From positions 1,550,001-1,614,000 of the forward strand of contig NC_012522.1 of NCBI RefSeq assembly GCF_000010805.1: DNA of 64,000 nucleotides, in the 5' to 3' direction. Below, one piece after another: positions 1 through 64,000 of this stretch. Within the stretch, counting starts at the first letter, position 1; every line of letters begins with the position of its first letter. A program made the position numbers and the translations under genes. The notes below the pieces were generated by a model, which saw only the letters and a list, made by a program, of their open reading frames with translations, had not been told where the DNA came from and did not search any database. Source of the DNA: Rhodococcus opacus B4 (lineage in GTDB: Bacteria; Actinomycetota; Actinomycetes; Mycobacteriales; Mycobacteriaceae).

Positions 1-3
1 AGG

Positions 4-1503
4 ATGACGATGCCTGATCCGACCACACTCGACGACTGGACAGTTCGCGCCGCGACGATCACGCCGCGCCGCGAACTGTTCGTCGACGGCGCATTCCGTC
101 CCGCCAAGTCGGACGAGACGTTCGATTCGATCAACCCGGCGACCGGCGAACTACTCGCCCGGGTGTCCGCCGCGGACGCCCCCGATGTCGACGTGGCGGT
201 CCGGTCGGCGCGGGAGGCGTTCGACTCGGGCATCTGGTCGCGCAGCCCGGCGTCGCACCGCAAACGGGTCCTGCTCCGGCTCGCCGAGCTGATCCTCGAG
301 CACCGCCACGAGCTCGCCCTGCTCGACTCCCTCGACATGGGCAAGCTCGTGGTGGAGGCGCTTAACGTCGATGTTCCATCGGCCGCAGAACTTTTCACGT
401 TCTACGCCGAGGCCCTCGACAAGGTCGGCGGGGAGATCGCGCCCACCGATCCGGGAAGTCTCGCGCTCGTCTCCCGCGAGCCGCTCGGGGTCGTCGCCGC
501 CGTGGTGCCGTGGAACTTTCCACTCGATCTGGCGGTGTGGAAGCTGGCGCCCGCCCTCGCCGCCGGAAACAGCGTCATCGTCAAGCCCGCCGAGCAGGCC
601 CCGCTGTCGGTGTTGCGGCTGGCCGAACTCGCGGCCGAGGCGGGCCTTCCGGACGGCGTCCTGGGTGTTCTTCCCGGGCTCGGCGCCACCGCAGGGGCGT
701 CGCTGGGCCTGCATCCCGACGTCGACGTCGTCGCGTTCACCGGCTCGACCGCGACCGGGAAGCGGTTCCTCCGGTACGCGGCGGACTCGAATCTGAAGCA
801 GGTCTGGCTCGAATGCGGCGGCAAGAGCCCGAATCTCGTGTTCGCCGACGCCGATCTCGACGAGGCCGTGGAGAAGGCCGTGTTCGGCGCCTTCTACAAC
901 CAGGGGGCGGTGTGCTCGGCCAACTCCCGCCTGCTGGTCCAGGAGTCGGTCGCCGAGCAGGTGACCGAGGCCCTCGTCCGGCGGGCGTCGTCGATCCGGC
1001 CCGGAAACCCGCTCGACCCCGCGTCGACGCTGGGCGCGATCGTCGACGAGAAGCACACCGAGACGGTCGCCGGTTTCATCGAGCGCGCCCGCCCCGACAG
1101 CCGGGTGTTGCTCGGCGGCAACCGCACCACCGTCGACGGGCGGGGTTGCTTCATCGAACCGACGATCCTCGGCGACCTCGCCCCGACCGCCGAGGTCGTG
1201 ACCCAGGAGGTGTTCGGACCCGTCCTCACCGTCCAGACGTTCACCGACGAGTCCGACGCCGTCCGCATGGCCAACGACAGCATCTACGGGCTGGCGGCCT
1301 CGGTGTGGACGGAGAACCTGAACCGGGCCCACCGCGTCTCCTCCGCACTGAGGGCCGGAACCGTGTCGGTCAACACCGTCGACGCCATCAGCGCGCAGAC
1401 CCCGTTCGGCGGGTTCAAACAGTCCGGTTTCGGCCGCGACCTGTCCCTGCACGCGATGGACAAGTACACCGGGCTGAAGACGACCTGGATCCGGCTGCGG
1501 TAG
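4..1503 (+). CDS. NAD(P)-dependent aldehyde dehydrogenase
   Basis: This 499-residue protein belongs to the aldehyde dehydrogenase superfamily and should oxidise an aldehyde to its carboxylate with NAD(P)+ in the cytoplasm. The general base lies in LECGGKSPN (Glu270) and the catalytic cysteine in GAVCSANSR (Cys304). The PWNFP motif near residue 167 and the GSTATGKR segment line the cofactor pocket. Overall style resembles the PuuC group that acts on aminobutyraldehydes, but the substrate cannot be read from sequence. Two in-frame ATGs lie at 4 and 10, and the ribosome binding site is mostly outside the window, so the start is uncertain. It is probably the last gene of an operon that begins to the left. 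Confidence 0.93.
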   Translation: MTMPDPTTLDDWTVRAATITPRRELFVDGAFRPAKSDETFDSINPATGELLARVSAADAPDVDVAVRSAREAFDSGIWSRSPASHRKRVLLRLAELILEHRHELALLDSLDMGKLVVEALNVDVPSAAELFTFYAEALDKVGGEIAPTDPGSLALVSREPLGVVAAVVPWNFPLDLAVWKLAPALAAGNSVIVKPAEQAPLSVLRLAELAAEAGLPDGVLGVLPGLGATAGASLGLHPDVDVVAFTGSTATGKRFLRYAADSNLKQVWLECGGKSPNLVFADADLDEAVEKAVFGAFYNQGAVCSANSRLLVQESVAEQVTEALVRRASSIRPGNPLDPASTLGAIVDEKHTETVAGFIERARPDSRVLLGGNRTTVDGRGCFIEPTILGDLAPTAEVVTQEVFGPVLTVQTFTDESDAVRMANDSIYGLAASVWTENLNRAHRVSSALRAGTVSVNTVDAISAQTPFGGFKQSGFGRDLSLHAMDKYTGLKTTWIRLR

Positions 1504-1682
1504 TGAGCGGGCGGACGTACCTTTCAGCGCACCCGAGGCGCCGGGAGGTACATTCGCCCCGAAACGTGGCACCCCACGCCACCGGGTCGAGCCGCTAAGC
1601 TGGCGCCATGTTTGCCCTCGCCCCTTCGGAACCGGATCCTCGATTGCGTTGTGCCACAGCACTTCAAGGCACCACCTCCACA

Positions 1683-2171
1683 ATGGAGACGGTCGCGGTC
1701 CGCCGGCTCGACGCGACCGACTGGGATGCGGTGCTCCGGATCTACTCCGAGGGGATCGCGACGCGACGGGCGACGTTCGACACGCAGACCCCCACCCGGT
1801 CCGAACTGGACGCGCGGTGGCTGGACGGACACCGGTGGGTGGCCGAGGTGGACGGGACGGTCGCCGGGTGGGCGACCCTCTCCCCCGTGTCGTCGCGGCG
1901 CTGCTTCCGCGGGGTGGCGGAGAACTCCGTGTACACGGCCGGGGAGTTCCGCGGCGTGGGCGTCGGGACCGCGCTGATGCGGCGGCTCATCGACGAGGCC
2001 GATTTCTCGGGCATCTGGACGCTGCAGGCCTCGGTGCTCGCCGTCAACGCGGGATCGATCGCCCTGCACCACGCGGTCGGCTACCGGACGGTCGGGATGC
2101 GGGAGCGGCTCGCGCAGATCGACGGCGTCTGGCACGACAGCGTCCTGCTCGAGCGCCGCCGGGACACCTGA
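1683..2171 (+). CDS. GNAT family N-acetyltransferase (phosphinothricin-acetyltransferase-like)
   Basis: This is a 162-residue GNAT acetyltransferase. The acetyl-CoA binding core is visible in the GEFRGVGVGTALMRRLI segment, preceded by an ENSVYTA strand typical of the Pat/Bar (L-methionine sulfone or phosphinothricin) subgroup. Its length fits that subgroup. An upstream in-frame ATG at 1608 would add 25 residues of low-complexity sequence, so I chose the ATG at 1683, where family homology begins. It likely acetylates a small amine or amino-acid analogue, but the acceptor is unknown. It stands alone between the aldehyde dehydrogenase and the oxygenase, with 31 bases before the next gene. Confidence 0.85.
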   Translation: METVAVRRLDATDWDAVLRIYSEGIATRRATFDTQTPTRSELDARWLDGHRWVAEVDGTVAGWATLSPVSSRRCFRGVAENSVYTAGEFRGVGVGTALMRRLIDEADFSGIWTLQASVLAVNAGSIALHHAVGYRTVGMRERLAQIDGVWHDSVLLERRRDT

Positions 2172-2202
2172 CACCACGACGAACCGGGCATACCGTGGAG
2201 GG

Positions 2203-3189
2203 ATGCTCCCCATCGTCGATCTCGCCGAACTGGACACCCCGGCCGGGCGGGAACGGTTGCGGGAAATCACCCACCACGTGGGTTTCTTCTACCTCGACGG
2301 GCACGGCGTGGACCGGGAAGTGCTCGACCGCGTGTTCACGGTCGCACGGGAGTTCTTCGCGCTGTCCGAGGACTCCAAACAGTCCATCGCGATGCTGAAC
2401 AGCCCGCACTTCCGCGGCTACAACCGCGTGGGCGGTGAGCTGACCAACGGCGAGACCGACTGGCGCGAACAGATCGACATCGGTCCCGAACGGCAGCCGA
2501 TCCCCGGCGCCGCCGACTACCTGCGGCTCCAGGGTCCCAATCAGTGGCCTACCGACCTGCCCGATCTCGAGAAGACGATCGAGGCCCTCGACGCCGCCCT
2601 CGCCGACGTCGGGATGCGGCTGCTCCGGAACTGGGCCGCGTCACTCGACGCCGACCCGGCGATCTTCGACGACGCGTTCGCGCACGCCCCCGCCACGCTG
2701 ATCAAGGTCGTCCGCTATCCGGCACGGCCGAGCGCAGACCACACCGGCGAACAGGGTGTGGGCGCCCACAAGGACTCGGGTGTGCTGACCATGCTGCTCC
2801 TCGAACCGGGATCGTCGGGACTGCAGGTGGAGACGGAGGACGGCGACTGGATCGACGCACCCGCCCGGACCGGGTCGTTCGTCGTGAACATCGGAGAACT
2901 GCTCGAGGTCGCGACCGGTGGCTACCTGCGGGCCACCCGGCATCGGGTGCTCACACCCGCCGGTGCACCCGAGCGGCTGTCGGTGCCGTACTTCCTCAAT
3001 CCCGCTCTGGACGCGACGGTCCCGGTGATCACCCTGCCGCCGCACCTCGCCGCGCGAGCCCGCGGAATCGAGATGGACCCATCGAACCCGCTCTACAACA
3101 CGTACGGCGAGAACGCATGGAAGAGCCGCACCCGCGCCCACCCGGACGTCTACGCGCGCTGGTACCCGGACGAGGCGGAACCGGGGTAA
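2203..3189 (+). CDS. 2-oxoglutarate/Fe(II)-dependent oxygenase, isopenicillin N synthase family
   Basis: This 328-residue protein has the two-domain layout of the isopenicillin N synthase superfamily: an N-terminal DIOX_N region (about residues 1-110) and a C-terminal Fe(II)/2OG jelly roll (about 160-270). The iron ligands are His189 and Asp191 in GAHKDSG and His247 in RATRHRV. The R-x-S pair that binds the 2-oxoglutarate carboxylate is Arg258 and Ser260 in ERLSVPYF. The protein should hydroxylate or oxidise a small cytoplasmic substrate. Actinobacterial relatives are often poorly characterised, and I cannot name the substrate. The next gene encodes a dicarboxylate/amino-acid symporter 195 bases downstream. 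Confidence 0.9.
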   Translation: MLPIVDLAELDTPAGRERLREITHHVGFFYLDGHGVDREVLDRVFTVAREFFALSEDSKQSIAMLNSPHFRGYNRVGGELTNGETDWREQIDIGPERQPIPGAADYLRLQGPNQWPTDLPDLEKTIEALDAALADVGMRLLRNWAASLDADPAIFDDAFAHAPATLIKVVRYPARPSADHTGEQGVGAHKDSGVLTMLLLEPGSSGLQVETEDGDWIDAPARTGSFVVNIGELLEVATGGYLRATRHRVLTPAGAPERLSVPYFLNPALDATVPVITLPPHLAARARGIEMDPSNPLYNTYGENAWKSRTRAHPDVYARWYPDEAEPG

Positions 3190-3259
3190 AAGTCCCGCCA
3201 CCACCGGGAGTAATGTTCCCGCAGTGTTGCTCCTGACCTCTCGGCGTTACGTCGACCTC

Positions 3260-3271
3260 CGCCTGCAGGCG
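3260..3271. repeat. 12-bp perfect palindrome upstream of the symporter gene
   Basis: CGCCTGCAGGCG reads the same on both strands and lies 113 bases before the symporter start. It could be an operator, but palindromes this short arise often in GC-rich DNA. No promoter could be assigned with confidence beside it. Confidence 0.25.
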
Positions 3272-3383
3272 AGTGCCATCTGTCCGCGCTCGCGCTGACG
3301 CACCGCTTCACTTCAGGACTCTCTCTCTCGCCGTACCCGCCCCACCGGGCGAAGTCTCACGGCCCCATGCGAAAGGCACACCC

Positions 3384-4766
3384 ATGCCCAGCCCCGCGCT
3401 GTCCACGCGCGCCGAGACCACCTCTCGGCGCCGACTCCCCCAGTGGGCCACGTCGTTCGGCCCCCAGATCGTCACCGGACTCGTCGTCGGCGTCGTCCTC
3501 GGTCTCGTCGCCCGCGCCATGCCCGTCGCCGCCGACGGCAACGAGAACTGGCTCGTCGGAACCGTCCACACCATCGGATCCAGCTATGTGAAATTGCTTA
3601 CCGTCGCGGTGATTCCGCTGGTGTTCACGGCCATCGTCAGCTCGATCGCCAACCTGCGCGAGGTGGCCAACGCCGCACGCCTGGCCGTGCAGACGCTGCT
3701 GTGGTTCGCGATCACCGCGTTCATCGCCGTGATCATCGGGATCGTCGTCGGGTCGATCACCCAGCCCGGAGCCCGCACCGGCGTCAGCGCGGCCACCGAA
3801 AGGGCGCCCGGCACCACCGGTTCGTGGTGGGCGTTCATCACCGGACTGGTCCCCAGCAACTTCCTCGGCCTGAACGCGAAGACCACCGTCACCGAGGGCG
3901 CGGCCAGTACGTCGCTGAGCTTCAACGTGCTGCAACTGCTCGTCGTCGCGGCCGCGATCGGCATCGCCGCCCTGAAGGTCGGGGCCAAAGCCGAACCGTT
4001 CCTGCAGTTCAACGCGTCACTCCTCGCCATCGTGCAGAAGGTGCTGTGGTGGATCATCCGTCTCGCACCGATCGGGACCGCGGCACTGATCGCGAACGCC
4101 GTCGCCACGTACGGCTGGGATGCCATCGGCTCGCTCGGCTGGTTCACCGCCGCCGTGTACGTCGGCCTGGCCATCGTGTTCTTCGTCGTCTACCCCGTCC
4201 TGATCCGCGCGCACGGTCTGTCGGTGCGCGCCTTCTATTCCGGCGTGTGGCCTGCCACACAACTCGGCTTCGTGTCGCGGTCGTCGATCGGCACCCTGCC
4301 CCTCACCGAGCGGGTCACCGAACGCAATCTCGGTGTCCCCCGCGAGTACGCGTCGTTCGCGGTTCCGCTCGGGTCGACCACCAAGATGGACGGGTGCGCC
4401 GCGATCTACCCCGCGATCGCAGCGATCTTCGTCGCCGAATTCTACGGTGTGCCTTTGTCGTTCACCGACTACCTGCTGATCATCGTCGTCTCGGTCATCG
4501 GGTCCGCGGCCACCGCCGGCACCACCGGCGCGACGGTCATGCTGACACTCACGCTGTCGACCCTGGGCCTTCCCCTCGCCGGCGTGGGGCTGCTGCTCGC
4601 GGTCGAACCGATCGTCGACATGGGCCGCACCGCGGTGAACGTGACCGGTCAGGCCCTCGTCCCGACCATCGTCGCCAAGCGGGAGGGCATCCTCGACGAG
4701 TCCCGCTACAACGCCGAGCGGAACGGCGACCCCTTCGCCGACGACGACACCGCCGTCGCGGCATAG
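3384..4766 (+). CDS. Dicarboxylate/amino acid:cation symporter (DAACS family)
   Basis: This 460-residue integral membrane protein belongs to the Na+/H+:dicarboxylate or glutamate symporter family. It has about eight hydrophobic helices with the two re-entrant hairpins of the family. The first hairpin carries a serine-rich SRSSIGTLP motif, and the cation/substrate-site motif STTKMDGCAA follows. It should import C4-dicarboxylates or acidic/neutral amino acids. The ATG at 3384 was chosen because an AAAGG ribosome binding site precedes it and the 37 extra residues from 3273 are not family-like. A perfect hairpin lies ten bases after the stop codon and probably ends the transcript. Confidence 0.93.
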   Translation: MPSPALSTRAETTSRRRLPQWATSFGPQIVTGLVVGVVLGLVARAMPVAADGNENWLVGTVHTIGSSYVKLLTVAVIPLVFTAIVSSIANLREVANAARLAVQTLLWFAITAFIAVIIGIVVGSITQPGARTGVSAATERAPGTTGSWWAFITGLVPSNFLGLNAKTTVTEGAASTSLSFNVLQLLVVAAAIGIAALKVGAKAEPFLQFNASLLAIVQKVLWWIIRLAPIGTAALIANAVATYGWDAIGSLGWFTAAVYVGLAIVFFVVYPVLIRAHGLSVRAFYSGVWPATQLGFVSRSSIGTLPLTERVTERNLGVPREYASFAVPLGSTTKMDGCAAIYPAIAAIFVAEFYGVPLSFTDYLLIIVVSVIGSAATAGTTGATVMLTLTLSTLGLPLAGVGLLLAVEPIVDMGRTAVNVTGQALVPTIVAKREGILDESRYNAERNGDPFADDDTAVAA

Positions 4767-4775
4767 CAAAGGCAA

Positions 4776-4809
4776 GACGACAGCCTTCCGCACGTGGAAG
4801 GCTGTCGTC
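4776..4809 (+). terminator. Perfect 14-bp hairpin ending at the next start codon
   Basis: The arms 4776-4789 and 4796-4809 are perfect inverted repeats of 14 bp with a 6-base loop, so the structure would be very stable. It lies just after the symporter stop codon and has no U-tract, as is common for actinobacterial terminators. The right arm contains GGAAGG (4796-4801), the only plausible ribosome binding site for the gene that starts at 4810. It may therefore also mask translation of that gene. Confidence 0.7.
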
Positions 4810-5205
4810 ATGGCCGACCTCAGCGAGATCAAGCGACGGATCGTCACGCAATTCCAGCGGCACGTCGCCAACCCGCTCTCCACGCGACTGTCGAGCCAGA
4901 CCCTCCTCGAGACCACCGGCCGGGTGAGCGGGCAGCCCCGCGTCACGCCCATCGGCGGCCGGCGCGCTGGCACCGAGTTCTGGCTGGTGTCCGAATTCGG
5001 GGAGAAGTCGAACTACATCCGCAACATCCGTGCGAACAACGCCGTTCGCCTGCGGATCCACGGCCGGTGGCACACGGGCACGGCGACGCCGCTACCCGAC
5101 GACGACACCCGGGCGCGGCTGGCGCAGCTGCCCCGGATGAACAGCACCGCCGTCCGCGCGGTCGGTACCGACCTCCTGACGGTCCGGATCGACCTCGCCG
5201 ACTGA
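4810..5205 (+). CDS. Ddn-like deazaflavin (F420)-dependent nitroreductase family protein
   Basis: This 131-residue protein belongs to the Ddn/DUF385 family of small split-barrel proteins that bind coenzyme F420 in actinobacteria. Typical features are the LLETTGRVSGQPRVTPIGG strand pair, where the conserved TxGRxSGxxR motif occurs, and the WLVSEFGEKSNYIRNIRANN segment. Family members reduce quinones, nitroaromatics or other electrophiles with F420H2. The start codon directly follows a perfect hairpin whose 3' arm holds the ribosome binding site, so translation may depend on that structure being melted. The partner dehydrogenase and physiological substrate are not evident from neighbours. Confidence 0.88.
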   Translation: MADLSEIKRRIVTQFQRHVANPLSTRLSSQTLLETTGRVSGQPRVTPIGGRRAGTEFWLVSEFGEKSNYIRNIRANNAVRLRIHGRWHTGTATPLPDDDTRARLAQLPRMNSTAVRAVGTDLLTVRIDLAD

Positions 5206-5525
5206 GCCCAGACCGCGGGCTGCCGGGTCATGCACGTTTTGCGGCCTGGCCAGGTGTGATGTTCGCAACTGCACGTTCGGTCCGCACGCCGGGCGCGGAT
5301 TTGCTACCGCTCGTCGTGCTGTGGCCGAGCAGCTTGCAGTAAAGACTTAGCCTCGGCTAATCTGCGGTTTCGCGTGGACATGCCAAAGTCCGCATTTCAG
5401 ACAACGACGTCTGCCTCACCGGCGCATCGGTACGGGGCCGGTTCTCTGCCGTGATCCTCTCGCCGACGCCACCCGTGCGCCCAGCACGGACCCCTATTCG
5501 GCGAGTATCGCGAGGAGACAGTCGG
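5206..5525. other. 320-base intergenic region before the glutamate synthase operon
   Basis: I see no gene here. The right half holds a candidate promoter at 5334-5363 with an overlapping palindrome at 5347-5360. The last 160 bases before the TTG start would form a long leader. The ribosome binding site of the glutamate synthase gene, GAGGAGA, lies at about 5512-5518. The left half shows nothing I can interpret. Confidence 0.6.
5334..5363 (+). promoter_or_regulatory. Candidate promoter for the glutamate synthase operon with an overlapping IdeR-like palindrome
   Basis: A -35-like TTGCAG (5334-5339) is followed after 18 bases by a -10-like TAATCT (5358-5363). The palindrome TTAGCC-TC-GGCTAA (5347-5360) covers the spacer and the start of the -10. 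It resembles the DtxR/IdeR iron box (13 of 19 positions of the mycobacterial consensus by hand). Iron-dependent repression is therefore possible but unproven. Confidence 0.45.
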
Positions 5526-8500
5526 TTGATTACGAGTGCCACCGAGTCCGGCCTGTACGACAGGACGCTCGACAAGAGCAGCTGCGGCGTGGGCTTCATT
5601 ACCCGCAAGGACGGCATTCAGACCCATGACGTCCTCCTCCGGGGCCACGAGGCCCTGTGTGCCGTTCCTCACCGCGGTGGCATGTCCGCGGAGGGTGTCG
5701 GCGACGGCGCCGGCGTGTGCGTCGACCTGTCGGTGCCGTACTTCCGGGCCCTGACCGGTGACGACGGTCTCGAGGCGGGCCGCTTCGGGGTCGGCAACTT
5801 CTTCCTCCCCACCGACGTCGCGTTCCACGCCGATGCGGAAGCCGTCATCGAGCGGGCGCTCGCCGAGCAGGGGTTCGAGGTGCTGCTCGAGCGCGACGTG
5901 CCCGTCGACGCCACCGTGCTCCGGCCCGCCGCGATCCGGCACCAGCTGCCGATCCGGCAGTGGGTGTTCACCGCGCCCGAGGCGTGCGCCGACGAGGCCG
6001 AGTTCGACCGCCGCATCCACGACGCCCTGCTCGCGATCGAGGCCGTCGCGTACACCCAGCCGGATCTGGCCGGGCTGTACCCCCTGTCGCTCAGCGCGCG
6101 CACCCAGGTGCTCAAGGGCCGCCTCAACTCGAACGAGGTGATGCCCTACTTCCAGGACCTCGTCGATCCGGCGCACGCAATCCACACCCTCTACTTCCAT
6201 ACCCGGTTCTCCACCAACACCGACCCGCACCCGACGATGGCGCAGCCGTTCCGTCTGATGGCGCACAACGGTGAGCTCAACACCGACAAGAAGAACCGGC
6301 TGTCGGAGGCCGCGCTCGCGCGTGCCCGCAACCGGGAGATCGTCCGCCCGCACGGCCAGTCCGACAGTTGCCGCCTCGACCAGACGCTGCAGAGCCGCGT
6401 CGTGGAGGACGGCCTCGACCTCGTGACCGCGGTCGTGTCGATGATGCCGCCTGCGTGGGAGAACGATTCCACCCTGTCGCCCGAGGTCCGCGCGATGCTC
6501 GAGTACTTCTCGCTGTACGAGGAGAAGAACGACGGCCCGGCCGCGCTGATCTTCGGCGACGGCACCGTCGTCGGCGCCCGCCTCGACCGGCTCGGACTGC
6601 GTCCGCTGCGTTCGGTGGAGACGGACGAGTACCTGTGCGTGACGTCCGAGGCCGGGCAGATCGATTTCGATCCCGCCACCGTGCTGCACCGGGGACGCAT
6701 CGAGGCCGGCGGCATGCTGTACTTCGATCACCGCGAGGGCCGCGCGTACTCCACCGACGAGGCGCTCGAACTGCTCGCCGCCCGCACCGACTACGTCGCG
6801 CTGGTCGCCGACGCGCGCCGCACCCTCGAGGCCCTGCCCGAGGTGCAGCCCGAGCCCGGCCCGCTGCGCTACAAGGGCGACCTCGACCGCCACCAGCGGT
6901 TCGTCGCGTACTCCCACAACCAGGAGAGCTTCAAGTTCATGATGGACCCGATGCTCGCATCGGGTCAGGAGAAGATCTCCGCGATGGGCTACGGCAACGC
7001 CATCAACGCGCTCTCCGATCAGGAAGGCGGCGTCGCCAAGTACTTCTCGCAGCGGTTCGCGCAGGTCACCAACCCGTCCCTGGACAGCATCCGGGAGGCC
7101 GACGGCATGACGCTGCGGGTGGCGCTCGGCGCCAAGCCGAACAGCGGTGCCCGCCCGGCCCCGCAGATCGTGGTGCCGTCGCCGATCCTCACCCACGCCG
7201 ACGCGCTGCGGATCCGCAAGCAGACCGAGACCCCCGTCGAGCGGTTCTCGATGCTGTACACCCCCGTCCAGGGCGACCCGGCCGCCAACGCCGCCGCCCT
7301 CGAGGCCGCGGTGTCGGCACTGTGTGACGATGTCGAGGCATTCGCGCGGGAGCGCGGTGGCATCGCCGTCGTCACCGACCGGCACGTGTCCACCGACAAG
7401 GCGGCGCTGCCGATGATCGTGGCGATCTCGGCGCTCAACCAGCGGCTCATCGAGGAGGGTCTGCGCCTGCGGGTCTCCGTCGTCGCGGAGAGCGGCCAGA
7501 TCTCGTCGTCCCACCACGTGGCCGCCGCCCTCGGGTTCGGCGCCGCCGCGGTGTACCCGCTCGCCGTCCGGCTGCGCGCCGAGGAGAAGTTCGCCGACGA
7601 GGCCGACGCCGCGTTCAAGCGATTCGCGAAGGCAGCCGAGAAGTCGCTGATGAAGACCATGGGCCGCGTCGGCCTGTGCACCGCCGAGAGCTACATCGGC
7701 GGCGAGTTCTTCGAACCCAACTACCTCGACACCGACGACCCGATCCTGCGCCGCTGGTTCCCGAACGTCCAGACCCCGGTCGGCGGTGTCGGCTTCGCGG
7801 TGATCGCGCAGGCCGTCGCCGACTGGCACGCCCGTGCCGTCACCGTGTCGGGCGAGAAGGACATCCCGCTGCTCGGCCTGTTCAAGGAGCGCGCCGAGGG
7901 CGCCGGGCACTCGTACGGCACGGCGGCCGTGCGCGGCTTCGTCGACCTCACCGAGGAGCCCATCGCGTTCGACACGGCCGGCACCCAGGACCACACGGAG
8001 TCGCTGCGACTGCTGCCGCTGAACCGGCTCGAGGACGCGTTCGGTCTCGACGACGACGCCTACCGCAACGCCGGCTTCCAGACGCTGACGCCCGAGGCGA
8101 TCGACCGCTTCGAGATCACTCCCGGCTACCGCGCATTCGCGCGGACCATGGCCGACGAGCGCACCCGCCGTCCCGCAGCGCTGCGGGACGTGCTGGATCT
8201 GCCCGCCGACGTCACGTTCCTCACCACGGCGGCGGAGTTCCGCAAGCAGATGGGCCGGTTCTCCCGCAAGGGCAACAACAGCTTCGCGGTGCGCGGACTC
8301 GCGTCCGAGGCCGTCGGCGACGACGGGTTCCGGCTCCGGCTCACCGGCCCCCACGCGGGTGAGGCCGGTGTGCTCGCGGCCCTCGGCGAGTCGCTGGTGA
8401 TGCGGTTCGGCGACGACCTCTGCGAGCACCGCGTCGACGGCGACGCGCTCCTCGTGCGCACGACCGGTGAGGCACTGCGATGTCTGTCGCTGCTGCGCAC

Positions 8501-11033
8501 CGCTCCGGCGAGCCTGCCGATCGGGCAGGTGCAGAAGGCCAGCGAGATCACCCCGTTCCTCACGTCCGGCGCCATGAGCCACGGCGCACTGAACTCCAAC
8601 GCGCACGAGGCCGTCGCGCACGGAACCAACATGGTCGGCGGCATGTCGAACAGCGGTGAGGGCGGCGAGCACATCTCCCGTTACGGCACCATCCGTGGTT
8701 CGCGGATCAAACAGTTCGCGTCGGGCCGTTTCGGGGTGTGGGCCGGCTACCTCGCCGACCCGATGCTCGAGGAACTCGAGATCAAGATCGCGCAGGGCGC
8801 CAAGCCCGGCGAGGGCGGGCAGCTGCCCGCGCCGAAGGTGACCGTCGAGATCGCGGCCGCGCGCGGCGGCACTCCCGGCGTCGAACTCGTCTCTCCCCCA
8901 CCGCATCACGACACGTACTCGATCGAGGACCTCGCGCAGCTGATCCACGACTGCAAGGCGGCGCGGGTCCGGGTCATCGTCAAGCTCGTGTCCTCGGAGG
9001 GCATCGGCACCATCGCGGTGGGTGTCGCGAAGGCCGGAGCCGACGTCATCAACGTGGCCGGTAACACCGGTGGCACCGGTGCCGCCGCGGTGACGAGCCT
9101 CAAGTACGCCGGACGTTCGGCGGAGATCGGCGTCGCCGAAGTCCATCAGGCGTTGTGCGCCAACGGTTTGCGGCAGAAGGTGCTGCTCCGCTGTTCCGGT
9201 GCGCACCAGACGGCGAGCGACGTGGTGAAGTCGGCGCTGCTCGGCGCCGACAGCTTCGAGTTCGGCACCACCGCGCTGATGATGCTCAAGTGCGTCATGG
9301 CCAAGAACTGCAACATCAAGTGCCCGGCCGGACTGACCACCAACCCCGAGCTGTTCGACGGCGACCCGCGGGCGATGGCGCAGTACCTGCTGAACATCGC
9401 GCACGAGACCCGCGAGGTGCTGGCGGAGCTGGGCATGTCCTCGCTGCGCGAGGCCCGGGGACGTTCGGATCTGCTGCAGCTCCTGGACCACCCGTCCAGC
9501 GTCGGCCAGCTCGACCTGCGCGCGATGCTCGCCGTGGTCGACGAGGTCACCATCGGCGATCCGGTGTACCTGGAGAAGGACTACACGCTCGACGACGGCT
9601 GGCTCGTGCAGCTGCGTGCCGCGCTGATCGAGCAGGGCGAGGCCACGGTCGAACTCGGTGACGGCGTGCACCTGAGCAACCGCAACAAGAGCGTCGGCGC
9701 CCAGCTGGCGGTCGACATCGAGCGGATGCTCAACCACGAGCTCACCGAGGTCGCGCTGCCCGCCGTGCTCCGCGACGAGCGCGGCCGCGGTTACCTACGC
9801 GACGGCAGCGTCCGCATCGCGACGTCCGGGTCCGCGGGCCTGTCGTACGGCGCGTTCTGCAACGACGGCATGACCCTCGTCCACACCGGCACCGCCAACG
9901 ACGGCGTCGGCAAGGGCGCCAACGGCGGCAGCATCGTCGTGCGCTCCCCCGGCGGCGGTTCGGACCGCCACGGCGGCAACGTGCTGATCGGCAACTTCGC
10001 ACTGTTCGGCGCCACCGGTGGGCGCACGTTCGTCGAGGGCCAGGCGGGTGACCGCTTCGCCGTGCGCAATTCGGGTGCCACCGCGGTCGTCGAGGGTGTC
10101 GGCGACTTCGCCTGCGAGTACATGACGAACGGCGCCGTCCTCAACCTCGGTGGCTTCGGCAAGGGCGTCGGCAACGGCATGAGCGGTGGCTTCGTCTACC
10201 AGTACGACCCCGAGAACAAGCTGCCCGGCAAGGCCAGCGCGGACTCGATCCTGCTCGGTTCGATCACCGGTGACGGCGAGCACGCCGCGCTGCACCGTTC
10301 GGCCGTGCACGTGCTGCTCGGGTGGCACCTCGAGGCCACCGGCTCCGCGAAGGCGGCGTGGCTGCTGGAGAACTGGGAGACCGAGCAGCACCACTTCGTG
10401 TACGGCATGCCGCGCGCGCTGCTGCAGTACCAGGACAGCGACGAGATCCTGAAGGCCAAGTCCCGCAAGGACCTCGCCGACGAACTGGCCGCAGCGCTGG
10501 TCGCGCACCAGCTGCGCAAGTTCAAGCTGGACTACCGCGACGGCCGCGCCGTGCTGGACGGTGCCGTGCCCGGCTACGGCGAGGCCGACACCGAGGCGAT
10601 GTTCGCGCTGCTGAACAACTACACCGTGCTGAACGCTGCGCAGGAGATGGCGCTGTCCAAGCTGCCCGGGGTCACGGATCCGTCCGACCCGGCCGTCGAC
10701 AAGGCCGTCCGCAACCTGCTGCTCACCGAGGACTTCTTCCTCATGCAGCGGTTGCAGCGGTACGCACGGGAAGCGCTGAAGGACTACAGCGACGAGGACC
10801 TCGCCGTGATGGTGGCGGCCAAGCGGCTCGCCGACTACAAGGATGCGCTGCGCCGCCGCAACGTCCGGTCCATCGACGCCCCCGGCACGTACGGCTGGAT
10901 CCTGCACCAGGACGCGAAGAACGTCGACAAGATCGGCCGGCTGCCCGGTTTCGAGGAACTGTTCGCGCAGCACGCCCTCCCCGATCTGATCCCCGCGCGA
11001 GACATCCCCGCGAAAGACGTGGTGCCCTCATGA
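5526..11033 (+). CDS. Glutamate synthase large-subunit-like protein, C-terminally extended
   Basis: This protein of about 1835 residues has the full order of a GOGAT large subunit. A class II glutamine amidotransferase domain starts at CGVGFI, with Cys20 as the expected N-terminal nucleophile after propeptide removal, and contains NGELNT. A central domain follows, then the FMN-binding synthase domain (from about 1010, with KPGEGGQLPAPKV and SPPPHHDTYS), then the GXGXG beta-helix (about 1380-1620). It should make two glutamates from glutamine and 2-oxoglutarate. The Fe-S cysteines are Cys1256, Cys1262 and Cys1266, spaced C-x5-C-x3-C, one residue shorter than the usual C-x5-C-x4-C. Typical GltB proteins have about 1500 residues; here about 200 lie beyond the GXGXG domain. 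The TTG at 5526 has a GAGGAGA ribosome binding site. The gene overlaps the next one by four bases. Confidence 0.9.
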   Translation: MITSATESGLYDRTLDKSSCGVGFITRKDGIQTHDVLLRGHEALCAVPHRGGMSAEGVGDGAGVCVDLSVPYFRALTGDDGLEAGRFGVGNFFLPTDVAFHADAEAVIERALAEQGFEVLLERDVPVDATVLRPAAIRHQLPIRQWVFTAPEACADEAEFDRRIHDALLAIEAVAYTQPDLAGLYPLSLSARTQVLKGRLNSNEVMPYFQDLVDPAHAIHTLYFHTRFSTNTDPHPTMAQPFRLMAHNGELNTDKKNRLSEAALARARNREIVRPHGQSDSCRLDQTLQSRVVEDGLDLVTAVVSMMPPAWENDSTLSPEVRAMLEYFSLYEEKNDGPAALIFGDGTVVGARLDRLGLRPLRSVETDEYLCVTSEAGQIDFDPATVLHRGRIEAGGMLYFDHREGRAYSTDEALELLAARTDYVALVADARRTLEALPEVQPEPGPLRYKGDLDRHQRFVAYSHNQESFKFMMDPMLASGQEKISAMGYGNAINALSDQEGGVAKYFSQRFAQVTNPSLDSIREADGMTLRVALGAKPNSGARPAPQIVVPSPILTHADALRIRKQTETPVERFSMLYTPVQGDPAANAAALEAAVSALCDDVEAFARERGGIAVVTDRHVSTDKAALPMIVAISALNQRLIEEGLRLRVSVVAESGQISSSHHVAAALGFGAAAVYPLAVRLRAEEKFADEADAAFKRFAKAAEKSLMKTMGRVGLCTAESYIGGEFFEPNYLDTDDPILRRWFPNVQTPVGGVGFAVIAQAVADWHARAVTVSGEKDIPLLGLFKERAEGAGHSYGTAAVRGFVDLTEEPIAFDTAGTQDHTESLRLLPLNRLEDAFGLDDDAYRNAGFQTLTPEAIDRFEITPGYRAFARTMADERTRRPAALRDVLDLPADVTFLTTAAEFRKQMGRFSRKGNNSFAVRGLASEAVGDDGFRLRLTGPHAGEAGVLAALGESLVMRFGDDLCEHRVDGDALLVRTTGEALRCLSLLRTAPASLPIGQVQKASEITPFLTSGAMSHGALNSNAHEAVAHGTNMVGGMSNSGEGGEHISRYGTIRGSRIKQFASGRFGVWAGYLADPMLEELEIKIAQGAKPGEGGQLPAPKVTVEIAAARGGTPGVELVSPPPHHDTYSIEDLAQLIHDCKAARVRVIVKLVSSEGIGTIAVGVAKAGADVINVAGNTGGTGAAAVTSLKYAGRSAEIGVAEVHQALCANGLRQKVLLRCSGAHQTASDVVKSALLGADSFEFGTTALMMLKCVMAKNCNIKCPAGLTTNPELFDGDPRAMAQYLLNIAHETREVLAELGMSSLREARGRSDLLQLLDHPSSVGQLDLRAMLAVVDEVTIGDPVYLEKDYTLDDGWLVQLRAALIEQGEATVELGDGVHLSNRNKSVGAQLAVDIERMLNHELTEVALPAVLRDERGRGYLRDGSVRIATSGSAGLSYGAFCNDGMTLVHTGTANDGVGKGANGGSIVVRSPGGGSDRHGGNVLIGNFALFGATGGRTFVEGQAGDRFAVRNSGATAVVEGVGDFACEYMTNGAVLNLGGFGKGVGNGMSGGFVYQYDPENKLPGKASADSILLGSITGDGEHAALHRSAVHVLLGWHLEATGSAKAAWLLENWETEQHHFVYGMPRALLQYQDSDEILKAKSRKDLADELAAALVAHQLRKFKLDYRDGRAVLDGAVPGYGEADTEAMFALLNNYTVLNAAQEMALSKLPGVTDPSDPAVDKAVRNLLLTEDFFLMQRLQRYAREALKDYSDEDLAVMVAAKRLADYKDALRRRNVRSIDAPGTYGWILHQDAKNVDKIGRLPGFEELFAQHALPDLIPARDIPAKDVVPS

Positions 11034-12799
11034 AATTGCCCTACATCCCCCAGGATGCCCCGTTCAGCGAGGACCAGCGCGTCTGGCTCACCGGCTTTCT
11101 CGCCGGGATGAGCTCGCGTCTGGCCGTCGGCGGCTCCGACGCGCCCGCCGGGGCGGCCGGTGGGCAGCTGCCCGCCATGCACGTGCTGTACGGCAGCCAG
11201 ACCGGGAACGCCGAGGGTGTCGCGGAAGACGCTGCGGCCGCGGCACGTTCGCACGGCTTCGCGCCGGTCGTGAGCGCCCTCGACGACGTCGACATGGACG
11301 CCCTCGCCGCCATGCAGCGCGTCCTCGTCGTCACCTCCACCTACGGTGAAGGCGAGATGCCCGACAACGCCGAGCTGTTCTGGCAGGCGCTGGCCGCGGA
11401 GACCGCACCACGGTTGGAGACCACCGACTTCGCGGTGCTCGCGCTCGGCGACACCGGGTACGACGGGTACTGCCAGGCCGGCAAGATGATCGACACCCGG
11501 CTCGAGCAGCTCGGGGCGCACCGCGTGACGCCGCGCGTCGACTGCGACGTCGACTACGAGGATGCCGCCGCCGCCTGGGTCGCGGAGACGCTGCCGTTGT
11601 TCGCGGCCGTCGAGGGTATTCGCGGCGAGTCCGCGGTCGCCGACGTCGCCGAGCCGGTGGCGAAGCCCGCCCGCACACGGTCGCAGTGGAACCGCAAGAA
11701 CCCCTACGGTTCCACGCTGTCCGTGAACCGCCTGCTGTCGAGCGAGGAGTCCGCGAAGGAGATCCGCCACTACGAGTTCGCGCTCGCCGACAGCGGCCTC
11801 GAATACGAGGCCGGTGACGCGCTCGGCGTGATGCCGATCAACGATCCCGCCCTCGTCGACGCCCTCGTCGCCCGGCTCGGCATCCCGGCAGACGCCGCCG
11901 TCACCGGCAAGGAGCGGCCCTTCGCCGACCTGCTGCTGCACAGTTACGAGATCTCCACGCCGAGCCACGAATTCATCGACGAGATCGAGAAGCGGGCGGG
12001 CGACGAGGAGCTGAGTCACGTGCTGCGGCACGGCGACAAGGAGGCCCTCGACGCCTGGCTGTGGGGCAAGGACGTGCTCGACCTGCTGCGCCTCGAACCG
12101 TCGGTGACGCTGACAGCGGACGAGTTCGTCGGACTGCTGAAGCCGTTGCAGCACCGGGCCTACTCGATCTCCTCGAGCCCGCTGGCCAACCCGGGCAGAG
12201 TGCACCTGACCGTCGCCAGCGTCCGCCACAGCTCGGCCGGCCGCGACCGCGGCGGCGTGTGCTCCACCTTCCTCGCCGATCGGATCGCCGAGGGCGGCAC
12301 CGGCGGGATCTTCGTGTCGAAGAACAAGTCGTTCCGGGTCCCCGCGGACGACGCCGCACCGATGATCATGGTCGGCCCGGGCACCGGCATCGCACCGTTC
12401 CGCGCGTTCCTGCAGGAGCGTCAGGCGCGGGGCGCGTCGGGACGCAACTGGCTGTTCTTCGGCGACCAGCACCGCGCGTCGGACTACATCTACGAGGAGG
12501 AGATCGGCGCGATGAGCGACAGCGGTCTGCTCACCCGCCTCGACCTCGCCTTCTCCCGCGACCAGGCGGAGAAGATCTACGTGCAGAACCGGATGATCGA
12601 GAACGGCGCCGAATTGTTCTCCTGGCTCGAGGACGGCGGCCACTTCTACGTCTGCGGCGACGCCACCCGCATGGCGAAGGACGTCGACCGGGCCCTGCAC
12701 GAGGTGATCGCCACCCATGGCACCCTTTCCACCGAGCAGGCCGCCGACTACGTGACCAAGCTCAAGAAGGAAAAGCGCTACCTGCGCGACGTGTACTGA
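11030..12799 (+). CDS. CysJ-like diflavin (FMN/FAD) NADPH reductase in the GltD position
   Basis: This 589-residue protein has the layout of the sulfite reductase flavoprotein/cytochrome P450 reductase family. A flavodoxin-like FMN domain (about 50-190, with YGSQTGNAEG and STYGEGEMPDN) comes first, then an FAD domain with RAYSISSSP near residue 376 and GVCSTFL, then an NADPH domain with GPGTGIAPFRAFL near 449 and the C-terminal YLRDVY aromatic end. It should pass electrons from NADPH through FAD to FMN. It overlaps the glutamate synthase gene by ATGA and is followed by a flavodoxin. No CysI or other sulfite reductase gene is nearby, so the likely partner is the upstream synthase. That role is inferred. 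Confidence 0.88.
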   Translation: MKLPYIPQDAPFSEDQRVWLTGFLAGMSSRLAVGGSDAPAGAAGGQLPAMHVLYGSQTGNAEGVAEDAAAAARSHGFAPVVSALDDVDMDALAAMQRVLVVTSTYGEGEMPDNAELFWQALAAETAPRLETTDFAVLALGDTGYDGYCQAGKMIDTRLEQLGAHRVTPRVDCDVDYEDAAAAWVAETLPLFAAVEGIRGESAVADVAEPVAKPARTRSQWNRKNPYGSTLSVNRLLSSEESAKEIRHYEFALADSGLEYEAGDALGVMPINDPALVDALVARLGIPADAAVTGKERPFADLLLHSYEISTPSHEFIDEIEKRAGDEELSHVLRHGDKEALDAWLWGKDVLDLLRLEPSVTLTADEFVGLLKPLQHRAYSISSSPLANPGRVHLTVASVRHSSAGRDRGGVCSTFLADRIAEGGTGGIFVSKNKSFRVPADDAAPMIMVGPGTGIAPFRAFLQERQARGASGRNWLFFGDQHRASDYIYEEEIGAMSDSGLLTRLDLAFSRDQAEKIYVQNRMIENGAELFSWLEDGGHFYVCGDATRMAKDVDRALHEVIATHGTLSTEQAADYVTKLKKEKRYLRDVY

Positions 12800-12833
12800 C
12801 CACGTCGGCAGCTACTCACGAGGAGCAAGAACA

Positions 12834-13283
12834 ATGGCAGTGGTGATTCTGTACGGCAGCGAGGGCGGGACCTCCGAACTGGTGGCCGACAACATCGCCG
12901 ACGTGCTCGGCGACTACGGCGACACGTCCCTGTACGACATGATGGAATTCGATGCGGGCGATCTCGACCCCGCGAACTTCCACGTCATCGTGTGCTCCAC
13001 GTACGGTGAGGGCGAGCTGCCCACCGGCGCGGAACCCTTCTTCGAAGGACTCGAGGAGGACGAACCCGACCTCACCGGCATGCAGTTCGCACTGTTCGGC
13101 CTCGGCGACAAGGTGTACGAGGAGACGTACAACCGCGGCGGCGAGATCATGGCCGCGAAGCTGATCTCCCTCGGCGCGGTGCAGGTCGGCGAGCACGGCA
13201 GGCACGACGGCTCCAGCTCGATCCGCCCCAAGGATCAGGCCGAGGAGTGGGCCAAGAACATCGGCGAGGAATTCCTGGGCTGA
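12834..13283 (+). CDS. Flavodoxin (MioC-like)
   Basis: This 149-residue single-domain flavodoxin has an N-terminal phosphate-binding loop (YGSEGGTSE), the STYGEGELPTGAEPFFE segment that contacts the FMN ring, and a GLGDKVYEETYN strand-loop. It lies 34 bases after the diflavin reductase with a strong AGGAGC ribosome binding site, so it is almost certainly in the same operon. It should carry one or two electrons in the cytoplasm. The arrangement suggests it carries electrons from the diflavin reductase to the glutamate synthase, though that is an inference. The stop codon lies five bases from the stop of a convergent regulator gene. Confidence 0.87.
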   Translation: MAVVILYGSEGGTSELVADNIADVLGDYGDTSLYDMMEFDAGDLDPANFHVIVCSTYGEGELPTGAEPFFEGLEEDEPDLTGMQFALFGLGDKVYEETYNRGGEIMAAKLISLGAVQVGEHGRHDGSSSIRPKDQAEEWAKNIGEEFLG

Positions 13284-13288
13284 CGCCC

Positions 13289-14155
13289 TCAGGCCGGGAG
13301 TCGCGACTGCACGCTCCGCACCCAGTCGCGGCTCCCGGCGAGGTAGCGTTCCCGCGCCGCCGCGAACAGGCGAACGCTGTCGGCGCCGGGCCAGTCCGCG
13401 GGCAGCATCGCGCCCGGCAGGCCCGGGTCGATGTACGGGATGATGCGCCATTCGTCGAGCAGCGGCACGAAGCGGACGAACGCGTCGCGCGGCGACACCT
13501 CCTCCGCGGCAGCGAGAGCGGCACGGTGGCGGTCCAGGAAGTCGCGGTGCCGCGCGGCGATGCCGCCCAGATCCCACCACCGGGCGGCCGCGTCCTCCAT
13601 CGAATCGGGGACGGACACCGACGTGGACACGAACGTGGTCACGTACTCGGACAGGCCCAGCGCGTCGACGATGTCCCCGACCTCGGTTGCGAGGTGTTCG
13701 GGGGCGATCCACAGGCCCGGCGACACGGTTCCGCACCCGATCCAGCCGAGCCGCCTGCGCAACTGGTGCCGCGCCGCTCGCTGCGATTCGGGGATGGTGA
13801 ACGAGATCAGCCGCCAGGGATCGGTGTCGGCCATCTGACGGAAACCGAAGATCCGCGGATCGCCGCGGGTGAACATCGACTCGGCCTGCTCGGTCACCTC
13901 GTACCCGCTGCGGCCGTCGCGGGTCAGCGGCCGGAGCACCCCCTTCTTCTTCAAGCGGGTCACCGCGATGCGCGTCGATTCGGGCGGGATGCCGACGGCC
14001 TGCATCACTTCCACGAAATCGGCGATCGCCACCCACCCGCCGACGTCACGCACGTATGCACCGAGCACGGTTCGGATCAGCGACGTGGCGCTGCCGGGCC
14101 GCGAATCGAAGTCGTCGAGAATCGCGCTCGCCGGTTCAGTCGGCGAGTTCATCAC
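13289..14155 (-). CDS. PaaX family transcriptional regulator
   Basis: This 288-residue protein matches PaaX-type repressors. An N-terminal winged helix (about residues 22-95, containing VIPPESTRIAV-like and RLKKKGVLRPL segments) is followed by the PaaX middle and C-terminal domains (WRLISFTIPE and the DPGLPGAMLPADWPG motif). Classical PaaX represses phenylacetate degradation on binding phenylacetyl-CoA. Here its start lies inside the end of the kynureninase gene (20-base overlap), so it is the last gene of the tryptophan dioxygenase-kynureninase operon. It is likely to respond to an aromatic or kynurenine-pathway metabolite, perhaps as a CoA ester. Confidence 0.87.
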   Translation of the reverse strand: MMNSPTEPASAILDDFDSRPGSATSLIRTVLGAYVRDVGGWVAIADFVEVMQAVGIPPESTRIAVTRLKKKGVLRPLTRDGRSGYEVTEQAESMFTRGDPRIFGFRQMADTDPWRLISFTIPESQRAARHQLRRRLGWIGCGTVSPGLWIAPEHLATEVGDIVDALGLSEYVTTFVSTSVSVPDSMEDAAARWWDLGGIAARHRDFLDRHRAALAAAEEVSPRDAFVRFVPLLDEWRIIPYIDPGLPGAMLPADWPGADSVRLFAAARERYLAGSRDWVRSVQSRLPA

Positions 14156-15371
14156 GGATCGCGAGTATCCCGGCGCACACCTCGCCGAAGCTCGTGCTCA
14201 GCGGGCTCAGGCCGAGGCGCAGTCCCCGTGGGGCACGGAAATCGGGGATGACGCCCTTCGTCCACAGCCGCTGGACGACGGCCTCGAACCGCGGGTGGTC
14301 GATGATGACGTGGCCGCCCCGCTCGGCGGAATCCTCCGGCGATCCGATCTCCACGCCCAGCGGAACCAGCACCTCGCGCACGAGGTCGAGTGCGTACTCG
14401 GTCAGGGCGATCGACTTGGCCCGCACGGCGTCCATGCCGACCTCGCCCAGGAGGGCCAGGGTGTCCTGCAACGCGATCATGCCGAGGACCGGCGGCGTTC
14501 CGCTGATCACGCGCCGGATGCCTTGTGCCGGCTCGTAACCCTGCGCCATCGCGAACGGGTTCTCGCGCCCCATCCACCCCCAGATCGGCTGCACGAAGCC
14601 CTGCTGATGGCCGGCCCGGACGTACGCGAACGCCGGTGAGCCGGGCCCGCCGTTCAAGTACTTGTACGTGCACCCGACCGCCAGGTCGACACCCCACGCG
14701 TCGAGTTCGAGGGGAACCGAGCCGACGGAATGGCAGAGGTCGAGCAGCAGGAGCGCGCCCGCCTCGTGCGCCACCCGGGCGGCCCCGGCCGCGTCCACCA
14801 GGTAACCCGAGCGGTACGCGACGTGACTGAGGACGACGAGCGCGGTGTGTTCGGAGACCACCGACTTCAGGTCGTCGACGGTGACGCCGCCCCGGGTATC
14901 CGATTCGATCCACCGGAGGGTGAGCCCGAGATCCCCGGCGACGGCCTCGAGCACGTACCGATCCGTCGGAAAGTTGTCGCGGTCCACCACGATCTCGGTG
15001 CGACCCGGCCGCAACGCGAGCCCACCCCGCGCGAGTTTGTACAGCAGGACCGTCGTCGAGTCGCCGATCGTGGTCTGACCGGCGGCCGCGCCCAGCGCCA
15101 CCCGCGCGAGGGTGTCGCCGATCGTGATCGGCAGTTCGTACCACTCCTCGTCCCACCCACGGATCAGCCGGCCACCCCACGACTGCGTGACGAAACCGTT
15201 GATCCGCTCGGCGCTCGCTTTCGTGGGCCTCCCCAGTGAATTCCCGTCGAGGTACGCCACGACCTCGAGGTCGTCGGCGCCGATGAAGAGGTCGCGATAC
15301 GAGCGGAGCGGGTCGGCGGCGTCGAGTTCCGCGGCGCGGGCCGCCAGCACATCCGTCGACGTGGTCATCAT
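14136..15371 (-). CDS. kynU: Kynureninase
   Basis: This 411-residue PLP enzyme hydrolyses L-kynurenine to anthranilate and L-alanine. It shows the family signatures YLDGNSLGRP near the N terminus, DLCHSVGSVPLEL with the PLP-ring aspartate, and GCTYKYLNGGPGSPAF, in which the lysine forms the internal aldimine. The length fits bacterial kynureninases (about 410-420). The start ATG at 15371 overlaps the stop of the dioxygenase gene in an ATGA; a second in-frame ATG follows at once at 15368. Together with the upstream gene it converts tryptophan to anthranilate once the formyl group is removed. The formamidase is not in this operon. Confidence 0.95.
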   Translation of the reverse strand: MMTTSTDVLAARAAELDAADPLRSYRDLFIGADDLEVVAYLDGNSLGRPTKASAERINGFVTQSWGGRLIRGWDEEWYELPITIGDTLARVALGAAAGQTTIGDSTTVLLYKLARGGLALRPGRTEIVVDRDNFPTDRYVLEAVAGDLGLTLRWIESDTRGGVTVDDLKSVVSEHTALVVLSHVAYRSGYLVDAAGAARVAHEAGALLLLDLCHSVGSVPLELDAWGVDLAVGCTYKYLNGGPGSPAFAYVRAGHQQGFVQPIWGWMGRENPFAMAQGYEPAQGIRRVISGTPPVLGMIALQDTLALLGEVGMDAVRAKSIALTEYALDLVREVLVPLGVEIGSPEDSAERGGHVIIDHPRFEAVVQRLWTKGVIPDFRAPRGLRLGLSPLSTSFGEVCAGILAIRDELAD

Positions 15372-16222
15372 CGTCCGATCTCGGTGCGGATGGCGAGAAG
15401 TTCGGGAAAGAACGTCAGCTCGAGTGCCTTCTGCAGGAATCCGACACCACTGGATCCGCCCGTCCCGGGCTTCATGCCGATAGTCCGGAGCACCGTGCGC
15501 ATGTGGCGGAAACGCCACAGCTGAAAGTTCTCCTCGAGGTCGACGAACTCCTCGAACGCCTCGTAGACGGCCCAGTGCTCCTCGGAATTCTCGTACACGA
15601 ATTTGATCAGCGGCATCAGATCGTCGTTCAGGCTGTAGGCGGCGGTCACGTCGCGGTTCAGCGCGGACGCCGGCACGTCGTATCCGAGCCGCGACAGGCA
15701 CCGCCAGAACGCGTCGTACAGACTCGGCTCGCCGAGGAGCCGGGCGAGCAGTTCGTGGGCGGCGGGATCGGCCTCGAACACCTCCAGCATCCCGGCGTGC
15801 TTGTTGCCGAGCACGAACTCGACGGCGCGGTACTGATAGGACTGGAACCCGGACGAATTCCCGAGGAACTGCCGGAACTCGGAATACTCGGTGGGCGTCA
15901 GCGTGGCCAGCACCGACCACTGCTCGGTCAGCGTCTTCTGGATGTGTTTGACGCGTGCCACGCACTTGAGCGCCCTGCCGATGTCGTCCGCATCGAAAGC
16001 ATCTCGGGCCGCGAGGGTTTCGTGCAGAACGAGCTTCAGCCAGAGTTCGGTGGTCTGGTGCTGGATGATGAACAGCAGTTCGTCGTGATGCTCGGGCCTG
16101 CTCACCGGTTTCTGCGCGCTCAGCAGGGTGTCGAGGTCGAGGTACGAGCCGTAGCTCATCCGCTCACTGAAATCGGTGACGATGTCTTTCTCGATGGCTC
16201 TGGTGTTGGCCTGCACGCCCAT
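15368..16222 (-). CDS. kynA: Tryptophan 2,3-dioxygenase
   Basis: This 284-residue heme enzyme opens the indole ring of L-tryptophan with O2 to give N-formylkynurenine. Family markers include YGSYLDLDTLLSAQ, the FIIQHQTTELWLK helix, FRQFLGNSSGFQSYQYR and LWRFRHMRTV, where the histidine is the proximal heme ligand, followed by the GTGGSSGVGFL loop that closes over the substrate. The ATG at 16222 gives the usual bacterial length and has a GAGGA sequence eight bases upstream. It is the first gene of a three-gene operon with kynureninase and a PaaX regulator. The 100 bases upstream hold an AT-rich stretch likely to contain the promoter. Confidence 0.96.
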   Translation of the reverse strand: MGVQANTRAIEKDIVTDFSERMSYGSYLDLDTLLSAQKPVSRPEHHDELLFIIQHQTTELWLKLVLHETLAARDAFDADDIGRALKCVARVKHIQKTLTEQWSVLATLTPTEYSEFRQFLGNSSGFQSYQYRAVEFVLGNKHAGMLEVFEADPAAHELLARLLGEPSLYDAFWRCLSRLGYDVPASALNRDVTAAYSLNDDLMPLIKFVYENSEEHWAVYEAFEEFVDLEENFQLWRFRHMRTVLRTIGMKPGTGGSSGVGFLQKALELTFFPELLAIRTEIGR

Positions 16223-16325
16223 GGCCGTCCTCACTGCTGGTGTTCGAGTACCGGGCTCCGACCTCCATATTACATAATCGTGGCGACCGCTAGCATCGTC
16301 TAATACGAGTTGGCCGCCGCGGACC

Positions 16326-17159
16326 TCACGCCAACTCGGCCGCCCAATCGGCGAAGCTCTGCCAGCCCACCTCGGGGTAGAGCCGGCGCAGTTCGCCGAT
16401 GTTCGCGTCGTACCCCGTGTCGGTGAGGAAGCGGAACATCGCGCGCATGTCCGGCGATGCGATGGCGTCCGGGTCGGACGAATGGGCATGCACCGGCGTG
16501 CCCAGCACCTCACCGAGCACCTCGGCCATTCGGGCCGGCGTCGGATCGTCCGATGCCAGGTCGATTCTCGTCCCGGCAAATCGGTCCGGATCGTCGAACA
16601 CGAGGGCGACGAAACGGCCGAGGTCCCGGCGCGACAACTGCTGCAGCGGGGTATCGACGGGCAGAGGCAGCTCGAGTCGGCCCCGGCGGATGCCGTCGAG
16701 TCCACCGAGCAGATTGTCGTAGAAGTAGGTCGGACCGACGATCGTGTACGAGACCGATGACTCGCGCAGCAACGCCTCGGTCACCGCCTTCGTCTCGAAA
16801 TGCGGCACCCCGGTGCTCTTGTCCGCGTCGGCCACCGAAGAGAACACCACGTGGGGAACACCGGAATCAGCGAACGCGTCGACGAGCGCGGCGCCCTGAG
16901 CAATCTCCGCCTCCGGGCCGGCCTCGAATGGGGTCGTCATGGCGAACACGCCCGCACACCCGTCGACCGCAGACGCGATCGCCGCCCGATCGGTGATGTC
17001 GGCCACGGCAATGTCGACGCCTCGCAGGCGCAACGCCTCTGAGCGAGAGGAACTTCGACGAACAAGCGCTCGGACCTCACGCCCTCGCTCGAGCAGCGCG
17101 TCGACGACAGCGCCTCCCTGACCACCCGTCGCTCCGACGACTGCATACGGCTCACTCAT
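16326..17159 (-). CDS. NmrA-like NAD(P)-binding Rossmann protein (atypical SDR)
   Basis: This 277-residue protein is an NmrA/HSCARG-type atypical short-chain dehydrogenase. The Rossmann loop reads VVGATGGQGGAVVDALL, and the strand ending in VFSSVADADKSTGVPHFETK corresponds to the family's substrate region. Such proteins often lack the Tyr-x3-Lys pair and act as NAD(P)H sensors, although some reduce quinones. The ATG at 17159 was preferred over a GTG at 17165 because GGAGAGG lies ten bases upstream. It is on the same strand as the kynurenine operon, but a 103-base gap separates them, so cotranscription is uncertain. Confidence 0.85.
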   Translation of the reverse strand: MSEPYAVVGATGGQGGAVVDALLERGREVRALVRRSSSRSEALRLRGVDIAVADITDRAAIASAVDGCAGVFAMTTPFEAGPEAEIAQGAALVDAFADSGVPHVVFSSVADADKSTGVPHFETKAVTEALLRESSVSYTIVGPTYFYDNLLGGLDGIRRGRLELPLPVDTPLQQLSRRDLGRFVALVFDDPDRFAGTRIDLASDDPTPARMAEVLGEVLGTPVHAHSSDPDAIASPDMRAMFRFLTDTGYDANIGELRRLYPEVGWQSFADWAAELA

Positions 17160-17258
17160 GGGCACAACACCTCTCCTTCTCGACCGCGCCAGCGTACTCG
17201 CAGGGTCGAGTTATGGCCGCCGCGATGATTTTGCGGTCTTGCCGGTGTCAGTATTCGT

Positions 17259-17804
17259 ATGAGAACACTCGCGATTACTCAGAACATCACCCTCGACGGC
17301 TCGATCGAGATGCTCGGCGACTGGTTCGACCCAGCGGACCAGGACGAACAGTTGCTGGAGGCGACCAACCGGCAGTCCGAGCGCGCGGACGCGATGTTGC
17401 TGGGCCGGCAGACGTTCGAGGACTTCCGCAGCTACTGGCCCCAGCAGACCGACGACCGGACCGGGATCACCGACGAGCTGAACCAGATTCAGAAGTACGT
17501 CGTGTCCTCGACCATGTCCGACCCCCAGTGGCGGAACTCGACCGTGCTCACGGGCGACTGGATCGACCAGGTGCGGACCTTGAAGGGGCAGGCGGGCCGC
17601 GACATCGTCGTCACCGGGAGCATCATGCTGACCCATGCCCTGATCGAGTCCGGCCTCGTCGATGAATACCGGCTCTTCGTGTACCCCGTCGTCCAGGGTC
17701 GGGGACGACGGCTGTTCCCCGACGGATACGAGAAGCCGGGGCTGCAACTGGCCGAGGCCCGCGGCTTCCGGAACGGTGTCTCCCTGCTGCACTACACCGC
17801 CTGA
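17259..17804 (+). CDS. Dihydrofolate reductase family protein (RibD C-terminal-like)
   Basis: This 181-residue protein has the DHFR-like fold seen in RibD C-terminal domain proteins. It starts with MRTLAITQNITLDGSIE, continues with a MLLGRQTFEDFRSYWP helix and has the NADPH-contact segment IVVTGSIMLTHALIESGLVDEYRLFVYPVVQGRGRRLF. Stand-alone members are common in actinobacteria and are not true dihydrofolate reductases; their substrates are mostly unknown. The gene stands alone and is divergent from the NmrA-like gene, with 99 bases between the starts. Given nearby folate-related genes further right, a folate or pterin role cannot be excluded but is not supported. Confidence 0.85.
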   Translation: MRTLAITQNITLDGSIEMLGDWFDPADQDEQLLEATNRQSERADAMLLGRQTFEDFRSYWPQQTDDRTGITDELNQIQKYVVSSTMSDPQWRNSTVLTGDWIDQVRTLKGQAGRDIVVTGSIMLTHALIESGLVDEYRLFVYPVVQGRGRRLFPDGYEKPGLQLAEARGFRNGVSLLHYTA

Positions 17805-17865
17805 CGATGCCACCGAGGCGACCCAAGGGTGGCGGTTTCGCGACCTCCGTCCGTCCCCGCCACCG

Positions 17866-18387
17866 CTACCGCTCCGCGTCAGCAGGAGCTGTGAGCGTGG
17901 TCGTGATGGTGGTCGGTGTGGGTCGCTTCGTCCGCGTCGGGAGCTCCGGTGGTGGCGGCAGCAGCCAGGTCGTGGTCGGCTCCGACGAGCGGGTCACGGG
18001 GAGCACCTCGAACGTCGTCTGCACCACCATCGACGGGATCGGCACGCACCGCAGCCCGGCCACCTGGAAACCGCGACTGCCGCGGTTCGGCACCGCCGCG
18101 CGGAAGTCGGCGACGCTGCCGACCTGACGGGTCTCGCCCAGGATGCGATCGCCGAACTCCACCGCCCACGGTCCGCCGCACGTCGGAAGATTCGTCGCGT
18201 GATACTGGATGCGGTCGCCCGGCTCCCCGCGCGGCGGGCTGACGAAGAGGACCGGCCCAGCGGGATCGAGCATGCGCGTCGCCTCCCGGTCGGGTTCGCT
18301 CGACGCACCGCCGCCGGTGTGGACGGCGAGCAGCAGAGCGACGGACCCGACGAATGCCGTCGCCGCCAACCAGGGTGTGTGTCGCAT
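17866..18387 (-). CDS. Exported or membrane-anchored hypothetical protein
   Basis: I do not recognise this 173-residue protein. The N terminus is a signal peptide or anchor (basic start, then AATAFVGSVALLLAV). A globular part with two cysteines (PTCGGPW and LRCVPIP) that could form a disulfide follows, and the tail is rich in Thr and Pro. It is probably outside the membrane. The ATG at 18387 has a GAGGTGA site and was chosen over a GTG nine bases upstream. It lies 22 bases downstream of the membrane-protein gene at 18410-19603 and is probably cotranscribed with it. Confidence 0.6.
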   Translation of the reverse strand: MRHTPWLAATAFVGSVALLLAVHTGGGASSEPDREATRMLDPAGPVLFVSPPRGEPGDRIQYHATNLPTCGGPWAVEFGDRILGETRQVGSVADFRAAVPNRGSRGFQVAGLRCVPIPSMVVQTTFEVLPVTRSSEPTTTWLLPPPPELPTRTKRPTPTTITTTLTAPADAER

Positions 18388-18409
18388 CGGTCTCACCTCG
18401 CACCCTCAA

Positions 18410-19603
18410 TTATGCGGCTTCGCCACCCACCGCTCCGACGTTGCCGCATCCACCGATGTCCGGACGGCTCCCGGCGGCCTCGAGCCGGTAGAGGGCGAAA
18501 CACAAGATGGCGTCGAGGTTGTTGAATCCGACTTCCGCATACAGGCCTACCTCGTCGTCGTACAACGCGGTCGACGGATACCAGTCGGGTTGCGGGACAG
18601 GATGTCCGGTTACGCGGCGGTACTGCGCCGACCACCGGTCGGCGACACCGAAGGCGAAGGCGTAGGGGACGGCGGCGAGGAAGCACTCACGGACCGCGGC
18701 GGAGCCGATCGTCTTCGACCGACCCGACAGCACGCGTTCGAACCCGGCGGCGCCCGACCACACTTGCCGCCCCGTCGGCGTGTGCCGAAGACCCGTTCCC
18801 GCGGCGAACACGCCGAGCGAGCCGATGACGAACGCGACGAAGGGAACGCCGATGATCGTGGGACCGAGTATGCCGAGGAACCCGAGCGCGGCGAGTACCG
18901 TGCACAGGCACGCCATCGCCCGCCCGATCCACGTCCTCACCGAGAACACGAGCAGATCGCCCTGCGCCGCCCACGACCGGCATCGTTCGGACATCGCGCC
19001 CAGGCCCTCCCTTACCGCGTAGCCGGATTCGGGCGAGCCGTCGGCGACGAATACCCCACCCGGCGAATAGATTCCGAGACATTCGGCGAACACCCGGGAA
19101 ATGGGATCGATCTGCCTCCACTGCTGTGGGGTGCCGATCCCCTCGATCTGCCACAGGTCGTCATCGACCAGCGTCAGCCGGACCACCGACTGCTCGGCCA
19201 GGTGGAGCAGTGTCGCCGTCGGCGTGCTGTCGCCGATCCACTTCCGCAGGACGTATTCGGTCTGCGCGGGCCCGAGACCGGGAACGGGTCCATACCGCAC
19301 CGGCGCCTCGGGGAGCTCCTCGCGGGCACTTCGCGACCACAGAAGACCCGCGCCCCATGCGACGACCGACATCCCCACGGCAACCGCGGCGAGCACCAAC
19401 GAGTCGCCGACGATCGCGGCGAGTCCACGCGCATTCGACGTCGGACCCCACACCAGAGGCAACAGCAGTCCTGTGCAGGCCGAGACACCGACGAGTACGG
19501 CAACGGCAACTCGCGTCCTCGACGCATCCGACGCGCGGCGGTGCCCGGCGCTGCGGTCCTCCCCGTCGGAATCGGGCTGGTACTCATCGCCGTTGTCGTA
19601 CAT
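18410..19603 (-). CDS. DUF2207-like C-terminal membrane protein (YciQ-type), tentative
   Basis: This 397-residue protein has two hydrophobic helices near residues 30-85 and another pair near 225-265. The cytosolic parts resemble the C-terminal portion of DUF2207 proteins: a LGPAQTEYVLRKWIGDSTPTATLLHLAEQ segment typical of their PPxE-like helical domain, and a FERVLSGR plus WSAQYRRVTGHP-like end. The N-terminal extracellular DUF2207 domain is missing, so it is shorter than canonical members. The function is unknown. A GAGGTAA ribosome binding site precedes the ATG. The assignment rests on pattern recognition and is tentative. Confidence 0.6.
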   Translation of the reverse strand: MYDNGDEYQPDSDGEDRSAGHRRASDASRTRVAVAVLVGVSACTGLLLPLVWGPTSNARGLAAIVGDSLVLAAVAVGMSVVAWGAGLLWSRSAREELPEAPVRYGPVPGLGPAQTEYVLRKWIGDSTPTATLLHLAEQSVVRLTLVDDDLWQIEGIGTPQQWRQIDPISRVFAECLGIYSPGGVFVADGSPESGYAVREGLGAMSERCRSWAAQGDLLVFSVRTWIGRAMACLCTVLAALGFLGILGPTIIGVPFVAFVIGSLGVFAAGTGLRHTPTGRQVWSGAAGFERVLSGRSKTIGSAAVRECFLAAVPYAFAFGVADRWSAQYRRVTGHPVPQPDWYPSTALYDDEVGLYAEVGFNNLDAILCFALYRLEAAGSRPDIGGCGNVGAVGGEAA

Positions 19604-19768
19604 TCGCTTACCTCGTCGCCGGGAATGTTCGCTGATACCGCAATCCTCGGCACAACCGTCACCGGCAACCAGACGACACAGGGACTACCGACCCCACCTC
19701 GAGGTGCATGATTCCTCACCCTATCGGGGACGCCGCGCCCGCTCACGGTGTGTTGCGGCGAACGGGAT

Positions 19769-20640
19769 TCACCAGTCCGCGATCACCGGAACGACGCGTT
19801 CGCCCAGGATCTCGAGGGGCGTGATCGACGCGACCTGCGGCACCCATCCGTGAACGTGGGTGACTCCCAGCTTCGCCAGGTCCTCGAGTTGACCGAGCAA
19901 GGTGTCCAGGTTCTGTCCGCCCGCACCCGGGTCGAGCGGGAACATCACGGTCTTCTCGATGGCGTCGTAGTCGGTCCCGAGCGCGGTGCAATGATTCCTC
20001 AGCACCTCCAGCTTGTGGGAGACCTCGGGTCCACCGAACACATTGCAGGCCTGTGCGTACTGCGCGACCAGCCGAAGAGTCTTCTTCTAACCCCGCCGCC
20101 GATGAGGATGGGCGGGTGCGGGCGCCGTAGCGGCTGCGGCACGTTCATCGTGCGGCCGAGCTGATAGTGCTTTCCCTCGAACGGCCCGTCGTTCTCGCTC
20201 CACATCTGCAGGCAGATCTGCAGTGTCTCCTCGAGCCGTTCGAAGCGTTCGGCGGTGGGCGGAAAGTCGAGGCCGAGTCCGACACTCTCGTCCTCATTCC
20301 AGGCGGCGCCGATTCCGAGGTACGCGCGCCCCTTGGACAGGACGTCGAGCGTGGTCACAGCCTTGGCGAGGAGGCCCGGCTCGCGATAGACGGTGGCGGT
20401 CACCCAGGCCAGCAAGTCCACCCTCTCGGTGACGGCAGCGAGGAATCCGAGGGTGGTGTACGCCTCGAGCATCTCGGTGTCGATCGGTCCTACCGGTTCG
20501 ATCTGCCAGAGATGATCCATGACGCTGAGCTTGGAGAAACCCACGTCCTCGGCGGTGGTGGCAATGCGGCGCAGGTCGTCCGAAAGGATCGACGGGCCGG
20601 CCGGATAGGTGAAGTCGGCGATGTGCAGTCCCAGTTCCAT
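19769..20640 (-). pseudogene. LLM-class F420-dependent oxidoreductase, frameshifted
   Basis: The first part (start 20640) reads as a luciferase-like F420 oxidoreductase: MELGLHIADFTYP, DHLWQIEPVG, and GIGAAWNEDES. Near HPPILIGGG the frame is lost at about 20087-20094, and it then runs through unrelated residues. The expected continuation (RLVAQYAQACNVFGGPEVSHKLEVLRNHC) is found in another frame ending at 19769, with a TAG directly at the junction. One base deleted plus one substitution would explain both. The protein is therefore probably inactive, unless the junction is a sequencing error. Intact members have about 290-300 residues. Confidence 0.8.
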
Positions 20641-20700
20641 AGCTCTCCACGCTAAACCTGTTGCCGCCGGCTACCCAGGGATCGCCGGTACCACCCACAC

Positions 20701-21852
20701 GTGCCCTCGCCAGATGCCGTCACGAATACGTACGGTGACCCGGTGACCGAATCCGCTCGCCGACTCGACGTGGTCTTCGCCCCCGACACCGTGGCGCACC
20801 GCGGAACCGCGGAGGAAGTGGTGGGCCGGGCGCTGGATGCGCGGGGCCTCACCGGCGAGGTGACGTTCGCCGCGGACACCTCGGATCTGCAGCGCGCCGT
20901 ACGGACGGCGGCGAGCCGGGGTGAGTTCGTCGTCGTGCCCGGCGCCGGAGCATCGTTCACCGCCCCGGCCCGCGGGGCGATCCGCGTCGATTTCGGAGAG
21001 TGCGAGGCGGACCGCTCCGACGGCATCCGGGCCCACATCCGCGGGCGGGGACTCGACGGACTCCGATTCGCCGTCGACAGCTGGTACCACCACCGCTTTC
21101 ACCCCGGGACGATCGTCCACTACGGCGACGACCCCGATCAGCGCGCCGAACTGCGGGTCCCGAACGACACCGGACCGTTCCCCGTCGCCGTGCTGATCCA
21201 CGGCGGATATTGGCGTCCCCGTTGGGAGTTCGACCTGATGGACGGTCTGGCGGTGGACCTGACTGCCCGCGGGTACGTGACGTGGAACGTCGAGTACCGT
21301 CGCCCCGCCGACGGCCGTTGGGCAGCGATGACGTCCGATGTCGCCGCCGCACTGCAGGCCGCCGGGTCCGTCCCGCAGGCGGATCCGGGACGCGTCGTGA
21401 TCCTCGGCCACTCGGCCGGCGGTCAGCTCGCCCTGCGCGCCGCCGCCGACGCCGCCGCCGTCGCCGACGGGGCGGCGGTGCGTCCGGCTCTGGCGGTCAG
21501 CCTGGCCGGGGTCCTGAACCTGCGGCTCGCCGACGAACGCCGTCTCGGCGCGGGCGCCGTGGCCGACGCCGTCGGCGGCCACTGGGCCGACGACCGGGCG
21601 ACGTACCAGCGGTCGTCACCGCTCCATCGGCTGCCGCTCGGCGTCCCGCAACTGGTGGCGTGCGGCGAGGGCGACGAACCGGACCTGCTGGAGATGAGCA
21701 GGGAATACCACGCGGCCGCCGCGGAGATCCCGGACGACGTCACCCTGATCGAGGGCCCCGGCGACCACTTCGCCGTCATCGATCCCGCGAGCGAGATCTG
21801 GCGAAGGATCGCCGGGGCCATCGACGCGCGGGTCAGACCTCGGACAGCGTAG
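20701..21852 (+). CDS. Alpha/beta hydrolase of the kynurenine formamidase type with an N-terminal extra domain
   Basis: The C-terminal 240 residues form an alpha/beta hydrolase with the HGGYW oxyanion motif typical of arylformamidases and related carboxylesterases, the nucleophile elbow GHSAGGQLAL, and a late EGPGDHFAVI histidine. It could hydrolyse N-formylkynurenine, the step missing from the kynA-kynU operon 5 kb away. About 130 residues precede this domain. Their pattern (strand, helix, VVVPGAGASFTAPAR, then a GLDGLRFAVDSW end) recalls a degenerate type II dehydroquinase fold without its catalytic loop; this is a weak inference. The start may be GTG 20701 or GTG 20743. The 3' end overlaps the convergent dehydrogenase gene by 20 bases. 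Confidence 0.75.
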   Translation: MPSPDAVTNTYGDPVTESARRLDVVFAPDTVAHRGTAEEVVGRALDARGLTGEVTFAADTSDLQRAVRTAASRGEFVVVPGAGASFTAPARGAIRVDFGECEADRSDGIRAHIRGRGLDGLRFAVDSWYHHRFHPGTIVHYGDDPDQRAELRVPNDTGPFPVAVLIHGGYWRPRWEFDLMDGLAVDLTARGYVTWNVEYRRPADGRWAAMTSDVAAALQAAGSVPQADPGRVVILGHSAGGQLALRAAADAAAVADGAAVRPALAVSLAGVLNLRLADERRLGAGAVADAVGGHWADDRATYQRSSPLHRLPLGVPQLVACGEGDEPDLLEMSREYHAAAAEIPDDVTLIEGPGDHFAVIDPASEIWRRIAGAIDARVRPRTA

Positions 21853-23455
21853 ACACCGCCGACTGCAACCCGGCCCCCGCGCGACCGCGCAGCAGGTCCG
21901 CGCAGCGCTCGGCCATCGTCATGACCGTGATGTTCGGGTTGACGTGCGGCAGTTTCGGCATCGCCGACGCATCCACCACTCGCAGTCCGCGCACCCCCTT
22001 GACCCGCAGTTCCGGATCGAGCACCGCCATCGGATCGTCGACGCCGCCCATGCGGGCCGTGCCCGCCGGGTGATACACCGTGTTGTGGGTCTTGTGGATG
22101 TAGTCGAGGATCTCGTCGTCGGTCACCGCGTCCGGTCCCGGCGCCAGTTCCCGGGCGATCCATCCGCGCAGCGCCTTCTGCTCGGCGATCGTGCGGGCCA
22201 GCTTCACCCCGGACAGCATCACCCGGTCGTCGTGGCCCTCACTGTCGGTGAAGTACCGCGGATCGACCTTCGCGCGGTCGCGGAAGTCCCGCGAGCGCAG
22301 CCGCACCGTTCCGCGGGAACGGCCCTGGGTGACGTTGGGTGTCAGGCAGAAACCGTTGTCGGTGGTGGGGTAACCCCACCGGAGCGTGTTCATGTCGAAC
22401 GGCACGCTGCCGTAGTGCATCATCAGGTCGGGGTGATTCAGCCCATCCTCGGTGGTGGCGAAGAGGCCGATCTCCCACCACTGCGTCGACGTCTCGACCA
22501 TCGGCCGGGACGCCTCCCAGAACACCAGCCCCTCCACGTGGTCGTCGAGGTTCTGCCCGACCCCGGGCGAATCGACGCGGACGGGAACGCCGAACTCCGC
22601 GAGATGCTCCGCCGGCCCGATCCCCGAGAGCATCAACAGTTTCGGGGTGTCGATGGCCCCGGCGGTGATGATTACCTCGCGTCGCGCCGACACCGTGTCG
22701 TACCCGGTGAGGTCGGGACGTTGATACCGGACACCGATCGCCGTCTGCCGTTCGTCGAACAGGATCTCGCTGACCCAGCAGCCGGTCCGGACCTCCAGGT
22801 TGGGGCGTGTCCCGAGGATCGGGTGCAGGTAGGCATGCGACGACGACATCCGGGTGCCGTCCTCGGACGCGTTGATCTGGAACCACCCGGCCCCGTTGAG
22901 CACCGTTCCGCCACGGTTGAACGCGACGGTGGGCAACCCGACCGCGGCGGCGGCGTCGAGTACCGCGCGGCCACACGGATCGTTCGGTGGGACGTCGCGC
23001 AGTCGCACCGGACCACCGCGGCCATGACCGTCTCCGGGGGCGTCGTTGTTCTCCAGGCGGCCGACGTACGGCAGGATGTCGCGCGCACCCCACCCCGACG
23101 CGCCCATCGCCTCCCAGTCGTCGAGCGCCTCGGCCGGCGGCCAGAACGCGATACACGAATTGTGCGACGAGCAGCCGCCGAGCACCTTGGCGCGGGCGTG
23201 CCGCATGAAGCTGTTGCCCCGCTCCTGCGGCTCGACCGGATAGTCCCAGTCGTACCCGGAGTCCAGCAGGTGCATCCACTGCGACAGCTCGAGGACGTTG
23301 CGGTCACCGACGTCGGACGGCCCGGCCTCCAGCAGGCACACCGTCACCGACGGGTCTTCACTCAGGCGTGCCGCGAGAACGCATCCCGCACTGCCACCGC
23401 CCGCGATCACATAGTCGAATTCTCCTGCGGAGGTGCGCAATACGTCGTCGGTCAT
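21833..23455 (-). CDS. GMC oxidoreductase, choline dehydrogenase-like
   Basis: This 540-residue flavoprotein is a glucose-methanol-choline oxidoreductase. It has the FAD loop VIAGGGSAGCVLAARLSED, the GMC signature around KVLGGCSSHNSCIAFW, the second signature GAIDTPKLLMLSGIGP, and a C-terminal catalytic His in YHPAGTARMGG followed by NPNITVMTMAERCADLL. Given the betaine-aldehyde dehydrogenase, BCCT transporter and Rieske demethylase in the same operon, choline is the likely substrate, oxidised to betaine aldehyde. Other alcohols are possible. The start overlaps the permease stop by ATGA. It is the last gene of a five-gene operon running leftward from 29382. Confidence 0.88.
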   Translation of the reverse strand: MTDDVLRTSAGEFDYVIAGGGSAGCVLAARLSEDPSVTVCLLEAGPSDVGDRNVLELSQWMHLLDSGYDWDYPVEPQERGNSFMRHARAKVLGGCSSHNSCIAFWPPAEALDDWEAMGASGWGARDILPYVGRLENNDAPGDGHGRGGPVRLRDVPPNDPCGRAVLDAAAAVGLPTVAFNRGGTVLNGAGWFQINASEDGTRMSSSHAYLHPILGTRPNLEVRTGCWVSEILFDERQTAIGVRYQRPDLTGYDTVSARREVIITAGAIDTPKLLMLSGIGPAEHLAEFGVPVRVDSPGVGQNLDDHVEGLVFWEASRPMVETSTQWWEIGLFATTEDGLNHPDLMMHYGSVPFDMNTLRWGYPTTDNGFCLTPNVTQGRSRGTVRLRSRDFRDRAKVDPRYFTDSEGHDDRVMLSGVKLARTIAEQKALRGWIARELAPGPDAVTDDEILDYIHKTHNTVYHPAGTARMGGVDDPMAVLDPELRVKGVRGLRVVDASAMPKLPHVNPNITVMTMAERCADLLRGRAGAGLQSAVSTLSEV

Positions 23456-25020
23456 CGGGCGAGCTCCTTGTCGTTCGGTTCGGATTCCGGTGCGGGCGTT
23501 GCCACCGCCGCGGAGTGTGACGTCAACGTGCCGATGTGGTGCCGGCCGGTGGTGAGGTACCAGAGCAGCCCGAACCCGAGGATGACGCCGATGTAGACGA
23601 AAGCGCCCCAGGTGTTGTACCAGGGTTCGCCGTAGACTGCCTCGCGGGGCCAGGCGAGGTTGACGGCCATGCCCGCGCCCCACACCACGGCGACGATGTT
23701 GACGGGCAACCCCCACCTTCCCATCGTGAAGTAGCCGCCCTCCTTCAGGTCCTGCGGCGGCCACTGGCCGCGCAGCCTCCGCTTCAGCATCGGGCCGGTG
23801 ACCATGAGATAGGCCAGGTAGATCATGATGATCGCGATCGAGGTCAGCACGGTGAAGATGTGCGGTTGGCCGATGTTGACCACCAGGATCAGCGCGGCCA
23901 CCACTCCGATCGTCACGGCGGGCACGACGGGTGTCCGTGTCTTCGGGTGGACGCGGGCGAGCCGCTCCCCGAACGGGAGTGCGTTGTCGCGTGCCATGGC
24001 GAACGTCAGCCGGATGGCGGCGGTGTGCACCGCGAGCGAGCACACGGTCACCGCGATCACGATGCAGATCAGGAAGATGGTGCCCAGCGGGCCCCACATC
24101 ACCTGCTCCACGATGTACTGCAGGCTGCCGTCGGACGCACCGATCTTCGGATCGTCCAGGTCGGGTGCCGCCATCACGGCGAAGACGAGGATCGCGCCGC
24201 CGATCACGAACGAGGCGAGGATCGCGCGGAGGATCGCTTTGGGGGCGGTGCGGCGGGGTTCCACCGTCTCCTCGCCCAGCGAGCTCGCGGTGTCGAAGCC
24301 GTACATCACGTAGCCCGACGCGAGGGTGGCCACCAGGAAGGCAACGAGGTAGCCCCCGCTTTCCCCGGCGCCGTAGCCGTGGGTGGAGAAGAACACCTGA
24401 GGGCCGCGGGTCATGTTGGCGGCGAGGATGATCGCGATCAGCACCGCGGCGATGAGTTCGATGAACACACCGGCGCTGTTGATCATCGCCATCAGACGGA
24501 CGCCGAGCGCGTTGACGACGGTGGTGAAGCCGATCATCACGGTTCCGAGGATGACGGCGTTGGTGGCGAAGTCGTGTTCCCCGGTGCCGTCGCCGACGAT
24601 CTGGAAGCCGCTCCACAGCCGCGGCAGATTCAGCTGCAGCGCCAGTACAACGGCCGACAGGGTGACGATCGATGCGGTCAGCATCAGCCAGCCCGCGGAC
24701 CACCCCACCACTCTGCTGCCGAGTGTTTTCGCCCAGTTGTACACGGAGCCGGCTATCGGATACTTGGCGGCGAGCTCCATGAAGCACAGTGCCACCGAGA
24801 GCTGGCCGAGGAACACCACCGGCCACGACCACAGGTATGCGGGGCCTGCGGAGCCGAAACCGAAGTAGAACAGTTGGAAAGTGCCGGTCAGGATGGAAAT
24901 GTAGCTGACGCCCGCGGCGAAACTCGCGAACTTGCCGATACTGCGATCCAGGGACTCCTTGTATCCGAAATCTTCGAGTCCACTGTCCTGATCGCCGGTC
25001 GTGTTGTCGGGTCTGGTCAT
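23452..25020 (-). CDS. APC-family amino acid/amine permease
   Basis: This 522-residue membrane protein has twelve predicted hydrophobic helices and belongs to the amino acid-polyamine-organocation family. Typical features are the GVSYISILTGTF first helix, GPAYLWSWPVVFLGQL and the SGYVMYGFDTASSLGEETVEPRRTAPKAI segment. Such permeases import amino acids, GABA or small amines. In this operon it probably transports choline, ethanolamine-like amines or a betaine derivative. The ATG at 25020 follows AGGAAG. It lies 56 bases downstream of the aldehyde dehydrogenase and overlaps the GMC gene, so the five genes are probably one transcript. Confidence 0.88.
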   Translation of the reverse strand: MTRPDNTTGDQDSGLEDFGYKESLDRSIGKFASFAAGVSYISILTGTFQLFYFGFGSAGPAYLWSWPVVFLGQLSVALCFMELAAKYPIAGSVYNWAKTLGSRVVGWSAGWLMLTASIVTLSAVVLALQLNLPRLWSGFQIVGDGTGEHDFATNAVILGTVMIGFTTVVNALGVRLMAMINSAGVFIELIAAVLIAIILAANMTRGPQVFFSTHGYGAGESGGYLVAFLVATLASGYVMYGFDTASSLGEETVEPRRTAPKAILRAILASFVIGGAILVFAVMAAPDLDDPKIGASDGSLQYIVEQVMWGPLGTIFLICIVIAVTVCSLAVHTAAIRLTFAMARDNALPFGERLARVHPKTRTPVVPAVTIGVVAALILVVNIGQPHIFTVLTSIAIIMIYLAYLMVTGPMLKRRLRGQWPPQDLKEGGYFTMGRWGLPVNIVAVVWGAGMAVNLAWPREAVYGEPWYNTWGAFVYIGVILGFGLLWYLTTGRHHIGTLTSHSAAVATPAPESEPNDKELAR

Positions 25021-25076
25021 TCGATCACTTCCTGAGAAGTCGATGGGTGTGCTCGCGCGCCCCTGCCGAGTGCACG

Positions 25077-26597
25077 TCAGGTCGCGGCGAACCACCCCGC
25101 GAGAGGTGAGGCCGTGTTGTTCCAGATGTGTTTGACTTCCTGGTATTCGGAGAGTCCGGCGGGTCCGAGTTCGCGTCCGTTGCCGGACTTCTTGAATCCG
25201 CCCCACTCCGCCGCCGGCGTGTAGTAGCCGAAGTCGTTGAGCCACACGGTTCCGTGGCGCAGGCGCCGCACCACCCGTTCGCCGCGGGCGGCGTCCGACG
25301 TCCGGACCCCGGCGGCGAGGCCGTATTCGGTGTCGTTGCCGAGTCGGACCGCGTCCTCCTCGGTGGTGAATCGCTCGACCGTGAGGATGGGCCCGAACGT
25401 TTCCTCCTGCACGATCCGCATCGAGCGGTCGCAGTGGTCGAAGATGGTGGGCAGGTAGAAGCTGCCGCCGTCGAGCGCGGGATCGGCGGGCCGGGAGCCG
25501 CCCGTCCGGAGGGTCGCCCCCTCGGAGATACCGAGCGCCACATAGGCTTCGATCTTGTCGCGTTGCGCAGTCGACACGAGAGGTCCGGTCTCGCTACGCG
25601 GATCGAGCCCCGGGCCGACACGGATGGCCTCGGCGCGCGAGACGAGGGCGGCGACGAACTCGTCGGCGATCGACTCCTCGACGATCAGGCGCGTCCCGGC
25701 CGAGCACACCTGACCCGAATGCAGGAAGACTCCGGTGAGCACCTGGTCGATCGACGACTCCCAGTCGGCATCCGCGAAGACGAGGTGCGGATTCTTGCCG
25801 CCGAGTTCCACGGCGACCTTCGTGACGTGTTTCGCGGCCGTCTCCAGGATCGTGGTGCCGGTGGCGAGTCCACCGGTGAACGAGATGAAGTCGACGTCGC
25901 CGGTGTCGGTGAGGGCGGGGCCGAGGTCGGCTCCGCTTCCCTGCACGAGGTTGACCACCCCGGCGGGCACACCGGCCTCCTCGATCAGCCGGGTGAACGC
26001 GATCGTGCTCAGCGGCGTGACCTCACTGGGCTTGAGCACCATCGTGCACCCCGCCGCCAACGCCGGTGCCACCTTCCAGGAGATCTGCAGCAGCGGGTAG
26101 TTCCACGGTGCGATCAGGACGCAGACCCCGATCGGTTCGCGAACGACGCGGGAGACGACGGCGGGGTTACCCACGTCGACGACGCGGTCGCTCGAGACGA
26201 GGGCGAGGCGGGCGTAGTACCGGAACACGGAGACGACGTCGTCGATGTCGATCATGCTCTCCACCAAAGTCTTACCGGTGTCGACCGTCTCGATGCGCGC
26301 CAATTCCTCCTTGTCGCGTTCGAGGAGGTCGGCGATCCGCGACAGCAGCGACGACCGCGTGGCGACCGGTGTCTCCGGCCAGTCCCCGGCGTCGAAGGCC
26401 GCCCGGGCCGCCCGTACTGCTCTCCCGGCGTCGTCGGGCGACGCCTCGTCGACGGTGGCGATCACGTTGCCGGTTGCCGGGTCGATGCAGTCGCGGGTGC
26501 GCCCCGACGTCGCAGCCACCCACTCCCCCGCGATGAAATTCACCGTGCCGAACAATTTCTGGACGTCGAGATCAGCGGATAGCGCCGACATCTTCAT
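25077..26597 (-). CDS. Betaine-aldehyde dehydrogenase-like aldehyde dehydrogenase
   Basis: This 506-residue aldehyde dehydrogenase has the NAD-site motifs PWNYPLLQISWKVAPALAAG and FTGGLATGT, the catalytic glutamate in VELGGKNPHLVF and the catalytic cysteine in SGQVCSAGTRL. The WGGFKKSGNGRELG end and the GYYTPAAEWGG segment resemble BetB/GbsA proteins. It should convert betaine aldehyde to glycine betaine with NAD+. Its start overlaps the BCCT transporter stop in an ATGA (26594-26597), placing it firmly in the choline operon. A second ATG lies two codons in. Trimethylaminobutyraldehyde would be an alternative substrate. Confidence 0.9.
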   Translation of the reverse strand: MKMSALSADLDVQKLFGTVNFIAGEWVAATSGRTRDCIDPATGNVIATVDEASPDDAGRAVRAARAAFDAGDWPETPVATRSSLLSRIADLLERDKEELARIETVDTGKTLVESMIDIDDVVSVFRYYARLALVSSDRVVDVGNPAVVSRVVREPIGVCVLIAPWNYPLLQISWKVAPALAAGCTMVLKPSEVTPLSTIAFTRLIEEAGVPAGVVNLVQGSGADLGPALTDTGDVDFISFTGGLATGTTILETAAKHVTKVAVELGGKNPHLVFADADWESSIDQVLTGVFLHSGQVCSAGTRLIVEESIADEFVAALVSRAEAIRVGPGLDPRSETGPLVSTAQRDKIEAYVALGISEGATLRTGGSRPADPALDGGSFYLPTIFDHCDRSMRIVQEETFGPILTVERFTTEEDAVRLGNDTEYGLAAGVRTSDAARGERVVRRLRHGTVWLNDFGYYTPAAEWGGFKKSGNGRELGPAGLSEYQEVKHIWNNTASPLAGWFAAT

Positions 26598-28219
26598 AGT
26601 GTGTCCGAAACCCTTTCGTGTGCAGACTTCTTCGATGGGCCGACGATGAGCGGATCACGGGAGACGTCCCGGTACAGCGAGAGGCACAGGCCGATCATCA
26701 CCAGGAGGAACGGCGCGGCCGCGATGATCGTCATCGTCTGCAGTCCCTGCAGGGCGTCCGAGCCGCCGGTCCAGAGGATGAGGGCGGCGGTGCCGCCGGT
26801 GAGCGTGCCCCAGAACACGACGATTCGTTTGCTCGGGTGCCGGGTCCCCCGCTCCGACAGGGTGCCCATCACGAGCGATGCGGCGTCGGCACCCGAGACG
26901 AAGAACAGGGCCACCAGCACCATCACCAGCACGGTGGAGACACCGGCGAGCGGCAGGTGGTCGAGCATTCCGAACAACTGTCCCTCGGTCGACGACTGGG
27001 ACGCCACATCGGTGCCGTCACGTTGCACCCCGATCGCGGAGCCTCCGAACACCGCGAACCACACGAGGCTGACCGAGGTGGGAATGACGATCACGCCGAC
27101 GACGAACTGCCGGATGGTGCGGCCACGGCTGATCCGGGCCAGGAACATGCCGACGAACGGGGTCCACGACACCCACCACGCCCAGTAGAAGATCGTCCAC
27201 GACGACAGCCACGATGCGGTGTCGTCGCCCGCACTCGCGGCAGTGCGACCCGACATCGTCGCGAGTTGCGCGCTGTAGTCGGCGATGGTGGTGGGCAGCA
27301 GGTTGAGGATAAGCACCGTAGGTCCGAGGACGAACACGAACACCGCCAGCACGATGGCCAGCACCATGTTGATGTTGGACAACCAGTGGATGCCGCGCGC
27401 CACCCCGGACACCGCCGAACCGACGAATGCGAACGTCAGCAATCCGACGAGGGCCACCAGCGCGAACGTGCCGACCTCGCCCATCCAGCCGATGATCTCG
27501 AGCCCGGACCCGATCTGCAGTGCGCCTAGGCCGAGCGACGCGGCGGTGCCGAACATCGTCGCGATGATCGCGAGGACGTCGATGACCTTGCCGGCCGCCC
27601 CCTCGGCGCGGCGGCCGAGGAGCGGGACGAACGCACAGCTGATCAGCTGTTTGCGGCCCCGCCGGTAGGAGCCGTAGGCGATCGACAATCCGACCACCGC
27701 GTAGATCGCCCACGGGTGCAGACCCCAGTGGTACATCGTCGTCGCCATCGCCGACCCGGCGCTGCCGTCGGTCCCGGGCGGCGGGCTCACCAAGTGCGCG
27801 AGGGGTTCGGCGACACCGTAGAACATCAGCCCGATTCCCATGCCGGCGCTGAACATCATCGCGATCCAGCTGACCGTCCGGAACTCCGGCTTCTCGCCGT
27901 CCTTGCCGAGCGGAATCCGGCCGTACCGGGAAAACGCCAGGAACAGCGAGAAGAGGACGAACCCGGTGGCCGACGTGATGAACAACCACCCCAGGTCGGC
28001 GACGAGCCACTCGAGGGCCGCGTTCGACACGAGCGCGAGGTTCTCCGGCGCCAGCAGGCCCCACAGGATGATCCCCACCCCGACGCCCGCCGCTACGCCG
28101 AACACCACCTTGTCGACGCCGCCCCGCCCCTCGGCCTGGGCGGGCGCCGCGCCCTCCGGTTCCGGCGCCTGCACTTCGGGAGGGTCGATCACCCTCGGTT
28201 GCTCGCCGGCGTACGTCAT
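26594..28219 (-). CDS. BCCT-family choline/betaine transporter
   Basis: This 541-residue protein is a betaine-choline-carnitine transporter with about twelve membrane helices. The family core is plain: MMFSAGMGIGLMFYGVAEPL after helix 3, and the tryptophan-rich helix FYWAWWVSWTPFVGMFLARISRGRTIR that forms the trimethylammonium box. It should import choline, betaine or carnitine using Na+ or H+. The first 35 residues form an acidic, Pro-rich cytosolic tail. The ATG at 28219 overlaps the stop of the Rieske oxygenase gene (ATGA), and the gene overlaps the next one in the same way, so coupled translation is likely. Confidence 0.94.
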   Translation of the reverse strand: MTYAGEQPRVIDPPEVQAPEPEGAAPAQAEGRGGVDKVVFGVAAGVGVGIILWGLLAPENLALVSNAALEWLVADLGWLFITSATGFVLFSLFLAFSRYGRIPLGKDGEKPEFRTVSWIAMMFSAGMGIGLMFYGVAEPLAHLVSPPPGTDGSAGSAMATTMYHWGLHPWAIYAVVGLSIAYGSYRRGRKQLISCAFVPLLGRRAEGAAGKVIDVLAIIATMFGTAASLGLGALQIGSGLEIIGWMGEVGTFALVALVGLLTFAFVGSAVSGVARGIHWLSNINMVLAIVLAVFVFVLGPTVLILNLLPTTIADYSAQLATMSGRTAASAGDDTASWLSSWTIFYWAWWVSWTPFVGMFLARISRGRTIRQFVVGVIVIPTSVSLVWFAVFGGSAIGVQRDGTDVASQSSTEGQLFGMLDHLPLAGVSTVLVMVLVALFFVSGADAASLVMGTLSERGTRHPSKRIVVFWGTLTGGTAALILWTGGSDALQGLQTMTIIAAAPFLLVMIGLCLSLYRDVSRDPLIVGPSKKSAHERVSDTL

Positions 28220-29382
28220 TTCGCGTCCCCACCCAGCCGGGTGAGTAACCAGTCGTGAAATTCGCCGATGTGGTGCTCCGCGGGTACCAGCACACCACCG
28301 TCGCGGTAGGCCTTCGACGACATCGTCGGCTGCGTCCGCTCGCACGCGTCGAAATCCTGCTGGTTGACCCGGTGGAACAGTTCGACCGAGCGGGAGACGT
28401 CGCGTCCCGACACCGTGACGTCCGGCGCGTACAGCCAGTCGCATTCCACGATGGTGCGGTCCGCGGACATGGGGTACATGCGGTGGAAGATGACGTGGTC
28501 GGGCACGAGGTTCACGAAGACCTGCGGCCGGACGGTGATGGCGTAGTACTTGCGGTCCTGATCGTCGCTGATGCCGGACAAGGCCTCGAATCCACCGCTT
28601 CCGTCGATGGTGAAGCCCTCGACTTCGTCGCCGAAGGCGGCGCCGTGTCCCACGAAGTACTGTGCGGCAAGACCATCCGCGAACTCCGGAAGCACCTCGG
28701 TGAGTTCCGGGTGGATGGTGGCGCAGTGGTAGCACTCCATGAAGTTCTCGATGATCAGCTTCCAGTTGGCCGCGACGTCGTAGGTGATCCGGCGGCCGAG
28801 TTCCAGGGTTCCGATCTCGTACCGATCGATGGCGGCCGGATCGCCGAGCCGTTCGGTGACGGAACCGATGACCTCGTCCTCGAACGACGGCGGCTCGTCC
28901 GCGAGGCAGACCCAGGCGTAACCCAGCCACTCGCGCAGCGCGACCGGCACCAGGCCGTACCGCACCCGGTCGATGTCGGCTCCGGTCTCGTCGCGCAGCG
29001 CGGCCATGTTCGGCGCGGCGACCAGTTTGCCGTCGAGTCCGTACGTCCACGCGTGGTACGGGCACTGGAGGTTCCGCCGGACCTGGCCTTCGTCCTCGGT
29101 GCAGAGCATGGCGCCGCGGTGCCGGCAGATGTTGAGGAAGGCCCGGAGGGCGCCGTCCCTGCCGCGGACGAGGAGGACGCTCTCCCGGCCGACGGTGACC
29201 TTCTTGAAGGCGCCGGCGTCGGCGAGATCTGCGGCGCGGGCGGCGCAGAACCACATCGCCTCGAAGACGTTCTCCTGCTCGCTCACGAAAATGTCGGGGT
29301 CGGTGTAATAGCGACCCCCCAGAGTGGGGATCAGTGCCGGGGCGGGCGCGGGGGCGGGGGCTTGGACGTCCGGAGCGGACAT
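28216..29382 (-). CDS. Rieske non-heme iron oxygenase, probable glycine betaine demethylase
   Basis: This 388-residue protein is the large subunit of a Rieske oxygenase. The [2Fe-2S] ligands are Cys86 and His88 (CRHRGAMLC) and Cys107 and His110 (CPYHAW). The catalytic-domain segment ENFMECYHCATIHPEL supplies the mononuclear iron histidines. In GbcA-type enzymes this fold removes a methyl group from glycine betaine as formaldehyde, giving dimethylglycine. That substrate fits the choline genes downstream and the dimethylglycine oxidase nearby. The ATG at 29382 was chosen because the upstream 58 residues are not family-like. The electron-transfer partners are probably the ferredoxin and reductase at 30748-32294. 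Confidence 0.9.
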   Translation of the reverse strand: MSAPDVQAPAPAPAPALIPTLGGRYYTDPDIFVSEQENVFEAMWFCAARAADLADAGAFKKVTVGRESVLLVRGRDGALRAFLNICRHRGAMLCTEDEGQVRRNLQCPYHAWTYGLDGKLVAAPNMAALRDETGADIDRVRYGLVPVALREWLGYAWVCLADEPPSFEDEVIGSVTERLGDPAAIDRYEIGTLELGRRITYDVAANWKLIIENFMECYHCATIHPELTEVLPEFADGLAAQYFVGHGAAFGDEVEGFTIDGSGGFEALSGISDDQDRKYYAITVRPQVFVNLVPDHVIFHRMYPMSADRTIVECDWLYAPDVTVSGRDVSRSVELFHRVNQQDFDACERTQPTMSSKAYRDGGVLVPAEHHIGEFHDWLLTRLGGDAK

Positions 29383-29763
29383 AGATGTCACCGTTCTTTC
29401 GTTACGGGAAAGATGCGTTCGGTCGGGCCGTGACCTGATGTCTGTGTGCGAAGTGGGGCGCAGATCGCAAGGGGGCGTCGTTGCCGAGTGTGACGACATG
29501 GGTGCCCGATCCGCGACGATCGTTCGAACAGCGGACAGCTGTTCCCGCCGAGTCATCGCGGCGTCAGCATTGTTGCGTCATTGGCAACGCTATGCGATTT
29601 AGACAACTTAGACCGTCGCCGCCGGACGTGTCAAACATCACATTCGACACTTCTTTCGCGGACGCGACACGGCAGAAACACCGCGTTAACCGCGGGACGC
29701 CGAAACCCGGGCAAACGGGACTATCGGCTCGTCCAGCGTTGAGGGAGAGTCACTTCCGGGCCG
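29383..29763. other. 381-base intergenic region upstream of the Rieske oxygenase operon
   Basis: No gene is visible. The region lies between the start of the Rieske gene and the stop of the IclR gene. It contains the GTTGC-N7-GCAAC palindrome at 29572-29588 and a looser inverted pair, GTGTC and GACAC, at about 29629-29651. The promoter of the five-gene choline operon must lie here or run on from the regulator gene. Confidence 0.6.
29572..29588. promoter_or_regulatory. Candidate IclR operator upstream of the Rieske oxygenase operon
   Basis: GTTGC and GCAAC form inverted arms with a 7-base spacer, a layout usual for IclR-family operators. A copy with the same spacing occurs at 30663-30679 on the other side of the iclR-type gene. 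The 9-mer CGCTATGCG directly follows here (29588-29596) and is present in inverted orientation at 30686-30694. Confidence 0.5.
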
Positions 29764-30576
29764 TCAGTCACCCGCACCGACGGATTGCTGCGCTTCGATC
29801 CGCATCACCGCATCGGCGAGTTCGAGCGCCACCGCCTCGAATTGATCGGGTGCCAGCCGGTACTCCGGCCCGGACACGCAGATCGACGCCACGATCCGGT
29901 TGGTGACCCGGCTTCGCACCGGCACGGCGATGGAATTGAGCCCTACTTCCAGCTCCTCCGCCGTGGACGCCCACCCCCGCGACCGCACGTGCTCGAGTTC
30001 GACGTCGAGGGCACGGAAGTCGGTGATCGTATTGGGCGTGAGTGCGCTCAATTGCGGGCCCAACCTGCTTCGGAGCTGGCCCGACGTCATCTCCGAGACC
30101 AGAACCTTGCCGGTCGCGGTCGCGTGTGCCGGGGTGACCTGACCCACCCAAGTGCGGAGCGCGACGTGGCGATCGCTGCGAGCCTCGAGCACGTTGAGGG
30201 TCGCCGCGCCGTCCAGCACCGCGAGGTTGACCGTCTCCCCGAACGCATCGGCGAGGCGGTCGCACTCCGGCTGCGCAACCTCGACGAGCCCGCTCCTCGC
30301 GACCGTGGCCTCGGCCAATCGCACGACCGCGAACCCGAGCTGGTACTTGCCGCGGACGCCGGCCTCCTCCACGAATCCGCGTTGCTGCAGCGAGGCGATC
30401 AGGCGTGAGACGGTCGATTTGTGCACGCCGAGACGCATGGCGATCTCGGTGGCGCCGACTCGGCCCTCCGCCGCGACGATCTCGAGCACGTCGATGGCGC
30501 GTTCCACCGCGTGCACGGTCTTCGCCTTCCCGTCCGCGCCCTGAGCCGCGGGTGCCGTCGCCTCGGATTCACTCAT
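29764..30576 (-). CDS. IclR-family transcriptional regulator (choline/betaine module)
   Basis: This 270-residue regulator has an N-terminal winged helix (about residues 20-80; RLGVHKSTVSRLIASLQQRGFVE) and a C-terminal GAF-like effector domain that includes TPAHATATGKVLVSEM and the SICVSGPEYRL strand. IclR proteins act as repressors or activators governed by a small acid. The gene sits between the Rieske oxygenase operon and the ferredoxin-reductase operon. Matching candidate operators lie in the spacers on both sides. It is therefore the best candidate regulator for the demethylase system. It resembles the second IclR at 32303-33103, suggesting duplication. Confidence 0.92.
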   Translation of the reverse strand: MSESEATAPAAQGADGKAKTVHAVERAIDVLEIVAAEGRVGATEIAMRLGVHKSTVSRLIASLQQRGFVEEAGVRGKYQLGFAVVRLAEATVARSGLVEVAQPECDRLADAFGETVNLAVLDGAATLNVLEARSDRHVALRTWVGQVTPAHATATGKVLVSEMTSGQLRSRLGPQLSALTPNTITDFRALDVELEHVRSRGWASTAEELEVGLNSIAVPVRSRVTNRIVASICVSGPEYRLAPDQFEAVALELADAVMRIEAQQSVGAGD

Positions 30577-30662
30577 GCCCCGAGGTTATGCCCACCAACT
30601 TCCGGTACGCAGTTTTTACACGCGAATGCTTGACACCGCGGGGCAGCACCGGCGAGCATTGT

Positions 30663-30679
30663 GTTGCACAGCTTGCAAG
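30663..30679. promoter_or_regulatory. Candidate IclR operator upstream of the ferredoxin-reductase operon
   Basis: GTTGC-N7-GCAAG at this position matches the 29572-29588 site in spacing and in nine of ten arm bases. It lies 69 bases before the ferredoxin GTG and 86 bases before the divergent IclR start, so it could control both. The inverted 9-mer CGCATAGCG follows at 30686-30694. Confidence 0.5.
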
Positions 30680-30747
30680 TCGTCGCGCATAGCGCAACAA
30701 ACGCTCCACAACTTGCCCCTCCTTCCCGACGCATCCGGAGGTATCGA

Positions 30748-31119
30748 GTGATTCTCGATAACGATTCCCCAGTTGTGATCCACCCCGGCACCACACCGTT
30801 CGCCGTGTGCGAACTCATTACCCTGCCCGTGGGCGAAGTTGTCACGGTCACACCGCCGGGAATGGCTCCCATCTCCGTCTTCCACACCTCCGACGGTCTG
30901 TATGCCATCGACGACACCTGCACCCATCAGGACGCCTCCCTCGCCGACGGCTGGGTCGAGGGCTGCACCGTCGAGTGCCCGCTCCACGAGGCTTGCTTCG
31001 ACCTCCGCACCGGGGTGCCGTCGGGTCCGCCGGCCAAGATCGCCGTCCGCACCCACGACGTGTCGATCGTCGACGGCACCGTGCTGCTCCACTTCGAACA
31101 GAAGGGCGACACCCGATGA
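30748..31119 (+). CDS. Rieske-type ferredoxin
   Basis: This 123-residue protein is a small Rieske ferredoxin. Its [2Fe-2S] ligands are Cys58 and His60 (CTHQDASLADG) and Cys77 and His80 (CPLHEACFDL), in the spacing of biphenyl-dioxygenase-type ferredoxins. It should shuttle electrons from the reductase encoded next to it to the Rieske oxygenase. The start is a GTG at 30748 with GGAGG seven bases upstream; the longer reading from 30661 would put the operator and the ribosome binding site inside the coding sequence. It overlaps the reductase gene by ATGA, so expression of the pair is coupled. Confidence 0.9.
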   Translation: MILDNDSPVVIHPGTTPFAVCELITLPVGEVVTVTPPGMAPISVFHTSDGLYAIDDTCTHQDASLADGWVEGCTVECPLHEACFDLRTGVPSGPPAKIAVRTHDVSIVDGTVLLHFEQKGDTR

Positions 31120-32294
31120 ACACTGTCCCGAATTCCATTGTGGTACTCGGCGCTTCACTCGCCGGACTGTCCGCGGTCCGTGCGCTCCGCGAGAAGGGAT
31201 ACACCGGCCGCCTCGTCGTGGCAGGCAGCGAGACGTCCCTGCCCTACGACCGGCCACCCCTCTCCAAGGAGTTCCTCACCGGAGACGTGACGGACGAGGA
31301 CCTGCTGTTGATGAACAGCGACGACGACACCCTCGACGTCGAATGGCGGATGAACAGCACGGCCACCGGCCTCATCCGCTCCCCCGACGGACTCCACCGC
31401 GTCACCTTCGACGACGGGTCCCACCTCGACGCCGATGCGGTGGTCGTGGCAACGGGCGCGCGCGCCCGGACACTGCCCGGGCACTTCGGTCTCGCCGGTG
31501 TGCACACGCTCAGATCGGTCGACGACGCACGCGCTCTGCGGGAATCGCTGTCACGAGCCCAGAACCTCGTGATCGTGGGAGCCGGTTTCATCGGAGCGGA
31601 GGTGGCGTCCAGTGCCGCCGGAATGAGCCTCCAGGTCACGGTCGTCGAGGCCTCGCCGACACCCCTGGCAGGTCCGCTCGGCATCGAACTCGGGGCGATC
31701 TGCGCAGGACAGCACGCCGTGCACGGCGTCCGGCTTCTCACGGGCGCGGTCGTCGACGCCCTGCTCGGCGACGACGCCGTCGAAGCCGTTCGGCTCAGCG
31801 ACGGAACGGTCCTGCCCGCGGACGTCGTGGTGGTCGGGATCGGGGCCGTACCCAACGTGGAGTGGGCGGGCGGTTCGGAACTGATGATCGACGACGGCTT
31901 CCTCACCGACTCCTCGTGCCGGACGAACCTCCCCGGCGTGTACGCGATCGGCGATTGCGCAAGGACTTTCGACGAGGCCCACCAGGTCCATCACCGGAGC
32001 GAGCACTGGAGCAACGCCGTCACCCAGGCGGCCACCGTGGCCGACACCATCATGGCCACACCGTCCGGCCCCGCCGCGATCCCGTACTTCTGGTCGCACC
32101 AGTACGGCAAGATGCTGCAATTCGCCGGGACGAGGCACAGCACCGACGAGGTCCGCTTCGTCGACGGCGACCCCGGAACCGGCACATTCGTGGCCACCTA
32201 CGACCGGGACGGCGACACCGTCGGCGTCTTCGCGATGAACAATCCCAGGCTGTTCACCCGGTACAAGAAGCAACTCGCCAGGTCGCGGGCCTGA
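31116..32294 (+). CDS. FAD-dependent ferredoxin reductase
   Basis: This 392-residue flavoprotein belongs to the oxygenase-coupled NADH-ferredoxin reductase family (BphA4/rubredoxin reductase type). It shows the FAD-binding GASLAGLSAVRALREKG, the PYDRPPLSKEFL motif, the NADH loop VIVGAGFIGAEVA and the C-terminal FAD motif GVYAIGDCA. It should transfer electrons from NADH to the adjacent Rieske ferredoxin, which then feeds the betaine demethylase. In pseudomonads a single GbcB protein does this job, so a three-component version is inferred here. The gene is the last in its operon; the convergent IclR gene ends eight bases away. Confidence 0.92.
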   Translation: MNTVPNSIVVLGASLAGLSAVRALREKGYTGRLVVAGSETSLPYDRPPLSKEFLTGDVTDEDLLLMNSDDDTLDVEWRMNSTATGLIRSPDGLHRVTFDDGSHLDADAVVVATGARARTLPGHFGLAGVHTLRSVDDARALRESLSRAQNLVIVGAGFIGAEVASSAAGMSLQVTVVEASPTPLAGPLGIELGAICAGQHAVHGVRLLTGAVVDALLGDDAVEAVRLSDGTVLPADVVVVGIGAVPNVEWAGGSELMIDDGFLTDSSCRTNLPGVYAIGDCARTFDEAHQVHHRSEHWSNAVTQAATVADTIMATPSGPAAIPYFWSHQYGKMLQFAGTRHSTDEVRFVDGDPGTGTFVATYDRDGDTVGVFAMNNPRLFTRYKKQLARSRA

Positions 32295-32302
32295 TGCCGG
32301 CG

Positions 32303-33103
32303 CTACGTGACCGCGTAGCCCAGGCGGTTGCTGATCTGCTGGGACGTGTCGAGCGCAGCGCGTGCGACGCCCTCGAACCGTTCCGGCAGCAGTCGGTAGG
32401 CGGGGCCGGACACACTCAGGGCCGCAATCATTTTCGACGTGTAGTCGCGGATCGGGACGGACACCGCGTTCAACCCGAGTTCGAGTTCCTCCTCGGACTC
32501 CGCCCAGCCCCGTTCGCGGATGGAATTCAGCGATTCCACGAGGGCAGTCACATCGGTGAGGGTTTCGGACGTGAGAGCGATCGGGCTTTCTCCCACCCGC
32601 TCCGCAATTTCGCTGTCGGACAATTCCGTCAGCAACAATTTTCCGCTCGCCGTCGCGTGTGCCGGGCTACTCTGCCCCACCCACGTATTGGTACCGACAC
32701 CGGCCGGGCCGTCCGCTTTGACGATGCTCACCGAGCGATTGCCGTCGAGTATCGACACATTGACGCTCTCGCCGACAGTTTCCGCCAGTTCGGCACACAA
32801 TTCCTGACTCTGCCGCACCAGATCGCCGTCCGGCGTCGCGGTGCGGGCCAGACGGACGATCGAATTCCCGAGCTGGAACTTCCCCCGGTTCTTCAATTGG
32901 GAGACGTAACCCCGCGAATCCAGGACAGCGACGAGGCGCGACGCGGTCGACTTGTGGACGCCCAGCTCGTCGGCGATTTCCGTGACGCCGGCGGTGCCGA
33001 GCCTGGCGAGAATTTCGAGTACCGCCAGAGCACGGTCCACTGACTGCACAGCGCCGGCCGGCCGGCTCCGATCTCCATTCGAGTTATCGTCCAATTCAGT
33101 CAT
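32303..33103 (-). CDS. IclR-family transcriptional regulator (dimethylglycine module)
   Basis: This 266-residue protein is an IclR regulator with a winged helix (about 18-78; ELGVHKSTASRLVAVLDSRGYV) and an effector domain containing SPAHATASGKLLLTEL and LSVSGPAYRLLPERF. It is clearly a paralogue of the IclR at 29764-30576. It is transcribed divergently from the dimethylglycine oxidase gene with 315 bases between the starts. That spacer contains an 8-bp inverted repeat (33271-33317) that could be its operator, and also the GntR-type site, so the operon may answer to both regulators. The effector is unknown; betaine, dimethylglycine or choline would be logical. Confidence 0.92.
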   Translation of the reverse strand: MTELDDNSNGDRSRPAGAVQSVDRALAVLEILARLGTAGVTEIADELGVHKSTASRLVAVLDSRGYVSQLKNRGKFQLGNSIVRLARTATPDGDLVRQSQELCAELAETVGESVNVSILDGNRSVSIVKADGPAGVGTNTWVGQSSPAHATASGKLLLTELSDSEIAERVGESPIALTSETLTDVTALVESLNSIRERGWAESEEELELGLNAVSVPIRDYTSKMIAALSVSGPAYRLLPERFEGVARAALDTSQQISNRLGYAVT

Positions 33104-33270
33104 CGCGACTTCAGGATAGGCGACATCACCGTGCGACGGTTACCTCCATCCACAACCACTCCGGTTCCATCGCACAGCACACCGCCGCGCAATTCCGCCG
33201 AAATCCACGGAACCGTCGTCGTTTTCCACATCCAACCACACTGGAATTGACCGGAATTCGGGGTTGACCC

Positions 33271-36503
<3,233 letters not shown>

Positions 36504-36507
<4 letters not shown>

Positions 36508-37397
36508 CAAGAAGCCTCGGTGGTGCCGAACTCGCCACCTCCATCCGAGACGACGCGTCCGTCGCCGCCGCCGCTCTCACCGACATCGGAATCCGGCCCA
36601 GACTCGCGGTCGTGCTGGCCACCGACGACGAATCGACCGCCTGGTACGTGCGGTCCATCGCGTCCGCGGCGAAACGCACCGGAATTCTGTGCGATATCGT
36701 CGATCTCGGACCGTCGGCGACGACCGAGGAGATCCGCACCACGCTCGTCGAACTCGGCCACGACCCCGACGTCCACGGAATCATCCTGCAGACGCCCCTG
36801 CCTGAGGGTACCGACCTCGATGCGTTGCGCGAGGCGATCGATCCGGCGAAGGACGTCGACGGCGCCAATCCGGTGAGCCTCGGACGCCTCGTCGCCCGTC
36901 TTCCCGCGTTCGCGCCCGCCACCGCGCAGGCCGTGATCGCACTTCTCGATCACCACGGAATCCCCATGCACGGCAGGACCGCCGCCGTCGTCGGGCGATC
37001 GACGGTCGTGGGAAGTCCCGCCGCGCATCTGCTCGTGCAGCGCAACGCGACGGTGACCGTGTGCCACCGGCACACCGCCGACCTGGCAGCCGGCACCCGA
37101 GACGCCGACATCCTCGTCGTCGCGGTCGGAATACCGGGTCTGATCGCGGCCGAGCACGTGGCCGAAGGCGCCGTCGTGATCGACGTCGGGACCACGGCCA
37201 CCGATGACGGGCAACTGCTCGGTGACGTCGACGCCGCCGCCGTCGACGGTCGGGCCGGCGCGCTGACCCCGGTTCCCGGAGGGGTGGGACCGGTGACCAC
37301 CGCACTGCTGCTCAATCACACCGTCGACGCCGCCGCGACACAGTACGCCCGGACCCGGACCGATGCCCTGCTGACCGGGGCCCGCATCGGCGGCTGA
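36504..37397 (+). CDS. folD: FolD-like methylenetetrahydrofolate dehydrogenase lacking the cyclohydrolase lysine
   Basis: This 297-residue protein has the FolD fold: a substrate domain (1-135) with VHGIILQTPLPEG (Gln96) and KDVDGANP (Asp119), and an NADP domain with GRSTVVGSPAAHLL and LTPVPGGVGPVTTALLL. In FolD the Y-x3-K motif supplies the lysine for both activities, essential for cyclohydrolase. Here the motif reads Tyr48-Val-Arg-Ser-Ile52, so the lysine is isoleucine. The usual PCTPKG loop is PATAQA, also divergent. It probably only oxidises 5,10-methylene-THF to methenyl-THF, leaving hydrolysis to the adjacent FchA. It overlaps fchA by ATGA and ends the operon. Confidence 0.88.
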
Positions 37398-37412
37398 CTC
37401 ACGCTCCACCCC

Positions 37413-37461
37413 TTGACCCGCTCGTCCCACCGAAATAGCATTGTCCCATTCTGATATATCA
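37413..37461 (+). promoter_or_regulatory. Promoter and TGATATATCA operator of purU
   Basis: TTGACC (37413-37418), a 17-base spacer and TAGCAT (37436-37441) form a promoter. TGATATATCA follows at 37452-37461, ten bases after the -10. The purU start codon is 48 bases further on. Confidence 0.75.
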
Positions 37462-37509
37462 GTTCGCTCGGACTGACACCTCAACCAGTCCGGCATCGAG
37501 GAGACCCAC

Positions 37510-38358
37510 ATGACCCAGACCTTCACCCTGACGCTCAGCTGCGCGCAGCGTCCCGGGATCGTTCACGCAGTCAGCTCCTTTCTCTTCGAGCAGAACTGCG
37601 ATATCGCCGAGCATCAGCAATTCGACGACACCCTGAGCGACGCCTTCTTCCTCCGCACGTCGTTCGTGTCGGCGGAAGATGTCGACATCGAGCGCCTCAC
37701 CGACGAATTCCAGAGCGTCGCCACGAAGTTCGGCATGACGTTCACCGTCAACGGCAGCGACCTACCCCGCGTGATCGTGATGGTCTCCAAGATGGGCCAC
37801 TGCCTCAACGACCTCATCTTCCGCTGGCGAGCAGGCAACCTCGGCGCCGAACTCGTCGCCGTCGTCTCCAACCACGAGGTACTGCGACCGATGGCCGAGG
37901 CCGCCGGGCTGCCGTTCGTCCACGTCCCGGTCACCCCGGCCACCAAGCCGCAGGCCGAGGCCCGGCTGCTCGAACTGGTCGACGAATTCGACGCCGACCT
38001 CGTGGTCCTCGCCCGCTACATGCAGGTGCTGTCGGACGACGCGTGCCGGGCACTGCGCGGACGGGCGATCAACATCCACCACTCGTTCCTGCCCGGTTTC
38101 AAGGGCGCCAAGCCCTACCACCAGGCATTCGATCGCGGCGTCAAGCAGGTGGGCGCGACCGCCCACTACGTGACACCCGACCTCGACGAGGGCCCCATCA
38201 TCGAGCAGGAAGTCATCCGCATCGACCACACCTTCGACCCGGCGCGACTCGCCACGGTCGGGCAGGACGCCGAAGCGCTCGCACTGTCCCGGGCCGTGCG
38301 CTGGCACTGCGAGAACCGGGTCCTGCTCCACGGGCACCGGACGGTCGTCTTCAGCTGA
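37510..38358 (+). CDS. purU: Formyltetrahydrofolate deformylase
   Basis: This 282-residue enzyme hydrolyses 10-formyl-THF to formate and THF. It has an N-terminal ACT domain (about 1-80; SCAQRPGIVHAVSSFLFEQNCDIAEHQQF) and a formyltransferase domain with NIHHSFLPGFKGAKPYHQAFDRGVKQVGATAHYV and DLDEGPIIEQ, which identify PurU. In this setting it releases one-carbon units from methyl-group oxidation as formate and regenerates THF for dimethylglycine and sarcosine oxidation. A GAGGAGA site precedes the ATG. The gene has its own TGATATATCA-controlled promoter and is followed by a strong bidirectional hairpin. Confidence 0.96.
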   Translation: MTQTFTLTLSCAQRPGIVHAVSSFLFEQNCDIAEHQQFDDTLSDAFFLRTSFVSAEDVDIERLTDEFQSVATKFGMTFTVNGSDLPRVIVMVSKMGHCLNDLIFRWRAGNLGAELVAVVSNHEVLRPMAEAAGLPFVHVPVTPATKPQAEARLLELVDEFDADLVVLARYMQVLSDDACRALRGRAINIHHSFLPGFKGAKPYHQAFDRGVKQVGATAHYVTPDLDEGPIIEQEVIRIDHTFDPARLATVGQDAEALALSRAVRWHCENRVLLHGHRTVVFS

Positions 38359-38369
38359 GGCGGCTCCGC

Positions 38370-38419
38370 CGCCCGTGCGCCTTTTTGGTTGCTCCCACAA
38401 CCAGAAAGGCGCACGGGCG
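38370..38419. terminator. Bidirectional terminator between purU and the gntR gene
   Basis: The arms 38370-38391 and 38398-38419 are inverted repeats of 22 bp with one mismatch and a 6-base loop. The stem contains a T-run on one side and A-run on the other, so it can stop transcripts arriving from purU and from the convergent gntR gene, whose stop is at 38428. Confidence 0.85.
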
Positions 38420-38427
38420 CGAAGCGC

Positions 38428-39099
38428 CTACAGCAGGTCGCGGATCGCCTGCTCGAAGCCGGCGACGTGGGCGAGGGTGAGCGCCGAGGCGGTGTCCCCG
38501 TCGCCGTCGACGATGGCCCGCAGCAGTTCCGCGTGCTCGCGGACGTGGCTCGCCACGTCCGGCAGGCGGTCGAGGAACAGACACCAGATGCGGGTGGCGT
38601 GGGCGTCGAGGCTGACGAGGATGTCTTCGAGGTGCGGATTGCCGGACGCCCGGTAGATCTCGCGGTGCACCCGCACGTCCTTACGCAGGACGTCGCGCGG
38701 GTCTTCGCTGTCGTCGATCTGTGCGATCTCGTCGGCGAGCGCGGACAGCCGGGCTCGCGCGTCCTGCGATGCGGTCCGCGCCGCACGGGCGGCGGCGTTG
38801 GGTTCGAGTTGCTTGCGGATTTCGGAGATGTCGGCGAGGTCGGTCATGTCGACGGCGGTGGCGAACGTACCGCGACGGGGATAGGCGATGACGAGACGCT
38901 CCCGTTCGAGCCGCTTGAGCGCCTCCCGCACGGGGGTGCGGCCGAAGCCGAGTTCTTCGGCGAGGCGGTCGTCGTTGATCGGCTCGCCCGGCCGGATGTC
39001 GAGCATGACCAGGCGTTCGCGCACGATTTCGTACGCGCGGTCGGCGTTGGTGCCGCCGTTCGATGCCGCGTCCGCGACCGATGAATGCGCCAGGCTCAT
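38428..39099 (-). CDS. GntR-family regulator (FCD type), candidate regulator of the TGATATATCA regulon
   Basis: This 223-residue protein has an N-terminal GntR winged helix (about 20-85; INDDRLAEELGFGRTPVREALKRLERERLV) and a C-terminal all-helical FCD effector domain. The metal-binding histidines expected in FCD domains are at VRVHREIYRASGN, SHVREHAELL and LAHVAGF. It is divergent from glyA, and the 113-base spacer contains one of the four TGATATATCA sites in the window. FCD regulators often bind short AT-rich palindromes near their own gene. It is therefore the leading candidate to control all four units and itself. The ligand may be a small acid such as glycine, sarcosine or serine, but this is a guess. 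Confidence 0.92.
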   Translation of the reverse strand: MSLAHSSVADAASNGGTNADRAYEIVRERLVMLDIRPGEPINDDRLAEELGFGRTPVREALKRLERERLVIAYPRRGTFATAVDMTDLADISEIRKQLEPNAAARAARTASQDARARLSALADEIAQIDDSEDPRDVLRKDVRVHREIYRASGNPHLEDILVSLDAHATRIWCLFLDRLPDVASHVREHAELLRAIVDGDGDTASALTLAHVAGFEQAIRDLL

Positions 39100-39127
39100 G
39101 TTGCGTCTCCCTGATTCTCCGGAGCTA

Positions 39128-39177
39128 TTGACCTTTGTCCGGTACTGACCTTACTCTACTTTCCAGTTGATATATCA
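39128..39177 (+). promoter_or_regulatory. Promoter and TGATATATCA operator of the glyA-sox operon
   Basis: TTGACC (39128-39133), an 18-base spacer and TACTCT (39152-39157) precede TGATATATCA (39168-39177), again ten bases after the -10. The site lies in the shared region with the divergent gntR gene, whose start is at 39099, so it may also serve autoregulation. Confidence 0.78.
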
Positions 39178-39212
39178 GTTCCAGTTCAACTGACCTTCTA
39201 GAAAGGCGAACC

Positions 39213-40538
39213 ATGACCGTGGACACCGCAAACCTCACCGAGGTGGCAGCAGCGAATCCGACGCTGACTCATTCGCTCGCCGATCTCGACCCCGCCGTGC
39301 ACCAGGCGATCGCGGCCGAACTGGAGCGGCAGCAGGGCACCCTGGAGATGATCGCCAGTGAGAATTTCGCCCCGCTCGCGGTGATGCAGGCGCAGGGGTC
39401 GGTGCTGACCAACAAGTACGCCGAGGGCTACCCCGGGCGCCGCTACTACGGTGGTTGCGAGCACGTCGACGTCATCGAGCAGCTCGCCATCGACCGCCTG
39501 ACGTCGCTGTTCGGCGCGGAGTTCGCGAACGTCCAACCGCACTCGGGGGCGCAGGCCAACGCGGCGGCGATGGCGGCGCTGCTGCAACCCGGCGACGGCA
39601 TCCTCGGACTGGACCTCGCCCACGGCGGTCACCTCACGCACGGGATGAAGCTCAACTTCTCCGGCAAGCTGTACGACGTCGCCGCCTACCATGTCGGCGA
39701 GGACGACCACCTCGTCGACATGGACGAGGTCGAGCGCCTCGCCCGCGAGCACCGCCCCAAGCTGATCATGGCCGGCTGGTCCGCCTACCCCCGCCGGCTC
39801 GACTTCGCCCGGTTCCGCGCGATCGCCGACGAGGTCGGCGCCTACCTGATGGTCGACATGGCGCACTTCGCCGGGCTGGTCGCCGCCGGACTGCACCCCT
39901 CCCCCGTCCCGCACGCGCACGTGGTGACGTCGACGACGCACAAGACCCTCGGCGGTCCCCGCGGCGGCGTCATCCTCACCAACGACGCGGCGCTGGCGAA
40001 GAAGTTCAACTCTTCGGTGTTCCCCGGACAGCAGGGTGGCCCGCTCGAGCACGTGATCGCCGGGAAGGCCGTGGCGTTCAAGCTCGCCGCCGAACCCGAG
40101 TTCCGCGAACGTCAGGAGCGCACCCTGGCCGGCGCGAAGATCCTCGCCGACCGCCTGCTGCAGGACGACTCCCGGGCCGCCGGCATCAACGTCGTCTCCG
40201 GCGGCACCGACGTCCACCTGGTCCTGGTGGATCTGCGCGAGTCCGAGCTCGACGGCAAGCAGGCCGAGGATCGGCTGCACCGCGTGGGAATCACGGTGAA
40301 CCGCAACGCCGTCCCGTTCGACCCCCGCCCGCCGATGGTGTCCTCCGGGGTGCGGATCGGCACCCCCGCGCTCGCCACCCGCGGTTTCGACGAGGCCGCG
40401 TTCACCGAGGTCGCCGACATCATCAGCCACGCGCTGCGCCCCGCCACCGACGAGGCCGGACTCGACGGCCTGCGCGCGCGGGTCGACGCCCTCGCCGCCG
40501 CGTTCCCGCTCTACCCCGACCTCACGGAGGCGAACTGA
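39213..40538 (+). CDS. glyA: Serine hydroxymethyltransferase
   Basis: This 441-residue PLP enzyme transfers the one-carbon unit of 5,10-methylene-THF to glycine to give serine, or the reverse. Signatures are [32 protein letters not shown] and [15 protein letters not shown] with the PLP lysine. It opens the sarcosine oxidase operon. In this setting glycine and methylene-THF, both products of sarcosine oxidation, would be joined to serine. This is probably a catabolic paralogue, with the housekeeping copy elsewhere; that cannot be checked here. An AAAGG site precedes the ATG. The next gene starts in a TGATG overlap. Confidence 0.97.
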
Positions 40539-41773
40539 TGAGTGCCACCCAGCCGCCCGGCGCCCACCTGCCCGACCACCCGGACTTCCTGTGGCGTAAC
40601 CCGGAACCGAAGAAGTCTTACGACGTCGTGATCGTCGGCGGCGGCGGGCACGGTCTCGCGACCGCCCACTATTTGGCCAAGAACCACGGCATCACCAACG
40701 TCGCCGTCCTGGAGAAGGGGTGGCTCGCGGGCGGGAACATGGCCCGCAACACCACGTTGATCCGCTCTAACTACCTGTGGGACGAGAGCGCGAAGATCTA
40801 CGAGCACGCGCTGAAGCTGTGGGAGGGCCTCGAGGACGACCTCGACTACCCGATCCTGTTCAGCCAGCGCGGCGTCCTCAACCTCGCGCACAGCCTCCAG
40901 GACGTCCGCGACAGCGTGCGCCGCGTCGAGGCCAACAAGCTCAACGGCATCGACGCCGAGTGGGTCGGGCCCGACGAGGTGAAGAAGCTGTGCCCGCTGG
41001 TGAACATCTCCAGCGACATCCGCTACCCCGTGATGGGTGCGACGTACCAGCCACGGGCCGGCATCGCCAAGCACGACTACGTGGCCTGGGGCTTCGCCCG
41101 GCGCGCCGACGAGGCCGGCATCGACATCATCCAGAACTGTGAGGTCACCGGCTTCGTCACCGACGGCAACAAGGTCACCGGAGTCCGCACCACCCGCGGC
41201 GACATCGCCGCCGGGCAGGTCGCGCTCTGCGCGGCGGGGCACACCTCCACCCTCACCGACATGCTCGGCATCCGCACCCCCGTGCAGTCCCACCCGCTCC
41301 AAGCCCTGGTCTCCGAACTGCTCGAGCCGGTGCACCCGACCATCGTGATGTCCAACGCCATCCACGTGTACGTCTCTCAGGCGCACAAGGGAGAACTGGT
41401 GATGGGCGCCGGTGTCGACTCCTACAACGGCTACGGCCAGCGCGGCGCGTTCCACATCATCGAACGCCAGATGGCGGCCGCGGTCGAACTGTTCCCGGTG
41501 TTCGCCCGCGCGCATCTGCTGCGCACCTGGGGCGGCATCGTCGACACCTGCCCCGACGCCTCCCCGATCGTCGGCCGCACCCCCTACGACAACGTGTATC
41601 TCAACTGCGGTTGGGGCACAGGAGGTTTCAAGGCAACCCCGGGGTTGGGCTGGTGTCTGGCGGACACCATTGCGAACGACGAACCGCACGAGTTCATCGC
41701 CCCGTTCAGCCTCGACCGGTTCGTCACCGGCGCCCTCGTCGACGAGCACGGCGCCGCAGCCGTCGCGCACTGA
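40538..41773 (+). CDS. soxB: Sarcosine oxidase beta subunit
   Basis: This 411-residue flavoprotein is the beta subunit of heterotetrameric sarcosine oxidase, which holds the covalent FMN and noncovalent FAD sites and oxidises the amine. It shows the [26 protein letters not shown] loop, the [20 protein letters not shown] segment and the C-terminal [18 protein letters not shown]. Tetrameric enzymes convert sarcosine, O2 and THF to glycine, H2O2 and methylene-THF. The order soxB-soxD-soxA-soxG is standard. The start overlaps the glyA stop by one base. Confidence 0.96.
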
Positions 41774-41792
41774 GCGGAAGGAGAACACACCC

Positions 41793-42071
41793 ATGCAACT
41801 CATCGAATGCCCGTGGTGCGGGTCCCGCGAGGAAACCGAGTTCCACTACGGCGGCGAAGCCCACGTCGTGTACCCGGACGATCCCGCGGAGCTCAGCGAC
41901 GAACAGTGGGCGCACTACGTGTTCTTCCGCGCGAACCCGAAGGGTCTCTTCGCGGAACGGTGGAACCACAGCGCCGGCTGCCGGCGCTGGTTCAACGCCG
42001 TACGAGACACCGCCACTTACCGATTCCACAGCGTCTACCGCTTGGACGAGCAGAAGCCGACGATATCGTGA
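41793..42071 (+). CDS. soxD: Sarcosine oxidase delta subunit
   Basis: This 92-residue protein is the small delta subunit of tetrameric sarcosine oxidase. It has the zinc-binding pattern CPWCGSREETEFHYGG near the N terminus and a later HSAGCRRWF that supplies another ligand. Its structural role is to bridge the alpha and beta subunits. A GGAAGGAG site precedes the ATG by nine bases. Its stop overlaps the GTG of soxA (GTGA), so the two are translationally coupled. Confidence 0.95.
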   Translation: MQLIECPWCGSREETEFHYGGEAHVVYPDDPAELSDEQWAHYVFFRANPKGLFAERWNHSAGCRRWFNAVRDTATYRFHSVYRLDEQKPTIS

Positions 42072-44938
42072 ACGCACCCTTCCGCACCCGCCAGGGCGGT
42101 CGCCTCGACCGCGACACCTCCTACACCTTCACGTTCGACGGCCGGGAACTGACCGGTCACCCCGGTGACACGCTCGGCTCGGCGCTGCTCGCGAACGGCG
42201 TCCATCAGGTCACCACCAGCATCAAGCTCGGCAGGCCCCGCGGCATCACCGCGGCGTGGGCGGAGGACACCGGCGGCCTGGTGCAGATCGAGGAGCCGTT
42301 CCCCGAGCCGATGCTGCTCGCCACCACCATCGAGTTGTTCGACGGCCTCGTCGCCCGCGGCATCCCCGGTCAGGGACGGCTCGCGACCATCGCCGATTCG
42401 GCGAAGTACGACGCCAAGCACGTCCACGCCGACGTTCTGGTCGCCGGCGCGGGGCCGGCCGGTCTCGCCGCCGCGCTCACCGCGGCCCGGGCCGGCGCGC
42501 GTGTCGTGATCGTCGACGAGCAGAGCGAAGCGGGCGGCGACCTGCTCGGCAGTACGGATCTGATCGACGGCGCCCCGGCGCTGGACTGGGTCGCCGCCGC
42601 GGTCGCCGAACTCGCCACCTACCCGGACGTGCTGCACCTGCAGCGCACCACCGCGTTCGGCAACTACGACGACGGCTTCGTCCTCGCCCTTCAGCGCCGC
42701 ACCGACCACCTCGGTGTCGAGGCCCCGGCCGCACTGAGCCGCCAGCGCGTCTGGCGGATCCGCGCCCGGCACATCCTCGTCGCCGCCGGCGCGCACGAAC
42801 GCCCGATCGTGTTCACCGACAACGACCGCCCGGGCATCATGCTCGCGCACGGTGCCCGCACCTTCCTGCACCGCTACGGTGTCAAGGTCGGCGAGCAGGC
42901 GGTCGTGTTCACCACCAACGACAGCGCGTACGAGGCGGCGATCGACCTGCACGACGCCGGCGTCCGGATCAACGCGGTCGTCGAGGCCCGCGATCAGGCA
43001 CCCGCCCGCTGGCTGGCCGAATGCGACAAGCGGGGTATCACGGTCCGCACCGGATCCGTCGTCAGCGGCACCCGCGGCAACGGCCGGGTCAGCCACGCCC
43101 TGGTCACCTCCCGCACCACCGAGGGCACCGCCGAGGGCACCGCCGCCGCGGTCCCGCTGGCCTGCGACGCACTGCTCGTCAGCGGCGGCTGGAACCCGGC
43201 CGTGCACCTGTTCAGCCAGGCCCGCGGCAAGCTCCGCTACGAGGAGAACCTCGGCGCGTTCGTGCCCGGCGAGGACCTGGACGGCGTCACCGTCGCCGGC
43301 TCCGCGAACGGCATCTTCGACCTCGGTGGCTGTCTGCACGACGGCGAAAGCGCGGGCCGGGGCATTCTGGGCGCGTTGGGCTTCGACGCCCCCGCAGCTC
43401 AGACCGCACCGTCCGCCGCACCCGAGACGACGAAGCCCCTGGTGCTCTGGCGGGTTCCCGACGTCGCCGGGCAGGACACCCAGTTCGTCGACGTCCAGCG
43501 CGACGCGACGGTCGCCGACCTCGCCCGCGCGGTCGGCGCCGGGATGACGTCGATGGAGCACATCAAGCGCTACACGACCATCGGCACCGCGCACGACCAG
43601 GGCAAGACCTCCGGGGTGATCTCCTCCGGCATCACCGCCGAACTCCTCGGCCGCCCGATCGAGACACTGGGCACCACCACGTTCCGCCCGCCGTACACCC
43701 CCGTCGCGTTCGCCGCCCTGGCCGGCCGCAGCCGCGGCGCCCTGTTCGATCCCGAAAGGGTGACGGCACTGCACGATTGGCACGTCGGCCGCGGCGCGGT
43801 GTTCGAGGACGTGGGCCAGTGGAAGCGTCCCCGCTACTACCCGCTGCCCGGGGAGGACATGGACGCGGCGGTGCTCCGCGAGTGCGCCGCCGTCCGCCGC
43901 AGTATCGGCATCCTCGACGGCTCGACCCTCGGCAAGATCGACGTCCAGGGACCCGACGCCGGCGTGCTGCTCGACATGCTCTACACGAACATGATGAGCA
44001 CCCTCAAGGTCGGCATGGTCCGCTACGGCGTCATGTGCGGCGTCGACGGCATGGTCATCGACGACGGCACCGTGATGCGCCTGGCCGACGACCGGTACCA
44101 GGTCTTCACCACCACCGGCGGCGCCGCGAAGATCCTCGACTGGATGGAGGAATGGCTCCAGACGGAATGGCCCCACCTGCAGGTGCGGCTCACCTCCGTC
44201 ACCGAACAGTGGGCGACGTTCCCCGTCGTCGGACCGAAATCGCGTGACGTGATCGGTGAGGTCTTCCCCGACCTCGACGTCGCCAACGACGCGTTTCCGT
44301 TCATGGCCTGGCGGGACACCGCCCTCGGCGACGTGCATGTGCGGGTGGCCCGGGTCAGCTTCTCCGGCGAACTCGCCTACGAGGTCAACGTCAACGGCTG
44401 GCACGCCCCCGCGGTCTGGGCACGCCTGATCGCCGCCGGCGAGAAGTTCGGCATCACCCCGTACGGCACCGAGACCATGCACGTCCTGCGCGCCGAGAAG
44501 GGCTATCCGATCATCGGGCAGGACACCGACGGCACCGTCACCCCCCAGGATCTCGGGATGAGCTGGGCGGTGTCGAAGAAGAAGGTCGACTTCGTCGGCA
44601 AGCGCTCCTTCAGCCGGGAGGAGAACCAGAACCCGCTGCGCAAGCAGTTCGTCGGACTGCTGCCCCTCGACAAGCAGACCGTGCTGCCCGAGGGCGCGCA
44701 GATCATCGAGGAGGTTCTGGACGGGAACTTGCCGCCCGCGCCGGTCCCGATGCTCGGGCACGTCACGTCCAGTTACCTCAGCGCCGAACTCGGCCGGCCG
44801 TTCGGTCTCGCCCTCGTCAAGGGTGGCCGGGCCCGAGTCGGTGACACCCTGCACGTCCCGGTGGACGGCCGTCTCGTGGCCGTGGAGGTCACCGGTTCCG
44901 TTCTCGTCGATCCCGAAGGAGCACGTCGCGATGGCTGA
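42068..44938 (+). CDS. soxA: Sarcosine oxidase alpha subunit
   Basis: This 956-residue protein is the alpha subunit. It has an N-terminal ferredoxin-fold region (FDGRELTGHPGDTLGSALLANG), an NAD-binding flavoprotein-like domain (ADVLVAGAGPAGLAAALTAARAG; about 120-480) and a C-terminal GcvT-like folate domain (about 590-950; GILDGSTLGKIDVQGPDAG and RAEKGYPIIGQDTDGTVTPQDLG). The folate domain takes the iminium intermediate and makes 5,10-methylene-THF. The GTG start overlaps the soxD stop. The length fits the family (about 965). It overlaps soxG by eight bases. Confidence 0.96.
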   Translation: MNAPFRTRQGGRLDRDTSYTFTFDGRELTGHPGDTLGSALLANGVHQVTTSIKLGRPRGITAAWAEDTGGLVQIEEPFPEPMLLATTIELFDGLVARGIPGQGRLATIADSAKYDAKHVHADVLVAGAGPAGLAAALTAARAGARVVIVDEQSEAGGDLLGSTDLIDGAPALDWVAAAVAELATYPDVLHLQRTTAFGNYDDGFVLALQRRTDHLGVEAPAALSRQRVWRIRARHILVAAGAHERPIVFTDNDRPGIMLAHGARTFLHRYGVKVGEQAVVFTTNDSAYEAAIDLHDAGVRINAVVEARDQAPARWLAECDKRGITVRTGSVVSGTRGNGRVSHALVTSRTTEGTAEGTAAAVPLACDALLVSGGWNPAVHLFSQARGKLRYEENLGAFVPGEDLDGVTVAGSANGIFDLGGCLHDGESAGRGILGALGFDAPAAQTAPSAAPETTKPLVLWRVPDVAGQDTQFVDVQRDATVADLARAVGAGMTSMEHIKRYTTIGTAHDQGKTSGVISSGITAELLGRPIETLGTTTFRPPYTPVAFAALAGRSRGALFDPERVTALHDWHVGRGAVFEDVGQWKRPRYYPLPGEDMDAAVLRECAAVRRSIGILDGSTLGKIDVQGPDAGVLLDMLYTNMMSTLKVGMVRYGVMCGVDGMVIDDGTVMRLADDRYQVFTTTGGAAKILDWMEEWLQTEWPHLQVRLTSVTEQWATFPVVGPKSRDVIGEVFPDLDVANDAFPFMAWRDTALGDVHVRVARVSFSGELAYEVNVNGWHAPAVWARLIAAGEKFGITPYGTETMHVLRAEKGYPIIGQDTDGTVTPQDLGMSWAVSKKKVDFVGKRSFSREENQNPLRKQFVGLLPLDKQTVLPEGAQIIEEVLDGNLPPAPVPMLGHVTSSYLSAELGRPFGLALVKGGRARVGDTLHVPVDGRLVAVEVTGSVLVDPEGARRDG

Positions 44939-45524
44939 CACCCTCACCCCGCTCAGCCCCCTGCACGGCTGGGACCAGAAGTTCTCGGCACTCCCCGAGT
45001 CGGTCCGCATCACGGAGGAACCGTTCGTCTCGATGGTCGATCTGTGGGTGGACCCGGCCGGCCCCGGTGGGGCGGCGGCGGCCGCCGCGCTCGGTGTCGA
45101 CCTGCCCACGACACCGTCGACCCGCGTGGACAGCGGCGCGGTCACCGCGGTCTGGCTCGGTCCGGAGGAATGGCTGATCACCACGCGATCCCAGTCACCC
45201 GAGGAGCTCGAGGGCACGCTGCGGACCGCGGTGACCCCGCACGGCGGCGCGGCAATCGACGTCTCCGGGCAGCGCACCACGATCCGGCTCACCGGAGCGC
45301 ACGCCCGCGACATCCTCGCCAAGGGCTGCTCGATCGACCTGCACCCCAGGGTGTTCCGGCCGGGATCGGCCGTGCAGACCATGCTCGGTCTCGCCGGTGT
45401 CGTCCTCATCCCCCTCGACGACAGCGGCACCGACTACCGGATCCTGGTGCGGGCGTCCTTCGCCCGGTATCTCGCGGCGTGGCTGATCGACGCCGCCGAG
45501 GAGTTCGGCGTCGATCCGGTGTAA
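44931..45524 (+). CDS. soxG: Sarcosine oxidase gamma subunit
   Basis: This 197-residue protein is the gamma subunit of heterotetrameric sarcosine oxidase. It is a shortened GcvT-like fold (WLGPEEWLITTRS, AIDVSGQRTTIRLTGAHARDILAKGCSIDLHPRVF) that stabilises the complex rather than binding folate. A GAAGGAG site precedes the ATG, and the gene overlaps soxA by eight bases. After its stop a GC-rich hairpin (45541-45569) separates it from the folate genes downstream. Confidence 0.94.
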   Translation: MADTLTPLSPLHGWDQKFSALPESVRITEEPFVSMVDLWVDPAGPGGAAAAAALGVDLPTTPSTRVDSGAVTAVWLGPEEWLITTRSQSPEELEGTLRTAVTPHGGAAIDVSGQRTTIRLTGAHARDILAKGCSIDLHPRVFRPGSAVQTMLGLAGVVLIPLDDSGTDYRILVRASFARYLAAWLIDAAEEFGVDPV

Positions 45525-45540
45525 GGCGACAGTTCTCGGT

Positions 45541-45569
45541 CCGGGGGGCGACATGACGGCGCCCCCCGG
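45541..45569 (+). terminator. 10-bp GC-rich hairpin between soxG and folP, possible attenuator
   Basis: The arms 45541-45550 and 45560-45569 are perfect inverted repeats with a 9-base loop. There is no U-tract. The next gene starts 31 bases later on the same strand with its own ribosome binding site, so this may be a partial terminator or an mRNA-stability element that lowers expression of the folate genes. Confidence 0.5.
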
Positions 45570-45599
45570 GCCGATCCCATTCTGGAAGGAGTGCGTCGG

Positions 45600-46499
45600 A
45601 TGGCCTCGTCCCCTGCTCTCATCGCGTCCCACCCCGACCGCCTGCTCACCGCGCTCGCCCGCGACGTTCCCCTGGTCTGCGGCGTCGTCAACGTGACCCC
45701 GGATTCGTTCTCGGACGGCGGCCGCTTCCTCGATCGTGCACGGGCGGTCGATCACGGGTTGTCGCTCGTCGCCGAGGGTACCGATCTCCTCGACGTCGGC
45801 GGGGAGTCGACCCGGCCCCGCTCGACACCGCCGTCGGTGTCCGACGAGATCGCCCGGGTGGTTCCCGTGGTCGAGGCGCTCGCGCGCCACACCTCGGTCC
45901 CGATCTCGGTCGACACCTCACGTCCCGAGGTGATGAGGGAGGCGGTCGCCGCCGGCGCGTCGATGATCAACGACGTCCGTGCCCTGCGACTGCCCGGCGC
46001 TCTGCATGCCGCCGCCGACCTGCGGGTCCCGGTCTGCCTCATGCACATGCTCGGCGATCCGGCGACGATGCAGGACGCACCGCAGTATCGGGACGTCGTG
46101 CACGAGGTCCGACAATTCCTCCTCACCCGCATCGACGCCTGCCACACCGCCGGCATCCCGAGCGAACGCATCCTGCTCGACCCCGGGTTCGGATTCGGCA
46201 AAACACTCACCCACAACCTCGAGCTGCTGTCGCGGCTGCCCGAGATCGCCGACCTCGGCTTTCCGGTCATGGCCGGACTCTCGCGCAAAGGCATGCTGGG
46301 GGCCATCACCGGCCGCGACGTCGACCACCGCCAAGCCGCCTCCGTCGCCGCCGCGATGATCGCCGCCCAGAACGGCGCAGCCATCCTCCGCGTCCACGAC
46401 GTCGCCGCCACCGTGGACGCGGTATCGGTACTGCGCGCGCTCGTATATCGTGGTCCCGCCAGCTCCAGTCACGCGCCGAATCGAGACTCCGCCCAGTGA
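45600..46499 (+). CDS. folP: Dihydropteroate synthase homologue
   Basis: This 299-residue TIM-barrel protein has the FolP signatures: GVVNVTPDSFSDGG, LLDVGGESTRPRS, SVDTSRPEVMREAVAAGASMINDVRAL, LLDPGFGFGKTLTHNLELL and GLSRKGMLG. It should join p-aminobenzoate to hydroxymethyl-dihydropterin diphosphate. The ATG at 45600 is used because GGAAGGA lies nine bases upstream; a GTG at 45591 is too close to that site. Its presence after soxG suggests extra folate synthesis when THF-dependent demethylation runs, an inference from context. Mycobacteria carry a second, inactive FolP-like protein, so activity needs testing, but the motifs here are intact. Confidence 0.92.
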   Translation: MASSPALIASHPDRLLTALARDVPLVCGVVNVTPDSFSDGGRFLDRARAVDHGLSLVAEGTDLLDVGGESTRPRSTPPSVSDEIARVVPVVEALARHTSVPISVDTSRPEVMREAVAAGASMINDVRALRLPGALHAAADLRVPVCLMHMLGDPATMQDAPQYRDVVHEVRQFLLTRIDACHTAGIPSERILLDPGFGFGKTLTHNLELLSRLPEIADLGFPVMAGLSRKGMLGAITGRDVDHRQAASVAAAMIAAQNGAAILRVHDVAATVDAVSVLRALVYRGPASSSHAPNRDSAQ

Positions 46500-47155
46500 A
46501 CACCTCCGTGTCCGCCGCAGCGGGGCTCGCGACGATCGACACAGCTGACGTCCAGCTGATGGAGACGATGTATCACGATCCCCGCACCGGCTTGCGGCAT
46601 CTCGACCGTCACCTGCGACGTCTCGCCCGTTCCGCCTCTGTGCTCGGGTACGAGTTCCAGGAGCGAGAGGTCCAGCGCCACCTCGCGCAACAGCTGTCGT
46701 GCGCCGGAGCGGCCCGGGTTCGGGTGCGCCTGCACCGCGACGGCGAGGTCGAAGTCGACATCTTCGCGCCCCCGGTCGCGCCTGCCTGTGTATCCCTCGT
46801 CCTCGACGACGAGCCCGTCGATTCCCTCGACATCCTCCTCGGGCACAAGACGACGTTGCGCGAGCGGTACGACCGCAGGCGTCACCGCAATCCCGATGCC
46901 GACGACGTCGTGCTGGTCAACGAACTCGGGCACGTCACCGAGACCACGATCGCGAACCTCGCCGCCCGGATCGACGGCGTCTGGTGGACGCCGCCGTTGT
47001 CGTCGGGGTGCCTGCCCGGTGTCGAGCGGTCGTGGCAGGTCGACCGCGGGTTGATGCGCGAGCGGATTCTCACGCCGGGCGACCTCCTGGCCGCCGAGGC
47101 GCTCGCCGTGACGAGCTCACTCAAGGGTGTGCTGCCCGCGACCCTCCGGTCGTAG
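46496..47155 (+). CDS. Class IV aminotransferase fold protein, probable aminodeoxychorismate lyase
   Basis: This 219-residue protein has the class IV PLP fold: an N-terminal LMETMYHDPRTGLRHLDRHLRRLARSASVLG segment, a central LGHKTTLRERYDRRR in which Lys118 should bind PLP, and VNELGHVTETTIANLAARIDGVWWTPPLSSGCLPGVER. It is shorter than typical PabC (about 270). PabC releases pyruvate from aminodeoxychorismate to give p-aminobenzoate, the FolP substrate, and the gene overlaps folP in a GTGA. The two would thus act in sequence. A role in branched-chain or D-amino-acid transamination is less likely given the neighbours. Confidence 0.8.
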   Translation: MNTSVSAAAGLATIDTADVQLMETMYHDPRTGLRHLDRHLRRLARSASVLGYEFQEREVQRHLAQQLSCAGAARVRVRLHRDGEVEVDIFAPPVAPACVSLVLDDEPVDSLDILLGHKTTLRERYDRRRHRNPDADDVVLVNELGHVTETTIANLAARIDGVWWTPPLSSGCLPGVERSWQVDRGLMRERILTPGDLLAAEALAVTSSLKGVLPATLRS

Positions 47156-47188
47156 CCGCTCCGTTCCGAACCTTCTCCGGATCACCTC

Positions 47189-47240
47189 TTGACCCCACCC
47201 TGACACCTGACCTACCGTTATCACTCACACTGATATATCA
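47189..47240 (+). promoter_or_regulatory. Promoter and TGATATATCA operator of the gcvH-like-sdaA operon
   Basis: TTGACC (47189-47194), an 18-base spacer and TACCGT (47213-47218) precede TGATATATCA (47231-47240) by twelve bases. The gcvH-like start codon lies 68 bases downstream. This is the fourth copy of the same promoter-operator design. Confidence 0.72.
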
Positions 47241-47308
47241 ATATTCGATCTATTTGACGACCAGTGAGACGTCCGCGACCCCAACGCCCGACTGTCAAAG
47301 GAAAAGGC

Positions 47309-47728
47309 ATGAGAGCTCGACAGATTCCCTCGGATCGACGGTTCACGGCCACGCACGGCTGGGTGGCCCTCCCACCGGGACAGAACTTCTCCGACTTCCC
47401 CTTGCGGGCAGGCGTCACCGACCGCGCTCTCGACGACATCGACGTGGTCGGCGTCGACCTGCCTGCAGTGCGAAGCACTGTCGACGCGGGTTCCCCCTGC
47501 GCCGTGATCTGGTCGTCCGCGCGGACCGCCGTCACGGTGTACGCGCCGATCAGCGGCCTGATCACGATGACGAACGGTGACGCCTCCGCGGACCCGGCGC
47601 TCGTCGCCGAAGATCCGTTTCACCGTGGCTGGTTGTTCGCCATCCTGCCGACCGCGTCGTCGTCCACGTACGGCCTGCTGACCCCCGCGCAGTACGCGAC
47701 CGAACTCAGCGAGACGGTGACCCTGTGA
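47309..47728 (+). CDS. GcvH-like protein without the lipoyl lysine
   Basis: This 139-residue protein aligns with glycine cleavage H protein throughout: [49 protein letters not shown] and [12 protein letters not shown]. In true GcvH the lipoylated lysine lies six residues before the tyrosine of YAPVSG. Here that position is Arg72 ([16 protein letters not shown]), so normal lipoylation is not possible. No GcvP or GcvT gene is in the window. It is coupled to the serine dehydratase gene by a GTGA overlap and has a TGATATATCA-controlled promoter. It may be a regulatory or structural relic of the H protein. A GGAAAAGG site precedes the ATG. Confidence 0.8.
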
Positions 47729-49107
47729 CGATCAGCGTGTTCGACCTGTTCTCCGTCGGTGTCGGCCCCTCGAGTTCGCACACCGTCGGGCCCATGCGCG
47801 CGGCCGCCCGTTTCGTGGCCGACCTGCACACGCTCGGCGCGTTCGACGACGTCACCGATGTCCGCGTCGACCTGTACGGCTCACTCGCCGCGACCGGCGC
47901 CGGCCACGGGACGATGTCCGCAGTTCTGCTCGGACTCGAAGGGTACCGGCCCGAGACGATCGAAACCGAGGAGATGGAGCAGCGACTCGAGTCGATGCGG
48001 ACCACGCGGCGCATCGCGCTCGGCGGTTCGCACCACATCGCGCTGGCCGAGGACGAGATCGTGCTTCACCCGCTGACGATCCTGCCGTTCCACCCGAACG
48101 GGATGACGGTGACGGCGTATGCGGCCGGGAACGTGGAAATCCATCGGGAGACGTACTTCTCGATCGGTGGCGGGTTCGTGGTCACCGAAGCCGAGAGCAC
48201 GGAACACCGGCCGGCGCCGGCGAGCGGGTCGTCGTTCGGGTCCGCGAAGGAACTCCTCGACATCTGCGCGCGGCACGGTTACCGCATCAGCCAGGTCATG
48301 CTCGAGTTCGAGAGCGAAACCCGCTCGGCCGAGGAAATCCGAGACCGGCTGCTCCACATCCGCGACGTCATGGTCGAGTGCGAGCGGCGCGGAATCTCCC
48401 GCGACGGACTCCTTCCCGGCGCCCTGCGCGTCCGGCGTCGCGCCCGGGACTGGTATCTCCGGCTCGATCAGGAAGACCCGCACCGTGATCCCGCGTTCGC
48501 GGAGGACTGGGTCAACCTCGTCGCGCTCGCGGTCAACGAGGAGAACGCGGCGGGTGGGCGCATCGTCACTGCCCCCACAAACGGCGCCGCGGGCATCATT
48601 CCCGCCGTCCTGCACTACGCCGTCCACTACACGCCCGCCGGCCGGGCCGACCCGGACGAGACCGCAGTCCGGTTCCTCCTCGCGGCCGGCGCGGTCGGAT
48701 CCCTGTACAAGGAGCGGGCATCGATCTCCGGCGCCGAAGTCGGCTGCCAGGGCGAGGTGGGTTCGGCGGCGTCGATGGCAGCCGCAGGGCTCGCCGAGAT
48801 CCTCGGCGGCACACCGGCACAGGTGGAGAACGCCGCGGAGATCGCCATGGAGCACAGCCTCGGCCTCACCTGCGACCCCATCGAAGGCCTCGTCCAGATT
48901 CCGTGCATCGAGCGGAACGCGATCTCGGCGGGCAAGGCCATCAACGCCGCCCGGATGGCCCTGCGCGGCGACGGCACCCACCGCGTCAGCCTGGACCAGG
49001 TGATCGAGACGATGCGGTCGACCGGCGCCGACATGCTGTCGAAGTACAAGGAGACGTCCACCGGCGGTCTCGCAGTCAACGTTCCGGTCAACTATGTCGA
49101 GTGCTGA
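47725..49107 (+). CDS. sdaA: L-serine ammonia-lyase (iron-sulfur type)
   Basis: This 460-residue single-chain enzyme deaminates L-serine to pyruvate and ammonia using a [4Fe-4S] cluster. The beta domain at the N terminus reads [24 protein letters not shown]. Cluster cysteines are in [38 protein letters not shown], consistent with the three-cysteine pattern of the family. It would move serine made by GlyA into central metabolism, completing the route from choline or creatine to pyruvate. The GTG start overlaps the gcvH-like stop. It ends the operon with possible read-through into a small unknown gene that overlaps its 3' end. Confidence 0.96.
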
Positions 49108-49792
49108 CGTGATCACCGACGAACTCCGCCTTCTGCCCGCCCGTGCCGCGCAGTTCATTCGGCGGCACCGCGACGCCGGCGACTGCGCACCCGAGACGGG
49201 ATTCTCCGTTCTCGAAGTCCTCGTGCACTGCGCGCAGGTTCGCGGCGAGGCGTTCGTGGCGTTCCAGTTGCTGAGCCGACTCGACCTGCCCGGGCCCGAC
49301 ATCCTGCAGCAGGCCGGCCTGGACGACGCGCTCGCCGTTCTCGATTCGTTCGCCGTGACCGAACACGAATGTGCGGAGACGTTCGGCCCGAATTGGCCGC
49401 ACGTCATGATGCACGCCGTCGACGCGACAGCAGTCCTGGACGACCGCCTCGAAGAGCTGGGACGGCCGAGCGATGCCGTCGACAGCCGCCCGAGACTCGC
49501 CGCCTGGGTCTGCGCCCGCGATGCGGCCTGGGCGGCGGGACGGATCAAATCCTGGTACCGCGCCCAGGACGCTGCCTGGGAACGGCGCTACATGGACGAG
49601 GTGACCCTGAGGGAGGACGAGCGGCTGTGCTCGGATCTCGCGACTGCAGTGCGTGACGCGGCGGCCGCGTTCGCGGTGGCGGATCTGGTGGGTACGGGCG
49701 ACTTCACCCGCGCCCACTTCGAGACGCTGCTGGGGCCGTGGCGCCTCTGCTCGCCGGAGGCCGGTTCGCAGCTGCGAGCACTGCTTCGGTGA
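49094..49792 (+). CDS. Hypothetical protein, overlapping sdaA and convergent kinase gene
   Basis: I do not recognise this 232-residue protein. It is mostly alpha-helical with many Ala, Asp and Arg residues, has no signal peptide or membrane segment and is probably cytoplasmic. Its ATG lies 14 bases inside the sdaA end; a GTG at 49109 just after the sdaA stop is an alternative. Its last 89 bases overlap the kinase gene on the other strand. The helix pattern with scattered His and Trp faintly recalls DinB/maleylpyruvate-isomerase-type helical bundles, but I cannot support that call. Confidence 0.55.
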
Positions 49793-52700
49793 ACGCCCGC
49801 GGCAGGCCCGGGTGATCGTTCCGGGTCAGGGCCGACAGCGCCGCGACGACGTTCGGGCCACCGTCGGGGAGGAACCGGATCAGGTCGTGCCGGGCGCAGT
49901 CGACCGCCGCGGGCAGTAGAGCCGCCTGCGCCTCCTCGACGCGTCCCGCCGCCCACAGGCACGCGACCAGCAATCGGACCGCCTGCAGCCTGGCCCGATG
50001 CCGTCCGGTGCCGTCGAGTTCCCGCACCCAGTCGTTCGCCCACTCGCACGCCCGCTCCGCCGCACCCGGATCACCCTGCGCCTCGAGCAACCTGATGGCC
50101 GACTCCTCCTCGAGTTGCGCTGTCGCCAGTCCGATTCCGTCGGCGGGGGTTCGCCGGGTCTCGTGGGTGACTGCGACGAACCCCGGCCCCGGAGGCAACC
50201 CGATCCGCACCCGCTCGGCGTCGACCGCGGCGCGCAGCCGTGGCAGGGAGAACGTCTCGGCCGTCCGCGCACCCTCGTCGAGTCGGCGGGCCGCGGCCTC
50301 GCGATCGCCGCGCACGGCCATGATGCGTGCTCCGAGGCAGTAGTGCCGGATCATGAAATCCGCTGCGCCGCCGAGCGCGGCCGCGTCGAAACTCTCGTTG
50401 AGCAACTCCTCGGCCTCGTCGACCCGGCCCTGTTCGTAGTGAACTTCGGCGAGCAGCGCGCGTGTCAGGCGCGCATGCGGCGACTGCGTGTTCGCCGCCT
50501 CCCGGACCAAGTCGAACGCCCTGCGGTACAACTCCATCGCACCACCGAGGTCGAGCTGCTCGAACTTCGCGAGTCCGGCGAAGCAGTATCCGTACGCCAC
50601 CGAGTACGGCCCGGTGTTCTGCCGGTGGTACGGGGCGGCCCAGCTCTGCCTCCGGTACGCATCCTCGAACCGGAATTCGTAGCAGTCGACGTACGTCTCG
50701 ATGAGCGCGGCCATCGACACCACGAACGGGTGATACTCCGCGGGCTGCGCGAGGCATTCGGCGACGAGATCGCGCACCCCCTCGATGCGGTCGGCGGTCG
50801 CCTCGATGTCGCCTTGCAGGACATCGGCTTCCACCCGGAGCTCTGCGGCGCGGCGTTCCGGCATCTCCCCGGCGTCGAGTTGTTCGAGCGCGCGGGTGCG
50901 CGCGGCCTGCGCGAGTTCGAGACGCTGCAGTTCGCAGTTCGCCCACCCGATGGTGAGCTGCAGCCGGGGGCGCGAGGCCACCAACTCGGCAGGCAGCTTC
51001 GCGATCAGGCAGAGCAACGTCGACATCTGGGACCTGTCGAGGAGGTAGAGGTCGTCCTCCTCGAGCAGTTCCACCGCTCGCTGCGGTTCACCGGCGGCGA
51101 GGATGTGATCGACGGCCTCGCGGAGCAGGTGCCGCTCCCGGAACCAGTCGTGCGCCCTGCGGTGCAGGTCCGTGATGCGTCCGGGGTGGTCCCGTTCGAG
51201 GCGCTGGTGGAGGATCTGAGCGAACAGGTGGTGGTAGCGGTACCACTGCCGGTCGTCGCCCGTCCGGCCGAGGAACAGATCGCGCGCGGCGACCTGCTCG
51301 AGTTTCGCCTGCCCGTCCGGCACCCCTGCCAGCGCCGACGCCAGGTCACCGCACACCTTGCCGGGGACCGACGTGGCGAGCATGAAATCGAGCATGTCGG
51401 GTTCGAGGGCGTCGAGCACGTTCTCGGCCAGATACTCACCGATGGCGTCGGTACCCGCCCGGAGTTGCTCGATGAGATTCTCCGGACTTCCCGCTTCCCG
51501 CAACGACAGCGACGCCAACTGCAGCGCCGCGATCCAGCCGTCCGTCGAGTCCCGGAGTTGTTCGACGTCGGTGTCGTCCAGGGGCACCCGAACTCGGTCC
51601 GACAGGAAGTTCTGCGATTCGTCGAAATCGAAAGCCAGTTCGCCGGAGTCTATTTCGTTCAGTTCGTCGAGCACCCGCATCCGGCTCAGCGGCAACCCCG
51701 CCCGGCTCCGGCTCGCCACGACGATCTTCAGGTGGTGGCATCCGTTGTCCAGGAGGAATGTCATCGCGTCGACCGGTCCGGCATCGGTGATCCGATGCCA
51801 GTCGTCGATCACGACGACCAGGGCTTCCCCGCTGTCGTGAAGCCGGTTGATCAGCGAGGTGAGAACGAAGCGCTCCACCGTGCCCCCGTGTTCCTCGAGG
51901 GCTTGACCGAGTTCGCCGACGACCTCGGGGCGGACCCGCCGGATCGCCTCGACCAGATGGGAGAGAAACCACACCAGATGGTTGTCGTCCCGATCGACGG
52001 TGAGCCATGCGACCGCGGTTCCGGCCTCGACCAGGTCGTCGCGCCACTGGGCCACCAGACTGCTCTTGCCGAACCCGGCCGGCGCGTGGACGAGGGTCAA
52101 CCTTCGGTCGCGGCCCGCCCGGAGGGCGGTGATCAGCCGCCGCCGTGGCACGAGCCGCCGGGTGGTGGTGGGTGGGCGGAACTTCGTCACCGGCGCGGGC
52201 GGAGTCGGCGGCGTCCGCACGTTGTACGGGAGCCCGGTGCCGCGGGACCGGGTGGATTCGCCGGCGATGTCGGTGGACTGCTCGGGTGCCCGCCGAATCG
52301 GGATGTACATGTCGTCGACGGTCAGTCCGTTGCGTCGCTCCACCGCGCGAAGCTCGTTGCCGAAGTCCGCGGCACCGCCCGGCCTGTCCTCGACCGCGCG
52401 AGACATGGCATGTTCGACGGCACTGCACACGTCGCCGGGGATTCCGGCGTCCCGCAGATCGGGGACGGCCTGTGTGGAAATCCGCAGGAACTGACCGACT
52501 ACCTGTTCGCCGCTGCGGCGCTCGTACGCGGCGTGACCGGTCAGCGCGCAGAACAGCGTGGACCCGAGACTGTAGACGTCCGACTCGACCGTCGGCGGCC
52601 TGCCTTCGAGTACCTCGGGCGCAGTGAACGCCGGGGAGCCGGTGATCGAGCCGGCCGTCGTCTCGAATCCACCCGAGACGCGGGCGATGCCGAAGTCGGT

Positions 52701-53189
52701 CAACTGCGGTTCGTCGTATTCGGTGAGCAGGATGTTCGCCGGCTTGACGTCGCGGTGGAGCATCCCACCGCGATGCGCGGTCTCGAGGGCGCCGGAGATC
52801 TTGATCCCGAGCCTCAGCACGTCCTGCCACCCGAGAGGCCCCGAACGACGGATCTGCGCGTCGAGGGAACCGAAAGAGTGGTACGGCATGACGAGAAACG
52901 GGCGCCCGCTCCGGGTGACCCCGATCTGGTAGACGGCGACGATGTTCGGGTGGCCGGACGTGCGGCCCATCGCCCGTTGCTCCCGCACGAACCTCGTCAC
53001 GTTGTCGGGATCGAGGTTCGACGTCAGGACTTTGACGGCGACCGTGCGATCGAGGTCTTCCTGCAGGCAGCGGTACACGACCCCGAACCCGCCGCGGCCG
53101 ATTTCCACGGCATCGTCGAACCCCGCCGCTGCCAGCTCCGACGTGATGTCCGTCTGGCGCTGGGTTGCCCACGGATCGTCGTTCGCCAT
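49704..53189 (-). CDS. PknK/AcoK-like serine/threonine kinase fused to a MalT-like ATPase
   Basis: This 1161-residue protein starts with a eukaryotic-type kinase domain (about 25-285): glycine loop GRGGFGVVY, VAVKVL lysine, HRDVKPANILL catalytic loop, DFGIAR and GSPAFTAPE. After a Pro/Thr-rich linker comes a STAND-type ATPase with Walker A APAGFGKSS near residue 370 and Walker B VVVIDDWH, then a long helical repeat region like MalT. The order matches mycobacterial PknK. No LuxR-type helix-turn-helix is seen at the C terminus, so it probably signals through phosphorylation or protein contacts. The target is unknown; its place among sarcosine and creatine genes may be chance. An GGAGG site lies upstream of the ATG. 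Confidence 0.93.
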   Translation of the reverse strand: MANDDPWATQRQTDITSELAAAGFDDAVEIGRGGFGVVYRCLQEDLDRTVAVKVLTSNLDPDNVTRFVREQRAMGRTSGHPNIVAVYQIGVTRSGRPFLVMPYHSFGSLDAQIRRSGPLGWQDVLRLGIKISGALETAHRGGMLHRDVKPANILLTEYDEPQLTDFGIARVSGGFETTAGSITGSPAFTAPEVLEGRPPTVESDVYSLGSTLFCALTGHAAYERRSGEQVVGQFLRISTQAVPDLRDAGIPGDVCSAVEHAMSRAVEDRPGGAADFGNELRAVERRNGLTVDDMYIPIRRAPEQSTDIAGESTRSRGTGLPYNVRTPPTPPAPVTKFRPPTTTRRLVPRRRLITALRAGRDRRLTLVHAPAGFGKSSLVAQWRDDLVEAGTAVAWLTVDRDDNHLVWFLSHLVEAIRRVRPEVVGELGQALEEHGGTVERFVLTSLINRLHDSGEALVVVIDDWHRITDAGPVDAMTFLLDNGCHHLKIVVASRSRAGLPLSRMRVLDELNEIDSGELAFDFDESQNFLSDRVRVPLDDTDVEQLRDSTDGWIAALQLASLSLREAGSPENLIEQLRAGTDAIGEYLAENVLDALEPDMLDFMLATSVPGKVCGDLASALAGVPDGQAKLEQVAARDLFLGRTGDDRQWYRYHHLFAQILHQRLERDHPGRITDLHRRAHDWFRERHLLREAVDHILAAGEPQRAVELLEEDDLYLLDRSQMSTLLCLIAKLPAELVASRPRLQLTIGWANCELQRLELAQAARTRALEQLDAGEMPERRAAELRVEADVLQGDIEATADRIEGVRDLVAECLAQPAEYHPFVVSMAALIETYVDCYEFRFEDAYRRQSWAAPYHRQNTGPYSVAYGYCFAGLAKFEQLDLGGAMELYRRAFDLVREAANTQSPHARLTRALLAEVHYEQGRVDEAEELLNESFDAAALGGAADFMIRHYCLGARIMAVRGDREAAARRLDEGARTAETFSLPRLRAAVDAERVRIGLPPGPGFVAVTHETRRTPADGIGLATAQLEEESAIRLLEAQGDPGAAERACEWANDWVRELDGTGRHRARLQAVRLLVACLWAAGRVEEAQAALLPAAVDCARHDLIRFLPDGGPNVVAALSALTRNDHPGLPRAFTEAVLAAANRPPASRGATAPAASRSGRG

Positions 53190-53255
53190 CGGCCTGCACC
53201 ACCTCCGACACGCTTCACCCAGGATAGTCCGCGGGGCCGCCGGAAGACCGGGTCG

Positions 53256-54068
53256 TCAGTCGCGGGCCGCGGCGGGGGCCCCCAGCCGGGCCGACACGCG
53301 CCTCGCGGATTCCGCGACGCTTCGCCCGAGCGCCTCCAGCATGGATTCGGGGACCCGGAACCGGGGCGCGGACAGCATCACGGCCGCTACCAGGACACCG
53401 CGATGATCGCGGACCGGCGCCGAGATGCCGACCTCCTCGATCGACGTCCGGCCGTCGTTGACGGCGTATCCGCGGTCGTGGGTGTCGTTCAACTCGTCGA
53501 AATACTCCTTCCGCGAATCCTGCTCCTCGGGTCCGACGAGCAGGCGGCGGTCGAAGAGCCGCTCGATCTCCGCCCGCGGCATCTCGGACAGGAACACCTG
53601 GATGGACGAACTCGCGTACGTGTCGTAGCGGGTGCCCACCGCGGCGGTGTGCTTGACCTGCTTGGGACTCGGAACCTGTTCGACGACGACGGATTCGTGG
53701 CCGTTCCACACCATCAGCGCACTGGTCTCCTCGGTGCGGCGCGTCAGGCCTTCCAGTTCGGGGAGCGCGACCCGGCGCACGTCCAGATTGGCCAGCAACG
53801 GGCCGGCCAGGGCAATCAGTCCGAGGCCGAGACGGTAGCGGCCGGTGCCCTCGTCCCGTTCGACGTAGCCGGCCTTCTCCAGGGTCGCGAGCATGCGGGA
53901 GACGCTGCTCTTGTGCAGGTCGACTTTGCGCGCGATCTCGGTGACACCGAGGACCGGTTCGGCGATCGAGAAGGATTCGAGCACGCGGAGACCGTTGAGC
54001 AGGACCGACGGCGACGGCTTCGCGTCGGCGTCCTGGCCTTCGAGTCGATCGACGTCGTCCACACTCAT
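53256..54068 (-). CDS. IclR-family transcriptional regulator (creatinase module)
   Basis: This 270-residue protein is an IclR regulator with a winged helix (about 20-85; KVDLHKSSVSRMLATLEKAGYVERDEGTGRYRLG) and an effector domain with SALMVWNGHESVVVEQ and GYAVNDGRTSIEEVGISAPVRD. It is transcribed in the same direction as the MFS-creatinase genes and lies 74 bases downstream of creatinase, but a strong hairpin between them suggests a separate promoter or reduced read-through. It is the nearest candidate to control creatine uptake and hydrolysis. It is less similar to the two IclR proteins of the betaine modules than they are to each other. Confidence 0.92.
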   Translation of the reverse strand: MSVDDVDRLEGQDADAKPSPSVLLNGLRVLESFSIAEPVLGVTEIARKVDLHKSSVSRMLATLEKAGYVERDEGTGRYRLGLGLIALAGPLLANLDVRRVALPELEGLTRRTEETSALMVWNGHESVVVEQVPSPKQVKHTAAVGTRYDTYASSSIQVFLSEMPRAEIERLFDRRLLVGPEEQDSRKEYFDELNDTHDRGYAVNDGRTSIEEVGISAPVRDHRGVLVAAVMLSAPRFRVPESMLEALGRSVAESARRVSARLGAPAAARD

Positions 54069-54102
54069 GATCGTTGCGCTCCTTCAGTTGTGCATACGCC
54101 AC

Positions 54103-54136
54103 CGCCGACCCTGCCACACCGGTGGCAGGGTCGGCG
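54103..54136 (-). terminator. Perfect 15-bp hairpin downstream of creatinase
   Basis: The arms 54103-54117 and 54122-54136 are perfect inverted repeats with a 4-base loop (ACCG), giving a very stable stem six bases past the creatinase stop. It lacks a U-tract. It probably ends the MFS-creatinase transcript, or attenuates it before the iclR gene. Confidence 0.75.
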
Positions 54137-54142
54137 CGGCGG

Positions 54143-55363
54143 TCAGACGCCGAGGATGTTGTGTTCGGGCCCGAACGGGAACTTGGTGATGTTCTCGGCA
54201 CCGTTCTCCCCGAGCACGAGGATGTCGTGCTCGCGGTAGCCGCCGGCACCCGGCATTCCCTCGGGAACCATGATCATCGGTTCCATCGACACCACCATGC
54301 CGGGCTCGAGGACCGTGTCGATGTCCTCGCGCAGCTCGAGTCCGGCCTCGCGCCCGTAGTAGTGCGAGAGCACACCGAACGAGTGCCCGTACCCGAACGT
54401 GCGATTCGGCAGCAGTCCCTCCGCCTCGTAGATCTCGTTCAGCTCGGCCGCGATGTCCTTGCACACCGCGCCCGGCTTGATCAGTTCGAGGCCGCGGCGG
54501 TGCACCGTGACATTGACCTCCCACAGCCGGAGGTGCTCGGCCGACGGCTCGCCGAAGAAGAGGGTGCGCTCGAGAGCGGTGTAGTAGCCCGCGATCATCG
54601 GGAAACAGTTCAGCGACAGGATGTCTCCGCGCTCCACCCGGCGGCTGGTGGCCCAGTTGTGGGCACCGTCGGTGTTGATGCCCGATTGGAACCACACCCA
54701 GGTGTCGCGCAGTTCCGCGTGCGGGAACGTGGCGGCGATCTCGCGGATCATCGCGTTCGACCCGGCGATCGCCACCTCGTACTCGGGCACGCCCTCGGTG
54801 ATCGCCGCCCGGATCGCCTCGCCGCCCAGGTCACCGATCCGGGCGCCGTGCTTGATCAGCTCGATCTCCTCCGCCGACTTCACCATGCGCTGGCGCATCG
54901 TGGCCCTCGCGATGTCGGCGAACGTCATCCCCGGCAGGACCGCGGAGATCCGGGCCCGGACGTCGGGGGTGAGGTGGTCGTCCTCGACCCCGAGGACGCC
55001 GCGGGAAATGCCCTGCTTCGCCAGCACCTGCTGCACCGTGTACTCGAAGTTGTCCCGCTGCCAATCCGTGTAGACGACGTTCTCGCCGAACGACCGCCGC
55101 CACGGCATCCCGGCGTCGATGTTGGCGGACACGGTGGTCGAGCTGTCCTGGGTGACGACGAGCGCGTACGGCCGCCCGAACGCCGTGTAGAGGAAGTCCG
55201 AGTAGTAGTTGACGTTGTGGTAACTGGTGAACACCGCGGCATCGAACCCGTTGTCGGCCATGTGCTTACGCAGCGCGACGAGCCTGCGGTCCATTTCCAC
55301 CGGGGAGAAGGTGGGAACGACCTTCTCGCCGTTGGGGATGCTCTTGATGCGCTCCAGGTTCAT
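54143..55363 (-). CDS. Creatinase (creatine amidinohydrolase)
   Basis: This 406-residue protein belongs to the M24 pita-bread family and follows creatinase closely: FTSYHNVNYYSDFLYTAFGR, ALVVTQDSSTTVSANIDAG and WRRSFGENVVYTDWQRDNF in the N domain, then WFQSGINTDGAHN with the catalytic histidine, NCFPMIAGYYTALERTLFF and GYGHSFGVLSHYYGREAGL in the C domain. Creatinase hydrolyses creatine to sarcosine and urea without metal. The sarcosine would feed the SoxBDAG enzyme encoded 10 kb away. It follows the MFS transporter gene by 64 bases and has an AAAGGA site. No urease or creatininase gene is seen here. Confidence 0.95.
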   Translation of the reverse strand: MNLERIKSIPNGEKVVPTFSPVEMDRRLVALRKHMADNGFDAAVFTSYHNVNYYSDFLYTAFGRPYALVVTQDSSTTVSANIDAGMPWRRSFGENVVYTDWQRDNFEYTVQQVLAKQGISRGVLGVEDDHLTPDVRARISAVLPGMTFADIARATMRQRMVKSAEEIELIKHGARIGDLGGEAIRAAITEGVPEYEVAIAGSNAMIREIAATFPHAELRDTWVWFQSGINTDGAHNWATSRRVERGDILSLNCFPMIAGYYTALERTLFFGEPSAEHLRLWEVNVTVHRRGLELIKPGAVCKDIAAELNEIYEAEGLLPNRTFGYGHSFGVLSHYYGREAGLELREDIDTVLEPGMVVSMEPMIMVPEGMPGAGGYREHDILVLGENGAENITKFPFGPEHNILGV

Positions 55364-55427
55364 GATGTTCCTTTCGAGTTGCCGGCGGCATCGCGTGATG
55401 CCGCACTTCTGTGAGACGTACGGGTGG

Positions 55428-56762
55428 TCAGGCGTCGGCGAGGGGCCGACGGGAGGTTTCGCGGGCCATGAGCATCGAGCCCATCGCGACGACCGCGGCG
55501 GCGACGAGGTACCAGGCGGGGGCGAGTGGGCTGCCGGTGACCTCGATCAACAGGGTGGCGACGAACGGAGCCGTCCCGCCGAACAGCGCGTTTGCGGTGT
55601 TGAAGCTGAATGCGAAGCCGCTGTAGCGGACCTGGGTCGGGAAGATCTCGGACAGGAAGGTCGGGAGTGTGCCGTCGTTCATCGTGAGGAACGCGCACAG
55701 CACGATCTGGATGAGGACCATCCCGGCGATTCCGACGGCGCCGAGCGCGGCAAACAGCGGGACCGTGAACACTGCGAAGCAGACCGACGCGGCGATGAGA
55801 ACGCGCTTGCGGCCGAACCGATCCGAGAGCGCACCCATCCCGAAGATGAAGAAGATGTAGCAGGCGAGCGCGATCGACGCGGCGACGAACGAGGCGGTGT
55901 GGCCGACGTGCAACACCTCCGACAGGTACGTCGGCATGTAGCTGAGGATCAGGTAGAAGCCGACCGCGTTGAGGCAGGTGACCCCGAATGCGATGAGGAT
56001 CGCGCGCCGATGGTGGGTGAACAGGATCGACAGCGGGGCGTTGGACTCCACATTCTGTTCCATCTCCCGGAACCTCGGGGTGTCCTCGAGCTTCAACCGG
56101 ATGTAGCGGCCGATCAGACCCATCGGCGCCGCGAGCAGGAACGGCAGCCGCCAGCCCCAGCCCTCGAGCTGTTCCGTCGACAGCACTGCCGTGAGCAGTG
56201 CCGCGATCAACGAACCGAACAGAAGTCCGGCGGCCGTGGACGCGGGCACCACGCTGGTGAACAGTCCGCGCTTGCGGTCCGGGGCGTATTCGGCGAGGAA
56301 CGCCGACGCGCCCGCGTACTCACCGGCCGCGGAGAATCCCTGCACCATCCGCACGAGCAGCAACAGGACCGGCGCGAAGTACCCGATCTGGTGGAACCCG
56401 GGAATCAGGCCGATGCAGAACGTCGACGCCGACATGATGAGGATAGACAGCGACAGCGCCGTGCGCCGTCCGATCTTGTCGCCGAAATGACCCCAGACGA
56501 GGCCACCGATCGGCCGGATGACGAACGAGATGGCGAAGACGGCGAACGTGGCCAGAAGGGCCGTCGTTGGCTCCGTCTCGGGAAAGAACACGGTCGCGAT
56601 AACCGTTGCGAGATAACCGTATACGGCGTAGTCGAACCATTCGACGAAGTTGCCGATGAAGCTCGCCGTGATGACCCTCCGGAGGACACCGGGCGCGGGA
56701 TTCACCACGCCATCCTCGTCCGTCCGCTGCGGGGCTGAGGGTGAATTGAGGTTTTGGGCCAT
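55428..56762 (-). CDS. MFS transporter, metabolite:H+ symporter (MHS) type
   Basis: This 444-residue protein has twelve hydrophobic helices and the MHS signatures: IGNFVEWFDYAVYGYLA in helix 1, RPIGGLVWGHFGDKIGRRTAL between helices 2 and 3, and GRKRVL in the second half. Relatives take up osmolytes such as betaine and proline, citrate, ketoglutarate or aromatic acids. Upstream of creatinase on the same strand, it may import creatine. The ATG at 56762 fits the AAGGAG site better than a GTG at 56768. Its promoter region (56763-57063) contains direct and inverted repeats that may bind a regulator. Confidence 0.92.
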   Translation of the reverse strand: MAQNLNSPSAPQRTDEDGVVNPAPGVLRRVITASFIGNFVEWFDYAVYGYLATVIATVFFPETEPTTALLATFAVFAISFVIRPIGGLVWGHFGDKIGRRTALSLSILIMSASTFCIGLIPGFHQIGYFAPVLLLLVRMVQGFSAAGEYAGASAFLAEYAPDRKRGLFTSVVPASTAAGLLFGSLIAALLTAVLSTEQLEGWGWRLPFLLAAPMGLIGRYIRLKLEDTPRFREMEQNVESNAPLSILFTHHRRAILIAFGVTCLNAVGFYLILSYMPTYLSEVLHVGHTASFVAASIALACYIFFIFGMGALSDRFGRKRVLIAASVCFAVFTVPLFAALGAVGIAGMVLIQIVLCAFLTMNDGTLPTFLSEIFPTQVRYSGFAFSFNTANALFGGTAPFVATLLIEVTGSPLAPAWYLVAAAVVAMGSMLMARETSRRPLADA

Positions 56763-57063
56763 GCCCACTCCTTCTCGGTGCGTCGACTCTTGCCGACTGC
56801 GACGAATGGCATCTTGTTGCTATCAGTGCAACTGCGATTCGTTCGATGACAATATTGTGCGCAGCGTCACATGTCAACGGTGCGCCGTAGTCACATGAAC
56901 GAATAGCGGTTGCCGATGGTGAAACAGGACTGAAATCGCGGTAAACACGCACAATCCCGGGGCATACCATCCAGATCGGCCATTCCCGGGAATGTTCACG
57001 GGAATGCAACACCGTTGCAATAGTCGACCCGAGGAATGGTTCGCTCCGGTCAGCCCCGCACAA
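56763..57063. other. 301-base control region of the MFS-creatinase operon with repeats
   Basis: No gene is visible. It holds a 10-bp palindrome ACAATATTGT (56849-56858), two direct copies of GTCACATG (56866-56873 and 56890-56897, 24 bases apart) and a 14-bp palindrome CATTCCCGGGAATG (56981-56994) followed by another GGGAATG. The latter lies between the PucR stop and the promoter and may be a terminator or operator. Confidence 0.55.
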
Positions 57064-58563
57064 TCACAGCGCGCTGGAGTCGACCACACCGCCGAGGTAG
57101 AGACGGGTCGCGAAGTGCACGGCGGCGAGCCGCGGCGAACCCGTCGGGTCTTCGCCGAGCAGCGCGAAGATCTGGTCGAGCCGCTGGTACAACGTCTGCC
57201 GCTGCACGTGGAGCCGGGACGCCGCCTCGGTCTTGTTGCACCCGCACTGCAGGTAGACGTCCAGCGTCTCGATCAGCCGGCGAGCGCGTTCCGGTCCTGC
57301 CGCGAGAAGCGGGCCGAGTACTTCCCGGACAAACGAAGACAACAGTGCCGGGTCGCCGATCCGCCGGCCGAGCCGTTCGATCGCGAGTTCCGCAGCGTCC
57401 ACCACCATGTCGGCGATGCCCAGGTCGATGGCGAGGTCTAGCGCGAACCGCGCCTCCGACAGTGTCTCCGGCAGCCCGATGGCACCCGTGACCACCGGCC
57501 CCACCGCCACCCGCGCCGACTCGGCACGAGGGGTCGCACGCAACGACTCGACCAGTGCGCCGCGGGAACCGGAACGGTCCTCGACCCGAAGCACGACGAT
57601 CGCCTGCAGTTCGTCGCCGACGGTGGCCGACACCGTTGCGGCCGAGTATTGATGCAGCGCGGCATCGACGGCGGCGAGAGGACCCGCGCCGTCGACCGCA
57701 CGTCCCACGACCCCGACGTACGACGACCCGTCGGCGAGCCCCGCCGCCCGGGCCGCCGCAACCAGACGCTCCGGGGCAGCGTCCGGCTGTGAGGCGATCC
57801 GGAGCAATGCCTGCGACGCGCGCACCGCGGCCGAGGGAGGAAAGGATCGCAGCAGAGAGATCGCCAGTGCCGCAGGCGCCCGCTCGACGATCGCCTCCGC
57901 CGTCACGTGATCGGTCGCTTCCCGGGGAGACACCAGGAGAGTCGCCACACCGACACCCTGGACGAAGACGGGCACCGTAAGCGCGTCCGCACCGGCGATC
58001 ACGTCGCCGTGGGCCGCGATCACGTCGCCGGCAGCACCCAGGAGGACCAGGTCGCCGGGCGAGAGTCGCGCGAGCACCTCGAGCAACTCCGCGGGGCCGC
58101 CGCCACGGGCCAACTCCTCGGACAGTGCGTGCGCGACGGCGTCACCCCGGCGCAGTCGCTGCACCGATTCGTTCACCAGCAGGCCGTTGATCGCCTCGGC
58201 CACCTCGACGAACGGAACGACGCCGCGCAGTTCGAGGACGGGCAAGCCCGCTTGCGATGCCTCCTCGACCAGCGCCGCCGGAATCTGCGGCAATTGCGGA
58301 CCAGTCTCGATGGCCACCCCGGCGACACGGCGGGCAGACAGGTCACGCACGTAACGCCGGAGCCCGTCCGGATCGACGGATGCGAGCGCGAACCCGCCGG
58401 TGAGCAGCAACTCCCCGCCGCGGAGCAGGTGCGCGATGTCGAGGACTTCACTCGAGTGCACCCAGCGTACGGGCCGGGACAGCAGGTCGGCTCCGGCGCG
58501 AACGACGGGCCGGCCGGTGGCGAGACTCGGGTGCGCGAGGACGTCGGCCAGCGACAGTGACAT
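57064..58563 (-). CDS. PucR-family transcriptional regulator
   Basis: This 499-residue protein has an N-terminal PucR domain (about 5-125; ADVLAHPSLATGRPVVRAG and LLRGGELLLTGGFAL), a middle region and a C-terminal helix-turn-helix of the PucR type (about 435-495; RLIETLDVYLQCGCNKTEAASRLHVQRQTLYQRLDQI). PucR proteins activate purine, allantoin or amino-acid catabolic genes. It is divergent from the NCS1 permease gene; the two starts are 108 bases apart and share a GTGAC-N4-GTCAC element. It probably controls the permease-deacetylase pair. The creatine genes on its other side are a possible second target. Confidence 0.92.
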   Translation of the reverse strand: MSLSLADVLAHPSLATGRPVVRAGADLLSRPVRWVHSSEVLDIAHLLRGGELLLTGGFALASVDPDGLRRYVRDLSARRVAGVAIETGPQLPQIPAALVEEASQAGLPVLELRGVVPFVEVAEAINGLLVNESVQRLRRGDAVAHALSEELARGGGPAELLEVLARLSPGDLVLLGAAGDVIAAHGDVIAGADALTVPVFVQGVGVATLLVSPREATDHVTAEAIVERAPAALAISLLRSFPPSAAVRASQALLRIASQPDAAPERLVAAARAAGLADGSSYVGVVGRAVDGAGPLAAVDAALHQYSAATVSATVGDELQAIVVLRVEDRSGSRGALVESLRATPRAESARVAVGPVVTGAIGLPETLSEARFALDLAIDLGIADMVVDAAELAIERLGRRIGDPALLSSFVREVLGPLLAAGPERARRLIETLDVYLQCGCNKTEAASRLHVQRQTLYQRLDQIFALLGEDPTGSPRLAAVHFATRLYLGGVVDSSAL

Positions 58564-58612
58564 GACATTCCGTTCGTTTTCGGCCCCAGCTAGTTGTCAA
58601 AGTGTAAATGGT

Positions 58613-58626
58613 GTGACGCGGGTCAC
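58613..58626. promoter_or_regulatory. Inverted repeat between pucR-type and NCS1 permease genes
   Basis: GTGAC and GTCAC form inverted arms with a 4-base spacer in the 108-base divergent region. It is the only clear symmetry there and may be the operator of the PucR protein. The permease start with its AAAGGAG site is 46 bases downstream. Confidence 0.45.
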
Positions 58627-58671
58627 GCACCGCATGATAGGTATCCCCACATGGCCTCACAAAGGAGTCCG

Positions 58672-60144
58672 ATGGTCACCGACAGTCCCGACCTCCACGA
58701 GATCGAAGACGTACTCCAACCCATCCCCGAGGAAGCACGCACGACGCGTGTGTCCGGCCAGTTCTGGATCTGGGCCGGCGCGAACATCGCACCGATCAAC
58801 TGGGTCCTCGGCGCCCTCGGCATCGGGCTCGGTCTGGGCCTGCGTGACACACTCATCGTCCTGATCGCCGGAAACGTCGTCGGCATGGCACTTTTCGGCG
58901 TCTTCGTCGTCATCGGCCAGCGTACGGGTGTCACCGGCATGGTGTTGTCGCGGGCCGCGTTCGGCCGCCGCGGCGCCTACCTTCCGGCCGCGATCCAGGC
59001 GTGCCTGGCGGTCGGGTGGTGCGCCGTGAACACCTGGATCGTCCTGGACCTGGTCATGGCACTGCTCGGCAAACTGGACCTCGTCGACCCACATGAACGG
59101 AACCTGGCGGCGAAGATTCTCGTCGGAGCGATCATCATGACCATCCAGGTCACCATCGCATGGTTCGGCTACCGCGTCATCGCCGCGTTCGAGCGCTGGA
59201 CGGTTCCGCCGACACTGGCAGTGCTCGTTCTCATGTCCGTCGTGGCGTGGTTCCACCTCGACATCGACTGGTCCTACGCCGGGCCCACCGGCGAAGTTCT
59301 GCACGGCGGCGCCCGCATCGCCGCAATGTCCACGGTCATGACCGTGATCGGAATCGGCTGGGGCATCACGTGGTTCACCTATGCCTGCGACTACTCCCGG
59401 TTCGTGAGCCGGACCGTGTCCCGGCGCAAGCTCTACCTGACCAGCGCCCTCGGCCAATTCGTTCCGGTGGTCTGGCTCGGCGTGCTCGGCGCCGGCCTCG
59501 CCACGACCAACGGCGCGGTGGATCCGGGCGAACTCATCGTGTCGAACTTCGGCGCACTGGCGCTGCCCGTCCTGTTCCTGGTGATCCACGGGCCCATCGC
59601 CACCAACATCCTCAACATCTACACGTTCTCCGTCGCCGCACAGGCCCTCGACATCAAGGCGAATCGGCGGAAGCTGAACCTGCTGGTCGGCGTGTTCGCC
59701 CTGTTCGCCGTCATCTTCTTCATCTTCCAGTCCAGCCTGGCCACCGTGCTCGAGACCTGGCTGGCGGCGATCGTCGCCTGGATCGCCAGTTGGGCCGGCA
59801 TCATGCTCGTCCACTACTTCCGGGTCGAGAAGCGACACATCGACGCCCGGCGGCTGTTCGAACCTGTCGGATCGAACAGGTTGCCCGACGTCAACTGGAC
59901 CACCATGGGATGCTTCGCCGCCGGCATCGTCGCAACGTGGCTGTTCATGTACGGCGCCACGAGCCTCACGCAGGGCTTCGCCGCACGAGCATTCGGCGGA
60001 CTCGACCTGTCCTGGCTGGCCGGCGGCGGAGTTGCCGCCGCCCTCTACGCAGCCCTCGGTCCCCGGGCACACCGCCCCTACCGCACCGCGGATCGACACC
60101 CGGCACGATCAGCCGATTCCGCCGACGTTCTCGCCGGCAACTGA
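58672..60144 (+). CDS. NCS1-family purine/cytosine-type permease
   Basis: This 490-residue membrane protein has twelve hydrophobic helices and the NCS1 pattern: FWIWAGANIAPINWVLGALGIGLGLGLRD in helix 1, TGVTGMVLSRAAFGRRGAYLPAAIQACLAVGWCAVNTW and GIGWGITWFTYACDYSRFVSR. Members import purines, cytosine, allantoin or hydantoins. The ATG at 58672 is used because AAAGGAG lies four to ten bases upstream; a start at 58651 is less likely. It is followed 30 bases later by the deacetylase gene and is probably cotranscribed with it. A nitrogen heterocycle is the likely cargo. Confidence 0.9.
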   Translation: MVTDSPDLHEIEDVLQPIPEEARTTRVSGQFWIWAGANIAPINWVLGALGIGLGLGLRDTLIVLIAGNVVGMALFGVFVVIGQRTGVTGMVLSRAAFGRRGAYLPAAIQACLAVGWCAVNTWIVLDLVMALLGKLDLVDPHERNLAAKILVGAIIMTIQVTIAWFGYRVIAAFERWTVPPTLAVLVLMSVVAWFHLDIDWSYAGPTGEVLHGGARIAAMSTVMTVIGIGWGITWFTYACDYSRFVSRTVSRRKLYLTSALGQFVPVVWLGVLGAGLATTNGAVDPGELIVSNFGALALPVLFLVIHGPIATNILNIYTFSVAAQALDIKANRRKLNLLVGVFALFAVIFFIFQSSLATVLETWLAAIVAWIASWAGIMLVHYFRVEKRHIDARRLFEPVGSNRLPDVNWTTMGCFAAGIVATWLFMYGATSLTQGFAARAFGGLDLSWLAGGGVAAALYAALGPRAHRPYRTADRHPARSADSADVLAGN

Positions 60145-60174
60145 TCCCTCACCCGACACCTCCAGGAGCAACTC

Positions 60175-61098
60175 GTGACCAACGATTTCCTGTGGCCCGA
60201 GGGCCACACCGCCGCCGCCGCTTTCACATTCGACGTCGATGCCGAATCCTGTGTCCTCGCGCACGATCCCACGTCGGCGAACCGGATGTCGCTGATGAGC
60301 CATCAGTCGTACGGTCCCCGCGTCGGCGTCCCCCGCATTCTGCGCATCCTCGAACGCCAGGGCATCCACGCGACGTTCTTCGTTCCCGGGTTCACCGCCG
60401 AGTGTTACCCCGACACGGTGCGCGCCATCATCGACGGGGGTCACGAGGTGGGCCACCACGGGTACCTGCACGAGCCCATGAAGGGCCTCGACGCCGCGAC
60501 CGAGGCACGTTACCTCGACCGCGGACTCGACGCGCTCGAAGAGGTCGCGGGGATCCGCCCCGTCGGCTATCGCGCCCCGTGGTGGGAAATGAACTGGCAC
60601 ACACCCGAACTCCTCGCCGCGCGCGGATTCGTCTACGACTCGAGCCTGCTCGACGGAGACAATCCCTACCTGATGGCGACCAGCCCGGAATCGGAGCGCA
60701 CTCTGATCGAGATCCCCGTCGACTGGGCACTCGACGACTGGGAGCAATACGCCTTCTACCCCGGCGTCACCGGCAGCGGCGTCATCGAAAGTCCCGCCAA
60801 GGTGCTGGAGATGTGGACCCTCGAAGCGGAGGCCCACCACGCCGAAGGCGGCTGCTTCGTCCTCACCAACCACCCGTTCATCTCCGGCAGACCCTCCAAG
60901 GCGGTCGCGTTGGAACGTCTCATCGAGAACGTCAAGGCGATGGACGGGATGTGGGTGACGACCCTCGGCGACATCGCCGCACACGCCGCACGGGTCTGCA
61001 CCGAACCCTTCGTGCACACCCGTTTCGAGGTGCCCACCTTCCCCGACGTGCAGATTCGGCGGACATCCCCTGCCCTGCCGTGTCGTTCGAGTGAATGA
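60175..61098 (+). CDS. Polysaccharide deacetylase/PuuE-like amidohydrolase
   Basis: This 307-residue protein has the NodB fold as in PuuE-type enzymes. Motifs are AFTFDVDAES (metal-binding Asp), EVGHHGYLHEPM (metal-binding histidines) and GYRAPWWEMNWHTPELLAARGFVYDSSL. There is no signal peptide, which argues for a cytoplasmic amidohydrolase rather than a cell-wall deacetylase. PuuE opens the allantoin ring; relatives act on cyclic or N-acylated compounds. Linked to an NCS1 permease and a PucR regulator, a ureide or hydantoin is a reasonable substrate. The GTG start at 60175 has an AGGAGC site. Confidence 0.85.
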   Translation: MTNDFLWPEGHTAAAAFTFDVDAESCVLAHDPTSANRMSLMSHQSYGPRVGVPRILRILERQGIHATFFVPGFTAECYPDTVRAIIDGGHEVGHHGYLHEPMKGLDAATEARYLDRGLDALEEVAGIRPVGYRAPWWEMNWHTPELLAARGFVYDSSLLDGDNPYLMATSPESERTLIEIPVDWALDDWEQYAFYPGVTGSGVIESPAKVLEMWTLEAEAHHAEGGCFVLTNHPFISGRPSKAVALERLIENVKAMDGMWVTTLGDIAAHAARVCTEPFVHTRFEVPTFPDVQIRRTSPALPCRSSE

Positions 61099-61240
61099 CA
61101 CAGCAGGGCTGTTGCGCCTCAACCGCTTTCGAAGCCTGTTGTCCGTTGGCTACCATTCTCGGCACACCGAATGGATCGCCCGTCGTGGCGCTTCTCGACC
61201 ATTCCGTGAAAGCCCTACCCCACCCCTGAACGAGGTCAGT

Positions 61241-61627
61241 ATGAAAGCTCGACGGATATTTCTCGGCGTCCTCGGCTGTGCCACCATTTCGATGGCAGCC
61301 GCCCCCTCCGCGCAGGCGGCGACGATCTTCGACTTCCTTCCCCCGGAGATCGCGTCCCTGATTCCCAGCGGTTCGGCCGACGCCGTGAACCCTCTCCTGC
61401 CGCCCGCCCCCGCCGCTCCCGCCGCACCCGCCGCACCCCAGGTCGCACCGGCACCGCAGGCCGCCCCGGCACCGCAGGCCGCCCCGGCACCGCCGGCACC
61501 CGCACCGCGCGCGGGGTACAAGAACTGCACCGAGGCCCGCAACGCCGGTGTCACACCGATCTACCGCGGCCAGGACGGCTACGCCTCGCACCTCGACCGC
61601 GACAACGACGGCATCGCCTGCGAGTAG
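61241..61627 (+). CDS. Secreted Excalibur-domain calcium-binding protein
   Basis: This 128-residue protein has a signal peptide (MKARRIFLGVLGCATISMAAAPSAQA). A Pro/Ala-rich linker with several APAPQAA repeats follows. The C-terminal Excalibur domain (about 93-128) contains YKNCTEARNAG and the DRDNDGIACE loop, where aspartates bind Ca2+ and the two cysteines bond. Such proteins lie at the actinobacterial cell surface; their function is not settled. The ATG at 61241 starts the signal peptide, while an earlier ATG at 61091 would overlap the deacetylase gene. A long hairpin lies after it. Confidence 0.88.
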   Translation: MKARRIFLGVLGCATISMAAAPSAQAATIFDFLPPEIASLIPSGSADAVNPLLPPAPAAPAAPAAPQVAPAPQAAPAPQAAPAPPAPAPRAGYKNCTEARNAGVTPIYRGQDGYASHLDRDNDGIACE

Positions 61628-61672
61628 TCGATCACCGACGGCTCCACCCGAGGACGCACCCCTTCCGAGCCG

Positions 61673-61725
61673 ACGCACCCCTTTTCGGACCCTGGAACGG
61701 GTGCGCCTGCCGAGAAGGGGTGTGT
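61673..61725. terminator. 16-bp hairpin downstream of the Excalibur gene
   Basis: Arms 61673-61688 and 61710-61725 pair over 16 positions, including two G-U pairs, with a 21-base loop. It lies 46 bases past the stop codon. The left arm overlaps the second copy of a short direct repeat (GACGCACCCCTT at about 61664 and 61672 with offsets), so part of the symmetry may come from repeat expansion. Confidence 0.5.
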
Positions 61726-61838
61726 CTGTGCTCTACCCGTCAGCCCAGCCGGTGTCGCCGTTCTCCATGCGGCACGGTGCGTTCGGCACTAGGTTCGGCG
61801 ATGACGGTTTGACGTTCTACGCGAGGGGGCGGTCCGGC

Positions 61839-62342
61839 ATGAGCAGGACACATTTCACGGTTCGAACGCTGGGCGCGGTGGCGCTGGCCGGAGGTGCCGC
61901 ACTCGCCGCGCTCACCGCGGGCGCAGGCACGGCCGGGGCGGACGTTCTCACCGAGATCAACGGCTGCCGGATCGTGGCGAATCCGACGCCCGAGGACCGC
62001 ACGACGTGCCCCGGTGCCGACCTGAGTTTCGCGAATCTGGCGGGCGTGAACCTGAGCTTCGCCGACCTGTCGGGCGCGAACATGAAGCGGGCGAACCTCA
62101 CCGGCACGAACTTCGCCGCAGCGAATCTGTCGTACGCCGACCTGAGCGACGCGAACATCACCGGCACGAACTTCACGGACTCGCAGCGCAACGCGGTGAT
62201 CCTGTACAGCACGGATATCGACATCTTCGGCACGATCGTCGGGGACATGAACATCACGACCGAGCCCGAATGGTCCACCGACGCCCACGAGCGCGCGCTC
62301 GCCTCGGTCGTGCCGGTGACACCGCAGGTCCCACTGCCGTAA
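61839..62342 (+). CDS. Secreted pentapeptide-repeat protein
   Basis: This 167-residue protein has a signal peptide (about 1-35, ending GAGTAGADV) and then a run of about ten pentapeptide repeats of the A(D/N)LXX kind: ADLSFANLAGVNLSFADLSG, ANMKRANLTGTNF and AANLSYADLSDANITG. These build a square beta-helix. A pair of cysteines (NGCRIV and TTCPGADL) just before the repeats may form a disulfide. The exported location differs from the gyrase-protecting MfpA type, so I do not assign that role. Another start further upstream would remove the signal peptide from the N terminus. Confidence 0.85.
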   Translation: MSRTHFTVRTLGAVALAGGAALAALTAGAGTAGADVLTEINGCRIVANPTPEDRTTCPGADLSFANLAGVNLSFADLSGANMKRANLTGTNFAAANLSYADLSDANITGTNFTDSQRNAVILYSTDIDIFGTIVGDMNITTEPEWSTDAHERALASVVPVTPQVPLP

Positions 62343-62410
62343 TTCACTCCGCACCATCACCGGGCCGCGCACTGCGCGGTCCGGGTTTTCGCATGCCCGC
62401 ACCCCTTGAC

Positions 62411-62456
62411 ATTGGATACTGTCACTATCCATTATTAGATAGTTCCGATATCCAAT
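62411..62456. promoter_or_regulatory. Nested inverted repeats upstream of the DUF4188 gene
   Basis: The outer pair ATTGGATA (62411-62418) and TATCCAAT (62449-62456) encloses an inner pair ACTATC (62424-62429) and GATAGT (62438-62443). All lie in a short AT-rich island just before the ribosome binding site of the next gene. This looks like an operator for a dimeric repressor of the TetR, PadR or MarR type that is not encoded beside it. Confidence 0.6.
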
Positions 62457-62469
62457 TGGGAGGCATCTG

Positions 62470-62961
62470 ATGACGACGATCGAACCCGCGCGTTCGACTC
62501 ACCACCACGACGGCGAACTGGTGGTTTTCCTGATCGGGATGACCATCAACCGGCCGTGGCGGCCGGACCTCTGGCTCCCGGCATTTCTGGCGATGCCGAG
62601 GATGCTCCGCGAACTCTCTGAGGACGCGGATTCGGGCCTGCTGGGCTACCGCCTGACCTTCGAGGGACGCGGCCCGACAGTGATTCAGTACTGGAATTCC
62701 GTCGACAAGCTGTACGCCTACGCCAGCGACAGCCGAGCGCAGCATCGCCCGGCCTGGGCCGCCTTCAACAAGCGGGCCCGCAAGGCGCCCGGCGCGGTCG
62801 GCGTGTGGCACGAGACCTATCCGGTAGACCGCGCCGAGTCGATCTACGTCGGCACGCCGGCGATGGGCCTGGCCCGGGCCACCACACGTGTGCCCGTCGC
62901 ACGGAAGTTCAGCGCCGCCCGCGACCGGCTGTCCCACAGCAACAACTCCCACGAGCACTGA
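62470..62961 (+). CDS. DUF4188/phenylacetaldoxime dehydratase-like protein
   Basis: This 163-residue protein fits the DUF4188 family of dimeric ferredoxin-like fold proteins: ELVVFLIGMTINRPWRPDLWLPAFLAMPRMLRELSED, GLLGYRLTFEGRGPTVIQYWNSVDKLYAYAS and VGVWHETYPVDRAESIYVGTPAMGL. Some relatives are heme-binding aldoxime dehydratase or monooxygenase-like proteins; the true role is unknown. A GGGAGG site precedes the ATG. A strong nested palindrome lies just upstream, so expression is probably repressed until an inducer appears. It forms an operon with the DoxX-like gene 19 bases downstream. Confidence 0.8.
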   Translation: MTTIEPARSTHHHDGELVVFLIGMTINRPWRPDLWLPAFLAMPRMLRELSEDADSGLLGYRLTFEGRGPTVIQYWNSVDKLYAYASDSRAQHRPAWAAFNKRARKAPGAVGVWHETYPVDRAESIYVGTPAMGLARATTRVPVARKFSAARDRLSHSNNSHEH

Positions 62962-62980
62962 TCGATTCAGGAGACTGCCC

Positions 62981-63511
62981 ATGGAACCCTTGATCGCCCT
63001 CGTCGCCGTCACTCTGATACTCCGGGCCGCAGGTGCCGCCGGCATACGCCGGTTGCGGCCGTGGCCTGTCGCCCTGCGGGGTGGACTCGCGGCCATGTTC
63101 ACACTGACCGGGATGGCCCACTTCATCGGACTGCGTGCGGAACTCGTCGCGATGGTCCCGCCGTCGCTGCCGAACCCGGGCCTGCTGGTGACCGTCACCG
63201 GCCTGCTCGAACTGGCGGGCGCCGCGGGGCTGCTGATCGGGCGCACCGCGCCGTGGGCGGCAGGCGGCCTCACCGCACTGCTGATCCTGATGTTCCCGGC
63301 GAACGTGTACGCCGCCGTGGAGGGACTCTCGACGGGACCGTTCGAAGCGCTGCTCCCCCGCACACTCCTGCAGATCGTGTTCCTGTCGGCGACTCTCGCC
63401 GTCGTGATCTCGTCCGTGCGAGGCCGTGCTATGGAATCGCCCTCCGAAGCCCACTCGCTCGCAGCACCCGGCGTTGCACTCCCGCCCGCACCGCATCCTC
63501 GGTCCCGATGA
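62981..63511 (+). CDS. DoxX-family membrane protein
   Basis: This 176-residue protein has four hydrophobic helices, as in DoxX proteins, with the GMAHFIGLRAELVAMVPPSLPNPGLLVTVTGLLELAGAAGLLIG core that marks the family. DoxX proteins are linked to quinone or thiol oxidation and stress defence, but the activity of this subgroup is not known. It follows the DUF4188 gene by 19 bases with a CAGGAG site. The last 27 codons overlap the convergent recD gene by 83 bases; this hydrophilic tail may not be conserved. Confidence 0.85.
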   Translation: MEPLIALVAVTLILRAAGAAGIRRLRPWPVALRGGLAAMFTLTGMAHFIGLRAELVAMVPPSLPNPGLLVTVTGLLELAGAAGLLIGRTAPWAAGGLTALLILMFPANVYAAVEGLSTGPFEALLPRTLLQIVFLSATLAVVISSVRGRAMESPSEAHSLAAPGVALPPAPHPRSR

Positions 63512-64000
63512 TCCGCACGTGGTTCCGCGCCCGGGTAATCGCGGTGTACAGCAATTCTCGGGTCAGCAGCGACGACGCCGCACCGGGCAGCACCACGGAC
63601 ACCGTGTCGTACTGGCTGCCCTGACTGCGGTGAATCGTCATCGCATACACCGTCTGAACCGCGGACAGATGCGTCGGATGCAACAGGAACGGTTCGGTGC
63701 CCCGCACGAACGCGGCGAAGAGTTCGTCGTCGTCCCGACGCACGATCACTCCGGTGTCGCCGTTGTAGATCTTCGTCTCGTGGTCATTGGCAGTCACCAT
63801 CAGCGGCTGACCCGGATACCAGCGATCCGGGTCCAGTCGCTGTCCCGTCGTCTCGCCGATCCACTCCATCGCCTGCCGCGCCCACCGCTGCACTCCGTAC
63901 GGACCTTCCCGGTGCGCGCACAACAGCCGGTGTTTCTCCGAATGCTGTAGCGCAGCGGAGGCATCGCCGGATTCCGCGGAATCCGTGACCGCGGCGGCCG
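63429..64000 (-). CDS. recD: Exodeoxyribonuclease V alpha subunit RecD, C-terminal part (runs off the window)
   Basis: The visible 190 residues are the C-terminal end of a RecD helicase. Markers are LLCAHREGPYGV, the PLMVTANDHETKIYNGDTGVIV segment (UvrD C-terminal-like fold), the helicase motif TIHRSQGSQYDTVSVVLPG and the motif VI LLTRELLYTAITRARNHVRIIG. RecD drives unwinding within the RecBCD double-strand-break complex. The reading frame stays open to the right edge at 64000, so the N-terminal domains and Walker A lie outside. The gene ends inside the convergent DoxX gene. Confidence 0.93.
   Translation of the reverse strand, partial: AAAVTDSAESGDASAALQHSEKHRLLCAHREGPYGVQRWARQAMEWIGETTGQRLDPDRWYPGQPLMVTANDHETKIYNGDTGVIVRRDDDELFAAFVRGTEPFLLHPTHLSAVQTVYAMTIHRSQGSQYDTVSVVLPGAASSLLTRELLYTAITRARNHVRIIGTEDAVRAGVQRRVLRASGLRRAIP

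Follow-up and report, generated by a model that had tools for sequence, protein, structure and literature searches.

The H-protein of the glycine cleavage system (GcvH; PF01597, TIGR00527) is defined by its lipoyl arm, and GcvH-like proteins found outside the glycine cleavage operon, namely the GcvH-L proteins of SirTM/macrodomain operons and the chlamydial TIGR03077 proteins, are tied to lipoate ligases. In the Escherichia coli H-protein, Glu12 and Glu14 hold the aminomethyl-lipoate arm and Ser67 gates its release (PMC7733448). A GcvH paralogue recruited to another pathway is LbpA of Hdr-like sulfur oxidation, with the lipoyl lysine kept in all 95 proteins aligned (PMC6067878). The glyA-soxBDAG-sdaA-purU clusters of Arthrobacter and Corynebacterium encode the same route from sarcosine to pyruvate as the locus analyzed here, and the description of the Arthrobacter cluster does not mention a GcvH-like gene (PMC3534580).

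The window, that is, the whole stretch of 64,000 nucleotides analyzed, is part of the 7.91-Mb chromosome of an 8.83-Mb Rhodococcus genome most closely related to R. koreensis, R. wratislaviensis, R. jostii, and R. opacus. It harbors a sarcosine/dimethylglycine cluster in the order dimethylglycine dehydrogenase-like gene, folD-like gene, purU, gntR, glyA, soxBDAG, folP, pabC-like gene, GcvH-like gene, sdaA, and an open reading frame starting at 49094, with the following features.

33296..33305, plus strand: TGATATATCA, before the dimethylglycine dehydrogenase-like gene
33419..35884, plus strand: dimethylglycine dehydrogenase-like protein with a GcvT-type folate domain (DAO, FAO_M, GCV_T, GCV_T_C)
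37452..37461, plus strand: TGATATATCA, before purU
37510..38358, plus strand: purU, formyl-tetrahydrofolate deformylase (TIGR00655)
38428..39099, minus strand: GntR-family regulator, named from sequence and position
39168..39177, plus strand: TGATATATCA, between gntR and glyA-soxBDAG
39213..40538, plus strand: glyA, serine hydroxymethyltransferase (profile match)
40538..41773, plus strand: soxB, from frame and operon position; conserved in the clusters of relatives
41793..42071, plus strand: soxD (TIGR01374 above cut-off)
42068..44938, plus strand: soxA with a GcvT-type folate domain (TIGR01372, GCV_T)
44931..45524, plus strand: soxG, weakly GcvT-like (SoxG PF04268 above cut-off, GCV_T below)
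45591..46499, plus strand: folP, dihydropteroate synthase (TIGR01496)
46496..47155, plus strand: class IV aminotransferase, aminodeoxychorismate-lyase-like (pabC-like; profile match below the equivalog cut-offs)
47231..47240, plus strand: TGATATATCA, 69-78 bp ahead of the GcvH-like start
47309..47728, plus strand: GcvH-like protein without the lipoyl lysine (translation, Pfam GCV_H, AF2 model, tree)
47725..49107, plus strand: sdaA, fused iron-sulfur L-serine dehydratase (TIGR00720, 663 bits)
49094..49792, plus strand: conserved protein 3' of sdaA, kept in Rhodococcus (61-87%) and Aldersonia (45%)

The initial annotation stated that no other glycine cleavage gene lies in the window. This is correct for gcvP, gcvT, and gcvH, but not for the folate domains, as SoxA and the dimethylglycine dehydrogenase-like protein both carry GcvT-type ones (SoxG falls below the cut-off). 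The protein at 49094-49792 gave no match in Pfam or NCBIfam. Downstream, a large protein on the minus strand (49704-53189), which from the appearance of its sequence is a Ser/Thr protein kinase-like region fused to a MalT/LuxR-type ATPase region, adjoins the cluster in most of the genus relatives examined.

The GcvH-like open reading frame starts with ATG and encodes 139 residues. Its product scored 57.6 bits against Pfam GCV_H (cut-off 22.2) and 65.6 bits against the gcvH equivalog model TIGR00527 (cut-off 115.85), and is thus an H-fold protein failing the gcvH equivalog test. The AF2 model confidently predicts the H-protein fold (mean pLDDT 90), with Mycobacterium marinum GcvH as its best structural match (TM 0.83/0.91). 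The ten top matches include E. coli apo-H and chains of the E. coli H-T complex, and all 22 PDB matches at E <= 0.001 are H-protein chains, some of them in complexes, or GcvH-L. The core motifs HxW, DLP/ELP, PxSG, and DPxxxGWLF are common to GcvH and the GcvH-like protein.

At the lipoyl-lysine site stands Arg72, six residues ahead of Tyr78 in YAPISG, within an otherwise well-kept fold, just as the initial annotation had described. The ES[TV]K lipoylation motif reads SSAR, and there is no lysine among the 139 residues, which makes lipoylation on a different lysine, the finding named beforehand as speaking against a non-lipoylated role, impossible. In an alignment of 47 lipoylatable sequences with 14 main-clade members of the 16 lysine-less sequences, all 47 have the lipoyl lysine as ES-x-K. 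It is also present in every canonical GcvH locus checked across the class, so its absence here is not sampling noise. The residue at this position in the main clade is arginine in nine sequences, histidine in three, and tryptophan and glycine in one each; the lysine was therefore lost with several replacements, and the K-to-R group that had been proposed does not exist as such. The 47 lipoylatable sequences share five further invariant positions, E14, E61, K64, S67, and D/E68 (E. coli numbering), every one of which is lost in 14/14 of the main clade. Replacements are T/G/M/S/K for E12, S/G for E14, and V/I/L/C for S67, and L36, G37, and F/Y41 are likewise altered. The main clade has acquired conserved positions of its own: W68 (12/14), which is a one-residue Trp insert ahead of the hairpin tip, A20 (14/14), T76 (13/14), S118 (14/14), and an LP pair at 113-114. 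Lacking lysine and both the cavity and the gate residues, the GcvH-like protein cannot carry the aminomethyl-lipoyl group. Its function is independent of lipoate, in agreement with the non-lipoylated role suggested earlier, and the product of 47309-47728 is a glycine cleavage H-protein paralogue free of lipoate.

Ten congeneric genomes encode lysine-less relatives; others come from Hoyosella, Nocardia transvalensis, and Aldersonia, and two more genomes with such a gene belong to a further genus of the same family (g16). The lysine-less sequences group as one clade (bootstrap/SH-aLRT 99/93; once the site columns are taken out, 99/91). This clade branches from within lipoylatable GcvH2, the type encoded in gcvP-gcvT-gcvH-glyA-sdaA operons, and the lysine-less H descends from the GcvH2 of such an operon. 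The wide GcvH alignment suggested in the initial annotation thus does recover a distinct group, sdaA-linked in its main clade, but the group is lysine-less and not K-to-R. The g16 sequences are divergent and shortened at both ends. In a test for long-branch artefact a single origin was best, with a separate origin not rejected (AU p 0.109). Within the g16 sox operons these short genes follow purU (L045 9733-10038, L046 9787-10185). The nearest lipoylatable kin, in genomes G065 and G217, are H-sdaA pairs remote from gcvP/gcvT. Lipoylatable gcvH-sdaA two-gene units without nearby gcvP/gcvT lie at L041 8322-10113 and L131 9872-11625, in two genomes other than that of the window, which suggests an older tie of the H-protein to serine dehydratase.

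The dN/dS of the lysine-less H is 0.11-0.31 in the better-resolved congeneric pairs and 0.44-0.48 in two near-identical pairs, compared with 0.18 for lipoylatable gcvH2 and 0.05-0.12 for sdaA, so that it evolves faster than SdaA. The gene is intact in every sampled main-clade genome, spanning several genera. It is maintained by purifying selection, and a pseudogene is disfavored by the dN/dS values and the intact frames. With the lipoyl residues lost, this means that the protein is constrained for something other than lipoyl chemistry.

Over the entire 8.83-Mb genome there are exactly four copies of the 10-mer TGATATATCA, each preceding a unit of this cluster and one of them the GcvH-like gene, which upholds the promoter link drawn in the initial annotation. 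The 10-mer is kept upstream of the GcvH-like orthologues of R. koreensis and three genomes of the genus (L049, L126, L127, L128) and also stands beside gntR/sox in most other family members. Most sox clusters of the family likewise retain gntR itself beside the element and the sox genes, and from this arrangement the GntR protein is the likely reader of the element. Sharing this unique putative promoter element, the GcvH-like gene is assigned by sequence to the sarcosine/dimethylglycine regulon. We regard its identity as a lysine-less H together with this membership as very probable. Folate-synthesis genes recur in or beside sarcosine clusters (45591-47155 in the window; L126 9961-12011; L125 2285-5805; L056 1473-3602), with folP and the pabC-like gene here, pabAB in G204 and beside the Aldersonia H-sdaA pair, and pabAB plus folC in a second R. 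koreensis sox cluster. This recurrence suggests that tetrahydrofolate supply is induced together with sarcosine use.

The paralogue is an integral part of the sarcosine/dimethylglycine catabolic cluster in soil bacteria of the Rhodococcus opacus group and in some relatives, and all sampled carriers of the lysine-less H have sox genes. Nine genomes of the genus combine soxD with the lysine-less H, and 18 others lack both; a tenth genome, a MAG of 74% completeness, has the lysine-less H beside soxA and soxB. In the family sample, 9/17 soxD genomes carry it, and a search for any H protein in the other eight family sox clusters found none. Nor was an H protein found near 32 sox clusters across the class, seven of which contain sdaA; positive controls for these searches passed. 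Forty sox clusters without any H rule out a general sox component, and the lysine-less H is thus dispensable in general and a lineage-specific addition.

The lysine-less H probably works by binding another protein and not by carrying a chemical group, and protein docking is its most likely mode of action. As candidate jobs, the initial annotation had put forward the binding of a folate-enzyme domain, glycine sensing, and stabilization of the dehydratase. The best explanation overall, which we put forward tentatively, is that the lipoate-free paralogue is a docking protein accessory to SdaA in the sarcosine route. The protein would work solely as a folded docking protein, with the L-serine dehydratase encoded by the overlapping downstream gene as its most likely partner. 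It would then assist, as accessory subunit or adaptor, the conversion of serine to pyruvate that ends a route running from sarcosine to glycine and CH2-THF, to serine, and to pyruvate, where the CH2-THF and glycine from SoxA, dimethylglycine dehydrogenase, and GlyA may need joint draining. The overlapping gene and the shared descent place this accessory role first. At 47725 the GTG start of sdaA shares the sequence GTGA with the stop of the GcvH-like gene, and every main-clade locus examined has the lysine-less H immediately ahead of sdaA, which supports the coupling to sdaA noted initially. The sox-linked SdaA proteins of the main clade form a single clade (96/96).

However, several observations count against SdaA. 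In the g16 genome G061, which has the lysine-less H in its sox operon, SdaA was not found genome-wide at E <= 1e-40. Seven other sox clusters have sdaA and no H, the description of the Arthrobacter cluster names no GcvH-like gene (PMC3534580), and the second R. koreensis sox cluster has the same type of SdaA without an adjoining H. The H-sdaA adjacency is also partly inherited, as the nearest lipoylatable kin already adjoin sdaA in the phylogeny, and is weaker evidence for a partnership than the initial annotation assumed. Partial distance correlation of the lysine-less H was 0.61 (p 0.001) with SdaA and 0.76 with GntR; with GntR scoring as highly, this correlation is not partner-specific, and naming a partner by it was dropped. 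Since co-inheritance accounts for part of the link, confidence in SdaA as the partner is low, and we consider it possible.

Ranked second, and rather unlikely, is an interaction like that between GcvH and GcvT, in which the lysine-less H would dock on a folate domain of GcvT type (that of SoxA, SoxG, or the dimethylglycine dehydrogenase-like protein) and so tune one-carbon delivery to tetrahydrofolate or the coupling to GlyA. GcvH ancestrally partners with GcvT, and GcvT-type domains are encoded in the same regulon. Sox genes accompany every sampled carrier, and in G061 the H persists in the sox operon where SdaA was not found. At the position of E. coli D43, all 16 lysine-less sequences retain an acidic residue, D or E. 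However, the eight family and 32 class sox clusters lack any H, and the most altered parts are the hairpin and the helix-1/strand-3 region, which should lie near the contact with the T-protein (L36, G37, and F41 lost). Moreover, the rates of the lysine-less H are uncorrelated with those of the SoxA folate domain.

Somewhat less likely still, and third in rank, is a decoy role, in which the lysine-less H would vie with lipoylated GcvH for binding to GcvP or GcvT and damp glycine cleavage during sarcosine use, saving glycine as the methylene-THF acceptor for serine. Outside the window the genome encodes two GcvP and two lipoylatable GcvH proteins, one of the two glycine cleavage sets being gcvP-gcvT-gcvH-glyA-sdaA, and full-length GcvP was found in 14/14 genomes checked, carriers and non-carriers alike. 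The metabolic logic fits, as demethylation already overproduces CH2-THF, and both the retained fold and the TGATATATCA element common to the lysine-less H and sox are compatible with such a decoy. However, residues near the lipoyl hairpin and helix 1, which a mimic would be expected to keep, are changed, and no report of an apo-H inhibiting glycine cleavage was found in the open-access literature.

That the gene is a relic carried along with sdaA, still weakly constrained but functionally unimportant today, is improbable and ranked fourth. The inherited adjacency, the faster evolution relative to SdaA, the shortened g16 copies, and the many sox clusters that manage without H would fit a relic, but not the intact genes in all sampled main-clade genomes of several genera, a dN/dS in most pairs similar to that of working gcvH2, the clade-specific conserved residues, or the retention of a dedicated putative promoter element. 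Finally, an active H-protein lipoylated elsewhere or bearing another group can practically be dismissed despite the good overall H fold, given zero lysines, the loss of all known lipoyl-handling residues, and two normal GcvH genes already in the genome.

The accessory role beside SdaA thus remains the preferred reading of the partner. We see roughly even chances for the broader proposal of a pseudo-carrier, an arm-less H that would be a cofactor-free adaptor linking folate-dependent demethylation to serine dehydratase, or shutting down glycine cleavage during sarcosine use. If true, this would be an analogue, in one-carbon metabolism, of the pseudoenzyme.

Among known systems, the nearest is GcvH2 of the gcvP-gcvT-gcvH-glyA-sdaA operons, which has the fold, the length, and the operon kinship with sdaA in common with the GcvH-like protein. 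Unlike GcvH, the protein lacks the lipoyl lysine, the recognition Glu, the cavity Glu pair, and the gate Ser, has the one-residue Trp hairpin insert and a sub-cut-off equivalog score, and is encoded in a sarcosine cluster and not beside gcvP/gcvT. The other GcvH-like proteins outside glycine cleavage operons show weak kinship, with 14% identity to the GcvH-L structure 5a35 (Foldseek), and TIGR03077 scores 31.8 bits against 144. LbpA is likewise a repurposed GcvH (PMC6067878), but it retains the lysine, and the neighbors of the GcvH-like gene are sox, glyA, folP, and sdaA, not hdr. A lysine-less GcvH clade is unreported in the open-access literature searched. Such a clade warns against taking certain GcvH annotations as a sign of glycine cleavage, and offers a natural means of asking if one-carbon flow is regulated by apo-H proteins. 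With the H-proteins known by their lipoyl arm, an arm-less clade under selection in another regulon indicates that the function of the H fold is separable from lipoate.
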